A stretch of DNA of 64,000 nucleotides from Spongilla lacustris (lineage: Eukaryota > Porifera > Demospongiae > Spongillida > Spongillidae): the NCBI GenBank assembly GCA_949361645.1, contig OX442431.1, positions 4,089,550 through 4,153,549 on the forward strand, read 5' to 3'. Shown piece by piece: positions 1-64,000 of this stretch; the stretch's first letter is position 1; every line of letters begins with the position of its first letter. Below the pieces are notes generated by a model. It did no database searches. It saw only the letters and a program-made list of their open reading frames with translations, and was not told the origin of the DNA. Both the position numbers and the translations under genes were made by a program.

Positions 1-196
1 GTCTAGAAGCAACCTGAGCAATCTGAAACACTTCAAAGATCAGTGACTCTTCCTAAAAAAAGAAATGGTATTCGTGCTGCGTAGCAAAAATTGGATTAGG
101 TCTGCCTTTAAAAAAATCTATTTGTGTTCTTGCTTGTAATTAGTGGCCATGGGGATGGTAGCAGAAGTAACTTCAGACAAGCATTGAAGAGAGACT

Positions 197-345
197 GATG
201 ACCCTGCTATTCTTAACAGGACGATGACCCTGCTAAATTCTTAACTGGAATGTGGATGACCCTGCTATTCCTAACTGGAATTTCGATGACCCTGCTAAGT
301 TCTTAACTGGAATTTTGATGACCCTGCTATTCTTAACTGGAAGAC
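197..345. repeat. Minisatellite, about 30-bp unit, five copies
   Basis: Five imperfect copies of a unit containing GATGACCCTGCTATTCTTAA followed by a short AT-rich spacer ending in CTGGAAT. Copies differ by small insertions and substitutions. Confidence 0.85.
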
Positions 346-2569
346 AGTGCCAACAAATTTGCTGGCCCTGGTCTGCTTTCAGTGTGAGAAGCTGGGGGGA
401 ATATTAAGAAATCATGTCACAAGAAGCCAATGATTGATACTCAGTACTGGGAATTCCAAGTAACAGATGCAGTTCTACATGCAAGAGAGAATATTGGGCT
501 ATGAGAAGAAGAGCTTTGGTTCTTGCATTATGTTCTGAGCCTACCCCATCTGCGTTGGAGAGCTCTAACTAATGCAAGAGTGGGTTTATGACGCTGCTGC
601 AGAGTTGGTGATGAAGCAGTACATGTCTAAAGTACTCCAGCCAAAGCATCTGTAGTCCTTTGTCAGTTGCTGAGAACAGTTCAGGTAAGAAGAGGTAAAT
701 ATTAGGCACTAGAAATTGTAAATGATATAAAATTTTAACTAGTGTCGATGTACATGTACATACATATATGCACCGATTGAGAGTAAGGAAACATGAGATT
801 ACAGCAATTGCGAATTCATAAATATTACAGATTCGCATCATTTAGGAAATGTATCTAGACCTTGCTAGATGCAATTTAAATTCTGTAATCTGTTGTTTCT
901 TACTTTTAACTCAAATGGTGCAAATAAATCATACATGTACCCACCTTTAATATCTTGTTTCATACATTTTTTCTGTCTCGAAATCTTTTATATTAATATT
1001 ACATATACAATAAACGAACTTCTGAATCCAATTACCCCCTCCATACACATGCATGCATACACATGTATTATTACACACACACACACATACACACATACAC
1101 ACACAAACACACACAAACACACACAGAATGAGTAAGTATTATCTCTGTATGAGCATCAGCAGTTTTACTACTTTGGATACACAGAGATTCGCCAGCCCTA
1201 TCCGGGCCATGAGTATGCTCGACAACGTTTACGGTATAACGGCAGTAATGAAATCGTGTGCTGATTGACTTCAAATCTTGCAAGATCTGTTTGGGCATTC
1301 TACCAAGGCTCAATGGTTGAGGTTTGTTATTCATCTCCAGCAGGGCTGCATATCCCAGCTATTGAAGTGACTGTGTTAGATGGTTATGTTGCATTAGATA
1401 TGTCACTGTCCACATGAGCCTGGCCTTGAGACCAATAATGACCAGGCCCACATTAGAGAGTTTGGTGTGACATGATACAGTGGAATGTAAGCTATTTATA
1501 ATGTGCAGCCTATTTTCAATATAAACTCTCAGCTGTGATGCTAGTACATTCAGATGGGTACATGGAAGAGCAATTGCACGATTTACACTTGGAAAGCGCT
1601 GGTTTCATTAAGTAGTGTGATAGAACCAATGACTAATAACTCAGCGCATGTTAACATATACTTTGTTGCCATAGCAACTATTGCACACTACATTATTTCA
1701 AGGTAGTCAGACTTGTGTGAAATACATATTTTATAGACTAAAACAAAAAATAAACTTGGAAGAAAATAAATCAGAAGAAAGTATACAGTGCAGCTCCAAC
1801 CATAGAGCTTCCTTTTTATTCCCCTGTAACTTTAGAACATTTAAGAATTAATGTATAATCATGGGGTTTGGATTTTCACATTCAGGCTTCTTCTTTACAA
1901 GAATTCGTTAGTTACATTGCAAAATAATGGTCCCACATGTAAACAAACAACAATTCAAAGCCACTTTTTATAACTTGACTCCTGTACACTGAGAAGCTGT
2001 GAGATCAGAGGGTATGCTGGTGGTATACAGACAACCTGGGTGTTTCTCAATCAAATTAACCACAAGCAGTTAACTATTGTAGAAAGTTCTAACAGCAAAA
2101 GAAAACATGCTATTGAATTAATATTGATAAGTGTCGCAAGACCCTATTGATTTTAATTAAACTTAATAAATGTAGGGCGGGTGGTTAGTTAAAAGCTGTA
2201 TATTTAGTTAACTAACTACTTCTGTTTAGAAGTTATTCAAAATTGAAATCTTGATGTTTTGATTTTCACAATATAGGGGCTGATTTAGTGGTTTTAATTT
2301 ACGGCAATGGTTATTATTATTAAAATTTAAGGAAACGTTGGAGCTTTTGGATGCCTCTAAAATGGTATGTTTTTGATTAGGTGTTACCGAGAAGTATTAA
2401 TTCATTTTCATTAATTTTGATTTTATATAATATTAAATATTTAGCTTGTTTACATCAAAGAGAGAGCATTTAGCAACAATTCTCATTTGATTAACTGTTC
2501 GTGGTCAATTTTCCTACAGATGAATGAGTTAGCAGACCTTTATGTTTTTTGGTCAGTGGCCACTGGGCA

Positions 2570-2775
2570 TATGTGTTATGGCTATTGGCCCATATTGGCT
2601 ATTGTATATATCACCCACCACTGGGCCACTATGCACTGTATGCACATGGTCCCACTATGCATCATGGCCATTGCACCACTATGTCATGGTCACTAGGCCA
2701 CTATGTGTTATGGTCACTAGGCCACTACATGTTGTGGTTACTAGGCCCACTATGTGTTATTACTGACCACTAGGC
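2570..2775. repeat. Degenerate tandem repeat, about 23-bp unit
   Basis: Repeated variants of GGCCACTATGTGTTATGGTC and ACTAGGCCACTA. The copies near 2690-2770 are most alike and those near 2570-2680 more diverged. Overlapping open frames here are repeat translations, not genes. Confidence 0.75.
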
Positions 2776-3143
2776 CAATTTGAAGCTATTTCTCAATGAA
2801 AGGTGCGCAGGACATATGTGGAGGACTAAGAGTGTTCCTTTATCTCCATTGCAAGATATTTCCACCTCAACGGTTTATTTCGCCCTGAAGATGTACCTGG
2901 TGCATCTCCTGCACATACGAAATCTTGGCCCCGCATTCTCACATTTATGCTGTAGCTTGTGCACCTGCTTGTATATCAGCTTAGGGGCTTTGTCTGCATA
3001 TGTCGTTGTAAGTGGCGCGCATAACCTTTGATTGGACATCTTAGGGGAGTGGCTATTTTCATTTCTCCAGACTCCACCAGTGCCGAATACTCGTACCGTG
3101 GTTTCGCAAATGTGCATCATTAAAACTGCATGGGATCCCTTAC

Positions 3144-3353
3144 CGTGACTAGCGAGATTCCAAGGTGAGCACATAAGGTCTGGACAATCAACAGCTACCA
3201 CAGAAACATTTTGAAAATTCTTTTGCAGGCCATCCAGCAGCACTATAAATTGGTACGGTTGAAATAAATTTTCTGACGCTATAATAGCATACCTCCTGCA
3301 AGCTCCTGTAAATCTGGCTGGTGTAAGTTACCATTCTCCACAACGAGCTCCAT
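3144..3353 (-). CDS. C11orf54-like ester hydrolase (DUF1907), first two exons only
   Basis: Exon 1 (3353-3293) starts at an ATG and encodes a peptide reading PDLQELAG. Exon 2 (3242-3144) encodes GLQKNFQNVSVVAVDCPDL. The order and spacing match the start of human C11orf54, which has SLEELAG followed by GLKDNFADVQVSVVDCPDL. The junction is in phase (61 bp, then 99 bp) and has GT and AG borders. A donor follows at 3143. The zinc-binding C-terminal part of the family should lie further left, but I see no exon for it in 1-3140, so the gene may be truncated or have a long intron. It is head-to-head with ABHD11, with about 280 bp between the ATGs. The family is reported to have ester hydrolase activity. 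Confidence 0.7.
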
Positions 3354-3633
3354 TTCTATCCTCCTACCCAGTCTTTAAACTAACATTTGTACCTATGATA
3401 GGACGGATGTTTGGGGACGAGGCTACCAGACCACTTGCCGAACACATCTTTCTTTCCCTGGGCAGACCTATCGTCGCTTATGTAAGCAAGCAGTTCCACT
3501 AGAATATAGAATTCTAGTATGCGCTTAATTAAACTCATAAGGCCTACATTGTCTAGTAAGCATTACACTTACTAGCTAGCACGTATATAAGGCTTTCCAC
3601 ATGTGGTGGCTTATGCACTGTGGTCTCTGCTAC
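3354..3633. promoter_or_regulatory. Candidate shared promoter of C11orf54-like gene and ABHD11
   Basis: This roughly 280-bp interval separates two divergent start codons. An open stretch at 3407-3481 ending before a GTAAGC donor is not in phase with the first confident ABHD11 exon, so I treat it as upstream or alternative 5' sequence. No clear core element was seen. Confidence 0.4.
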
Positions 3634-4640
3634 ATGTTGTGTTTTAGGGCAGTAAAGCTTGCATTTTCTGTGTTTGGAGCCAACTTACAGTCAAGACCTC
3701 CCCTCATCATTCTTCATGGACTACTCGGGTCACAACGAAACTGGAGACCACTAGCTGGTAAAATATCAAGTCTCCTCGAAAGAGCTGCAAGTTTCTGTTT
3801 TATGGTCGTATTGTTTGCTAGAATCACTTTCTTCTTTACGTGATTTGCAGGTGTATATTTTGGATGCCAGGAACCATGGAGACAGTCCCCATGCGAAGGA
3901 GATGTCGTACGAGTACATGGCGAAGGACATTCTGCAGCTATGGAAAGACAACGGCATTGGCAGGTCAATCCTGCTGGGCCACAGCATGGGAGGGAAGACT
4001 GCAATGGTGACTTCCCTCCTTCACCCCGAGCTGGTAGAGCAGCTGATCATTGTGGACATTGCCCCTACTCCATACCCAAGGGGATCAGGGACAGATGATA
4101 TGGAACAGTTAGTAAATACTCTTAGTAATCTTCCACTCGCTTCAATAAGGAGCAGAGGAGATGCTGACAAGCTGCTGAAGGTGGATGTGCCCGTAAGTGT
4201 ACTACAGATGGGGTAGTGGTGTACTTGTGTGCCTTGTGCAGGACACTACACTGAGGCAATTCCTGCTTACCAACCTGGTGTTCAGTGAGGGAAAGGATAT
4301 CCCACACTGGAGGGTGAACCTGGGTGTAATCCAGGCATCTCTAGGCCAACTACACAACTTTCCTCACTTTAAAAAGCCGTTCGAAGGTCCCACCCTGTTC
4401 ATAGGAGGCTCCAGATCACAATACATATCGTACGTACCAACACATAGTTGTGTTGGTAGCTGCATGTTTACCACCAATCTCTCCTTTGCCAGGGAAACAC
4501 GGATTCCGGAGATAAAACGACTTTTCCCAAAAGCTGTTGTATCATACATACCAGGTGCAGGCCATTGGCCACAGTACGAGGAGCCTGCACAGCTTCTAAC
4601 GATGGTGACTGATTTCTGCACTAAGCATACCTTAAAATAA
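3634..4640 (+). CDS. ABHD11: Alpha/beta hydrolase domain-containing protein 11 (ABHD11)
   Basis: A serine hydrolase of the alpha/beta fold; in mammals ABHD11 is mitochondrial. Visible motifs in order are LHGLLGSQ (oxyanion region), DARNHGDSPH, the nucleophile elbow GHSMGG (Ser codon 3983-3985), LLTNL, PTLFIGG and the histidine motif GAGHWPQ. Exons: 3634 to about 3804, 3851-4192, 4242-4429 and 4493-4640. The last three junctions are in phase. The first intron is very short (about 31-46 bp) and its exact donor is unresolved. The start is uncertain: ATG at 3634 or 3601 reads straight into conserved sequence, but an upstream non-coding or coding exon is possible. The stop codon overlaps an AATAAA signal at 4639. 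The gene converges on ASPDH. Confidence 0.9.
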
Positions 4641-4644
4641 TAAA
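4639..4644 (+). terminator. Polyadenylation signal of ABHD11
   Basis: AATAAA begins inside the TAA stop codon of ABHD11. A canonical hexamer this close implies a very short 3' UTR in a gap of only 138 bp before the ASPDH stop codon. Confidence 0.6.
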
Positions 4645-4778
4645 GGCCATACATATTTATATTCTGTACATGTACAAAAATGATACAAACAGAAAATTGG
4701 ATCACGAATCTCTGTTTCAGCACAGGTGCACACCACAGCCTCGTCCATACGCACCTATACATGATTAGAGATAAATAC

Positions 4779-6560
4779 TTAAGCAGGACACCCCAATGTG
4801 TGCTTACTTAGGAGACTGCTAAGGAATGAGGCATAAGTGAGCTTCCCAGTAACCACTCCCGATGACGCTGGATTTGTCCTAATTGTATGAACTGAAAACT
4901 GCTCCTTTGAATCACCAGGACCAGCCACCTCTATTTCGACAACATGGGTTGTTAGGCTGATAAGATGGAGTGAGGCACCAATACATTATGTGGCATCACA
5001 AGTCAAGGATATCACCACAAACTACACCAACATGGCTGCCAACAATACAGTAGGGATCCAAATGCGTTTGCTCATTGATGCTCAAATGAATCAGCAGTTA
5101 AATTAGCAACCCACTGTTTACATACGTGTGTAACTTCTGAATTTGATCATCTCATTGCATGTTGACCAGAGCTGATCAAACATTTGATTGATAGCCGAAT
5201 CACTACTAATTTGTACACTGCTGATAAGCAATCCTTACTGTATAAAACAGTACATGATGTGACCATATTGGTGTACACAGAAGGTCACTTGGCTACAGAT
5301 CTATACTGTTAGCAGCACAGGAGCACTTAATGTGCTAACCTTGGATCTGCAACGAGGCATCCGACCACTCCATCAAAACCCAGGTTGTGTGCCGCAATGG
5401 CTGCACAGGCCATGGTGTTAACATTGTTAGGTGCCAGTGGACAGAGGTCTTTCACACATCCTGAAGTACAGGATTTGAAAATAACCAACAAATATATTGC
5501 AACATAACACTGCCATATTAGTATAACTGTACCTTCGTACAATGTGAGAGGGTCACTGCCCACTTCCTTAAGCTTTTCAGCGAGGTAGCCACACAACTTA
5601 AATGCTGAAGGATGCTTCTTCATAGTGATCTTCAAGCCCTGTGAGACGTTTGTTTTGCACGGTGCAAATTCACCACAGAACAACCAACTTCCAGCATTCC
5701 TCTGTCTGCCATCTTCTGAATATCCTGAGCTCCCCACAATGCCCCAACGGCCACATACAGCCCATGTGAGCGTTGTGCCTCTGCAAACAGTGAAGTGCTA
5801 ACATCACGATCGGCCAGTGCAGTAGGAGAGCCCACCTGTGCAGGATGGGGATAAGTATTTAGTTGTGGAGCGTGTGCAAACTGCTCACCATGAAGTCAGA
5901 AGCCTGGAGGAATAGACAGCCATATTTAGCAACAATGGAGGGGTGGGCAACTTCTACAATCAGATCAGATTTCCTGCATGAGCAATTGAGGGACATGCAA
6001 AATCAACACAATCTGCCATTTACCTTGTGGCAAAGCCTTCCAGATCTTCAAGGATAAGATCATCTGATACAATACCTTTCATCTTGTCAGATGAGCGGTT
6101 CCAAACAAATGTTACTTGGAGGTGCTGACTTGCTGTGATCTCTTTATACAAGAATTCACCTGAAAATTGATCACATAAAGATTAATTAATAATTGTACAT
6201 GTACCCCAAATAACGATGACACCAGATTTATCCCCCTCTGGATATAATAAAAATCAGATTGATCTCCCTGAAAAGGGTTCCCCCCCCCAACTAAAACAAA
6301 AACCTAAGACACGTACATATTCCTTATATTTTACACCCCGATACAATATTACACCGGGTAACTCGGTTATAAACTGGAATAGCACAATACTGTACATGTA
6401 GCTGTAACAACAACAAATGCAGCGCAAGCCTTATCCCCAGTAGGCGACCATGCAATGGGTCACACAACGCAAGCCAAGCTTGAGGCAGGATTCAAAGCAA
6501 CTTACCTAGCCTTCCGAAGCCAACTATTCCTATACGCCTCTTCGTTAACGTTGGCTCCAT
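4779..6560 (-). CDS. ASPDH: L-aspartate dehydrogenase domain protein (ASPDH)
   Basis: A predicted NAD(P)-dependent aspartate dehydrogenase. Seven exons, all with GT-AG borders and consistent phase: 6560-6506, 6159-6024, 5973-5889, 5835-5689, 5638-5533, 5460-5340 and 4956-4779. They give 275 codons plus TAA, against 283 residues in human ASPDH. The dinucleotide-binding loop is GFGRLG at residues 14-19. Other matches to the family are VEVAHPSI, VGSPTALAD, GALWGAQDI, LCPLAPNNVNTMA and the C-terminal HVVEIEVAGP followed by FSVHTIRTNP. The start follows directly from the ATG before the Rossmann motif. The gene looks intact and converges with ABHD11. Activity is inferred from family membership only. 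Confidence 0.95.
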
Positions 6561-8219
6561 CGCTACAACTATTTATAAACAACAATTAATTCATACGATA
6601 ATATTAATTGTTACGAAAAATTAATGCTGAATTAATTTGAAACAGACTAGCTAGCTATGGTTCCACTAAACACTAGCGCCTGGCTGTAATGCATTGATTG
6701 CAATAACTAGTAAATTGAAAGGAAGAGGAAAACCTGCAGCATTTGATCCTTACTACCGAAGAGCTAATCTATATGTAAAAAGGCAGCTCATGCCTTCTAC
6801 TGTAATGGAATACAAATGCATGATCAGCCAAGCTCAAAACACTTTAGATCATTCTCCTAGTGCATTTTTTCTCTCCTCAGCAGAGACAGCTTTAGTTCTA
6901 CTGTATAAGGATCAGTTTTAGGCTGCCACACACATCTGCTAGAGTAGGCCTTTAGTGAGGCCACTAACTTTGTGCACTTTAACAAATTTCTGGAACCATC
7001 TCTAAGCAGGTTACTGTATCTCTGCCATGCTTACATAGCATGATGTCCATTAGGCAAGAACCATGTCTATACACAATTGGCAGAGGGACCATCTAGGAAG
7101 TTCTTAGACCTAATATGAGAACTACATTACGATCAAAATACAAATCAAGACCCAATGATATGGTGTGATTGACCATTAACCGAGAGGAGAAACTGGCTTA
7201 ATGTGATAAGTCCTGAAAAACACCAAGAGACTATATAGGTAGGCATCATTTTAATCTTATTGGGATACTTGCTGGAGATGGAGAGTAAATATAATAGCAA
7301 TAAAAATAGGACACTGAGTTGTTACTACCATATTCTCTTTAGCTGAGGAAGAAATACTCTGAAGCAGCAGATCTTCGTTGAGCCTCCTTCCCACCTCTTA
7401 TTGTATCAGTTGATGGAGTCCTGGGTCAAGAAGCAAATTTTTTCATCAAACAACTTGCTCAGAAGTGGGAGAAGTCAATCAGTGACCTATTGGAGCAGGA
7501 CTGTCATTTGCAATTCTCAGAGCAACAAAGCTCTGTCTGAGGGACTCTCACACCAAATGGAGGAGTGCAATAGGAATGGACGGTGGAGCAGAGTTGCCCA
7601 GTATCTCTTCATGAACTTTTTATCATTTTATTTTATTTTTATTTTTTTGTATCTCTGTATTGTTAAGTCATGTATGTATTACATGTAAGTATACTATTAT
7701 TCCTATTATTTGTTGGTACCAAGTACTAATTTTTGTGAATTAATAGTACTTTAACACCATATTTTAGTGATTAGGTGTGTATGGAAAATTTTCAATCAAA
7801 TTATTCAAGATGGAAAAGAAAACCTCAACAATTAAACACATATTTCATTATAAAATGTATTAGAAGAGAGAGTATGAATTAAAAACTATTCTATTCCTAT
7901 CCTAATTATAATGATGTTTATTGACATTCATTTTGGATCTTAAGTATATGGGTGTTCGTTTTCAAATCACACGTACAACTCAACAGAACAACTTAAAATT
8001 ATGCACACTACAGTGCTACAAATATTGCTACAGCATGGGCTATGAAGATGTTATTAATAATAATTTTTAATGTAAAGTACATGTACATTTTAAATAAAAC
8101 TTCATATTTTGTTGGTACCAACAATAATTACACAATAATCACGATGAAAGTAATACATAAATAACTACACCACACATCTAAATCTACAATACACTTTTTT
8201 GGCCTTAATTACTGTCATG
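6561..8219. other. Intergenic DNA, no gene recognised
   Basis: AT-rich sequence without splice-compatible coding matches. The open frames at 6694-6921 and 7401-7688 have no recognisable domain. The motif TTGGTACCAA near 7712 and TTGGTACCAACAA near 8111 recur, but no element boundary is evident. Confidence 0.45.
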
Positions 8220-10250
8220 TTCAGATAACATTACTGCCTGCATATGATTTGGTCAGCCTGCCGGCCAAACATGCGCTTCCATGCCCCAAAGTCTTCAACT
8301 GCTAAGGGTACACATCCATCCAAGTTTGTCACACTTTGGATCACAGGGATTTACTGCCAAGCTTGTGGGTTTCGGAATATATATATATATATAATTATAA
8401 TTATATAGGGGGTGGGCATAAATAAAAGTTTTCCCTCTGCCTGTTAAATGGCATGCCATGCAGTTTTATTTTGACATGGCATATGTGTAAACCAGGGGGT
8501 GGGTTAGTCAAAATTAGGGGCAAACCAGGGGTGTTTCCTGACTTCTGCAGATGCAGCTGCTGATCCCCCTGTGAAACCTGCTTCAGCAATGACATCTGAG
8601 TTCAGAGGTGATATCACAGTTAAGCCAAGGGTTGCTGGTCTTGCTGAAAAACCAATTGGGAACCAATATGGGTATGTCAGCTGGTTATCCTGGCTCACCA
8701 TATTCCAGCTTCATAATGAACACTTGTGTTTGTGTCCTATGACAACATTTCCCCCTCTCTTACATACATGTTGCTGCATGGTGCACGACAAGGATGTAAG
8801 GAATGATCAGAGCATTGAGAACCTGCTGATGTATCTATGCCAAGCCACCATTTGATATAGTCTCGTACCCAGACCCAAATGTACGTACCGATGATTATCG
8901 CTTACAGTATAACATCACGTACAGAGGGTCTGGGAATGAAGTCGTGGGAAATGGTTCTTGGAATGTCGTTGGAATGTTGAGAATTACGTAACTTTTATGT
9001 CGTCACAAATGTTCCGCTGCGTCACGAAATCAATTATGACCTATGCGGGTGGTCGCAAATTGTGGAGACTTATGCTAAGGGTTACTCACCGTATTAAGTT
9101 AGGGTTTAATACTTGGGCAGTGTGCCAGGTCTAGTCGGCCCCGTCCGACGTCGGTGGTTTTGTGAAAAAATCCTAGAACACAGGGTACTGTTTCTCGTGC
9201 TAAGCCCTAATCCGCATAGGGGATTCCTCGCTTTTAGTGGCCATCCCGAGGCCAACCTCTGAGCCCCTATCACCCGATCGCAAAGTCCAGCCGTCTGGAA
9301 GGGCATCTGGAAGGGCATCTTCTAATAAGAGCGCACCCCGCAAGTACAATTTGTGGCTTCGGCCAAAGATGGCAAGTATCGTCAGGTGGCCAGCCTAGAC
9401 CTACCAATCGTAGAGGTAAGAGCTTGGTCCAAGGAGTAAGGAGGGTACAGTGGATGAGACAAAGAGACAGCACCGCTAAACCACGCGCGGAAAATGCCTT
9501 CTAGGCTTATGCTGGCTTCGGCAAAGAGTTAAGTAACCTACTGTAGTCTTTCTGACGCAAGAGCCATAAAACCATCTAGGTCTAACGCTGACTTGGAAAT
9601 ACCTTCCGATCACACTTTGGGTGTGGTTTTGCGATTGGCATGCTAGAAATGCAATTAGCGTTGGAATGTATACGTCACAAATCGCTGCAATTTGATTGGT
9701 TCGACCAAATTCAGGGTAACATAGAACCATTTCCCACGACTTCATTCCCAGACCCTCTGTACGTGATGTTATACTGTAAGCGATAATCATCGTTACGTAC
9801 ATTTGGGTCTGGGTACGAGACTACATTTGATACTCTTCAGGGTCAAGGTGCAAGCACTGACCAGGGATTGGCACCATAGAGGTGGAATGTGATGCTAATA
9901 CAAATAATAGCCCTACATGTATTTTAAACAAACATTTAAACTGAAAGTTTTGATGACAGCTTCTTCTGACAACACTCTGCATTCACTACATAATGGAGTG
10001 TCAAATGAAGCACTGTGTCAATTTAGCTATATATGCTGCAGGAAAATTAAGAGCCAGCGATCTTAAGCCAAGGCCACCAGCATCAGATGAGTCTATAAAG
10101 CCTACAGCCACTGCCAGCCAGGCATTCTGTATTGTCAAATAAGGCTAGCTCCTTAGCAGCGAGAGTTGGAGGTGTTGGCCTTGCTATTTGTGAGAGATTG
10201 CAAAATCCTCCACAGAAGCGAAGAAGGATGAGAGCAAAATGTGATCCTAC
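8220..10250 (-). pseudogene. Decayed restriction-like-endonuclease non-LTR retroelement, split by a DNA transposon
   Basis: Read on the minus strand, pieces of the same protein family as the intact element at 17.7-20.9 kb appear in the right order. They are RFCGGFC and ARPTPP (about 10220-10160), GGLGLRSL and AAYIAKL (about 10085-10030), LHLDPEEYQM (about 9860-9830, then 8857), a decayed endonuclease segment (about 8700-8500) and CVPLAVEDFG (about 8320-8260). Stops and frameshifts separate them. The Mutator-like element at 8858-9823 sits inside the LHLDPEEY coding stretch, so it arrived after the retroelement. No function is expected. Confidence 0.75.
8858..9823. mobile_element. Mutator-like non-autonomous transposon, 966 bp, 9-bp TSD
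   Basis: The ends are long inverted repeats of about 105 bp. The left begins TAGTCTCGTACCCAGACC at 8858 and the right is its complement ending at 9823, with GATTATCGCTTACAGTATAA shared further in. The flanks carry an exact 9-bp direct repeat, CATTTGATA, at 8849-8857 and 9824-9832. Long terminal inverted repeats with 9-bp duplications are the signature of Mutator (MULE) elements. The interior has no transposase frame. A segment at 9350-9450 is related to 49970-50060. Confidence 0.9.
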
Positions 10251-10402
10251 TAGTATTATACTCTTCAGTTACTAGTATTACCGTATCTTTTTATTGTTCC
10301 GGTCGGTTCTTTGAGCAAGAGGTCACTCGCTTTCAAGAAACGCCGCAGCAAAAAAGACTAACCATGTGACGTGCACAACAATTAGATCTAGAGATGGGGT
10401 CA

Positions 10403-10600
10403 GTGGCGGATCCAGGGGGGGGGGGCACCGGGGGCACGTGCCCCCCCCTTCCGGACGACTCATTAAATATTCATGAGTGTATTTTGCGTACCGCGTGCGA
10501 TTATAACTGCACGAAACAGTGCTGCGGTTAGTACAGGGGCGGATCTGGTGCCCCCCCCCCCCCCCCCCCCTCCCCCCAATTCAATAATCCCACTATATCC
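10403..10600. mobile_element. Fragment(s) of a CAGNGGCGGAT-terminated repeat with poly-C/G tracts
   Basis: CAGTGGCGGATCCAGG at 10403 is followed by G and C homopolymers. A second, similar start, CAGGGGCGGATCTGG, lies near 10534. An inverted partner, CCTGTATCCGTCCCTG, lies at about 11505-11520. These ends resemble widespread short transposon termini of marine invertebrates. No exact target-site duplication was found, so boundaries are approximate. Confidence 0.5.
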
Positions 10601-11389
10601 ACATGACGTGGCACGTTAATCGTTAATTCTTCAATAATCTGAGTGCTTTCATGTGTTTTCAAGCGCACACTGATAGCGGAGCGATCTGATCGGTCATGTA
10701 CAGCGTTTGTAGCGCGTATCGTCGCATATCGTTTTCATAATTCATACCTAACCGGGTGTGGTTTGTGGTTGGTTGATTGATGCTCGAGCAGTTACGCAGA
10801 CGGTATCATAACATTGATGTCGATCTGCCACATGTAGGTCCTGCGTTAACATCGAACAGTTGTTAGCTGTAGCGAAGATGATATATTTTCTCTGCCTGTA
10901 GTACCCATAGAACGGAATACATTGTGTCGGATGCATATTCACTGTAGTATGCATATTTATCGCCATATTGTGGGAGAGGAACACAGGAAAAATGAAAAGA
11001 AGACTGCAAATTGAGACTTGATTTTACAAGTGATCTGACATCTATACATACTGATACAGACTGATTACATGCAGCCTGCATGCACATACAATCGTTGATT
11101 TTCATATGATTTTCTTACATTTTTTTGCTGCGGAAACCAACCTAGGCCGGCGCCTTATATCACAAGGAAAGTGAATATTTCGTATCCCTATTTTGCTAAA
11201 TGAAGCATTATGGCTCGTTATGGCTTATAATAAATAAGCATTTTTCGCAACAATTTTAGGCCCGAAACCATTTGCTCATCTAACCGCACGGTGCAAATAC
11301 TTTTCTTGTAGTGCAATTTTTAACTGTACATATAAATAAAGCACTAAAACTAGCATAGTTTTAATGCTTTAATACTTAGATAGTATCAA

Positions 11390-11521
11390 AAGCTTCCGCG
11401 CTTTGCGCGGGAGGGGGCATATCCCCCTCCCGCACCCACCCCCTTTTGGGTCCACGCCCACTTTCTTATAACTTTTATTAACCGTGCCCCCCCCTTGAAA
11501 AATTCCTGTATCCGTCCCTGG
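11390..11521 (-). mobile_element. Right end of the CAGNGGCGGAT-type repeat
   Basis: On the minus strand the sequence opens CAGGGACGGATACAGGAA and runs through G-rich tracts; in frame it reads GRIQEFFKGG. It is inverted relative to the copies at 10403 and 10534 and may be the other terminus of one roughly 1-kb element (10534-11521). Confidence 0.5.
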
Positions 11522-11634
11522 GGGTAGTTTGCTTTCAGCTTGGTAAATGGCACCTCAGACCTGTAGTAGTAGATTGTATTCATCCGTCACGTGATGGCAT
11601 CTTAGCAACAGATTGTGAATCAACAATCGAAGAG

Positions 11635-14599
11635 ATGGCTGACAAAAAACTTGCCAAAAAGCTGGCGAAAATGTCAGAAGAGGAACGCGCTCTCTTCCTT
11701 GAACAACAGAGACTTGCAGAAGAAGAAAACAAAAAGAAAAAAGAAGAAGGGCTTACGATGTTTTTGAAGGTCGAGTAACGGATTGCTCGTCAGTGTATCA
11801 CCACCAGAGATAGGCCTTAATTAATATTATCTCTGGTAACACTTCGTTGTTATAAACCGTAGAATAAGTTGTCAAAAGAAGAGAAAGCATCAAAACTCAG
11901 TCTGCTAAAGCTTCAGAATCAATGGAGAACTATTATGAGAACGTGTGAGTAGGCAATTAAAATGGGCTATTCCATTATTTAACCGTACACCACTCCTATG
12001 GATGACAATATTTTCAAAACATTCCATTCCCCCACCCCCCCCCCCCCCCCCCCCAGGTCAATATATATATATATATATTTAAAAACTCTGGACACGCATT
12101 TAGCATTTATTATGTCTCCACCCCCCGGGGGACAGACTTGCAGATTCCCCCCCCCCCCCCCCCCCCCGGATGGACAAGCTTCTATTTTGTTCCACCCCAA
12201 GGACAAGCTTGTGTCCACCCCCAGGACATACTCCCAATATCCCCCCCCCCCCCCCGGACACCATTTATTGTCATCCATAGGGTGTACGGTTAAATATTAG
12301 AATAGTGCAATTTTTTTCCCCATAAAATCAGTAGTGCTTATCAATAATACTGCATTAAATGCACAGTAAAGAGTGAAGAACTTCAAAAAGACGTAGAAAT
12401 TATGAGTCAAACCTTTGAAAGGAGAGTTGACAGAAAGGATGCAATAATAAGATCACTGGCTAAAGACCTGGAGGAAGCTGAGGAACAGTAAGTGATGTCC
12501 TACGTCATGTTCTCCGCCTTTGCATGTAACTAGTACAACACCCCCTACTCTCACAGATATCAAGTTGCCCTTCGCACACATCTGAAAAAAATCGACTCTC
12601 TAATTGGTATGTTAAAAGTTCATTTGGGGGTATATGTATTTCAATAAGTGCCGTCACTGCTCTGCAGAGTTTCAGACCAAGAAGATGCAGGAGCTTGAAG
12701 AGGACTATGAGCATGATCTTGCTGCATTACAACTTGAATTTGACAGAGAAAGGTAAAAGGAAAAACAAATTTCCAAGTAATTAGCTAACAATAGTCATTT
12801 ATGTATAGAATAACAAAGACCATAATATTGTGCATACAGTACAGGTAGAAAATCTGTGATGTGTTTAGTGTAAGTAACATTTGATCATAGTTTATACTTG
12901 CAAATAGCATTAGATTAATAACTATTAATAGTTGTGGTAATTACTCAATCATTGTCTATCAATTTGTTGTGTCAAATTTTTGTCTAGTGGCACAGTATAT
13001 TGATCACGCTTTATTTATTTTCATCAGACAAATCATAGTACAGGAACATGAGAAACAAATAAAAGACCTTCATGACATCATGTATGCAATGGAACTGAGA
13101 TTCAGTGAAAGAGAGACAGAGGCTAAGCATGAATTTGAAAGCCTTGTTGATGAAATAAAAAATAAGGTCAGTTCTCACCAGGGAATAAAATGACTATGTT
13201 ATCATTCATTGGTCATGGCTCTATAGCACCTGGAGGATACCCATGCCCTCAGTGCTCAGCGTAAAGGAGTGCTAGATGACCTTTGGAAGGAGTTCCAAAA
13301 AGAAACCCAACAGTACAAGGAGAGCACAGAAGAAAAGAAGCTGCGGTTTGAAGCACTTAAGAAGAAAGATGAAGAGAGTGCGAGAACAATTGCTCGCCAA
13401 ATGAAAAAACTTCAGAAGTTACAGGTACCAAGGCTTTTAAAAAGTATCAGATCCCTTACATCTATTATGATGTTCACAGGATTCAATATCAGCACTGAAA
13501 CAGAAAATGAGTGCTAATGCAAGAGAAAGTGAAGAGAAAATAAAGACTATCAGAGAGGTGAGGACTTAAGGTGATGGATTTTCGGATTCAGTCTGAGTGT
13601 GCCAGTAGGATCGTGAAGCTATCCTATCACAGTCACAGCAGCTAAAACAAGAAATGAACAAAGCAAGGGAGATTGAAAGGCTAGCTCATTGATCTTCACT
13701 TGACAGGTGATACATTTTCTCTATCATTAGGAACTGTCTTGTTACCCTCACACTGCAATCTGATGCAGCTGTTAAGAACCTAAAGTCAAAAGAGGAAATG
13801 GTAGTGTACAATTATAACAAGATGGCAGCCCAACTCATGCAAATCTCTATGCCTTATAGAGTGAAAAGATTCTAAGACTGGCAGAGATGTGCAGGAAGCT
13901 TGAGACGGAAGAAGAAAAGGTGGGGGATTTGAGTTTCAATATATGTGACATGATATTGTTGCCTTACAGGTGCTGCCATTCTATGCTTCATCACTCACTG
14001 CTGAAGAGGAGCAGATGGCCACTTCCATTGCAGAAGCACCATCGGAGGGGTTTACCCAGGTACAGTGGCTCCTGTTAATGCATACCACTCTGTTGAGTCC
14101 ATCGATTTCATTCAGTTAATGCACGACTACTCTGCCTTGGAGAGCTTCTGGAAAAGATACAACAAGGTTATAGTGTGTCTTTTGAATAAATTAGCACCCT
14201 AATTTGTATGACAAACAGGTGATGCTGGAAAAAGTGGCGTTGAACAAAGAGAAGGAGACACTGGATGAGGAGAACAGAAGGTTGAAGCTACTGCTTAAGC
14301 AGTACTTGGATGGTAAAAGGGCTTGGTGTTATTTTTAATTGCATCATTGAGCATTTTTACTTTCTCTCGTGATCAGGCATTTCTGTAAGCGATGAAGTGC
14401 TCACTCAGAGGAATCCTCTGTTAGTAGTTAACCAAAAAGCGAACCACCCACAGTACGTTAATAGCTGGACGTGCTCACCGCTTATCATAGTTGCATTATG
14501 CCTCACAGGGTCACTGTTCCAGTAGGAGATCCACGTGTACAAAGGCAAAGAGTATGCGTCGTTGAGGCGGCTCTAGCGGTGAAAAACATTACACGCTGA
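11635..14599 (+). CDS. DRC2: Dynein regulatory complex subunit 2 (CCDC65)
   Basis: A coiled-coil subunit of the nexin-dynein regulatory complex of motile cilia. Sixteen exons: 11635-11769, 11863-11944, 12367-12487, 12557-12606, 12668-12752, 13028-13166, 13227-13424, 13480-13557, 13609-13679, 13731-13800, 13860-13919, 13970-14059, 14116-14166, 14219-14312, 14377-14452 and 14509-14599. All are in phase, giving 496 codons plus TGA against 484 residues in human DRC2. Diagnostic stretches are [41 protein letters not shown] and [14 protein letters not shown]. The start ATG lies in a lysine/glutamate-rich peptide like that of human. Intron 9 (13680-13730) needs a GC donor, because the unspliced frame meets a TGA. 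Intron 2 carries a MITE. Confidence 0.95.
11983..12289. mobile_element. TTAA-flanked MITE in DRC2 intron 2
   Basis: A 307-bp element bounded by TTAA at 11979-11982 and 12290-12293. The inverted ends are CCGTACACC, a 4-nt difference, then TATGGATGACAATA on the left, and the complement on the right. Three long poly-C runs and a TA microsatellite fill the interior. TTAA target duplication is typical of piggyBac-type transposition. No coding capacity. Confidence 0.8.
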
Positions 14600-15152
14600 T
14601 GGCTCGAAATATGTAGTATACGTACATGTACAAATCACACCGCACTCACCACCACGCCATTGTAAAAAAAAGGGGGGGGGGGGGGGGGGGGGGGGGGGGG
14701 AGCGGAATTACAAGAATATAAGTCTGTCCTAGCTGGCGTTTGTGCCCATAATAAACCTTGCGAGGGTGGGACTAGGTTCTGGCCTGGCTTCGTGAACCTT
14801 TCAACTCACCATTTAGATTTGTAATAAAATTTACAAACTTGGAGATGATCGAAGGGAGCAATTAATGCAAAGATAAAAAGTTAAATGGGGTCGAGGCAGC
14901 GAAAAAAGCATTTTATTGTACAAATGCTTCCTATTTTCGACACTTTATACTACACCATTTCTATGCGGTAAAACAGTTATGCACTAGCTCCGTGCCTGTA
15001 TTACAACGTCCGATACCCCTCCGGGTTCTAATTTTCGGTAAGAGTAATCAAATCGCTTCAAGGTAAGAGTGGTCCTTTACGATTTGTTCTGCGCAAAGTT
15101 GGTACACATTTTTTTTTTTGGACTCATTTCCCGCTCGAATCGCGCCATTGTA
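14600..15152. other. Intergenic DNA with a 30-nt poly-G run
   Basis: Follows the DRC2 stop codon. Contains a poly-G tract at about 14671-14700 and otherwise no coding signal that I can see. Confidence 0.5.
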
Positions 15153-15200
15153 TTAGTCTCGTACCCAGACCCAAACGTATGTAAGCATATCATACATGCC
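15153..15200 (+). mobile_element. Solitary Mutator-like terminal repeat
   Basis: TAGTCTCGTACCCAGACCC, followed by AAACGTATGTAAGC, matches the outer end of the 8858-9823 element. A degraded counterpart in opposite orientation (AAGCGATAATCGTACATTTG) lies at about 20812-20832. The two may be the remains of one element now enclosing the retroelement cluster. Confidence 0.6.
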
Positions 15201-15207
15201 TGTTACC

Positions 15208-15465
15208 GTACCCTATGAGGCCTCAAAGAAACGAGCGTCGGATCCTCGAAGTTGAGCATGCCTCCTTCACCCCACTCATCTTCTCTGCCACTGGAGGCTT
15301 AGGAAGGGAGGCCACAGTGGTTTACAAACGCATTGCTGCCCAGCTCTCAGCAAAGTGGGGCCACTCTTATAGTCCATGGCCTGGATTCGATGCCATCTCT
15401 CCTTCTCCCTTCTACGCTCCTCCATCATGTGCATCAGAGCCGATCAACTATAGACCATGCCTTTA
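15208..15465 (+). pseudogene. 3'-terminal fragment of a reverse-transcriptase polyprotein
   Basis: The frame encodes RRILEVEHASFTPLIFSATG and then GREATVVYKRIAAQLSAK. This is the usual C-terminal sequence of many retroelement polyproteins in sponges and cnidarians. It lacks the rest of the protein and ends at an unrelated tail. It is on the opposite strand to the retroelement cluster next to it. Confidence 0.6.
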
Positions 15466-15687
15466 ACCACTCCCCTGTCGACCTGATTACATCTATTCTT
15501 TAGTTTACTGCCTGACTGCCCCCTTTAGTACACATTAGTGTACATCATGCATGTAATTACTTGATCTTATTTTTTATTAATAATTTAATACATGTAAAAT
15601 ACCTTGTACATTTACAACATTATTACAGTTTAAGCTACACAGTTACTAAACAAAAAACAATACACTGGAACGGAGAAGGTGAGGAGA

Positions 15688-16594
15688 CTAACATCCAGTT
15701 GCCATCGAACGGGACAGCAGAGCTCTGGCATTTGCTCTAACTAGGACCAGGTTTAACCTGCCATAGAGAGCCGAAGTGGCCTGGGACTTGCAACAATTTG
15801 ATCTAATTGCAAGGCGCGCCGCAAGTCGAGAAAGGTTTGTCTGTGCTTCAGGACCCCAACAACCATAAACCTCAACTGCCAAAGGTACACACACCCACCC
15901 AAGCTCTGAGCACTTTGCGTCATTGCTGGCATGTTTCCTATTTTCAGCCACCTGAGCAGTTGACCCACTTGTCACACTCGCTTCGTGTAGAGTAATTGGA
16001 GTAAGCGGTGATGTGACAGTTATGTCAAAAGCTGCAGGTTTTCCCAGAACCCAATTGGGAACAAGCACGTCAGCTGGCCTTGTACGTAGGGCATCATGTC
16101 CCAAACCACTTCCAACTTCCATTTGGCCACCAATACCAGCCTGCCTACAAGACTCAAAAAAAACATCCCGAACCCTATTGTGGCGAGAGACCACATCACC
16201 ATTATATCGGCAAGTTAGTGCATGATGACCCAAGGGATCTAATGCCAAGGTAAGACAACAAGGGCATTTCTCCCCACTGAATAGGTCAATCCCAAGCCAC
16301 CATTTTATTGCAGTTTGGAACTCTGCAGATTCCAGATGTAGGTTGAGTCCAGGAGATGGCACAACTGAAAGCCATGAAGCAGCATGAGTGGATGCGACTG
16401 ATAATAGCCGTGCCCTATTTGGCAGTGAAGAGGACTCAAAGAGTGCATGAAACTGACTACGTTCAATTCTACTAGAAAGCTCCTTCTGATTTTTGGGTGA
16501 AGTCAGCAATTCATCAGTAGAAGTAACATCAGCTGGAGAAACCAGGCTATTAAACCAATCTATTGATTGGAGAAGATGGTGGCTTGTGTTGATC

Positions 16595-16595
<1 letters not shown>
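15688..16595 (-). pseudogene. 5'-truncated non-LTR retroelement, unit 1 (endonuclease end)
   Basis: An open frame of 273 codons (16509-15688) covers only the C-terminal part of the polyprotein. It shows the alignment block ASWLSVVPSPGLNLHLES, the zinc-knuckle CPCC with GHHALTC, RHNRVRD, and the endonuclease core RPADVLVPNW, GKPAAFDITVTSPL and CVPLAVEVYG. The frame continues left-truncated to about 16595, where an (ATT)n tract begins. It lacks the reverse transcriptase, so it cannot move by itself, although this part is still open. Confidence 0.8.
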
Positions 16596-16640
<45 letters not shown>

Positions 16641-16641
16641 G
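16596..16641. repeat. (ATT)n microsatellite at retroelement junction
   Basis: About 15 copies of TTA/ATT exactly between truncated units 1 and 2. On the minus strand it forms the 3' tail of unit 2. Confidence 0.9.
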
Positions 16642-16665
16642 AGCATACAGAATACGTAATACATT

Positions 16666-17540
16666 TTAAAAAGAAAAGTTCATGTTCAAGTTCTTATTTA
16701 CAATGGCTGCCTGGCAATCATTGCACAGGCATGTTGCCTCTGCAAAGTGATGGCCAATCTTTGGTACAGCTGATTGATAACACACGATTTTGCCTGGCCA
16801 GTGCGACCCGAAATTCTGTCCGCAAGAGTGGCAAAAACTGGTCTGCTCTCCAACCCCCATCCACCAAATGTTTCTACTGCCATGGGTATGAACAGAATGT
16901 TCTGACTGTGAAGGGCCTCCAGATATTTTGTGTTCTTCTGCTCCTCCCTCCAGTGAGCTGCACAAAGCTTTTCGGTCTGTGTGTGGTTGTACAGCAATAG
17001 ATGTGATTGTGTCGGGCTGACCACAGAAATATCTATGGCTAAAGGTTTGCCTGCAGACCAAGTTGGAATAAAAAGGTCAGCTGGTTTCATTTGAGTTCCA
17101 GGGAGGATGTACTGCTTTTCTAACTGAGGAGAAAGAGCAGCTTGGGATGCCATGCCATATATCACATCACGAATAGCGTTGTGTCGACTGATGCGTTCGC
17201 CATTCGTGTTGCAAACTGTGGCATGGTGCCCCGATTTGTCTTGATGTTGGTGACAAAAAGGGCATTCCGAATCCTCTGCGTTTACATCTGCTCCAATCCA
17301 CCACCTGGTCACAGCTCTCCACTCATGAGGAGAGAGATAGAGCCCCAAGTTGTTGTTGGGGACAACCGATAACCAAGCAGAGGCATGTGGGGCTGCTACA
17401 GCAGTAAGCCTGGCTTTGTCTTGTGGAAGAGTGGCAGAAGTACAAAGGGACAAATAAACGGTGTCATCAATAGCAGATGAAAGCTTCTTCTGTGATGGTA
17501 TGCATTGAGAAGAAGTGGCTATGCAATGGATTGGGATCAC
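16666..17540 (-). pseudogene. 5'-truncated non-LTR retroelement, unit 2 (endonuclease end)
   Basis: An open frame of 280 codons (17540-16698) covers the same C-terminal region as unit 1 but is clearly diverged from it. Motifs are ASAWLSVVPNNNLGLYLS, CPFC with GHHATVC, RHNAIRDV, KPADLFIPTW, GKPLAIDISVVSP and IPMAVETFGGWG. It is cut at its 5' side by an (ATT)n stretch and carries an (AAT)n 3' tail. It represents a second family related to units 1 and 3. Confidence 0.8.
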
Positions 17541-17560
17541 TGATTTTATTATTATTATTA

Positions 17561-17568
<8 letters not shown>

Positions 17569-17602
<34 letters not shown>
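17569..17602 (-). repeat. Poly(A) tail of retroelement unit 3 (poly-T on the plus strand)
   Basis: A 34-nt T run on the plus strand, preceded by (ATT)n, lies just beyond the 3' UTR of the element whose ORF ends at 17740. Its position and strand fit a retrotransposon 3' tail. Confidence 0.7.
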
Positions 17603-17607
<5 letters not shown>

Positions 17608-17739
17608 ACATTATTTTATTATTAAAACAAGATACAGGAGAATACAAGAATAGAAAACATTATTAATATGCTACCATCTACAGTAATATTGTTACTATTA
17701 TTATTATTACAAACTACACCTATAGTAATTCTACACTAG

Positions 17740-20700
17740 TCATGAGGGCAGGAGCTCCCTTGCCAAGATGGCTCTGGCAATGGATTTGACCAAAGTCATG
17801 TTCAACCTGCTGTAAATATCCACCAAGACACAAGGTTTGGGAGAGGACAAGATGATTGAAAGGTGGGATGCCAACCTAGAAAAAGTTAGATGAGCCTCCT
17901 TACCCCAATTGCAGAAGGTCTCGACAGCCAGTGGAATGCATGTCCACCCCAACTCCTGACATTTGGGACCATTAGTTAGTATCTTCCGGGCCTCTGCAGC
18001 TGCAGATGCTGCACCAGACATTCGACTAGAGTCCGTCAATATGGCTGGGCAGAGTGGCGATGCTACCGTGACATCAAATGCTGCAGGCTTACCCCTGTCC
18101 CACCCAGCTATGAGCACATCTGCAGGTCTGGAGTGGCTGTGATCTCTGGTAAGACCATGACCCTTCTCTATGCTCACACTCAAATGAGCTCGTCGACAAA
18201 AGTCCACAACAACATCACGCAAGTGATTGTGCCTCACCACCACATCTCCCCCATGAATGCAGGTTACAGCCTGGTGACCCAAGGGATCAAGGGCAACATC
18301 TGTGCAAAGGGGGCACAAAATCCCACCAACACCTACACCTAGCCACCACCTCACTGCAGTCTGGAACTCATTGCACTCCATGTGTAGGCCTAATCCCATG
18401 GAGGGGACCACTGACAGCCATGAAGCTGCATGAGGGGCTGAAGCGGACAGAAGTCGGGCTTTGTTTGCTGGGGAAGATGCCTCCAACAAAGATTTAAACT
18501 GATTTTCATCAATTCTGCTGGACAGCTCTCTCTGAGGAGTGGGAGAAGCAAGAGCAGACTCAGCTGTAATTGTGTGGTGTAAGGAAACCTTGGAGTTATA
18601 AGCTACGACTGCCTGTTGAAGATGGCGATTGTTGGAAAGGCCCAGGCCTGATGACGAAAGTGAGGCAATGAAGGCAGCAGCTGCATGGCAAGAAAGAGAA
18701 CGAAGGCCTAAGCCCCCAAACCTCAAACCAAGCTGAGCCTGTTTCCAGGCACTGTCTGATACTTCAATGGCTGAGCAGAGCACAAAACACTGCCTCACAT
18801 CTTCATCGAAGGACACAAGGGCATCCGAAGCCACACTAGGAGGAGTGACCCTAGTCAGATGAACCATCTTGCAAAAACCTCCACACATGCGCAGCAATGT
18901 GAAGGCCACCTGGAGATCAACTCCTGCCACATCTGCCAGACTTGAGAGCAATTTCTTGGATTCAGCACACTTGTTAGCGATAAATCTGGAACAGTGTAAG
19001 TAGTCGCCAACAGGGGCACCAAGAATGTCTAGGTTTGGTAGAAGCGAGTACTTCACAGCTGGTGGGAAAGAGGTGTTGCCTTTACTGCTGAAGAGCTCAC
19101 ATTTGGCAAAATTGATATGCAGGCCCAGAGAAGGTCCCATCTGTTCAATGATGTGCACGGCCTGCAACACAGCTGGACGGTTTCCAGCTAAGGCACCATC
19201 ATCAAGATACCATGCCTGGTAGAGGAGGTCCCCACATTCTTCATCAGCCTCCACACTGGAAATTAGTTTATGCAAGACAAGTGCAAAAAGTAATGGACCC
19301 AGGGGATCCCCCTGTTGAACCCCTGACTCTGAACTGATTTGTCCTAGGGGGTGCCATAACAAAGGATGTGAACCATAGCACCAAGACACCCAAGGCAAAA
19401 GTTCAGGGAAAAATGTGGCACATTCCTCCACAACTGCCTGTCTGGAGACAACATTAAATGCATTTTTCATGTCTACCTTGAAAGCCACAAAGTCCTCGTC
19501 TAACCAGTGCTCCTCTAGACAGATCCTCAGACCATGAGTGATTTTTTCTGCACCTGCACGACATGCCGCACCAAATTGTAGAGGCTGGAAGACATCAGCT
19601 GCCTTCACCTTCAGCAAAGTGCACATGCACTTCCCTACCAGCCTCCTTAAGGTTTCACCCACAGCAATAGGCCTTATGTCAGGTGCAAACCCCTCCTTGT
19701 TCTTGTTCAGTGCAATTAGACTTCCCCCAGCTAAGAACCGTGACACTGAAGTGGGTGCCTTGCCTGCTGCAAGGATATTGATGACTAACCTAAGGGAGGA
19801 GCATATGGGAGTGGGAAGAGAGATGCTGGCCACATCAAGAAGGTGTTGGACTCGTAAGCCTGAGGGACCGGCTGCAGTGTCTTTGGGGAATGATCGCAGG
19901 ACAGAGAGGATATTGAAATCAGGTTGCAGTGCAATAGACTCCACATTTGGGACAACTGGAACTACAGGTGCAGGGCAGCTGGGGTGTTTTGCTTTCAGAA
20001 GTTGCCATGTGTTCTCGTTGTTTGGAGCAATGCCACTTGACTGCAGGATTCGACAAGCTTTTCCAAACATGCCATATCTGCCCAGTGATATGGCCCTGCC
20101 TACATTGTTACTGTTTTGGCGAATGGAAGAGGTGCTCTGGAGGGTATGGCTGATTGCCCTGCCTTTAGCCAAGTTCCATAGTGGACCCAGGTCATTGTCT
20201 GTCCACATGTTGCATAACACATCCACTGGGAGAGGCTTATCATGACGTCCCTGGCGCCTAAGTGACGGGAGAACACATTTTGGGAGCATGAAAAGTTTGA
20301 GCCATGCCTCCTCAGAATTCTCCTGAATGACACATCGCAAAGCTGATGACAGTGCCCGGGCAAAGGCGGGCCTGGATCTTGATGGAATGAAGCGCAGTGT
20401 TGGCTGGTTAAGAAGGCACACCTCCTCAAATGTAGGGAGACTTGGTTCAAGTTGGTCAGGGGGTGGAAATTCAGCAGGTGGATCATCAGAAGGTGTGGGT
20501 GTGTTTTCTGAGTGTAGGGCAGCTGCTGCCCCTCCAACACATTTTTTGGTATGCGAGGAAAGCCTTGTGTTGGAGACCAGCTGAAAACAGTAGCGGCAAA
20601 TGTAGAGGTCATTCTGCTCCAGCCAGGTGATTGGCACATCACCAGGGAATACACCTTGTGCATGTAGCGTCATGTGGGCTTTCCACATAGAGGGAGCAAT

Positions 20701-20907
20701 TAATTCTGAGCACCCTTCAACAATACACTGCTGCTTCCTTCGCAGCCTAGTTGTTAGATTACTGGGCTGATTATTAAAAAAACAATTAAAAAAAACATAC
20801 GTCCGTGATAAGCGATAATCGTACATTTGGGTTGCCAGTACAATTGTATGTGCTTCCATTCCGGTGGTCACCGGTACCGGTACCGGCGGTCGATAATCTA
20901 GCCACAC
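17740..20907 (-). CDS. Non-LTR retrotransposon polyprotein with YLDD reverse transcriptase and restriction-like endonuclease
   Basis: One uninterrupted frame of 1055 codons. The N-terminal part has a C2H2-like finger (CIVEGC with HMTLH) and a C2HC finger (CRYC with HTKKC). The reverse transcriptase shows FKVDMKNAFN, GVQQGDPLGPLLFAL and the active site WYLDDG (Y567-D570). The C-terminal part has CPLC with GHQAVTC, RHNHLRDV and the endonuclease core RPADVLIAGW then DVTV, with 14 residues between PAD and D. There is no apurinic endonuclease domain. The true start may be internal, because the first roughly 60 codons look like non-element sequence (a Mutator-like end at about 20830). The frame is open, so it is either recent or still selected. 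Clade assignment within the endonuclease-type elements needs a tree. Confidence 0.85.
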   Translation of the reverse strand: MWLDYRPPVPVPVTTGMEAHTIVLATQMYDYRLSRTYVFFNCFFNNQPSNLTTRLRRKQQCIVEGCSELIAPSMWKAHMTLHAQGVFPGDVPITWLEQNDLYICRYCFQLVSNTRLSSHTKKCVGGAAAALHSENTPTPSDDPPAEFPPPDQLEPSLPTFEEVCLLNQPTLRFIPSRSRPAFARALSSALRCVIQENSEEAWLKLFMLPKCVLPSLRRQGRHDKPLPVDVLCNMWTDNDLGPLWNLAKGRAISHTLQSTSSIRQNSNNVGRAISLGRYGMFGKACRILQSSGIAPNNENTWQLLKAKHPSCPAPVVPVVPNVESIALQPDFNILSVLRSFPKDTAAGPSGLRVQHLLDVASISLPTPICSSLRLVINILAAGKAPTSVSRFLAGGSLIALNKNKEGFAPDIRPIAVGETLRRLVGKCMCTLLKVKAADVFQPLQFGAACRAGAEKITHGLRICLEEHWLDEDFVAFKVDMKNAFNVVSRQAVVEECATFFPELLPWVSWCYGSHPLLWHPLGQISSESGVQQGDPLGPLLFALVLHKLISSVEADEECGDLLYQAWYLDDGALAGNRPAVLQAVHIIEQMGPSLGLHINFAKCELFSSKGNTSFPPAVKYSLLPNLDILGAPVGDYLHCSRFIANKCAESKKLLSSLADVAGVDLQVAFTLLRMCGGFCKMVHLTRVTPPSVASDALVSFDEDVRQCFVLCSAIEVSDSAWKQAQLGLRFGGLGLRSLSCHAAAAFIASLSSSGLGLSNNRHLQQAVVAYNSKVSLHHTITAESALASPTPQRELSSRIDENQFKSLLEASSPANKARLLSASAPHAASWLSVVPSMGLGLHMECNEFQTAVRWWLGVGVGGILCPLCTDVALDPLGHQAVTCIHGGDVVVRHNHLRDVVVDFCRRAHLSVSIEKGHGLTRDHSHSRPADVLIAGWDRGKPAAFDVTVASPLCPAILTDSSRMSGAASAAAEARKILTNGPKCQELGWTCIPLAVETFCNWGKEAHLTFSRLASHLSIILSSPKPCVLVDIYSRLNMTLVKSIARAILARELLPS

Positions 20908-21109
20908 CTACAAAGGTCGACTGGTAACATATTTAATACAGACAGTTGTTAATTCGTTGTTCTTCGGTGTAGATAAACGATATGGCGACGTCCACTGAAG
21001 ATGAGCTAGTAGGGTTTTAATCGGCGGACGAGGTTAGGGTAACCTAATCCTGCGCCACTAGCCCTCGTAGTCGTGCAGCCATGAGCTAGCCTACATGTAC
21101 TGTACGTAC
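20908..21109. other. Intergenic spacer
   Basis: No feature recognised. A short ATG frame near 20981 ends after 12 codons. Confidence 0.4.
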
Positions 21110-22320
21110 ACCAGCCCCTCTCCAAACACTACCGGTAGAACCATTAGCCCTCACTGCAAGTGCCCCACAGGCTAGGACCAGCCCCCACGGCCCTCCTGCC
21201 CACAAACTGCACGTCCTTCACACTGCCGTCGTGTCAACGGCCCAGGGGCCAATGGGGCCATCCCGTATATCATTGGAACCGTCAATGCAATAGGCCCACA
21301 CTGAAAGTCCAGTTAGCACCAGTGGACAGATGGAGTTATCAGACTGCCAGCAGGGGAACCACTAGCTGTTCAACTCCCCAGGGGTAATTGGATCCCCCAC
21401 AAGAATGCATACTGGTTGAGACACCAGCCCTCACACTGCAAGTGGAATTGGCACCCACCACAATCTCAGGAGATCCATTAACTGGAGCCACAAATGCCCC
21501 CACTGCCCATGGAACCATTAGCCAAGGAAGCTGGCGATGGAACCGGTACCACCAGGGGAAATTAGCCCTCACTGCAAGTGGACTTTACTGGTGCCCACAC
21601 ACTGGGGCCAGCCCCCAGACCACACCACACCCTCTAGTCAGGACTTCGTTGCAAATTGAGTCAGAGGCCCTGGGGCCAACAGGGGCATCCCCCACACACT
21701 AGAACCACCACCCTCTCGCTGCATGCGCACAATACCATTGGAACCAAAGTGGCAAGTGAACATAATAGCCGCACACTGCATGTTCAGTCAGCAGTCCCCA
21801 CACAACCAACACCCCCCTTATGTATGGAATAATGAGGTTACATGTAGCCACTAACTGGCACATAACCAGGGTCCCCACAAGACTGCCAGTGGAGACCCCA
21901 GCCCTCACATTGCAAGTGGAGGGGAACCATGAACTGGAACCACACATGCAATGGAGCCATTAGCCCTCACTGCAAGTGGAATTACATGGAGCAAGCTTGG
22001 GCCCCTATCCTTCACTGCAAGTTGAGTCAGTAGCCCAGGGGCCAATGACACAATTAAACCACAAGTGCACTTAATAGCCTCACCTCAACCAGGCCGCCCT
22101 TCCCTGCCCCACCCCCTACTCACACTACCCTATGGAATGCCTCTACAATGCCAGTGGAAATGACAGCTCTCTCATCAGCCAAAGTCTAGCCCCACACAGT
22201 ACAACCACCAGCTCCTCAGGACCACTACCTGTGAAACCATTAACCCCCACACTACTTACTGTCAGGGGAACCATTAACTACTAGTTGAGCTCCCAGTCCC
22301 AATTGGACAAATGGAAACAC
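21110..22320. repeat. Degenerate tandem array (ATTAGCCCTCACTGCAAGTG unit)
   Basis: Many diverged copies of a unit with ACCATTAGCCCTCACTGCAA, GTGGA and CCAGGGGCCAATG parts, spaced irregularly by roughly 30-90 bp. Overlapping open frames are a by-product of the repeat. Confidence 0.6.
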
Positions 22321-23400
22321 CACCACTGAAGCAGCCTCTATTTGTAGAGTCTGCACACATTTTTGTGTTGTAGATCTCAATTACAATGTAAATTTATCTG
22401 GGGTGATGCTATCAGTGGTGAAATAGTTACCTGCCCTATCCATACTAGTGGCTTTTTAAACATAAAAACATTACCTACTCTGGAGTATGTCACTCTTACT
22501 GGAAACTAGTGCTTTACAATAAGGCTCCACTTGTAGTGTGGAGGCTACCAGCTAGCTACACGTAGGGGGCTGGCCACATTAAACCCTGATTGTGGTGATT
22601 GCTTATAATCCACTGCAGTGTATGGAGGCTGGTGCTTCCACTTGTATGTGCCAGGATATGTAGCCACCATGGACATCTCTGACAGTGTGTGAGCGCTAGT
22701 AGTTGCAGGCACAGCTACCATGCGTGTGGCACGGTGAAGGCATCAGAATTCATGCACCACACAAGTGGAGTTAGCAGGCTGTACACTGTCAGAGATGTCA
22801 CCAGCCATTACCAGTGTAACCCACAGTTTAATGTGGCCAGCCCCATAGCTGCAAACAGAGTGGGCAGCCCCCACGGTACAAGTGGAGCCTTATTTAATAA
22901 AGCCATTAACTACCAAAAGCAGCCCAGGCTCCCCTACATATACAATACCAGCCCCGAACTGCTAGGAGACTTGACACTACCAGTTGAATCACCACACCTT
23001 TTCTTTATATCCTTTGTCATTCATTTTAACCACCATCCCATTGGAATTGATTACATGTGGGACCACATAAACCACCCTTCCTTTATGATGGTAGTTCCAT
23101 ACATGAGGTGCAGCAGAGTAAGCAGCCCCCACATAACCAGGGAAGCCACCAGCCCACAACTTGTAATATGGGTCCTAATATATTAAGTCCTCTTGGGGGC
23201 TGAAGAGGCAAGTACATGTAATGGCACGAAAATAATGCACTAATGTACTGCCTATTTAAAAGGAATACAATTTACAAAAAAGGAGATTAGACCAACAGTT
23301 TTGCAACGAGATGTAAAAGTCAAGGTGTTCCAAATAACCTGACAAGTAAAATGTAGTTGAAAATCACGGCGAGGTATAGAAAATGGTCGTCAGTTTTCTA
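22321..23400. other. Repeat-derived intergenic DNA
   Basis: Sparse, more diverged pieces of the same unit (for example AGTGGAGCC and CACCAGCC). The 165-codon frame at 22689-23186 has no recognisable domain and shares repeat motifs with its flanks, so I do not call it a gene. Confidence 0.4.
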
Positions 23401-23404
23401 GGGT

Positions 23405-23790
23405 TTCCTTGTAAGTCAGCTCAGGTGTGTTCGTTCCACTGGTAGTGTGAGGCTTGTGGCTGGGGTGGAACCTTACTTTGGGAGCTACTGACCGAACTTG
23501 TAAGGAAGGATGGAGGTAGTGTGGGCACTGTGGAGGCAGCTAAGTCCATTTGGTGTGGGGGTAATAGTTCCACTGGCTCCACTAGTGGGGGATTGATGGG
23601 CAGCATGTGTGGCTCCCCTTAAATTGTGCTACATTAGCCAGTGTGAGGGCTCGTATCTTCACTGTCATTATACAAAGTAGCGGCATTATAGGCCCCTTTG
23701 TGGCTCCCCTGTTAGCTGTCAGTATAGGGGTTGTTAACTCTGTGGGTCTAGCTGTGTGTGGGGAGAAGATGTTACTTAGTTCAATTGCAA
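23405..23790. repeat. Inverted copy of the 21.1-22.3 kb degenerate array
   Basis: GCCAGTGTGAGGGCT, GGTAATAGTTCCACTGGCTC and GGGGCTCC-like words are the reverse complement of the unit at 21.1-22.3 kb, so the two arrays face each other. Confidence 0.5.
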
Positions 23791-23837
23791 GCACTGGTAT
23801 CCCTTGGCCTCCAAGTATAAGGGCATTAAAATCTCAT

Positions 23838-25300
23838 ACCCATCCTCACATCTCCATCATCACCCTCACACACCACCCTCATCCTAAAACCTTTCATCCT
23901 CACATCCCTCATCCTCACACAAGCTCTCTCATCCTCACACACAACTTCCTCATCCTCACACAAGCTCTCTCATCCTCACACACAATTCCCTCATCCTCAC
24001 ACACAACTCCCTCATCCTCACACACAACTCCCTCACCCTCACACACAATTCCCTCATCCTCACACACAACTCCCTCACCCTCACACACAACTCCCTCATC
24101 CTCACACACAACTCCCTCACCCTCACACACAATTCCCTCATCCTCACACACAACTCCCTCATCCTCACACACAACTCCCTCATCCTCACACACAACTCCC
24201 TCACCCTCACACACAACTCCCTCATCATCACACACAACTCCCTCACTCACACACAACTCCCTCATCCTCACACACAACTCCCTCACCCTCACATACAACT
24301 CCCTCATCATCACACACAACTCCCTCACTCACACACAACTCCCTCATCCTCACACACAACTCCCTCATCCTCACACACAACTCCCTCATCCTCACACACA
24401 ACTCACTCATCGTCACACACAACTCCGTCATCCTCGCACACAACTCCCTCATCATCACACAAGCTCTCTCATCCTCACACACAACTCCCTCATCCTCACA
24501 CACAACTCCCTCACTCTCACACACAACTCCCTCATCCTCACACAAAACTCCCTCACTCTCACACACAACTCCCTCATCCTCACACACAACTCCTTCATCG
24601 TCACACACAACTCTCACATCCTCACACACAACTCCGTCATCCTCACACACAACTCCCTCACTCTCACACACAACTCCCTCATCCTCACACACAACTCCCT
24701 CACCCTCACACACAACTCCCTCATCCTCACACACAACTCCCTCACCCTCACATACAACTCCCTCATCATCACACACAACTCCCTCACTCACACACAACTC
24801 CCTCATCCTCACACACAACTCCCTCATCCTCACACACAACTCCCTCATCCTCACACACAACTCCCTCATCGTCACACACAACTCCGTCATCCTCGCACAC
24901 AACTCCCTCATCATCACACAAGCTCTCTCATCCTCACACACAACTCCCTCATCCTCACACACAACTCCCTCACTCTCACACACAACTCCCTCATCCTCAC
25001 ACAAAACTCCCTCACTCTCACACACAACTCCCTCATCCTCACACACAACTCCTTCATCGTCACACACAACTCTCACATCCTCACACACAACTCCGTCATC
25101 CTCACACACAACTCCCTCACTCTCACACACAACTCCCTCATCCTCACACACAACTCCCTCATCCTCACACACAACTCCCTCATCATGAAACTCATCCTTA
25201 CTCATGCAACCTTCATTATTACTCTCACCTCCCTCATCACTCACACTTTCCTTGTCCTCAATTACATCTCCCTCATCTTTACTCACACTCCCTTATCCTC
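23838..25300. repeat. 1.4-kb minisatellite, CTCATCCTCACACACAACTC unit
   Basis: Dozens of 18- to 21-bp units, CTCATCCTCACACACAACTC or with CACCCTCACAC. Units lack stops, so long frames exist on both strands. A higher-order duplication is visible: the irregular block with GTCATCCTCGCACAC and CACAAGCTCTCTC occurs at 24423 and again at 24882, a 459-bp period. It ends about 190 bp before the U2 gene. Confidence 0.95.
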
Positions 25301-25481
25301 ACACCTCCTTTTTAACATGTTTATGGCCATAGTGCCTCCTCCTCCCCCTTCCGCCAGGGTCATTTCATAACCACAGAAGCCATGTTTATATTTGTTAATT
25401 CTGGCTCCACAACCCATACCCTACCATATGCTTCCTCTTTGGTCCAAAGAATATAAGGCGATGCAAAACTTCTATAAAGTT

Positions 25482-25540
25482 ATCGCTTCTCGGCCTCTTG
25501 GCTAAGATCAAGTAGAAATAACTGTTCTTACGAGTGTAAT
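25482..25540 (+). ncRNA. U2 snRNA, 5' part (nt 1-59), interrupted
   Basis: Begins ATCGCTTCTCGGCC, then TTGGCTAAGATCAAGT, the highly conserved 5' end and stem-loop I of U2. The segment that should read GTGTAGTATCTG (branch-point pairing) is instead GTAGAAATAACTG, one base longer and without GUAGUA. It then runs CTGTTCTTACGAG into the loop of stem IIa, where the transposon enters. The 3' part resumes at 30666. The gene as it stands cannot give a normal U2 RNA. Confidence 0.92.
25520..25540 (+). repeat. Target-site duplication, left copy (21 bp)
   Basis: Bases 25520-25540 are identical to 30645-30665. They correspond to U2 nucleotides of about 38-58 (human numbering). The bases on either side differ, so the length is exact. 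Confidence 0.95.
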
Positions 25541-25640
25541 TGGTTTTGGTTTCAGAGAGTTTCATTAGGATTAGGCTAGGTTAGGTTAGGCCTTTTTGTA
25601 GTTTTTTTTTTCTGATTAGGCCAATAGGTTTAGATAGGTT

Positions 25641-28600
25641 ATGGAAGATGCCAATGATGTATCGGATGGAGCTGATGTGGTGACTGAAGATGACGGGATT
25701 GCTGAAGGCTATGCTCCTGATGAAGCTGTGGAAATTTGTGTCACCCATCCAACGCAGAGCCGTTTCACCTGCCCTGCTCCCAGGTGTCAGCTGACGTACA
25801 CTACCCTACCATCGTTGGTCCGTCACGTGGGTGTTTCACACAAGGCCATGGTCCTCTCCATCACCTTTAAGTGCGCCATGTGCGAGTACACCCACAGCAG
25901 TAAGAAGTCAACATCGCTCCACTTTAGACACGCCCACGGTGTGGCTCCGCCTCCAATGGAAGTGGATGGCTCTAGTGAGAAGGCGTGTCCCTTTTGCTCG
26001 TTGACGTTCCCGTCCAAGCGCTCGTGCTCCAATCACATCCGGGAGAAGCACATGGATGAGGCGTGCTCCCAGCGAGCAAAGGAAGCGGCTGAGAAGGAGG
26101 CGGAGTCTGGCCAGTCGGCAGCAAGGTCAAAGTGGAGCCAGGGGGAAGTGGACCGATTCAAGGCAGCACTGGCGAGGTTTGGCCCAGAAAGCAATATCAA
26201 GATTGCAGCGGAAATAGGTTCCCGCTCTGCCAAACAAGTCAATGTCTATAAGTGCCGGTTTCTAAAGGCTTTCCCTGATTGGTTGAAAGAGAACTACCAC
26301 CCTCCTCCTTCCCAATCACCATCGTCAGCTGTTCCATCGCCGAAAGTGGGGGGACCTATCTTCAGTGCAGCCCCAAGCACCGTGAAGAGGACGGCTGTTG
26401 AAGAGGAAAGGACTCCCTCTCCGCCACCCGTGCCGATATCAGAGAAGGGCGGACAGGCACTTGACCTGTTGGACAGGGTTTTGGAGACTTTGGGAATTGC
26501 TGGGAGCCCAATCCCAACAAGGGCTAGAGTGGTTCGTCCTCCGTCACCTCCGCCAGTTCCATCTGCTGCCATCCCTCTGGCTCCGGCTTCCACCCCACTT
26601 CTGGCTAGGGTCTCCGAAAGGCAGCACTCTAGTCCAGAGGTGGGAGTGGCTTGCCCACCGTCACCTCCGCCAGTTCCATCTGCTGCCATCCCTCTGGCTC
26701 CGGCTTCCACCCCACTTCTGGCTAGGGTCTCCGAAAGGCAGCACTCTAGTCCAGAGGTGGGAGTGGCTTGCCCACCCTCACCACTGCCAGTTCCATCTGC
26801 TACCATCCCTCTGGCTCCGGCTTCCACCCCACTTCTGGCTAGGGTCTCCGAAAGGCAGCACTCTAGTCCAGAGGTGGGAGTGGCTTGCCCACCGTCACCT
26901 CCGCCAGTTCCATCTGCTGCCATCCCTCTGGCTCCGGCTTCCACCCCACTTCTGGCTAGGGTCTCCGAAAGGCAGCACTCTAGTCCAGAGGTGGGAGTGG
27001 CTTGCCCACCGTCACCTCCGCCAGTTCCATTTGCTGCCATCCCTCTGGCTCCAGCTTCCACACCACCACTGGCTAGGGTCTCCGAAAGGCAGCACTCTAG
27101 TCCAGAGGTGGGAGTGGCTTGCCCACTGCCAATTCCATCTGCTGCCCCTCTGGCTCCGGCCTTCATCCCATCTCCTCCAGTGGGTTCAGTGTCTACAACC
27201 AGTGTACAGCCTTCCATCAATCTGGACAATCTGGATGAGACACTGCGCATGCCCTTCCAACAGGAGCTCCTTCCATTCTCTGATAGATTGTTGGGAGAAT
27301 TTGAATGGATAGCCTTTGAGGAGGTCCTACGCCGCTGGTCCACTGTCATTAAGGATGTGGTTTCAGCACATCACAGACGCCCCCCTAATCCCACCTCACA
27401 ATGGGCTCGTAGACGTAGGGGAAGACGTAGCAGACAGCCTGAAGCTCACTCTCCATCCCCACCTTCATCACTTCCTGCTGATCCCTCCCCACATCGTGAT
27501 GAACAGGCAACCCCATCTACTCCCCTGGGCAATCGTGCTTCAGGACGCGCTCGTCATGCGGCTAAGGCAAAGTATTTACAACGGTTTTACCATACCAACC
27601 CTGGTGCCTGCATGCGGCGCCTACTAGAGAATGGACCTCCTGTTTATTGCAAGATTGCTGAGGCAGACTTAGTTGGTCACTTCACAGCTGCCATGGCTGA
27701 ACCTCCTCCAGTGGGCCCTCCTCCCACATGGCTGTTTTCTCATCAAGGTGAAAACTCCACCCTTGGCGGTGTGCAGACGAATGTGGAGGGTGACATTCTC
27801 CATGACCCATTCACTCCTGAGGAGGTGTTGGCTCAGTTCAGACGGACCAAGAGGTCTGCCCCAGGTGTTGATGGGATCTCCTATGCCAACTGGAGATGGG
27901 TGGACCCTAGAGGATTGATCCTGGCCACCATTTACAACATCTGCAGGATCAACACTAGGGTCCCGTCTCCTTGGAAACACTCCGCTGTCACCCTGATTCA
28001 CAAGGGTGGTGACACTGCTTCAATCCGCAACTGGAGACCAATCAGTCTCCAGCTTACTATTTACAAGCTATACTCAGCCCTCATTGCCAGAAGAATTGCT
28101 TCCTGGGCCATCACTACATCTGCCTTCTCACCAGCACAGAAGGGTTTCCTGGGTTTTGATGGTTGTACAGAACACAACTTCTTGTTGCGCTCTATGTTAA
28201 CTGATTCCAGGCGCCACAAGCAGAACCTTATCCTAGTGTGGCTTGATCTAAGGGAGGCATTTCCTTCAGTACCACACGATCTGATGAGACTCATGATGGA
28301 GAGACTGGGTTTGTCTGGCTCAATCATCCAGACAGTAAGTGATATCTACTCCAACGCTTCAGTGTCCATCCGTACGGGCAGAGACTCTTACACCTCTCAC
28401 ATTCCTCAGAAGCGTGGAGTGAAGCAAGGATGTCCTCTTAGCCCCATCCTATTCAATATCGTCTTGGAAGGCCTCCTCAGACACCTATCAAACAGTGAAG
28501 CTGGATACACCCTGGCAGGAAGCAAGCTTAACTCTCTTGCATATGCTGATGACATATGTGTGACGGCATCCACCAACGACGACGTGCAAGAGCTTCTGGA

Positions 28601-30260
28601 TCGCTGTGTGACCTTCACAGAGTGGGCAGGATTTAAATTCAATGCCAAGAAGTGTGGGTCTCTTTGCCTTGTCAACCGGTCATCGCCCATCTATGTGGAC
28701 CATCTTTTCTCCCCACGTCTGGGAGCTGACAACATCCCTGCCCTCACATGGGATGAGCGGTACAAGTACTTGGGGTGCCCCATTGGTGCAAGCAGGGACA
28801 ACTCGGATGACCTTGCCACACTCCGTGACTCCCTATTGCGGGACACTTCTGTCATTTTTCAATCCCCGCTGGCAGAGTGGCAGAAACTGGATGCCTTCCG
28901 ACGTTTCCTTTTCCCAAGGCTAACGTTTGCTCTGAAAGTAATACTCCCGGGTCCCACCTGGTGCAAGAAACTGGACACCTCTCTTCGCGCCATCATCAAG
29001 CGTGGGCTGCGCATCCCCCAAAGAACCTGCACCCAGTACTTCTACCTCCCGCAGGCCCTTGGAGGGATGGGCATCCCCAGTGTGCTGGATGAATCACACG
29101 TGGCCAGGGCAGCACAGGCCTTTAAATTCCTGGCTGACACCAGAGATCCAGTGATACGCCAGGTGGCCTTACACCAGCTTGGAGAGGCGGTCACTAAACG
29201 TGCTCGCCACCTTGATCCATCTAACCCTGAACACCTGGCTGAATTCCTGAATAGCACAGCACATCCTGGAGAAGGACGTGCAGGTGACCTTTGGAGTCTT
29301 TGGAGCTCGGCTCGTGCTAGCCTTGCAATCGGAGGTGCATTCATCTCCTTAACACAGGATTCTGCCACCCTGCAAACAGACCATCATCATATCACATGGG
29401 TCAAGCGCAAGTTAGCATCTCAGGCGATGAAGGAGACCATTGGGGCACGTCACCTTGCCGCTATTAAAACGTCCAGTGATCAAGGAAGGGCATTCAACTC
29501 CCTATCACTGCATGCAGATTCCTCCTTTTTCACATATTCTGGGGCCTTTCTAACCTTCCCGCAGTACAGGTTTATTCACAAGGCCAGGCTGAACCTGCTA
29601 CCGGTGCGCACCGTCCAGGCCCGCTGCCACCAACATGTCCCAACCACCCAATGTCGCATCTGCGGGAGGGTGCCAGAGACGTTAGCCCATGTTCTTAATC
29701 ACTGCCACCGCAATCTGGGGATGATCCGGGACAGACACAATTCAATCTTGGAGCGAATAGTGAGGGCAGTCCCAGAGTCTGTGGGGACAAAGATGAAAGA
29801 ACAACCCCAACCTGGGACCTCGGGGGATAACAGACCTGACCTGACCATCATATCCCCTGACGAGTCCTCAGTCATCATCGTGGAGGTCAGTTGTCCATTT
29901 GAGGGCTCCCCCACAGCTCTGGAGGATGCAGCACGCACCAAGTTGGAGAAATACGAGCCCCTTCGGCAGACTCTTCTTCAAAGGTACACTTCTGTGGAGG
30001 TCCTCCCCTTCATTGTTGGCTCTCTGGGGAGCTGGTACCCTCCCAACGACAGGGTCCTCTCCTCCCTCCGTATTGGGCACAGATATGCCAGTTTAATGCG
30101 CCGTTTGTGTGTGATATCTGCCATCTCTGGGTCCCAGAGCATTTGGTACCACTCAATGTGTACTCGTCGTCGTGGCAACCCAGATGTTGGAGCTGCTGAG
30201 TTACCCATTCCACCAGCAGAGCTACCCATGGCTTCCCCTCACCTGTCTCCCTGCCTGTAA
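25641..30260 (+). CDS. Utopia-like retrotransposon polyprotein (zinc fingers, Myb-like, RT, restriction-like endonuclease)
   Basis: 1539 codons without a break. Three C2H2 fingers at about residues 44-67, 78-99 and 116-137 and a Myb-like segment (WSQGEVDRFKAALARFG) at about 165-215 probably bind the target DNA. A proline-rich linker at about 300-500 is a 39-residue repeat. The reverse transcriptase runs from about 745 to 1010, with APGVDGI, LDLREAFPSVPH, QGCPLSPILF and the catalytic AYADD (967-971). A CCHC knuckle CRICGRVPETLAHVLNHC starts at 1338, followed by RHN. The nuclease core has RPDLTIISPD at about 1398-1407, then VEVSCPFEG, that is PD, 14 residues, E. No cysteine-protease domain was noticed. 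All catalytic motifs seen are intact, so activity is possible. Confidence 0.93.
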   Translation: MEDANDVSDGADVVTEDDGIAEGYAPDEAVEICVTHPTQSRFTCPAPRCQLTYTTLPSLVRHVGVSHKAMVLSITFKCAMCEYTHSSKKSTSLHFRHAHGVAPPPMEVDGSSEKACPFCSLTFPSKRSCSNHIREKHMDEACSQRAKEAAEKEAESGQSAARSKWSQGEVDRFKAALARFGPESNIKIAAEIGSRSAKQVNVYKCRFLKAFPDWLKENYHPPPSQSPSSAVPSPKVGGPIFSAAPSTVKRTAVEEERTPSPPPVPISEKGGQALDLLDRVLETLGIAGSPIPTRARVVRPPSPPPVPSAAIPLAPASTPLLARVSERQHSSPEVGVACPPSPPPVPSAAIPLAPASTPLLARVSERQHSSPEVGVACPPSPLPVPSATIPLAPASTPLLARVSERQHSSPEVGVACPPSPPPVPSAAIPLAPASTPLLARVSERQHSSPEVGVACPPSPPPVPFAAIPLAPASTPPLARVSERQHSSPEVGVACPLPIPSAAPLAPAFIPSPPVGSVSTTSVQPSINLDNLDETLRMPFQQELLPFSDRLLGEFEWIAFEEVLRRWSTVIKDVVSAHHRRPPNPTSQWARRRRGRRSRQPEAHSPSPPSSLPADPSPHRDEQATPSTPLGNRASGRARHAAKAKYLQRFYHTNPGACMRRLLENGPPVYCKIAEADLVGHFTAAMAEPPPVGPPPTWLFSHQGENSTLGGVQTNVEGDILHDPFTPEEVLAQFRRTKRSAPGVDGISYANWRWVDPRGLILATIYNICRINTRVPSPWKHSAVTLIHKGGDTASIRNWRPISLQLTIYKLYSALIARRIASWAITTSAFSPAQKGFLGFDGCTEHNFLLRSMLTDSRRHKQNLILVWLDLREAFPSVPHDLMRLMMERLGLSGSIIQTVSDIYSNASVSIRTGRDSYTSHIPQKRGVKQGCPLSPILFNIVLEGLLRHLSNSEAGYTLAGSKLNSLAYADDICVTASTNDDVQELLDRCVTFTEWAGFKFNAKKCGSLCLVNRSSPIYVDHLFSPRLGADNIPALTWDERYKYLGCPIGASRDNSDDLATLRDSLLRDTSVIFQSPLAEWQKLDAFRRFLFPRLTFALKVILPGPTWCKKLDTSLRAIIKRGLRIPQRTCTQYFYLPQALGGMGIPSVLDESHVARAAQAFKFLADTRDPVIRQVALHQLGEAVTKRARHLDPSNPEHLAEFLNSTAHPGEGRAGDLWSLWSSARASLAIGGAFISLTQDSATLQTDHHHITWVKRKLASQAMKETIGARHLAAIKTSSDQGRAFNSLSLHADSSFFTYSGAFLTFPQYRFIHKARLNLLPVRTVQARCHQHVPTTQCRICGRVPETLAHVLNHCHRNLGMIRDRHNSILERIVRAVPESVGTKMKEQPQPGTSGDNRPDLTIISPDESSVIIVEVSCPFEGSPTALEDAARTKLEKYEPLRQTLLQRYTSVEVLPFIVGSLGSWYPPNDRVLSSLRIGHRYASLMRRLCVISAISGSQSIWYHSMCTRRRGNPDVGAAELPIPPAELPMASPHLSPCL
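26534..27130 (+). repeat. 117-bp coding minisatellite in the retrotransposon ORF
   Basis: About five units of 117 bp (39 codons), recurring at 26534, 26651, 26768, 26885 and 27002, with a shortened copy after 27119. Each encodes SPPPVPSAAIPLAPASTP followed by LLARVSERQHSSPEVGVAC. The third and fifth copies carry substitutions and the last lacks most of its start. Confidence 0.9.
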
Positions 30261-30644
30261 GGAGAGTAGCTCTGAACACTGATATTCCTGCTGATATACC
30301 TGCTTCGTTGGAGAAACCTCCTGTATCTCCACCATGCCAGTGACTATTGGAACGTAGACCTTTCTTCTTTTCTGCGACTCAATCCTTGACTTGACCCCCC
30401 CCCCCCCCCCCCCCCCTCCCAAAACCGACTATAATTCAACCATGACTTCAGTCCACAGCGGCAATCCCTGCATACTGTTTTAAGAACTATTGAACTTTTC
30501 GTTTTCACCCGCTCTTGTGCATGTACATGTTTTGTGTGTGTTTTCCCGACTTATGTTGAGGGGCTCCCCAGCGATGGGATTAAAAACGGCCCTCATGGTG
30601 TTTGTATGTACTTTGTGCATGCCAATCCCATTATGAAAGATTTG

Positions 30645-30665
30645 AACTGTTCTTACGAGTGTAAT
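30645..30665 (+). repeat. Target-site duplication, right copy (21 bp)
   Basis: Identical to 25520-25540. It directly precedes the remaining U2 sequence and restores the register of the gene. Confidence 0.95.
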
Positions 30666-30790
30666 ATCTCGTATGAGGACAATGTCCTCACGATATTACA
30701 TCAATTTTTGAAACCTGGGACTCGGAGTGAAGCTTGCTTCGCCGGCCCCACGGGTTGCCCCAGTATTGCACTACCTCTGGGTGTGGCCCA
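30666..30790 (+). ncRNA. U2 snRNA, 3' part, interrupted
   Basis: Continues U2 from the stem IIa loop: ATCTCGTA, the IIb hairpin GAGGACAATGTCCTC, the Sm site CAATTTTTGA, stem III with GAAGCTTGCTTC, and stem IV with CCCAGTATTGCACTACCTC then TGGG. With the 5' part it sums to about 184 nt, against 188 in human. The 3' end is approximate. Stem sequences differ from human but pair well. Confidence 0.88.
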
Positions 30791-30940
30791 TCCCCCTTGG
30801 GGGAACACAAAGCAATGAAAGATCAGACTTAAGCAAGGTGCAATGTTTAGTACTTGTGGGTCCTTTTGTTCCAGTGTGTAATTCCAGACCACACCTATTT
30901 GTTTCACTATGATCACCTGTGCCACCTCCTAAGGTCATCC

Positions 30941-31023
30941 TAGTCTTGGCCCCAGACCCAACGGACGCAGCTGCGGATGGATTACATCACTGCATGCGTC
31001 TGTTGGGTTTGGGGCTGAGACTA
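30941..31023. mobile_element. Mutator-like micro-MITE, 83 bp, 9-bp TSD
   Basis: An almost perfect hairpin that begins TAGTCTTGGCCCCAGACCC and ends GGGGCTGAGACTA. The exact 9-bp flank AGGTCATCC is at 30932-30940 and 31024-31032. It shares its terminal words and the inner AGCTGCGGATGGATTACATC with the element at 48446. Confidence 0.85.
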
Positions 31024-31454
31024 AGGTCATCCATACAGGAGGACCAAAGCATTGCCTGGCAACTCTATATGAAGTTGCTCATGTGAATAACAAACACCGC
31101 ACTCCCTCCTAAAATTTCTTTGATAGGGAACAAATATAATTACAAAGCCCTGAAATTGTAAAGAGTAATTTATTCTTTTATAAATGACTCCTAGTTGCAC
31201 GAACCAGTACACAGTTTTTGATGTAGTAAATGCTGTCGGGTACATTTTTTCGAGGTCAAGTTTCTCACCACCTTGAGTATTACTGAATCAAAATTGTTTG
31301 TAGTGGTTCAGACATTTTGTGGTGTTGTGGTCTTGCGGAATCTGTAAAAATTTGACTCATGTTATGAGTGATAGGTCCCTGCATGACAACAACAATCATT
31401 TGGCAGCTTTGTCTCACCATTAATAAACTATTGAAAAGCATTTTTTTGCTTACA

Positions 31455-31699
31455 CACCCAACAGTGCAACTATTTGGATCAAAAATGCCCATTATATATA
31501 TATGGATCGTATATGTTCCAAATATGCAACACACCCAATGGTGTAACAATTTGGATCAAAATGGCTACTTATATTTAATGGACCAAATATGGTCCCAAAT
31601 ATGCATATTCCATGCATATTATACATATTTGGAACATTATATATGGGACCATATTTGGTCCATTAGCATTTTTCATTCTTGAAGTTACACTGTTGGGTG
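31455..31699. mobile_element. Palindromic MITE upstream of TBCCD1
   Basis: The inverted ends are CACCCAACAGTG and CACTGTTGGGTG. The interior is itself inverted (GGACCAAATATGGTCCC near 31580 and GGGACCATATTTGGTCC near 31648). No clear target duplication. It ends about 135 bp before the TBCCD1 ATG. Confidence 0.6.
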
Positions 31700-31833
31700 C
31701 GATAATTCTTTTCTCCCGTTGTTAGGATTTCTCCGTATCATAGTAAAACTGACGTCTGAAGGCGTGGTCAACACAATCATTGATTAATACAAAAAAGGCG
31801 CGTTAACGCCGTTGTGAGCTCGCTTATGTACCT

Positions 31834-34800
31834 ATGGCCACTGAACCAGGCAAACGGAGTACCTTATTATGGCTAAATTCTATTCCATTGGAATGCGGAA
31901 TTATCGGCTCACTACAGTTCACGGCTCTACCACGCTTCTCGCACCATGTAAGACACTGCACGCAGATTCGTGCCATTAAGTACTCACATGAATCTGCCGA
32001 AACGTTGAAAGCATCTGAAGAAGTTGCTGTCGTATGCAAAAAGCAAGGAGAAAAATGCGTTCCCCTGGATGAGGTGATACTACGTACTTATACTTACACT
32101 ACGCTTTGGAATTAACACACACACGCACACACTCTCTCTCTCTCCCTCCCTCCTTCCCCCCTCCCTCCCTCCCTCTCTCACACACAGTTATTCTGTGTGG
32201 TCACACATTGCAAAAAACAAGTTGCATTTGTCAGACGAACTCGCATGGCTGTAAGTTTTCTCAGCTGAAAGCAATTGTACATGTAGCATACTTGTGATTA
32301 TTGAGTGCAATCTTACCTTCAAGCTACTTTGAAACCTTTGATGTAATCAGTGACATTGAAGTTCAAGATAGAATCAAACTATTAGAAATGATTAGAAAAT
32401 GTTCTTCTCATAAAGAATTAGGTGAGAAAATCCATTTGGAGCTCTTCATATAAATCTGACTTCCTTCTAGACCACCTTCGCAGGAGAGTATCTGTGGATA
32501 CCTTAAAATTTATATTATTTTTATATATTCAGAACGTTCCGCGACTTTCGCTGAAGATGCCTGTGATGAGTGGTGATGAGTATCCTCTGTGTGCTGTGTG
32601 TTTCAGTAGATAGTTGAGTTGTGTGTACATGTATGTATATGTGAACATGTATTTGACAAAATGTGGGAGTATGTATGCATGTATCAGAGGGATATGGTCT
32701 AAGTGCATGCATCTACATAGCATGTGTTTACTTGATTCTAAAAAAGATGGCCATCTCCAGAAGCTGAGAAAAAACAGAAGGTAAATGGGCAATGTGATGG
32801 CAAATGGTATATATATATATATTGTGGTGGTGTGTGGTCTAGGCATAGCTCATGAGACTGCATTGTATCATGTTTTAATCAACAGTCTTCAGAGGATGTG
32901 CATTTGTCATTCTTCAAATCTCATATGAGGGAGATACTTCAACTGCTCTCAGACTCAGGTACATGGGGTGTGTCATTTTGTGTTTAGCTCACAACATTTC
33001 TGCTCCCTCACTGACCCAGACCAGTGGATTAGTGTAGAGAATTTCAGAGTTCTGGACTTTCTCATTTCTGGTTCGACAGATGGGACAAATGTCTGTTCGA
33101 TGGTAGACCTTGCACTGTTGCAGTCAAATGCATCAGAAGCTGGCTACATTAAGGTGGCATTGAATGTTTTTAAGTTCTGTTATGACAGGACTTTTTCCAA
33201 TTATAGGACACCCAAATGTTTTCAATTGCTCAGTTGGAACATTGGCTACACGCTTCCCTTTCCATCAGCCCATTTGGGTCCAATGCTATCAAAAGTGGGA
33301 CCAGAGACAGGAAGTGCCCATGCTTCAGGAGTGATAGGAGTATTGGTCGAGTTGCTTCTAATGCACTTCTCAGTCCCATAAGGTTGGATCCACGTCAAAA
33401 GGTGTTTTTTTTTTGGTCATGTCCTAGCAAACTCTCAAATACGTGTAGATGTAGGACCATTCTGCTTCACAAAGTTAGCATGCAGACGCTTGCCAAGGTA
33501 ATGTGGAGCACACAGGTATCATCACAGTAGTTTACTGAGATATCCTGGGCTGTAGTGTGACGAGGGACTACACTGCAGCCATGTGTACATCCAGAACTGT
33601 CGGGGATCCAGCATATACCTGCTGGCACCACTGAGGTATGTGGTGGCCCCTCTTGTAGTGACCAACTAGCACATGTATGTGTGTGCAGGGCCGTGTACAT
33701 AGAGAAGTGCACTCACTGCCTTCTTGTACTGGGGGCAGTGGAGACTGCCATCACTGTGAACAACTGTGACAGCATCACCATTGTTGCTATGTGCAGAAGA
33801 CTGCATGTGAGGTCTGCAAGCTGAGGGGGCGTGGAGGGTTGTCAGACCATTAATGGTGCTCCCTTCTCCCCAGTTCTAGCTCCGTGTGCACGTTTCACGT
33901 CTTAACAGCGACTAGACCGGTCATCATTGCTGCCAGCCATCAAATTACCTTCGCTCCATATAATGCCCACTATCCAACCTTGGAGAGACATATTCAGCAG
34001 TGTGGATTGTTGTGCAGTGTTAACTATTGGAACCAACCATTGTGCTTAGCAACGGGTACAGTGGGTGGGGCCTCACAGTACATGAGGAATTTATTGGGTT
34101 GTTTTGTCTTAGGTGAAGATGAAACCAAGGTGTGGTGCATGCTACCTCCTGAAGACTTCAGGCCCTATGCAGTTCCCTTTAAGCTGGAAGGTGACACTAA
34201 GGTTGGTGTCTTGCAATTTGAGGTCATAGATCAACCCTATGTATAAAATAGGACTGATTAACTACTATTTTTTGGTTTGGCCAGATAGTTTGTTAGACCA
34301 GTACAGGTACATGTATTATACTTACTTGAGGTCCATATTAAACAGGGCAGCTGCATTATCCAAGTGTACCCACATGGATAGGTTTCAAAATTTTAATCTT
34401 CATTCATGGTTCCCGTTCATATAAAGCATGTTGAAAGCACTCAGTTTTATTAAGGTGTTGGAGAATAGCATGAAATAAATTTGATCTTTAACCTTTAATC
34501 CCCCATCGTCCTATGCGTAGGATTATCATCCTATGCATAGGACGCAAGTAAAAATTAATTTTTAGCAAACTCACATGAGCAGAGAACAAACCAAAAGGTT
34601 ATCAATTCAGAAAATACTTCCTTGTAATTCTTCAAAGATTGTCAAATTTTGGTAAATTGCAAAGCAACTTCAAGTAATGTTGGAAAGACATGTTAAAAGA
34701 AGGGGGTAGTAAGACAGGTCTTTTGCACTAAGGAAATAAAAATATATACATTGTAGATTTGGAATTTGCTAGCTCCACAAGCGTTTGAACGATAGATATT

Positions 34801-35746
34801 TGTCAGTCGCATGTTGCTGGAATAGCAAAGTGAATGGATAAAATCTTGAAACATACAGTGCGTTTTTGGTAAAAAATGTAGAGTTACATGTAGAACACTG
34901 CCATAGAATGTATTACTATTAGTAGCACACACATCATGCTTCGAAAAAAGTTATACTTGTCGTACTTGTTCTGTGACAATTAAATTCTCCACATAATTTA
35001 AGAACCGCATCCGTTTTATTGCATCATGTAACCAGGTGTGATTTTAAAAATAGATTGACAATTGGTGATAGGCACATCAAACAACAGTAGATAAATGGAT
35101 GCTAAAACTTGCATTTCTATTTGTAATGTTGTTGTTAACTTGCACATGCAGGTAATCATTAGCTAGTACTGTTGTGGCTTTCTGATGATACATGTAAATG
35201 TACTTGTTGCAGTTACCTTATATTTCTAGCCACTAAGCTCAAACTGTCCTTATTTAGGGACCTCCCTCCTAAACAAGGACAATACACATGACCGGACGTT
35301 CCAATATCCATGTGACTTGTGTGATGTGCATTGCATACTGTGTTTTGGCCTACACACATATTGTTTGTATTTGTCTGCTATAACTCTAGGAGAATCCATG
35401 CCCTATACCTCCAGAGTATTCAGATGCCTTGGCACGAAGGAGAGAGTGAGTGATGATGTGATGAGGGGAGGGTACACTTGGGCATATTTGTGTCCTCAGG
35501 AGAACGGCAGACTGGTACAAGACGATAGAAAAGGCACACCTCTCTGAAGAGCAAGTGCAAAAATTGAAAGCCAATGTGAAAATAAGATTTCAAGTGGGTG
35601 CAGTTGTGTGGTTTTATAAAGTCATGTATTTGAATGGATACCAATAACTAAACTAGGAATGGCTTGATATCACTGGTCACAGCAAGGAGATATCTGACTT
35701 GGAATCCAGCAAACATGCCACTACAAGAGTAAAGCCCTCCAAATGA
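31834..35746 (+). CDS. TBCCD1: TBCC domain-containing protein 1 (TBCCD1)
   Basis: A protein with a tubulin-cofactor-C-like domain; in vertebrates it acts at the centrosome and in cilium and Golgi positioning. About 16 exons, including 31834-32073, 32188-32250, 32324-32421, 32471-32579, 32747-32780, 32886-32958, 33020-33153 and 33207 onward, then others to 35746. Matches to human are HIAKNKLHLSDELAWLYFE, VSVDTLKFILFLYIQ, DEWPSPE, the TBCC core VYIEKC then LHVR, CTFHVLTATRPVI, ITFAPYNAHYPTLE, PFKLEGDT, IPPEYSDAL and EWLDITGHS. The stop is TGA at 35744 with AATAAA just after. Phases agree from exon 2 to 8, but the exon 1/exon 2 junction does not fit a GT donor in phase, so a small exon or a sequence difference is missing there. 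It converges with the NHR gene. Confidence 0.92.
32105..32187. repeat. CA / CT / CCT microsatellite at TBCCD1 exon 2 acceptor
   Basis: (CA)n, (CT)n and CCCT runs form the whole polypyrimidine tract in front of the exon 2 acceptor at 32187. Confidence 0.7.
34494..35130. repeat. Dispersed repeat, copy A (TBCCD1 intron)
   Basis: Starts TAACCTTTAATC, then the nested palindromes CCTATGCGTAGG and CCTATGCATAGG. It aligns over about 640 bp with 53553-54262, with scattered substitutions and indels. No ORF. It lies in the intron before TBCCD1 exon GAGAATCCATGCCC at 35390. Confidence 0.8.
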
Positions 35747-35923
35747 CATAATAAAACAAACTGTGTATGTATGGTTATGAAACTTGTGAGAAATGTGAAG
35801 AAATAATCACAACATGTACACATCTGTACAAGCAACTTGTTGTTTTAACACCAGTATGTATGACACACACACACACAAACATATACACACAAACAATACA
35901 AATGAATCTACAGTGCATGTAGC

Positions 35924-36355
35924 TCAACCAGTTACATCTGTATCTGAATCTTCACTACAGCTCATCAATTCATCTGCAAACCATTAAACTAAAGTTATTA
36001 ACAGTAATGAAACCAAACACACTCACCATATACAAACTCTGACTTGATTTTCTTAGCCAGTCCATATATGTCAGCAAAACCCCAGAGTGGCCTATCTACA
36101 GGTATGCCTGCCCATCCTGCTCCCTGGTCTTGTCCATCAATGTAGTAGTGAAGTTCACCATCTTTATTAATGCAGCATCCTATTGATTGGCCGATGTTAA
36201 CAGACTCAAGATTGAAGTCTACCCTCCTCTCCTGACCCCCATGGTGCACTGTGCTTGCAGATAATATCCAATAATCTTCACTTTTGTACAAGTCTAGTGC
36301 CCCACTGGGAACAGGGCTGTCATCTGGACATAATAATGTGAAACCTAGTCGCTGT

Positions 36356-36425
<70 letters not shown>

Positions 36426-37199
36426 ACAGTGAGCAAATATTAACACATCAATTTGCTCTGGAGTACAGTAGTACATATATATGTAATTATCATCGCATCC
36501 AATGTATTACAAGTATAACATTCAGCTGCCTCATATAACATTCAAATTTTTTGACAGTAAGACCTCTAGAGGACTCATGAGTACATCATTTGGAGGGATG
36601 ACATTCACTTTCCCTCTGGCATAATCACTGCAGTATCACACACGGATTAACCCCCATCCAACAAGCATATCTTAACTGGTTCGATCCAAAAGCCCCTAAT
36701 CAATACTAAAGCACTGGATCGAAATTCAGGAGAGTAGGACCTTTGTTGGATCATAATCTTCCCTGTGTTTGGGCACCATGATAACGTTTAAAAAAAAAAA
36801 AGCACAGGTCAGATCGAACAACAGGCTGCGTACTCTGTCTGAAAAATTACACTATATATCAACAATATAATATATACTTAACATTCAAACTATGCAGAAA
36901 CATTGCTCAGTTAGCCCTAAAAAACCGACAAAAACTATACGCGCGTACCCCAAAATATTAGTACACTGAAGTGCTTTAATTAGAACAAAGAGCCACTAGC
37001 AGTAACTTACAATAGAGCCCGCCCATCCTCCACCTTTGTCTTGAAGTTTAACTTGAAACATACTGCCAATAGGAATGGGCTGCTCGGTAAAAACAACAGC
37101 TTTATTGTAACTTTCCACTCGTTGAGCGACAGTATCATCATCACTGAGACGAATATTCTGTCCGTGCTTACGATGGAAAGCTCCTACTCGGCCAGCCAT
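35924..37199 (-). CDS. Single neuralized homology repeat (NHR) protein
   Basis: Three exons (37199-37011, 36351-36027, 35973-35924), all in phase, give 187 codons plus TGA. The NHR domain fills almost the whole protein: FHRKHGQNIRLS, AVVFTEQPIPIGSMFQVKL, GGWAGSIRLGFT, PSGALDLYKSEDYWI, VNIGQSIGCCINKDGELHYY and PLWGFADIYGLAKKIK. The tail is short and acidic (CSEDSDTDV). I see no RING or SOCS box, so it differs from NEURL1 and NEURL2, and NEURL4 has several repeats. NHR domains bind proteins such as Notch ligands or adaptors; the partner here is unknown. A (CA)n tract of about 68 bp forms the intron 1 acceptor. It lies 173 bp downstream of RANBP1 on the same strand. Confidence 0.85.
36357..36424. 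repeat. (TG)n dinucleotide repeat in NHR gene intron 1
   Basis: About 34 TG units on the plus strand, ending within 5 bp of the acceptor AG of exon 2 on the minus strand, so it replaces the normal pyrimidine tract with CA repeats. Confidence 0.95.
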
Positions 37200-37372
37200 T
37201 CTGTACTTCACAAAACATCAACGCTATGCCTCACAACCTTTGTCTTAGCATTTTCTCATGTATCATCCACGCCTACAGCCTGATCCAATTGTGCGTTTTT
37301 CCATTTTCAAAAGAACGAACACACAACACCAAACCAACCAACCACGTAATTAGTCTAACGATGCAATAAAGT

Positions 37373-40300
37373 CTACTCCTTATGTGCTACATCTGCATCT
37401 GTAGTCTTTTCGTCTTCTTTGCCCTCTGTAACTTCTTTCGTTTGCTTGTTTGATTCTGTGTTGTCATCTGCTTGCTTTGTTTCCTTGTCTTCAGTCTCCC
37501 CACTTTGTTTCTCTTTGTTGTCCACTTCAAGGTTAGCCATCTTGTCAACAAGTTCACTGCTATCATCAGAGGCTGACAAAGTGTTTTGACATTGCTCAAA
37601 ATGTTCTTTGAACTTCTGGGCATCTAAGCATACACAGAAAATGAATCATTGTATGACATGCTAATTACAACGGTCAGGTGGAGATAAATATAAACATGCA
37701 TGCATGCACACACATCCCCCTCAAAAGGGGATTCACATTAGTATTAAGGTGATGCCCTTCTGAATGGTGGTTGATGCTACTACCCCAGAATAGAGGGTCT
37801 GGGTACCTGTACATTGCTGGCAGATACAACATGCCACAAAGTTTATTCACATTCACAATGATATTGCAGGCCATTAGGTGTAGGCAAACACAATTGTGTG
37901 CTTTTGTGGTGTGGACTTCATTTGCAAGCTCATACATTAATTGTGAAACTGAATGTGTACTCCGGATGTGACATCACTGACTAGCGCTCATTTGTACGTT
38001 ATGAAGAAGTCTGATGCCTCTGCCATTTGTATTGTGGCACTGCTGTTCCATGCGCCTTTGTACACGCAAGGAACAAGTGCTGGCACATCTGGAGTACACA
38101 GAATAAGATTCTTTAAGTTGTCTAGTGGTCCTGCAAATTCATTTTAAACAATCCCCCCTCCATTCTTCAAACTCCTTCCACACCATTTGCAAAATTCTTA
38201 CAACCTTACAGGAATAGCCATCATAGCTTATATCTGTAGTGGCAGCTTAGGAGTACAACTGTTTAGGCAATCTGAACTGAATACATGTACTTAAAACTGT
38301 TTAACCCTTTCATGGGACAATGTATAAAATGGTTTCAACTATAGACAGAACACGATGTTCTTGCTCATCACAACCTACAGCCCATGCAGCACAGAAATAC
38401 ATAGTTACACCAACTAAACTTAGTCTGGGTACCAGACATTTAACTAACTACATAACTCTACATACATCTATCGGTGCCAAAAATCAAAATGTTGGCACCA
38501 TATTAACAGTATAAACATTGGAATTAGAACTGTGTAATCACAACCTTTGCTATGGCAGCATTTAGAACTATGTTACATGTAAGTGCTATGACCAGACCAG
38601 CTGCCAACGTAGGAGAGATCAGAGGGTTGGATGAAGGGGAGAAAAGTCCCTGCTGCCGTGGAAAAACGCATGTGTCATTGGAGAGAACAAATGGGGCATG
38701 CTACCACTGAAAAGGCCTGTCTGAAACATTTGGGCCCTCTTGGATGTGGCTGCATATAACATAGTTGGACATTTCACTGCCCATTTACAATAACAAGCTA
38801 GGTACAACTAGAATTATTCACATTCCACTGATCAACGTATGCAGAGTCACCAGACCCTTTATTACCTAAACCCAGCTAATTCAAACTCACAGAGTCTGCT
38901 ACCCAGATTATACTAAACCAGATCTATGGAAGTTACATAATTCCTGATGGCTGTATTTTGGCAACTCAGTTCAGCTATTAAACCCAGCAGTGAATAGGCC
39001 CGGGGTGTTAGAGGGTAGAGCATTTGAAAACAGATGGTGATCAGGTGGATAAGTTACACATACATAAGAAATTGAATACGGCCCAGCCACCTGACTTTGT
39101 TGCCTCTTGCAGTACACATAAAAAGATGTAATAACATAAATGCATACACTGAAATCAAGGGATCTATGTGATTTAGGGCCCTAGGCTGTAGCATCCAGAG
39201 TGCGCTACTAAGGTTCTGAACCACATGGATTTCAATGTTTTAACTAAATTAGACTATCTGTAGCAACATGTACATAGAAACCAAGAAACGCATGGCACGT
39301 ACTCTACTACCGTAGAATGGTTTGCACCCAACAGCAGTGAAAATACTGTAGTGTATTGAATCTCGCAATCGGGTTGGTCAAAGGCACTCACCACATGGTG
39401 TGACTTACTTTCAGCATTTTTGAACTTGATGGCCAGCTGCTCCACCTTGGGCTGCTCATCAGCAAAATCTGCCTGCACAGTCCACACCCACGCCTTGTCA
39501 CTCCCAGCATTAGGCAAGAGGGTCATCTCCTTGGTAACTAAATTAATATAAACAAATAAAAAACCTCACACCATCAAGGTAGCAGACACTTGTGTGTATA
39601 AAACACAATTCGATTTAAACTTACGAAAATGGTTAGCACAAACTTTGTGGGTCTTGTCTCTCCTCATGAGGAGCCTGACATGCTTTCTCTTTGTATGACG
39701 CAGAAATTTCACTTCACCAGTTCCTCTTTCTTTCCACTCTGGAGGTTCTGCCTTTGTGTCAAATCGAAATAATTTTGCCCTTCTGCCAACGACAAATAAA
39801 AGAATGATCGCAATAAATATAAAACAAAAACTGTATTCAAAGCAATATGGTACTAAATACAAAGTGTTATTAATTCAGTGATGATTAAGTACATGTACAA
39901 TGTGAGATCAACCACACAGCTACTATTTATTAATAACATCAGTGAGCACTAAATGATTACATCATTAACACTTATAACTATGTGCCTTGAATAGGGCAAT
40001 GGTTTTACTTTTGTGTAGCAGTACTGGTGATAAGCCATTGATGCTTTATCGGCTGGCTGTCAAAAATTCTATAATTCAAGCCATGAATATTTTACAGCAC
40101 TACAGATGTTCCACAGCCCCATATCTACTACACAGCCCCATACCTACTACAGATGATCTACAGCCCCATACCTACTACAGATGATCTACAGCCCCAAACA
40201 TACCACAGATGATCTACAGCCCCATACCTACTACAGATGATCTATAGCCCCATACCTACTACAGATGATCTACAGCCCCAAACATACCACAGATGATCTA

Positions 40301-40942
40301 CAGCCCCATACCTGCAACTGAGATCTACAGCCAAAGTGAAGCAACACCTGCCAAATCTGCAATACAGCTTTGCTGGTGTAAAGATGGTGTGCATTTACTT
40401 ATAGCAGCAGCTGCTAATAACTGCAACCCCAATACAACTATACAACAGGTTATGCATTGTGCCAATACAGCACTAAAGAGTACCACCCCATACATTTGCA
40501 GTTGCATGTAGCAGTTGCGTTATGCTAGGAGTTTTGTGTGATGCATGCATCCACGTCAGACATTTAGGTCTACCGAGTACAGCAATGACAGGACCTGCAT
40601 ATGGCACCTCCCCAGGCCCACTTGGCCACCCGCTGCTAAGCGTACGGGCTAGTTCCCCACAGCAAAAAAAAAAAACAACAAAGGGGTGTAACCGTCGAGA
40701 GTGGCAATACATAAACAAGCCTATATACACACGACTGAACAGTGTAGCATAGAGCCTACAGTGTGACCCACTTACATCTTAAAGACTTCTTCCTCGTTCT
40801 CTTCCGTGGGTTTGTACTCAATAGCTGGAAGCTGCACAATCGGCTCGAAGTGTACATCAGGACTCTCTACCTCTTCTTCCTACTTGGATGAAAGCATTAA
40901 TAATGTCTTGAGCCGATGTTGCCTAACCTTTTCACTAGACAT
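37373..40942 (-). CDS. RANBP1: Ran-binding protein 1 (RANBP1)
   Basis: A cytosolic cofactor that stimulates RanGTP hydrolysis with RanGAP and releases RanGTP from transport receptors. Five exons (40942-40928, 40879-40776, 39782-39625, 39537-39409, 37623-37373) in consistent phase give 218 codons, against 201 in human. The Ran-binding domain is complete: [82 protein letters not shown] and AIKFKNAE. The C-terminal tail is rich in K, E, D and T and longer than in human. Exon 1 codes for only five residues. It shares a 99-bp divergent promoter with FKBP6. Confidence 0.96.
40130..40315. repeat. Minisatellite in RANBP1 intron 2, about 27-bp unit
   Basis: Repeats of ACAGATGATCTACAGCCCCA alternating with TACCTACT or AACATACC, about seven copies. 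Confidence 0.9.
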
Positions 40943-41041
40943 GGTAACTTCCCTCCAAAACTTGATTTTACTCGTACTCTGCCAAATGGACACGTGGGCA
41001 ATCACGCGACATACTTTGCCCCCCGCGCGCGAGTTGCTGTT
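40943..41041. promoter_or_regulatory. Bidirectional promoter RANBP1 / FKBP6
   Basis: Only 99 bp lie between the two divergent ATGs. The interval has a CACGTG E-box at 40991-40996 and a CpG-rich GCCCCCCGCGCGCGAG block at about 41020, and no TATA box. That fits a CpG-type divergent promoter; both 5' UTRs must lie in or beyond it. Confidence 0.65.
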
Positions 41042-44000
41042 ATGGAATGCATAGACGCTTTCGGTTCATACGACGATTCTCAGATGTACGAGTTAGCATG
41101 CACGAGAATGCTTCTCTTGAGGAGTATTTCACCGTGTTCTTTTATGCAGCTGCGTTACTCTTAAGGACGGCATTGACTTGCGGTCCTTAGCTAGAGATCA
41201 GGAAGTAGAATTTGAAGTCGACGATTCCGCTGCCCCATCGATAGACGACCGTCCATTTAATCGTGAAGATGTTTACAAGAATACTAACTATAAGTGCACT
41301 ATAACGGATGACGACCAGCTGGTGCGTTTGGGCTCTGATTAATTGAATTAAGCAGTGCCATTGGAAATACTAGTAGCGACTTAAAATAATACTAGTAGCC
41401 TTCCATTCTGTCACTGGTACCCTGTCGCTATAAATATTTTGTGTGCTTGCATGCAGTCTCCGTTTGAGCAGCTGCGCCGTGAAATGCAAGATATTTCAGG
41501 TGACGGCGGGGTGCTGAAGAAGGTGGTCACGCAAGGGGTTGGCGCTGAAGTTCCCGAGGGTGCAATCGTAAGAGTTCACTACAACGGATATCTGGAATAT
41601 TCGGACGAGCCTTATGATTCTAGCAGGCTTCGCGATAAACAGCAACGATTCAGACTTGGCGAAGGTAGGCATATTGTATACATCAGCGGGCTTTTTGTAA
41701 CAACAGTAGGGGGCTTATTGACCATTTGTACAGGTTTATTTATCATTTGTGTACAGCAGGGGGCTTATTGACCATTTATGTACAGTAGAGGGCTTATTGA
41801 CCATTTGTATACAGCAGAGAGCTTATTGACCATTTGTATACCCATTTGTACACAGCTGGGGGGCTTATTGACCATTTGTATACCCATTTGTACACAGCTG
41901 GGGGGCTTATTGACCATTTGTACAGCTGGGGGCTTATTGACCATTTGTGTACAGTAGAGGGCTTATTGGCCATTTGTGCACAGCTGGGGGATTATTGACC
42001 ATTTGTGTACAGTAGAGGGCTTATTGACCATTTGTATGCAGCAGAGGGATTATTGACCATTTGTGTACAGTAGAGGGCTTATTGACCGTTTGTGTGCACC
42101 ATTTGTTGTCAGGTGGAGTGCTACCTGGTTGGGAGGTCGCAGTGAAGAGCATGAAAAAAAGTGAGAAGGCGGAGTTTCTGTTGAGCCCAAAGTATGCCTT
42201 TGGTCGTATGGGCTGTCCACCCAGAATACCTCCTGATGCTTCAAGTTAGACAGCCTATGATGTGTCCTTTTTAGAATGTCTTTAAATCTTTCTTTTTAAC
42301 AGTTCTCTTTGAAATAGAGCTGGTTTCTTTTATTGACCCTAAGTCCAGTGATGATAATGATGAGTTGCCTCCTGACCAGAGGAAGGAGACTTCATTCACA
42401 GATCTCCTCACAAAGGCCAGTGCTATGAAAGAGGTCAGCACTAAAACATTGATATAGTACATGTACTGACATGTACCTTTTGCAATGTGTTAATAATGTG
42501 GGTGAGTGCTAATTACAGGATGGTAATGCATATTACGAAGCTGGAATGTTAAATGATGCAGCTATGAAATACAAAAAAGTGAGCATATGTCACAGTAGCC
42601 TTGTGTGCTTGTGTCCTGAAGGTGTAGGTGATGGTGTGCATGTGTAGGTAAGAGTGTGCATGTGTAGGTAAGAGTGTGCATGTGTAGGTAAGAGTGTGCA
42701 TGTGTAGGTAAGAGTGCATGTGTAAGTAAGAGTGTGCATGTGTAGGTGATGAGTATGCGTTTAGATCCACTTTAACGGAGCTTTCAGGCACCTTTTGTTA
42801 GTCATAAAATCAGGAAGAATAGACAATGAGCATTCTTTACCAGAAGATCCACTTCAAGAGATGAGCTGGTCCAGGGTTTTGTGCGCTTTGGGTTTAGCAA
42901 ATTGAGAGCAGGTATGATGATGGTACATGAACACATCAATATAATCAATTTTTCACGAGGGTTATCCCATGGATGTATGTATGTCTGGGTATGAGTACCA
43001 TTAGTCTGACCTAACTCCACGGAAAATGAATAACACAACGGATGAAAATTGCTCCATTCCTGTCAAACTTGAAGCAATGGGCTAACATAAGTACTATGCA
43101 AATAGCTATATCTAATTGTGGCACACTCTGATATTGCATGCCACCTCCATAAAGCAAAATTAATCATAAGTGCTCTTACTAACTAAAAGGTAAGCTCATT
43201 GTCATACTAGTATAAATCTTTTATTGCGGTCACAAACTGGTATTTCACCATGGTGTTGAACCACTCAAGCCTGCCTCTTCATGACAATACACTGTATGAT
43301 AGCCAAAACACAGGGATGAAATAATGCACTCATTCAGGTAAGTGCCAAAGGTCTTTGGAGCTTTATGAATCGCTTCTCCCTTTTTGACATCAATTGCACT
43401 CAAACTGTATGCATTTTAATTATGGCGACACTCTATAAAAGGTGTGCAGATATTGTTTTGTGTTCATCACTAGTTGTGGTAAGTTTGTCATTGTGCTGTG
43501 CAATACTGCCCAGGTCTGTACATGGCACACCATTGCTTGTTATTGCGTCAGTGGTCTACACTACAGTACCAAGTAGTGTCGTGCCTTCCCTGCAGGCACT
43601 ACGTAAGCTGGAGGATATCAGGCTGAAGGATGAGGCAGAAGAGGACCAGTGGAAGGCCATCCTTCTCAAGCTGTACCTCAACTTGGCACTGTGCAGCCAC
43701 AAGCAGAGGAAGCCAAAGTTGGTCATCACCAACTGCAGGAAGGCTTTGGAGTTTGATCCGAGCAATGTGAAGGCTTTCTTCAGACTAGGACAGGTGATTA
43801 AATCTTTACCTTTTTGGACCCGACTTAGTACCGTTGACCTATCATCCTTTTGCATCTTATATCCCTTTCCGTAGGTTTAGGCGAGTGCATATACACTACT
43901 TACCTTTTGGCATATGTATGTGTATGTATGTATGCAATCAAATCAAATAATTGTGTGGTCGAGCTTCATGTGTCATTTGCATCACATATTGGTATGTGGT

Positions 44001-47000
44001 GGCCCGCAGATTTGTTACAACTGAGCACTAATATAAAAAAGATGTTGAAATGTGTGAAATTAAACACACAGCACACTGTTACAACCTCTGGCGTGGTATT
44101 TAGTTATTAAGAAACAGTTGGTCTGGACATATTGAGACACATGCAATTATTTCTACATCATGTTTGGAGTATGTAATTAACACAGACCAACATGCATAAT
44201 CTGTTTTCACATTGGCTAGCAAAAAAACACATCTGATAAGTTGCCAGCTTCGTATCCCCCTGTGTGAGTTATGCAGTTTCAGGTACACAGCTTGCGCATG
44301 CAATGATGCTGTAATGGTGGAATAAGTACTATGAACTTTTACATTCAGGGTAATGAAAGGCCAGACTATCATTTGCAGTAAATGTTAAATGTGCTACCAC
44401 CCGCATATTTATTAATGTGATGCCAGTTATTGTTATTTTATTGTAAACCACCGAATCCAGATTGCCACCCATGTATTGCTGTGCTGCCTGAGCTGTGCGT
44501 CCATTGCATTGAAGTCTAAAGTCTGTGCATCAAACATTGCATTGCAGGCTTATATGCAGTTGGGAGAGTTCAGAAAATCGCGTGATTATTTTCTAAAGGC
44601 TAGCAAACTTCAACCGGGAAACATGGACATCCTTCAAGAAATGCAACAACTCAACAGGTACATGTAATTAATGTGTGCTATTAATTAAAATGTCTTGGTT
44701 GTTTACACTAAATATGTATACTGGTTGTTCCAATTGCTGAGCTTGCTGTAGTTACTTTGTGGCATTGCGTTATGGGTGAATATATCTGTGCTGAGATTCA
44801 GCATTGAGGGATCAACATATATTAAACACCTCCACTCTAAAACTTATAGATAGAGACAGTTTGACTTTTCATAAAGCACGACGCATTGTGTTAAGCCGTA
44901 ACATACATGTACATTATATGTACTATGCATTCATCTACCTACATGTAGGTGCATGCCTTGGTGACCATTACATGTAGGTGCATGCCTTGGTGACCAGTAC
45001 ATGTAGGTGCATGCCTTGGTGACCAATACATGTAGGTGCATGCCTTGGTGACCAGTACATGTAGGTGCATGCCTTGGTGACCAATACATGTAGGTGCATG
45101 CCTTGGTGACCAGTACATGTAGGCCAGGTGCATGCCTTGGTGACCAGTACATGTAGGTGCATGCCTTGGTGACCAGTACATGTAGGTGCATGCCTTGGTG
45201 ACCAATACATGTAGGTGCATGCCTTGGTGACCAGTACATGTAGGTGCTTGCCTTGGTGACCATTACATGTAGGTGCATGCCTTGGTGACCAGTACATGTA
45301 GGTGCATGCCTTGGTGACCAATACATTGTAGGTGCATGCCTTGGTGACCAGTACATGTAGGTGCATGCCTTGGTGACCAGTGCATGTAAGTGCATGCCTT
45401 GGTGACCAGTACATGTAGGTGCATGCCTAGGTGACCAGTACATGTAGGCGCATGCCTTGGTGACCAGTACATGTAGGTGCATGCCTAGGTGACCAGTACA
45501 TGTAGGTGCATGCCTTGGTGACCAGTACATGTAGGTGCATGCCTAGGTGACCAGTACATGTAGGTGCATGCCTAGGTGACCAGTACATGTAGGTGCATGC
45601 CTAGGTGACCAGTACATGTAGGTGCATGCCTAGGTGACCAGTACATGTAGGTGCATGCCTTGGTGACCAGTACATGTAGGCACATGCCTTGGTGACCAGT
45701 ACATGTAGGCGCATGCCTTGGTGACCAGTACATGTAGGCGCATGCCTTGGTGACCAGTAGGGTGACCCACTACAATTGCCCTAGCAGCTTATTACCAGTA
45801 GGTCCATGATTCAGATAACAGGTAGATGTATAAAGTGGGCAACACACAGACCCTCACTACAGGTATGATATTTCCTTCACAATCTTGAGTCTTAAAGACT
45901 TATATTGTACTGATTGAGAGCCAGAAAGGCTATATCCCCTGAGCTACGTCTAACAAGATAAGCCACCATGCTCAATGACAATGTCATACAAAATCAGATG
46001 TGTGCCATGATGTATCAAGGCGTAGGGACCCAGTCTGTGCCAATGGCCCAATCTCTATCAAATACAGTTTGGAAAGCATGCACAATGTCTGGACTCTCCA
46101 TGACAACCAGCATGTCTCTGAATGTTGAGACATCAGACTTTTTATATGGAGGGAAGAAATTTCCAACAGGGAAGTCATCTGGGCTCCAGTTTCCTGTGTG
46201 TATGTGTATACAATGTCGATTTAGGATATCAATGCACATAGTATGCTGTGCAAATAGTAAGTTCTGTAGCATATTGCAGAGTGGATATAAGCACTAGTGT
46301 GTTATGGCATTATGAATTCTTAGAGTAAAATCATGCCTAGGTGACCAGTACATGTAAGTGATTCATTTGTGTTGTCATGGTGACAGGCTCACCTGTGCTG
46401 AGGTGAACAGCAGTGTTGTCTATTATCCAGAACTTCTGGTGTGAGAATTCAAATCCGGAGTTTGTTTTCCTGATGTGTCCTTTAAGTCCGTTGTTATACA
46501 GCATATTGTAGCAGACCTGTGTAAGACATTTTAATTAAAAAGAAAACTACCTTACCGTAAGTAACACTTACCCTAGCAAGTATCAGCTCCTCATAATTCA
46601 CTATGTTTGAAGACACTAGCAAAGTCACGTTTTTGCCTGCCTTGAATAACTCCAGGGTCATGTTGCACATCGCTGTACTGGTGATCTCGTAGATCATCAC
46701 CTGAAGTGAAGAGCTGGTTTCTGATAGACCCTTCATGACCGTATCGTATGCGTAGTCGGGCGCAGTGTATGCTAGCTTTATCGTCACTCCATTGTATGAT
46801 GTGAAGGGGGCCACATAGGCTCCCTTCACCGTGTGGTATGATGGTATGGCATATGGGAGGATGCTTGAGTTCTTGATGTACGCCAGCTGTGAAGAGTTGT
46901 AAGTTGTATCGATGACATAGGGAAGGCTCTGGCTCCAGTCGTATTCAAATACGTCTTGGTAAAAGGTGATTGCAGAGCAGGAGCAGTTGTCCATTATCAC

Positions 47001-50000
47001 TCCTGCCTCTCGGTTCTTTGTGAAGGACGTTTTGCTGAAGTTGACAGATGATACCAGTGTTCGCTTTCCACGATCAATCATCATGAACTTGGCGTGTAGG
47101 AAAGTTGTGGTGGTGTATAGGCCTATTTGTATTCCATTCAGTGTCAGCCAGTCCAGGGGAGTTATCATGCCCGGACATGTTGTCACAGAGAAGTCATTTG
47201 TAAGGAGTCGGATGGCAACTTTTCTTTCATGGACTGCGTTGAGCAGTGCAGTGAATACAGGGAACGTTTCATTTCTTTGGTCTGGAAGGTTGCACCCAAT
47301 ACATTTTCCACCACAGGATGTAGAGACTTCAGTGCAAGAACTCCAGCTGTCAAAGTCTGCAATAAAGACCAGAGTGAGGTGTCAAATAGATCTAGGTGTA
47401 CAATCTGGTGGTGATCTAACTGCATTGATGGGATACATGTACCTGCAACCTCAGTTTACCCAACCTGATCTGCGAATAGACTTGTGTTGTACGTATCCTT
47501 TGTACGTACCAACAACAACCATGCTTCACATGCATTTTAATTATAATGGTAAACGACGCTACATGTAACTTTGCTCGTATCAGATTAGCGTAGGTACATC
47601 TGTCATGTGTTGGTACATGTATATCCGCACGTAACATTTAGCACATCTGCTACATGCATGTGCGCGTCCCGGTAACTTAAGGGATGTAAAGCGAGCAGTT
47701 ATGAATGAAGTATCTCTGTGACGTGCTGCTAACCTGGCGTGAAGATATCGATCGATGTTGTCGCAGACTCTATGAGTGTGATGTACGCATCAACTGACGT
47801 ATCCGGAGAGAAGAAAGGGGTTACGGTGCATGCAGCTACGCATTCGCTTGGTTGAAATTGTGCCGTGTAGTTCAACTTCTGATGATCGTAGCAAGGATCT
47901 GAGGTTCTTCCAAGTTTTACAGCAGCTGCGATCACGAACGCCACAATCCAGAGCATCATACTTTACCAAATGGTATGATACGAGCGGCTAAGGCTACGCC
48001 CATGAACTATATCGCGTGGTGCACTTGTAAGGGGATTTCCCCGCGAAGGTTACGATACGAACATCACTTGTATGTACTGGGTCTCTTTTAGCCTTTCGAT
48101 TCACTGCTCCGTAATTTATCATTTCCCTCTCTGCCATTGCTCTCGAAGGTTTTGCTTTATATTCAGCTAGTGTTCTATGTACGCAGTATAGCTACTAAGG
48201 GGGCTTGTCCAAACTATTTTAGGAAAAAATAGTGTCATTGTGACGTTTGGGGGAGGGGTTAAAGGCTATGACGGTTTAAAAAATTATTGTCCGCAAATTT
48301 GGTTTTTATGAATATACAGAGCTGTATAAAAGCTACATCTAGCTGCAGCGTAGACTCCACAAGCAACTCACAGCATGTCTATTCAGACTACACGCGATCT
48401 CCAATGACTCTCACATTGAATCATGTTCCAACTAGTATTATCATGTGTCTCGTACCCAGACCCTCTAACCGCAGCTGTGGATGGGTTACATCACCGCTCT
48501 ATCACGTTGCGGTGATGTAATCCATCCACAGCTGCGATTAGAGGGTCTGGGTACGAGGCTATTTATCATGGGTGACAACTTACTGACATTAACTGGAGGG
48601 AGGGGAGGGGTAAAAATGTTAACGTCACAATGATGCTAATTTAGTTTGGACATAGATATTAAAGTAAGTACTTTAATATCTATGGTTTGGACAAGCCCCC
48701 TAACAGCTCCGCTTACGATTGCAGACATGGCATTATGTATGGGTGGTTCTTATATAGAATATCACTACTTAAATCAATCAGCGACTTAATAGTATACGTA
48801 TGTACATGTGTAGCTCGATTCACCCACTATCATGATTTAGTGGGTGCCCAACATATGTCTTTGTGTGTAAGATGTGTATAATTATGCATGTAGGACCCTG
48901 TGCATGTACATGTATGGAGTGTATGATTTACTCCACAACCTGTCAATTGCTGATCAGTGGTTTCTCCCACATCAAAAATGTGCACACTTAGCATACGATT
49001 TGAGGGATGCATGTACTGGTAACAGTTTATGCAGTGTTGCAAGAAATTGAAGAGTTACAACAGTATGCGATTACCTAGTTTCTGGGTAATGGCTAGCACA
49101 TACGCGCTAGGACCCTGGCCCTATTCTTCGTTCCCTTAACTTTTAATATAAAAAGGGGCCTGGGGATGAGGCTAAGGAGGTTATACTACTTCCTTATAAT
49201 AATTAACTTATATTACTATACTACTCCTTAGCCTCGTCCCCAGGCCCTATTTTTATATTAAAGTTACAGGAGCGAAAAAATAGGGCCCGGTGGACACTGC
49301 CAAGGTCGTAGCGCTAGCCATTACCCAGAAACTAGGTAATCACATACTGTTGTTATTTTTGTTTGTACACCTTTCTGTATACCATCTCGAATTTTTGGTT
49401 AAGTCTATCTTCACTCTTAATAGTACATGTAGTCACTTATCCCTACTTAAACATTCCAAGTACCCTAAAGGCCTAAGACTGTTAAAAACATTCATAAGTG
49501 GTATTGTGCTACAGATAGGTATGGATGGGCCAAATTTCAACTGGGAATCCTACAGCTTAATCAGAAGGCAGGCCTTATGATGAGTAAACTGTACCCTTTC
49601 CAAAAGCTTAGTACCTTTTTTTTTTTGAATAAATACCAAACAGATGCACCAATTGTTAGGTTTTATGTAGTGATATTTATGGAACCTTTCATGCTTTTGT
49701 GCAGCAAATCAGTGTGTTTTCATTGTGTAAGTTCTAGAATTGTGATTCTTAGAGTGCAAATGAGGCATTAAATATACAGCTGTAGAAATCCTTCAAAAAG
49801 TCTTATTTTTTACCCATATTTTTGACCCTGAACTACCCTACACTTGCGCACAAAGGCCTTGTCCGTTGGTACCAGACTCCTCGTCAGCAAACGTTTTCCA
49901 AATGTAGGGTAGTTGACTGTTCCAATGAGTACGCACCATGAAAGTACAAGTAGGTTGTCAGCATTGTGGCTTTAGCTAAAGTTGGCAAGTAGCGTGAGGT

Positions 50001-53000
50001 GGCCAGCCTACACGTACCAATTGTAGAGGTAAGAACTTGGTCCAAGGAGCAAGGGTAGTAAGTCAAAGTATGAAACTCTACATATACTACGGTCTGGGAT
50101 GAGGAAGAGTTTATGCTGAGAACGAATTGGTGCACAGAAAGGTTTACATACAATATAGGGCCTGGGGACGAGGCTAACTAATTGCACTCACTCATGGGGA
50201 AGGACGTGAAGATGCTTTAGCAGATGAATAGCATGTGATGGAGGATCAATGACAGCCATGTTAAATGAAGGCTTACAGCTGAGCCAAATAAATTTAGACT
50301 GCAAATCGATTAAAGCATGAAAAGAAGCATGCTAGCAAACAAGCGCATTTGCAAAGGATGTAGCGTTCATTCTGAGTGGCACAAGGGTAACCTTTGAAAG
50401 GGAGTGGCACAAGGGTAGCCTTTCAAAGGGAGTGGCACAAGGGTAGCCTTTCAAAGGGAGTGGCACAAGGGTAGCCTTTCAAAGGGAGTTGGAGCAACAA
50501 TGATGACCTTTGCATTATAACTATTAATAAAACAACGTACTGGTGAGGTTGCGATGAAGTGCTCTGCCATTGCATGTGGCAGCAGTGATACAATGATGGT
50601 GCAAATCACTGTACAGCACAGCATTGACACTATGTTTATAACAATGGCAAACTAGAGTATGAGATTACTGGCTTCTTGTAGTACGTCATATTTTTATACC
50701 AAGGATGCTCTGACACCATGTGTAACTGCATGCATTCAAACCCATCATCATTAGTGATGCACACGTTCTGCTAACATGGAAATCCAAAATAATCCTGTGG
50801 TGGCGACCAATTTTTAAAAGGATAACTAGATGACAACACACACACAAAATAAAATGTTAGGACATACCGAGAGGTCTGCCATTGTTAAAATAAAATGTAT
50901 ACACAATAATTTGTTAATTTTGTAATTCATATCATGAATGAAACCTCGTTGATATGAGAGAGAAAGTTCACTCATTTCATATCTGACGCAGCTGCTTCTC
51001 AGGAGAAAAAAAGAACGTAATCATGCGTGAAAAATAGAGTGTCAAATCGTGTGGTCTTCAAAATGTGCTGTATATCCTTGATTGTGCAATATAGTAGAGT
51101 CAGATTTACAAAGTCTATAGAAGTATAAAGATGGTTTAATTTGCGATGCATCGTTCCGAAGATATTCACATTCAAGTAAGAGGCAAGATTTCGTGGGCTT
51201 CAAGTACAAAACCCTGCGAAATCTTGCCTCTTGCTTGAATGTGAATATCTCAGAACGATGCATCACAAATTAAGCCATCTTCGGACTACTATAGACACAT
51301 GACCGCTTTGTAAATACATGTACGCAAAATGCGACTGTACTATATGGTACATTCAAGGAGATACGGGGTCAATCTATGACAGATCACCCAGTCAAAGGCA
51401 CCACACCATCTCAGATTTGTATGAATTCAAGTAAACATGTTCACCATGATTGGGAAAGTAACCAAATGCATTATCACCTCATTAGCATTATCTGATTGCA
51501 AGATAATGTCAAATAATCATGATATTTATATCACTGACCCTGCATCTTTGACTGCTAACATCTCTGTCAGTATATGTCACATAATTTAGTGCAAAGTATT
51601 ACTGAGAAGTTAAATCAATGAATATTTCATTACGCAATAAAATTAATAGGTTAATTAACTCATAATTGATTTTCTTCATTTGCAGCACATGTCAGGTTAA
51701 AAGGACAAAACCTTACAGTGTAATTAATAATACATAAGAAAACTGTATCATCAGAGATTTTTTTCAGATCAAAATTGAACTGGCTATATCTACGGTTATT
51801 AAGTACTGAATTTCACAAACTGTAGTGTTATTTATTTATTCTTGCTTAACACAAGCTACTATGAATAAATTGTGGTTGAATGTAAGCACAACAAAGCATG
51901 AAGCCATACATACTTTTGGTTGCCCCTACTTCCTTAGTGTTGAAAGCTATTGCATGGTTTAGTGAACACCAGAGTTCACACAACAGCTACTGTCTATGCT
52001 TTTCAGAAAAAGCTGCTTGGGATAACATAAAAGTAACCCATCCTTCCCTTGCAACAGTACACTACTTTTCAGATGGTTGTGCAGGGCAATATAAAAATCG
52101 TTATAACATTATTAACCTGTGTCACCATAAGGGATTGCTTGCGGATCACATGGTAAAACTGCATGTGATGGGATTGGTGGAACAGCAAAACGGCTTACCC
52201 TTAATGCTAGTCTTCAGCGACCCGTTGCAAACCAAATCCTTACTCCTCAAGACATGCTTGCATTTTGCAAGGACAACATACATGTACATGGTGTGCATTT
52301 TCACCTTGTAAGTAAGGAAACTATACAGGAAGTAGATGCAGCACTGCAGCAATGGTTCAGTGAATGCCACACCCTCAAAGGTACTCAGAGGTATCATAGA
52401 TACGTTCCCCTATCCAAAAAATACTTTGGCAGTGCCTATGTAGCATGCATATAGGTGTGGTATGGTATAGTAAATGATATTTCTGAAGAGTTTGGAGACC
52501 TTTTAATCAAGTTCATGCACCCCAGTGGCCCTATGAACAAGTTTGTTTTCCCTGAAGTAGATGACACATGCTGAATTGAGAAAAGTGATATCCTTTGCAC
52601 CATTGACCCACCTAGCTTGACCAGCAGTTCAAGAGGATACACCCTTTCACGTGAATCACTCAAAAACGCTTAAAGAGCTCATAGTCTTTGGGATAAAAGG
52701 GGCCCCCTGAGATTTACCTTTTTCCTAAGTTGCTGCAGGAATACATGTATAACATTGTTATCCTTTTATGTGGTGCATTGTCAAAACAATGAATTTTATT
52801 CTTAAATGTAACCTAAATGAAGTGCTGCTACTTCCCATGTTAAGGTTCTTGATGTATAATATTAGCCAACCCAAGTTTTTAATATTTATACTTAATTATG
52901 ACAACACTATTATGTAAATATAATACCATTGTAGAATAACTTGTCCCTTTTTATCCATAAGCTGCTAAACATTGCATCACACGTTATTGGTTAATTAACT

Positions 53001-56000
53001 TTATTGAATACCTGATATAGCACAATTGTGTTATGAACCATGGTTTTGGCTTCCCAATGATACCTTCTACGTCACTCCATAACCAACAGTTCAAAAGATA
53101 CAAATTTTTTAACATGTTAGGGTAATAATAGTAATAAATACCTAAAAATCAATTTTCGCAATATCTGATAGAGATACAAAGGTGATAATTGGCATCAGTA
53201 CTTTCCCTAATACAATAAATATATATGAAAGATATGAACCAAATCTGGGAAGGTTGGTGCCAAAATAGCATGCACTCTGGGTGTTCTGCCATAGAATGAC
53301 CCTAGTACAGCGTTTTGAAGACAGTGCGATTTGAAAAGTGTATGGCCGTTTTTTGTGCGCGATTGTGTCGTTTTTTCATCCCGGGTTGTATCTTGGAAAT
53401 ACATGTAATGTATGCACCTCACTGTAATTGTTTGCTATTGGATTTGCCCATCTACCTTGCCTCTTTCACTCCTGAACATGGATTAACACAACTGTTTGGT
53501 ATGATATGTAACTAGTGCATGTATGAGTTTGGGTATAAATTTGAATATTAACCTTTAATCTCCCGTCGTCCTACGCGTAGGATTAACGTCCTACACGTAG
53601 GACGCAAGTTAAAATTAATTTTTAGCAAACTCATATGATCAAAAAATAAACCAAAATCTCATTGCACTGTAGAAATGGTTATTAATTCAGGAAATATTTT
53701 TACTTTCTTGCAATTCTTCAAAGATTGTCAAATACAATCAATACTGCATTGCTAAAAGATGTATTTGCGGTATTAAAATTGCAAAGCAACTTAAAGTACC
53801 AAAAAGTAATGTTAGGAAGATCAGAGCAATAGTAGGTCAGGTCTTTTGCACAAGCATATAAAAAAGTACATTGTAGATTTGGAGATTGCTAGCTCCACAA
53901 GCTTATGAACGATAGGTATTTGTCAGACGCATGTTGCGGGAATAGCCAAGTGAATGGACAAAATCATGAAAACTTACAGTGCGTTTTCGGTAAAAATGAC
54001 AAAATCAATTAGAATAAAAACACTGCCGTAGAATGTATAAAGTAGCCCACACATTGTGCTTCAAAAAACATTTTTTAAAAGTGATACTTGTCGTACTTTT
54101 TTCTGTGACAATTAAATTCTATACATAATGCATTTTTAAGAACCGTATGCATCGTGTAACCAAGGGTGTGATTTTTAAAAAATTGGTAAATTTAGCATGA
54201 TAGACACATCAAACAACAGTAGAGAAATGGATGCCAAAAAACCTGCATTTCTATTTATCGTGAATTTATTTTGCGTACTTCAGAAGAGTAGATGATAATG
54301 TTATTCTGTTGTGCAATATTGTGTTCATTCTTTTGCAGAGCTGAAAAGCAGTTCAATGCTTTACAGCAATCTGGAACTGAAGGTATGTGCTGAATGAATG
54401 TGAGTTGGGTTGGAAGTGAAAAGTCTCACTAGAGCTTATTTTGATTTTGTGTGTTGCTTTCACATAAAGATCTATGTACATGTAGAAATGCATACTTTTA
54501 ATGTTTACCTTACACTTGTTCAGCAAAAGTGTCTGTGCCTCCTATTAACAAGTCGTTGGAAGAGAAGAAAGCATTTTTCATTCAGAAGCTGAGGTACAAG
54601 TGATTGTGTGTGCACCTACTTGTACGGCCTTGTGTCCTAGTGACTTTAAAGGCAACCACAAGATGGCAGAACTGGTTCTGCCTGCTCCTCTTAGTGAAGA
54701 TGATGTTACCTGTGTGGTTGAAGTGGCTCCCACCTTTGACCTATCAACAGAGATGGTATGTTATTTATATCTAGATATCATGGAGCTTTGACATCAGGCA
54801 TGTATATTCATGTAAACCATTGGCTACTTTTAGTACATATGTTTGATTTTTAATAATTAAATACATTGCTCAAACAAAGGTTTCAAACAAACTGCTAAAT
54901 GTATTTAAAAAAATCAAAGGCGTAATTACTATTGGAATGGAGTAAAAGAAGTGGAATGATGGTTACAGTGCATGTTATTTTGGGTGACCTCACAGGTCAG
55001 TTAAAGTACTGAGATGAGTGTACTCTGCTGTGCCAGTAGTAAAGTAATTAACACCGGTTCCGTGAAATTAGACGACTTTTTGGGCCTATTTTGTCGAACT
55101 CACTTTTTGGAAAATTAGTCGCAACGGTACCAATTGTCACTAATACCAGTGTACGAAGTAGTTCAACTCCTTAGACGATGTTTGGAGTTACTGCCAGCCT
55201 TGTAACTACTTCTGCTGAGGACCTACGTTTGTTTACAGTCGAGAGGGTAAAGACCTTACCGGAAACGGGACACTTTTTTCTGACAAGGTTTCTGAGTCTA
55301 AAAACAGTATCTAAGTGCTCAACTGGATAGGATAGGTAGCGCTTCAAACAATTCTGGCAGTAACCCATCTTGCTAGCGTTGAAACAGACACTGAACTTCT
55401 TTGGATCTCGACTCCAGACCCAAATATTGGTCGTGCACAGGCCCAAACACCTAATCAGTAGGCATCACGTGGGTCACAGAACTAGTTTGGATCTCGACAC
55501 CAGACCCAAATTCGGTCGTGCTCAGGCTCATACACCTTATAATTAGGCATCACGTGGGTACTATTTATCATAAAACTATGCGCACGTGAGCTAAAATGCA
55601 TAAGCTTTTCGTCCGGTTATTGATTTCTCGTACCCAGACATTTATGAACTACATTGATCTACGTAAGCCCTCGAACGAGGTAAACAACTGTAAGTGAGTT
55701 TTGTACAAGATCTAAGCTAACTGCCAAAACGATATCTATTGTGGCCTCCTAGTAGTACCAAATGACGTTTAAAATCGTATCCATAGCGGCTCTTAATTGC
55801 CTAGGAAAAAAGTGTACTCTGCAACGCTTCGTGACCGAAAAACATAAAACCGCATCACTTTGAAAGCATACAGGTAAGTGTCCACGATAGATATAAGACA
55901 GATGACAACGCCAAATGGCTAGGTGATAGTTAAACTATCTAAAAATATGCTTTTCCAGACAATTGGAGGCCTTGAGACTAATTTTTAGAAAGTATGGTTC

Positions 56001-56418
56001 GACGAAAAAGGTCGTCTAATTTCACGGAACCGGTGTTAATCATTCTTTTTAGTGGGTTACTTATTTATACATGTACAAAAACATTTTATTTTTATGGAAT
56101 AAAAATTTCTATTTTTCAGCAACCTCTGAGTACTAAATGATTAAACCTCTTTTTGTCATTATCTACAATGTATGGTTTTAGTTATCCACTTGGACTATAT
56201 GATGCAATATTTTAGAATGTACATGTAGAGAACTAGTCCAGCCCACCTGCCACCACAGTATTAGTTGTACATGTAGATTATAAGGACAAAAATTAACAAG
56301 GTGCTATTGCAGGGAAGGTTGGCTCACATGTACTTACATGTTATTGTTTATTTAGCTATCGAATCATAGTCTGCGGATATACAAGCCCGAAGCTGTGGTT
56401 CCAGATCAGTTTCTGTGA
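41042..56418 (+). CDS. FKBP6: FKBP6 (Shutdown-type FK506-binding protein with TPRs)
   Basis: A co-chaperone of the piRNA pathway in animals. Twelve exons: 41042-41085, 41150-41321, 41457-41664, 42113-42244, 42303-42433, 42519-42578, 43596-43793, 44548-44657, 54339-54382, 54524-54593, 54641-54755 and 56356-56418. All phases agree, giving 448 codons plus TGA. The FKBP domain has MQDISGDGGVLKKVV, VRVHYNGYLEYSDEPYDSS, GVLPGWEVAV, YAFGRMGCPPRIPPDA and LFEIELVSF. TPR-like helices follow, with YYEAGMLNDAAMKYKK, LYLNLALCSHKQRKP, CRKALEFDPSNVKAFFRLGQ and GEFRKSRDYFLKA. Human FKBP6 (327 residues) ends near here; this protein adds a segment of about 75 residues containing LVLPAPLSEDDVTCVVEVAP and HSLRIYKPEAVVPDQFL. 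Intron 8 is 9.7 kb and contains a complete antisense gene. Confidence 0.93.
41690..42095. repeat. Minisatellite in FKBP6 intron 3, about 29-bp unit
   Basis: About 13 copies of GGGCTTATTGACCATTTGTG followed by TACAGTAGA or TACAGCTGG. It ends just before the exon 4 acceptor at 42112. Confidence 0.95.
42635..42760. repeat. Short minisatellite in FKBP6 intron 6, 20-bp unit
   Basis: Five to six copies of GTGTGCATGTGTAGGTAAGA starting just after the exon 6 donor. The GTAGGTAAGA words resemble splice donors. Confidence 0.9.
44934..45762. repeat. 28-bp minisatellite in FKBP6 intron 8, about 29 copies
   Basis: The unit is TACATGTAGGTGCATGCCTT then GGTGACCAG. Two main variants, CCTTGG and CCTAGG, are clustered in the left and right parts. 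Long open frames on the minus strand are translations of the unit. Confidence 0.97.
46015..47959 (-). CDS. Secreted or membrane phospholipase D-like protein, nested in FKBP6
   Basis: Four exons (47959-47734, 47356-46572, 46516-46393, 46193-46015) in phase give 437 codons plus TGA. A hydrophobic N-terminus (MMLWIVAFVIAAAVKLG) is a probable signal peptide or anchor. Two HxKxxxxD motifs are present: HAKFMMID, followed by LVSSVNFSKTSF, and HQKFWIID, followed by LSTGNWSPDDF. This is the arrangement of two-domain PLD-superfamily enzymes. Several cysteines and NxS/T sites fit an extracytoplasmic protein. The substrate (phospholipid or nucleic acid) cannot be told from sequence. The entire gene lies inside intron 8 of FKBP6 on the opposite strand. 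Confidence 0.88.
46333..46360. repeat. Lone copy of the 28-bp minisatellite unit inside a PLD intron
   Basis: CATGCCTAGGTGACCAGTAC then ATGTAAGTG matches the CCTAGG variant of the array about 600 bp to the left, but stands alone in the last PLD intron. Confidence 0.85.
48198..48700. mobile_element. TIR transposon remnant with a nested Mutator-like MITE
   Basis: The inverted ends are AGGGGGCTTGTCCAAAC on the left and GTTTGGACAAGCCCCC on the right. The words GTCATTGTGACGTTTGGGGG and GGTAAAAATGTTAACGTCAC pair further in. A TA flanks both sides (48196-48197, 48701-48702). A subterminal hairpin lies at 48650-48685. The 48446 element was inserted into it later. Confidence 0.7.
48446..48561. mobile_element. 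Mutator-like MITE, 116 bp
   Basis: A near-perfect hairpin starting TGTCTCGTACCCAGACCCTC and ending GGGTCTGGGTACGAGGCTA. The flanks TTATCATG (48438-48445) and TTATCATG (48563-48570) give an 8-9 bp target duplication. Its interior matches the 83-bp element at 30941 in AGCTGTGGATGGGTTACATC. Confidence 0.8.
49058..49352. mobile_element. 295-bp fold-back MITE, TTA target duplication
   Basis: The arms of about 120 bp are inverted copies (CAACAGTATGCGATTACCTA on the left, its complement on the right) around a loop of about 45 bp. TTA lies at 49055-49057 and 49353-49355. A 3-bp TTA duplication is typical of PIF/Harbinger elements. The inner arms carry GGGCCTGGGGATGAGGCTA. Confidence 0.75.
49860..50178. 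mobile_element. Diverged relative of the 8858 Mutator-like element
   Basis: GTGAGGTGGCCAGCC, TACCAAT and GTAGAGGTAAGAACTTGGTC at 49990-50050 match the interior of the 8858-9823 element. The right end GGGCCTGGGGACGAGGCTA resembles a terminal repeat. The left boundary is not clear. Confidence 0.55.
50377..50492. repeat. Tandem repeat, 28-bp unit, four copies
   Basis: GGGAGTGGCACAAGGGTAGC then CTTTCAAA, almost identical copies. Confidence 0.95.
51096..51320. mobile_element. Fold-back element with ~100-bp arms
   Basis: Left arm words TTTGCGATGCATCGTTC, GATATTCACATTCAAG and AGAGGCAAGATTTCG are repeated in reverse complement at 51220-51275. Pairing extends out to TTTACAAAG / CTTTGTAAA. The short loop is near 51200-51215. 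Confidence 0.75.
51898..52454 (+). pseudogene. Decayed ORF of a transposon-associated family (SDGCAGQYKN motif)
   Basis: The first frame (51898 to about 52230) contains HYFSDGCAGQYKNRYNIINL. The second, after a frameshift near 52205-52250, contains ILTPQDMLAFCKDNIHVHGV and VSKETIQEVDAALQQWFSE. Such SDG-QYKN proteins occur in many copies in invertebrate genomes and are likely mobile-element products. Frame change and missing middle part mark it as a pseudogene. The element type is not certain. Confidence 0.5.
53553..54262. repeat. Dispersed repeat, copy B (FKBP6 intron 8)
   Basis: Starts TAACCTTTAATCTCCCGTCG with palindromes CCTACGCGTAGG and CCTACACGTAGG and aligns with 34494-35130. The duplicated FKBP6 3' region at 59.4 kb lacks it, so that copy shows the pre-insertion state. 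Confidence 0.8.
55052..56035. mobile_element. TTAA-flanked transposon, 984 bp, in FKBP6 intron 11
   Basis: The inverted ends are CACCGGTTCCGTGAAATTAG then ACGA on the left, and their complement on the right (TCGTCTAATTTCACGGAACC then GGTG). TTAA is at 55048-55051 and 56036-56039. Inside lie an 84-bp tandem duplication (about 55404 and 55487) and a 91-codon minus frame (55446-55171) with cysteines (GYCQNCLKRYL, KKCPVSGKVFTL) that has no known match. Confidence 0.75.
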
Positions 56419-57056
56419 CCAACCATTCAGACAACAAAACTTTATTGTCTTTGCTGTACTCATCTATCATCACTCATACTATTTACATGTACCCATGATA
56501 ATATTTCTGGGGTTAATGATTTTATTTGATTGTTCCAACACCCTGCATGTACACAATATTACAGTTTATAATTTCCATGTTACCTACTTGCTCTCGTGCA
56601 TATGACCTCAACTTGAGCTCCAATTTCCCTTCTAGCACAACGTCAAAGTCTTAATGCTCTGGAATGCTCCGCAGAGCACTTTTGTACATTGCAGGAATGC
56701 AAAACAAAAGTTTAAAAAAAAAATTGTGTTTCGCACCGCTTGTACAGTGTTGGATCCAAAGACCCAAACACGTGGCAAAGCAGTCAAATGTCACCAACAT
56801 GCTGAAATGGCGGAACGTAAAAAAAAAAACAAAAAAAACCTGTACTTACCAAGCAATGTACAAATGTTCTCTGCAGCACATTACTGGCTTTTAGCAAGGA
56901 AATCTGAACTTTTTAAAATGTACTCTGATTTTACAGATCCTTATGCCGAGGAACTAACATGTATAGACCATACATGAAAAAAATGTGGGCACTGCATTCA
57001 AAATTGAACACCACACAAAAGCACAATCTTTTAAAGCACCACTAAGTAATGTTGTT
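56419..57056. other. Spacer between convergent FKBP6 and TMEM97-like gene
   Basis: AT-rich with A runs near 56715 and 56820. The 107-codon frame at 56654 is lysine-rich low-complexity translation without a domain. Confidence 0.45.
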
Positions 57057-58414
57057 TTAGTCCTGCTTTGTCTTCCCAAATAGCGGTGTGCACGCCACCC
57101 TCAACATCACCATGACTGGCATCAGTGCATATGCACTGTATGCCACAGTGAACATGAGCACGTCCTTGGTGGGATGGGTCCCATAGAGCTCCTCCCTCAC
57201 AACCACTGCCATACAGATGAGTAGTCCCCATCCCCACTTCAGGGCTATAAACATTAAAGAAAGTCATATTAGAAACGTCACCCAACAACCAAAAGTATTA
57301 AAATATGCCAAATGGGGGGCTCTGTGTTCATGCAAGACAGAGTCATTTGTGAGAGGAAGTGCATGGTGTACAATATCAATCTGCATCAAAATATTTAAGG
57401 GCTTGCAATACCAGAAGAATTATATATGAGTTACAAAGAGTTACAACCCCCAGACAAAAGCAATGCAGTAGTGAGAACATTTCATCCAAGTATTCATAAA
57501 TGCGGACACACAATGGGTGTGGCCAGACCATAGTTGGGGGCAAAGGTTAGTGATACTGCTACCTATAACTTTTCTAACACCTCGAGTACTGCTATTCTAT
57601 ATTTAATCAACATCCCTCTCAAAGCAACATAATCAAATCAATACTCACAAGCACACTGTGATCGCGTGCCTCTCACCAGAGTTGCAAAAGTATTGATAAT
57701 AATTGTTTACAGAAAATTGTACTGTGCCTTCGGCCTGCACGCTAACCTGGTATCCTGATCCATTCCTTCTCGTACAAGAAGGCGTATATAGCAAAGCAGT
57801 AGAATGGAGCGTATACAAAAGGGCTCAACCACGCCATTGTTTCAAACCTAAGGTAGAGGGTTATTAGAATACATGAGGAACAGACAATATCAGCTTGTTT
57901 ACTGTCAATAAGCTGTTGCTGCAATGTCATCTGCAAGATGGGGGTGGAGTTGTAGTGTAGGTATGCCCCATGTATATGATGTATATCAGCAGCATATGCA
58001 TATGTATTGAGTATCACAACCACCTCCGTGTGTATGTGTGTGCAGCTGTATCAAATACATGTATATAAAGTGATGATGCGAGATAGGCGGCGCCAAGTTA
58101 ATTAGCACAAACGAAGCGCGCGGACGTGACAGTACTGACCAGACTGGGTTGTGAGCAAGGAGGACATCGATATTTTCACACCACCAGGTATATGCGTTCA
58201 GGATGGGAGAGGGCGGCCAGTAGCCATATTCAATATCCTCTGTTGCCAAAATCGCCCCATAACTTGACCGGATGAAATCTGCTTATTAAGAACATGACAC
58301 CGAGTGAAAAAGTCAACATGTCTTGCATGCACAGCTTGCCTATTGTTATAGCAATAAATAAAAACTGCACACAATGAGCAGATCTATTGGCCTTTTGTAC
58401 AGAGGCGCCATCAT
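57057..58414 (-). CDS. EXPERA-domain membrane protein (TMEM97 / sigma-2 receptor-like)
   Basis: Exons 58278-58140, 57847-57747 and 57244-57057 are in phase. A probable first exon (58414-58366, MMAPLYKRPIDLLIVC) also fits in phase but has a weak GTTTTT donor. The total is about 158 codons, against 176 in TMEM97. Hydrophobic segments alternate with ILATEDIEYGYWPPSP, WFETMAWLSPFVYAPFYCFA, IYAFLYEKEWIRIPALKWGW and VAYSAYALMPVMVMLRV. WIRIPA and the helix before it match the TMEM97 motif with WIRTPA. EXPERA proteins act in sterol handling in the ER. An emopamil-binding-protein-like paralogue is possible. The gene looks intact. Confidence 0.72.
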
Positions 58415-58450
58415 AAGAACTTATGAATACCGCTTGGGCACTCGAGCATG

Positions 58451-59278
58451 CATGGCTGGGAAATATGAATTAATAAATTAATAACAGGCTGCAGCTGGGT
58501 TACAGGTTCAAATGATGGTCCAATTCGAGGTATTGATCAACCAGACTGGATCCTCGATCTATACTGACCTGATCTCAGGCATGTATTGAAATGTGTGACA
58601 TCTTTCCCTCATAATAATTGATGAACCAAAACTGCATGTTCATGTACCACTCAGTAACTGTAAAGGGTTTTGTTCTCGCTTCAGAAAATAAGTCTGCACA
58701 TAAGCTAGGCATGTTTAAAACGGGCAATGATCTATCTTTACAACAAGGTGCATTTCACACCCTTTTCTCAGGCATTTTCTCGAGAAAAACGGCTTGCCGT
58801 TCGAGTGCTTCAGGAATGCCAAAACAAAAACAAAGGAACCGTGAGATGCGCGACTTTAGTAGGCTAATGATAAACATCCCTCAATAGTGCGCATTGACGT
58901 TTTATAGTGCCGAACTGAATATAGAACAGTTAAAAAATATATTGGTATTTTATGGTAAACGCATCTTCACAAAATAGGGATTAGAATATTGACCACATTT
59001 TAATGAGCTCCTATGGGACCCGGATAAGAATTGTACCGTAATATACATACGTTTTCTAATTAACAACCTAATGTCCATCTCGAAACAGCCGTGGCATGGC
59101 TGGGAAATATGAATTAATAAATTAATAACAGGCTGCAGCTGGGTTACAGGTTCAAATGATGGTCCAATTCGAGGTATTGATCAACCAGATCTCAGGCATG
59201 TATTGAAATGTGTGACATCTTTCCCTCATAATAATTGATGAACCAAAACTGCATGTTTCATGTACCACTCAGTAACTG
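58451..59278. repeat. Direct duplication of about 200 bp (58451-58660 and 59095-59278)
   Basis: CATGGCTGGGAAATATGAAT starts both copies and CTCAGTAACTG ends both. They are nearly identical, except that the right copy lacks about 27 bp (the GGATCCTCGATCTATACTGA part). The 434 bp between them hold no gene. Confidence 0.9.
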
Positions 59279-59359
59279 ATCGCTCCAAGATGCTTTCCTC
59301 ATTACCTGAAACTATTTTTTATAACAATGCACCTCACAGCTGTATATGCAGAAATATGT

Positions 59360-59905
59360 ATTAGATTTGCCCATATGCCTTCTCCTTTCACTCCTCAACA
59401 CCACCGTCAGTATGTTGCACAAGGAATGGGTTAATACTGGCTAGACCTGTAAATGAGTTTTGCTTTAGTGTAGTAGAAGATAAATGGCATGGATCTGTTG
59501 TGGAATATGTTCACTCTCTTGCTCGCTGCACGGAGAGCTGAAAAGCCATTCAATGTGTTGCAGTAATCTGGAACTAGAGATATGTGATGAATTGGGAAAT
59601 CAGTTGAATGCCATATTGAAAAGATTATTTCAATTTTGAGGGTAGTTCCTTACTGTATACATGCAGTAATGTTTTACGCTTGTGTTAACGTATGCTTGTT
59701 CAGAAAAAGTGCCTACACCTCCTATTAACCAGACGTTGGGAAAAAAGAAAGCATTTTTCATTCAGAAGCTGAGGTACCTGTGACTGTATTATTGGTGTGT
59801 GTACCTACTTGTATGGCCTCATGTCTTAGTGCAACCACAAGATGGCAGAATGAAGATGATGTTACCTGTGTGGTTGAAGTAGCTTTCACCTTTGACCTAT
59901 AGCTT
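59360..59905 (+). pseudogene. Duplicated FKBP6 exons 9-11, pseudogene copy 1
   Basis: Three segments match FKBP6 exons 9, 10 and 11 with their introns. In the exon 9 copy CAA becomes TAA and the donor is lost. In the exon 10 copy PPINQTLGKKKAFFIQKL is readable. The exon 11 copy lacks about 22 bp, the part coding for LVLPAPL. The upstream flank also matches 53440-53520. Confidence 0.85.
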
Positions 59906-61238
59906 CGACATCAGATGGATAGGATGTGTAACTGCCTAAGTCTAAATGCAAAAAGATGATAAATAGGTTAGCAGTACTATGTCGGGGTATGAAAACTGTA
60001 ATCCTGAGGTTAGTGGTTTCATATAAGTATCATATGCATGTGAATGCGTGATGGGGTAAATAATTGGATTGCAGGACTTATTGTTTTATCAGCCCACACT
60101 ATATTGGTGGTACTTATTAAGCCAAGTAGTAACACAATGAATCATTCACATTAGGAATCATTCATGCTAGAGAGATACTTATACCTGTTCCAATCTGATC
60201 AGTTTGCTAGCTATTTTATTCTGTTTTCCAGTTATTAATAGCACATGATAAAAAAAAAAAAGAAATGGAGTATAACAATTGTAAACCTGCATCGAGCAAA
60301 TTGAATAATAAGTATTGCTGTATCCCACATGCATCTCTCTCATTCAAATACTTCAGCCGCAGTGGGATTTACGTATGCATGATCAAATAAAATACTGGTT
60401 TAACATGTAAGCAGTCACAAATTTAAACATAAATCGAACCATACTACGGAATTCATTTAATTTGATGAGCAAATATTTATATCCACACTGTACAAATGAA
60501 CACATGTATACAATGACGATAAATGAAAATTCATGAAATGATGTATAGGATTGGGTTACAGACTTAATTCAGCACATAAGGATATTATAAGTCAGGTGTG
60601 CTGTATATTTCATTTTACCTTTTCACCCAATCTTGCTTTCTTTCTTTTTACACCACTGTCGCCTCCAAATTTTATGAATTTCTAACATTATACATGTACA
60701 TGTATTACTATATTCTTGTAAAGAATTTAAATGCGTTTTAGTTATACTTTCCCTATATAGAGAATACTACTGTACTTTATGATGCAACTTATTAGTGCAT
60801 AAGATTCATTACTCAGGCATTACTAAAGTTATTCCAGTCACATAATTTCATGAGTACAATGTGTTATTTAATCACTGCATAACGTATACAGCCTTAATTA
60901 AAAATGTTGCTGGGAAAATTCATTACATTCTGGTACTGCTGCAAAATCTTGGTTCAGTTTCTCCTTGCAGTTCTTGAGTTTTTCAGAAAATGAATCGAAA
61001 ACAAGCTCTGAAATTTGGAAAAAAAAATTCAGGTCAGTTCTTGTTCAAGGATTCTTTCTGCCTCAATGGGAAGCTTTACACATATTCGTACATAACCTTA
61101 GATGAATATAAGATGGTGTTACCTGTGTGCATGGTTGAAGTGCAGGGCTTAATTGTTATAAAAAAATAAAAGATACATAGAAAAGTGTAGCGGCCATGGT
61201 CGCTACAGTTCCTAGGCCACTGCATGCTACTATACACT
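59504..61238. repeat. Large direct repeat, copy 1 (period 2762 bp)
   Basis: Bases 59504-61238 appear identical to 62266-64000, including a 12-nt A run near 60250. The second copy is cut by the window end, so the repeat is at least 1735 bp. No complete gene lies in it; it carries the FKBP6 pseudogene at its left side. Confidence 0.95.
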
Positions 61239-62265
61239 GTATTGTGCAGCAGCAATCTGATCGATTCTCGGCATCATTATATATATGTAACTTAGAATAC
61301 GTACTGCTTCACTAAATGCATGAGTCGTGACTAATATAGTGAAGTGATATATATGTAATTGAGTCGAGTAATGAGCAATTTTTATTGATGAACGGATATC
61401 CCATGCAATGCAAAGGCACATGTAGTTACGGATCTTACACGTAAAGTTTATAATCTTTGTATACAGCGGCACAGCTTATCAAAATTAATACACGACACGG
61501 ATTCACCAAATATACATGCGCGCGCATGCGTCATATGCATGCGTCCGCGCCGTTACTATGTTGAAGCATTAAGCGTCGATCATCACAGTTCAGTCGACAT
61601 CTAAGTGAATCGAAAGGCTGAGAAATCCAATTGTCAAAAAGTCTATTGAGAGCTAGAGGTAATCAGTGGCGGGGGTTGCGCGATGTGTTGACGTATGCCA
61701 TGACCACCTGATACATTTATTTTTAGCAGTGAGTGCATAGCAGATGGCTTATAGCCTATAGCTAAATATAAACGCCACGCAGTCTGACCATGGACGAAGA
61801 GATACCCACGTTTATAACACTAATAAATGTTGTACCGGCACGTACATTTGCATTATTTATTATTTTTTTTCATGTGCATTCAACTTGGGGCTGACCGAAA
61901 CAAGAAAGAAAGCTGAAAAATTGTTTCTAAGTGCCCTCATCAATTGCAATGGGCCGCTGCAGCGACTGCAAATGTTTCATTCTACGGTGTTTACGCGGTG
62001 ACACATGCAAACGGTATACTTTTTGCACGACAGCTAGATTATGGTTTCATGTATTCACACAGCTGTGCGCGGGCACGCAACGTGAAGGAGGATGCAGAGG
62101 CAGAACGCCACCTGGTACGTAATACACCAATTGTGATGCCGGTGTTGTGCGGAGGAATTATAGTGGGTGAATACTTTCATGTAAGCATAGAATACTTACA
62201 TCATATACAGTATGGTATATGCCCACTATAATGTTTTCTGTCGCCTCCAAATTTTATGAATTTCT
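61239..62265. other. Unique part of the 2762-bp unit; possible exon at 61929-62115
   Basis: A frame ending at a good donor (CACCTG, then GTACGT at 62116) encodes VSFYGVYAVTHANGILFARQ and ARARNVKEDAEAERHL. I do not recognise it. It has no in-frame ATG and could be an internal exon or chance. The rest of this stretch shows nothing. Confidence 0.25.
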
Positions 62266-64000
62266 AATATGTTCACTCTCTTGCTCGCTGCACGGAGAGC
62301 TGAAAAGCCATTCAATGTGTTGCAGTAATCTGGAACTAGAGATATGTGATGAATTGGGAAATCAGTTGAATGCCATATTGAAAAGATTATTTCAATTTTG
62401 AGGGTAGTTCCTTACTGTATACATGCAGTAATGTTTTACGCTTGTGTTAACGTATGCTTGTTCAGAAAAAGTGCCTACACCTCCTATTAACCAGACGTTG
62501 GGAAAAAAGAAAGCATTTTTCATTCAGAAGCTGAGGTACCTGTGACTGTATTATTGGTGTGTGTACCTACTTGTATGGCCTCATGTCTTAGTGCAACCAC
62601 AAGATGGCAGAATGAAGATGATGTTACCTGTGTGGTTGAAGTAGCTTTCACCTTTGACCTATAGCTTCGACATCAGATGGATAGGATGTGTAACTGCCTA
62701 AGTCTAAATGCAAAAAGATGATAAATAGGTTAGCAGTACTATGTCGGGGTATGAAAACTGTAATCCTGAGGTTAGTGGTTTCATATAAGTATCATATGCA
62801 TGTGAATGCGTGATGGGGTAAATAATTGGATTGCAGGACTTATTGTTTTATCAGCCCACACTATATTGGTGGTACTTATTAAGCCAAGTAGTAACACAAT
62901 GAATCATTCACATTAGGAATCATTCATGCTAGAGAGATACTTATACCTGTTCCAATCTGATCAGTTTGCTAGCTATTTTATTCTGTTTTCCAGTTATTAA
63001 TAGCACATGATAAAAAAAAAAAAGAAATGGAGTATAACAATTGTAAACCTGCATCGAGCAAATTGAATAATAAGTATTGCTGTATCCCACATGCATCTCT
63101 CTCATTCAAATACTTCAGCCGCAGTGGGATTTACGTATGCATGATCAAATAAAATACTGGTTTAACATGTAAGCAGTCACAAATTTAAACATAAATCGAA
63201 CCATACTACGGAATTCATTTAATTTGATGAGCAAATATTTATATCCACACTGTACAAATGAACACATGTATACAATGACGATAAATGAAAATTCATGAAA
63301 TGATGTATAGGATTGGGTTACAGACTTAATTCAGCACATAAGGATATTATAAGTCAGGTGTGCTGTATATTTCATTTTACCTTTTCACCCAATCTTGCTT
63401 TCTTTCTTTTTACACCACTGTCGCCTCCAAATTTTATGAATTTCTAACATTATACATGTACATGTATTACTATATTCTTGTAAAGAATTTAAATGCGTTT
63501 TAGTTATACTTTCCCTATATAGAGAATACTACTGTACTTTATGATGCAACTTATTAGTGCATAAGATTCATTACTCAGGCATTACTAAAGTTATTCCAGT
63601 CACATAATTTCATGAGTACAATGTGTTATTTAATCACTGCATAACGTATACAGCCTTAATTAAAAATGTTGCTGGGAAAATTCATTACATTCTGGTACTG
63701 CTGCAAAATCTTGGTTCAGTTTCTCCTTGCAGTTCTTGAGTTTTTCAGAAAATGAATCGAAAACAAGCTCTGAAATTTGGAAAAAAAAATTCAGGTCAGT
63801 TCTTGTTCAAGGATTCTTTCTGCCTCAATGGGAAGCTTTACACATATTCGTACATAACCTTAGATGAATATAAGATGGTGTTACCTGTGTGCATGGTTGA
63901 AGTGCAGGGCTTAATTGTTATAAAAAAATAAAAGATACATAGAAAAGTGTAGCGGCCATGGTCGCTACAGTTCCTAGGCCACTGCATGCTACTATACACT
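62266..64000. repeat. Large direct repeat, copy 2, with FKBP6 pseudogene copy 2
   Basis: The second copy of the block, continuing past the window. It carries the same decayed FKBP6 exons (62280-62665) with the same TAA and the same exon 11 deletion, so the duplication happened after the pseudogene formed. Confidence 0.95.

Follow-up and report, generated by a model that had tools for sequence, protein, structure and literature searches.

Our study revealed a complete retrotransposon seated within a U2 snRNA gene of the freshwater sponge Spongilla lacustris and bounded on both sides by a copy of the same 21 bp of its target. On sequence grounds we consider it, with a probability of about 93 %, to be a presumably recently active, U2-specific non-LTR retrotransposon of the restriction-like endonuclease (RLE) type and of the Utopia kind, Utopia being the U2 snRNA-targeting group of the NeSL clade described by Kojima and Jurka in 2015 (PMC4640811). 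The element is real, Utopia-type and U2-specific, and its novel points are a Myb domain, a sponge host and two cleavage spacings. It lies in a window of 64 000 nucleotides, the whole stretch of DNA that was analysed (C18:4089550–4153549), and the genome searched comprised 248.6 Mb in 51 contigs.

An intact element in an interrupted U2 gene

The initial annotation had read the 5′ end of U2 at 25482–25540 and the rest of the gene from 30666 onwards, and both pieces were recovered by Rfam, the first as a match at 25482–25596 (44.7 bits, E=8.5e-8, slightly below the gathering score of 46) and the second as a match at 30625–30796 (97.7 bits, E=2.2e-18), which extends the gene to about 30796. The size of the interval between them (5104 bp, 25541–30644) and of its intact ORF (1539 aa) agreed on recomputation, and both copies of the duplicated repeat, AACTGTTCTTACGAGTGTAAT, were located and were exact (Table 1). 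When the flanks of the element were joined, they were identical to the intact U2 gene L013 (C18:4434880) at 190 of 190 positions, and the 5′ flank of the element is similar to that of intact U2 genes. These joined flanks, together with the common end of the best-preserved relatives, bear out the earlier reading of a full-length U2-specific RLE-type element with a true target duplication.

U2 copies and joined elements are spread over four contigs (C1, C11, C17 and C18) and some of the arrays look duplicated, as might be seen if the two U2 pieces had been brought together by chance or by the assembly, or if a segmental duplication had carried an old insertion with it. We give this reading next to no weight, as it is opposed by the exact duplication and the perfect empty site, by full-length copies whose host U2 genes differ in sequence and by a family E copy that carries its own target variant. 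Chance juxtaposition in particular is excluded by the match of the joined flanks and by the census of the site described below, in which the reversed control gave 0.

Table 1. Features of the interrupted U2 gene and of the inserted element, in window positions
Feature	Position	Strand	Basis
U2 snRNA gene, 5′ fragment (nt 1–59)	25482..25540	+	Rfam U2; equals nt 1–59 of intact genes L009–L015
Upstream copy of the 21-bp target duplication (U2 nt 39–59)	25520..25540	+	Exact repeat
Complete Utopia-type non-LTR retrotransposon, family A, 5104 bp	25541..30644	+	Full-length copies L041 and L044; junctions
Element 5′ UTR, 100 nt	25541..25640	+	U2 complementarity of sibling families insignificant here
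Single ORF, 1539 aa	25641..30260	+	Stop-free frames of 1540 in three copies
Three C2H2 zinc fingers (aa 44–137)	25770..26051	+	Pattern; model and Foldseek match to R2 proteins
Predicted Myb/SANT domain (about aa 163–213)	26127..26279	+	Pfam Myb below cut-off; three-helix model
Pro/Ser-rich in-frame tandem repeat, 117 bp (39 aa), 5.1 copies	26527..27126	+	Tandem Repeats Finder
Reverse transcriptase core (aa 719–1150)	27795..29090	+	Pfam RVT_1; R2 structures; tree
AYADD (aa 967–971)	28539–28553	+	Pattern
CCHC knuckle CX2CX8HX4C (aa 1338–1355)	29652..29705	+	Pattern
Restriction-like endonuclease motif PD-x14-E (from aa 1399)	29835..29888	+	Pattern; R2 structure alignment
3′ UTR, poly-C tract and block GAGGGGCTCCCCAGCGATGGG... 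common to sibling families, end ...GAAAGATTTG	30261..30644	+	
Downstream copy of the 21-bp target duplication	30645..30665	+	Exact repeat
U2 remainder (nt 60 to end)	30666..30796	+	Rfam U2; joined flanks

The encoded protein

The domain order and motifs originally claimed, from three C2H2 fingers (aa 44–67, 78–99 and 116–137 by pattern) through AYADD to a CCHC knuckle and PD-x14-E, are present as described, and the reverse transcriptase (RT) was recognized by Pfam as RVT_1 (E=2.8e-33). Utopia, too, encodes RT, CCHC and RLE behind N-terminal zinc fingers in one ORF (PMC4640811). The Myb match of the window's own family, A, fell below the Pfam cut-off (16.5 bits against 24.4), whereas that of the U2-inserted family B passed it (27.3 bits). 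The predicted three-helix region of family A (pLDDT ~90) matches c-Myb/SANT, and the model points to a Myb fold alongside the three zinc fingers. The RT and RLE regions aligned to all three R2 structures listed in the sequence comparison; for the zinc-finger/Myb block the alignment was clear with two of them (27–28 bits) and weak with the other (10 bits); the top two Foldseek matches of the N-terminal model were R2 proteins. Among named proteins the best match over aa 680–1500 comes from Ephydatia muelleri (73 %), and a further database entry is identical, in keeping with a freshwater sponge host. Covariation in a 3′ UTR hairpin was weak, one of 11 pairs having both partners changed, with a covariation term of −0.29.

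NeSL elements in the strict sense, which are found in nematodes, target the spliced leader and carry an N-terminal cysteine protease, whereas the sponge element targets U2 and its ORF has no protease among its Pfam matches. Keno, a U2 element of the Tx1 clade, has the same U2 base at its 3′ junction and an identical 3′ flanking U2 sequence (PMC4640811). However, Keno has an apurinic-like endonuclease where the sponge element has an RLE. The idea of a Keno-like element with an apurinic-type endonuclease at the same U2 site is contradicted by the domain content, and its probability is negligible: the Pfam matches of the ORF include no such endonuclease domain, and the C-terminal region of CCHC and PD-x14-E aligns to the RLE of R2.

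Target specificity and cleavage

A search of the genome that started from the RT rather than from U2 listed 99 matches, of which the best 11 were assessed. In each of these 11 (three of family A, five of family B and one each of families C, D and E; 43–100 % identity, no stops) the 3′ end of the element joins U2 at nt 39. The 12th match (C11:4223764) contains stops and lies outside this tally, and about half of the 99 listed matches, at <35 % identity, are other RT families. The 3′ junction of the window and of these 11 best matches, at human-equivalent U2 nt 39, is that of Utopia (PMC4640811). Family A is represented by three full-length copies whose frames are open, with L041 being 99.7 % and L044 99.3 % identical to the window's element; as the copies are near-identical but lie in U2 genes of differing sequence, they are read as recent independent insertions.

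The expectation that copies of the 3′ UTR would all end at one U2 base held for most of them. The genome search with the 3′ UTR, the query of which also contained 146 nt of U2, returned 40 rows, and the element 3′ UTR was included in 19. U2 follows directly in 14 of the 19 and U2 nt 39–42 with another element in two (L074 and L075), whereas three diverged 3′ ends (L072, L073 and L078) are followed by ≤6 nt of U2. In the remainder, two rows contained the poly-C tract only and the others U2 alone or fragments (L077 and L079). Ten additional 3′ ends were located via adjoining U2 (five of family B, L033 and L081–L084), and in the pooled set recognizable U2 comes next in 24/29. U2 specificity is thus very high, while absolute specificity is less certain.

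The entry point had initially been placed in the loop of stem IIa, equivalent to human U2 nt 58, which is correct for the second, top-strand cut but not for the first nick. That nick, which sets the 3′ junction, falls between U2 nt 38 and 39, as published for Utopia and Keno (PMC4640811), and nt 58/59 is the second cut only. Since the target variant of L046 has a C at nt 39, the same C at its 3′ junction is consistent with a nick at this position. The 5′ junction falls after U2 nt 59 in A, A2, D, E, F, G and H, and in A, D and E both ends were seen with the 21-bp duplication. Four copies of family B with both ends (L037–L040) have U2 1–42 upstream and U2 39 onward downstream, so that their duplication is ≤4 bp. 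Two second-cut distances (21 bp and ≤4 bp) therefore coexist in one genome behind the same first nick, which provides a clean comparison for the determinants of second-strand cleavage. Among published Utopia families, those of reptiles duplicate 20 bp, close to the 21 bp of sponge family A, and those of arthropods show no duplication (PMC4640811), to be set beside the ≤4-bp family of the sponge.

By analogy with the biochemistry of R2, the protein would bind U2 DNA via its zinc fingers and Myb domain, the RLE would nick the bottom strand at nt 38/39, and the nick would prime reverse transcription of the element RNA from the 3′ end of that RNA; cutting of the top strand 21 nt downstream, after nt 59, would then produce the duplication. 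Transcription may run from the retained U2 promoter through U2 nt 1–59 into the element.

Occupied sites and tandem re-insertion

A genome-wide census of U2 nt 41–59 found 33 exact and three one-mismatch places, the reversed control finding none. The exact sites consist of 11 intact U2 genes, 13 element 3′ ends with the rest of U2, three cases of U2 1–59 with an element 5′ end and six tandem joins, in which the end of one element is followed by U2 39–59 and then by the start of the next (for L081 and L082, assignment of the preceding 3′ end was by resemblance). The one-mismatch sites comprise the tandem join of L083 and the decayed 3′ junctions of L076 and L084, and further decayed U2 copies (L031 and L033) are outside this 36-site count. 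Tandem insertions in U2, known from Nasonia, and a low target copy number are likewise features of Utopia (PMC4640811).

The start of U2 is retained upstream in eight of the 17 resolvable 5′ junctions (the window, L041, L046, L037–L040 and, with nt 1–40, a 5′-truncated copy in L045). The other nine lie behind an already inserted element, seven with U2 39–59 and two with nt 39–42, and for this reason U2 upstream of the nick seems, from the arrangement of the copies, to be dispensable for targeting. Downstream of every copy U2 is preserved from nt 39 to its end, so that a used site remains open to a further insertion. An occupied gene that serves as a renewed landing site may help to explain how these elements persist on few target genes, a puzzle posed in the 2015 paper (PMC4640811), and re-insertion behind occupied sites is a hint as to how this is possible with about 11 intact genes.

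Affiliation of the sponge families

The RT tree contained 54 rows, for which 45 of 107 RT regions (from 120 proteins) were used; R2 was represented by three PDB sequences, and the references were without NeSL, YURE, R5, CRE and HERO. The five U2-inserted sponge families, Ephydatia and other proteins formed one 30-row clade (support 97/100), and R2 formed a separate branch (support 96/87), with R2Bm and the outgroup on long branches. Turtle, scorpion and spider proteins branched on the side of the tree away from R2 without joining the sponge clade, and they are presumed to be Utopia from the taxa named in the 2015 paper (PMC4640811). The name Utopia therefore rests on the target and on the non-R2 placement. 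Families A, C, D and E on the one hand and family B on the other each have Ephydatia relatives, so that two or more U2 lineages have apparently persisted in parallel.

The sponge element resembles R2 in its overall protein plan, with an N-terminus of zinc fingers and Myb, and aligns to 9nl2, 9nl3, 9dou and 8gh6, but its target is U2 rather than 28S rDNA and its RT falls outside the R2 rows (three sequences, long branches). An element of the R2 lineage that was retargeted from 28S rDNA to U2, the N-terminus of zinc fingers and Myb being ancestral, is therefore the alternative to be weighed, and we consider it improbable. The three fingers with Myb are R2-like, and the best PDB matches are R2 proteins both by sequence and by Foldseek; however, to our knowledge the PDB holds hardly any RLE element besides R2, so that R2 would be expected as the best match regardless. 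The position of Myb-bearing sponge elements near the root of the R2 tree in a 2026 R2 survey (PMC13188248) also speaks for an R2 origin, whereas in the RT tree the rows of sponge, turtle and arachnids are set apart from the three of R2, and the insertion base is the one reported for Utopia in oomycetes, an amoeba and animals (PMC4640811).

The attribution to the U2-specific Utopia elements made in the initial annotation is supported in part, by the target base and by the separation from R2 in the RT tree, and a place within NeSL proper is putative. The Myb domain is missing from the 2015 description, the main text of which does not contain the word 'Myb' (PMC4640811). Table 1 of that paper lists Utopia hosts without Porifera, whereas this element is from a sponge. 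The 2026 survey (PMC13188248) defines Utopia by a missing Myb and treats Myb-bearing sponge elements as non-site-specific, with flanks that resemble those of Utopia. This operational criterion, which is not one of the 2015 paper, does not fit families A and B, which are inserted in U2 and carry Myb. The survey's elements resemble ours in having zinc fingers and Myb, a sponge host and a location outside 28S rDNA; in contrast to the lack of site specificity given there, families A and B are in U2 wherever well-preserved copies were examined. The Myb-bearing sponge elements of the survey may include, or be kin to, U2-tied families. Myb-bearing sponge families tied to U2 bear on an open point of the survey, and the combination of zinc fingers, Myb and U2 is a candidate intermediate for the question of whether R2 arose from a Utopia-like ancestor.

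An altered U2 and complementary 5′ leaders

Seven intact U2 genes (on C11, C17 and C18) read AAGAUCAAGU-AGAAAUAA-CUG where the Rfam U2 consensus reads AAGAUCAAGU-GUAGUAU-CUG, and the intact genes of C1 have AGAAAAA (three) or AGAAAACA (one) in place of AGAAAUAA. The canonical U2 25-mer, at ≤3 mismatches, was absent from the assembly, and the altered U2 had 0 matches in the prokaryotic and viral contig collections. The U12 of the genome is presumably canonical. GUAG, the pairing partner of CUAAC, is retained two bases closer to the U2 5′ end, and because it persists in this shifted position the branch points may keep CUAAC; UUUCUAAC and UACUAAC are the alternatives that the sponge branch points may follow. 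Of 20 gaps between CCT exon matches, which are not necessarily all introns, two short ones (L052 and L054) contain CTAAC, too few for a conclusion.

The comparison with U2 nt 1–40 covered ten 5′ leaders, duplex energy being set against 400 dinucleotide shuffles, and six of them (B and D–H, with E, F and G closely related to one another) contain a U2-complementary segment. The energy beat 400/400 shuffles in D, E, F, G and H (z −4.6 to −7.4), and for B 0/400 shuffles were as good over the first 60 nt and 4/400 over the whole UTR. Pairing was insignificant in A2/L082 (154/400 shuffles as good) and in J/L075 (152/400 for the first 60 nt, 107/400 for the whole), and borderline in I/L074 (21/400 and 31/400). 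For the window's own element a U2-complementary leader was rejected on duplex energy (96/200 shuffles as good), and dinucleotide shuffles of its 5′ UTR were as good in 217/400 cases for the whole, 175/400 for the first 60 nt and 77/400 for the last 60 nt. In a plain alignment to U2, 9/500 mononucleotide shuffles were as good as the window's leader (32/500 for L041, 5/500 for L044), and this leader is possibly a decayed remnant of such a segment.

Control targets were weaker than U2 1–40 for each of leaders D–H, the GC-rich U2 nt 121–160 coming close (E, −44.2 against −48.4; H, −41.4 against −42.6) because the leaders contain poly-G tracts; in the whole-UTR test the control U12 81–120 was stronger than U2 for B (−33.1 against −30.8) and for A. 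Within U2 11–35, 24 of the 25 nt are paired in D–G, 22 in H and 21 in B, and over this stretch B and D–H have nine distinct G-U positions against six distinct unpaired ones, wobble-preserving changes that are suggestive only as a sign of RNA-level selection. The leaders B and D–H pair better with the sponge U2 than with canonical U2 by 2.0–5.0 kcal/mol, the two U2 sequences also differing outside the branch-site loop, and this better fit may hint at co-evolution with the unusual U2.

R2 elements carry an HDV-like ribozyme at their 5′ end. Neither an HDV-like nor another known ribozyme was retained as a candidate for the 5′ end of the window's element, as Rfam over 25400–25900 gave only sub-threshold matches to U2 and to four C/D snoRNAs (the best being sR2, 26.8 bits against a gathering score of 42). 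Rfam on L070, L071 and L081–L083 gave no match up to E 1.

U2 nt ~11–35 are the helix-I/branch-site region, and they are retained upstream of each insertion. We tentatively propose, as a conjecture that we hold to be possible though rather doubtful, that the leader in B and D–H is a 'target-mimic' which pairs with these nucleotides and folds the U2 part of the read-through RNA into a long helix; this could be bound by the zinc fingers and Myb, or could set the 5′ end of the RNA, and would have co-evolved with the altered U2. The words 'antisense' and 'complementary' are absent from the main text of the 2015 paper (PMC4640811), and the literature searched, which excluded supplements and most subscription papers, contained no such report. 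Exact copies of the 16-mer TCTACTTGATTTTGGC number three genome-wide, and each lies within an element leader.

Target-site duplications and tandem insertion

Within this one genome, insertion at a single inferred first-nick site (U2 nt 38/39) was accompanied by target duplications of two lengths, ≤4 bp and 21 bp. The shorter form was seen in four family B copies (L037-L040), whereas the window's own element (family A) and those at loci L041 and L046 are flanked by the 21-bp form. Tandem arrays were also found, in which later elements sit behind earlier ones and the junction consists of either U2 nt 39-59 or nt 39-42.

Altered target gene and complementary leaders

The canonical branch-site recognition block, GUAGUA, was absent from every one of the 11 intact U2 genes, which carry AAGUAGAAAUAACUG or near variants at the position where canonical U2 has AAGUGUAGUAUCUG. 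A search of the whole assembly for the canonical U2 25-mer, allowing ≤3 mismatches, returned no match. In families B and D-H, part of the element's 5' UTR is complementary to roughly nt 11-35 of U2; complementarity in the 5' UTR of the window's own element was not significant. At a further locus, L079, antisense U2 nt 1 to about 35 abuts sense U2 from about nt 59, and this looks like a rearranged U2 pseudogene.

Location of the described features
Feature	Locus	Position	Strand
Tandem element join	L044	2200-2320	
Tandem element join	L045	4300-4400	
Tandem element joins	L070, L071, L074, L075, L081-L083		
U2-complementary leader segment	L037	from 4592	
U2-complementary leader segment	L045	from 4365	
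U2-complementary leader segment	L046	from 6304	minus
U2-complementary leader segment	L070	from 154	
U2-complementary leader segment	L071	from 110	
U2-complementary leader segment	L083	from 181	
Altered U2 block	L009-L019		
Altered U2 block	window	25482-25540	
117-bp repeat	window	26527-27126	
Minisatellite	window	23905-25184	
Other RT-family ORFs	window	15688-20907	minus

Repeats and a second RT family

Within the element's ORF, a Pro/Ser-rich linker is encoded by 5.1 tandem copies of a 117-bp unit that keeps the reading frame; the copies are 96 % alike. Close upstream of the window's U2 gene lies a 21-bp minisatellite of 61 copies, and the 1 kb upstream of U2, including the end of this minisatellite, resembles sequence flanking several of the intact U2 genes as well. 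Elsewhere in the window are ORFs of a different RT family, with a YLDD box (RVT_1, 57 bits) and a sub-threshold MYST-like zinc finger. C-terminal pieces of the form 'PADV...GKPAAFD' recur in these ORFs and look nuclease-like.
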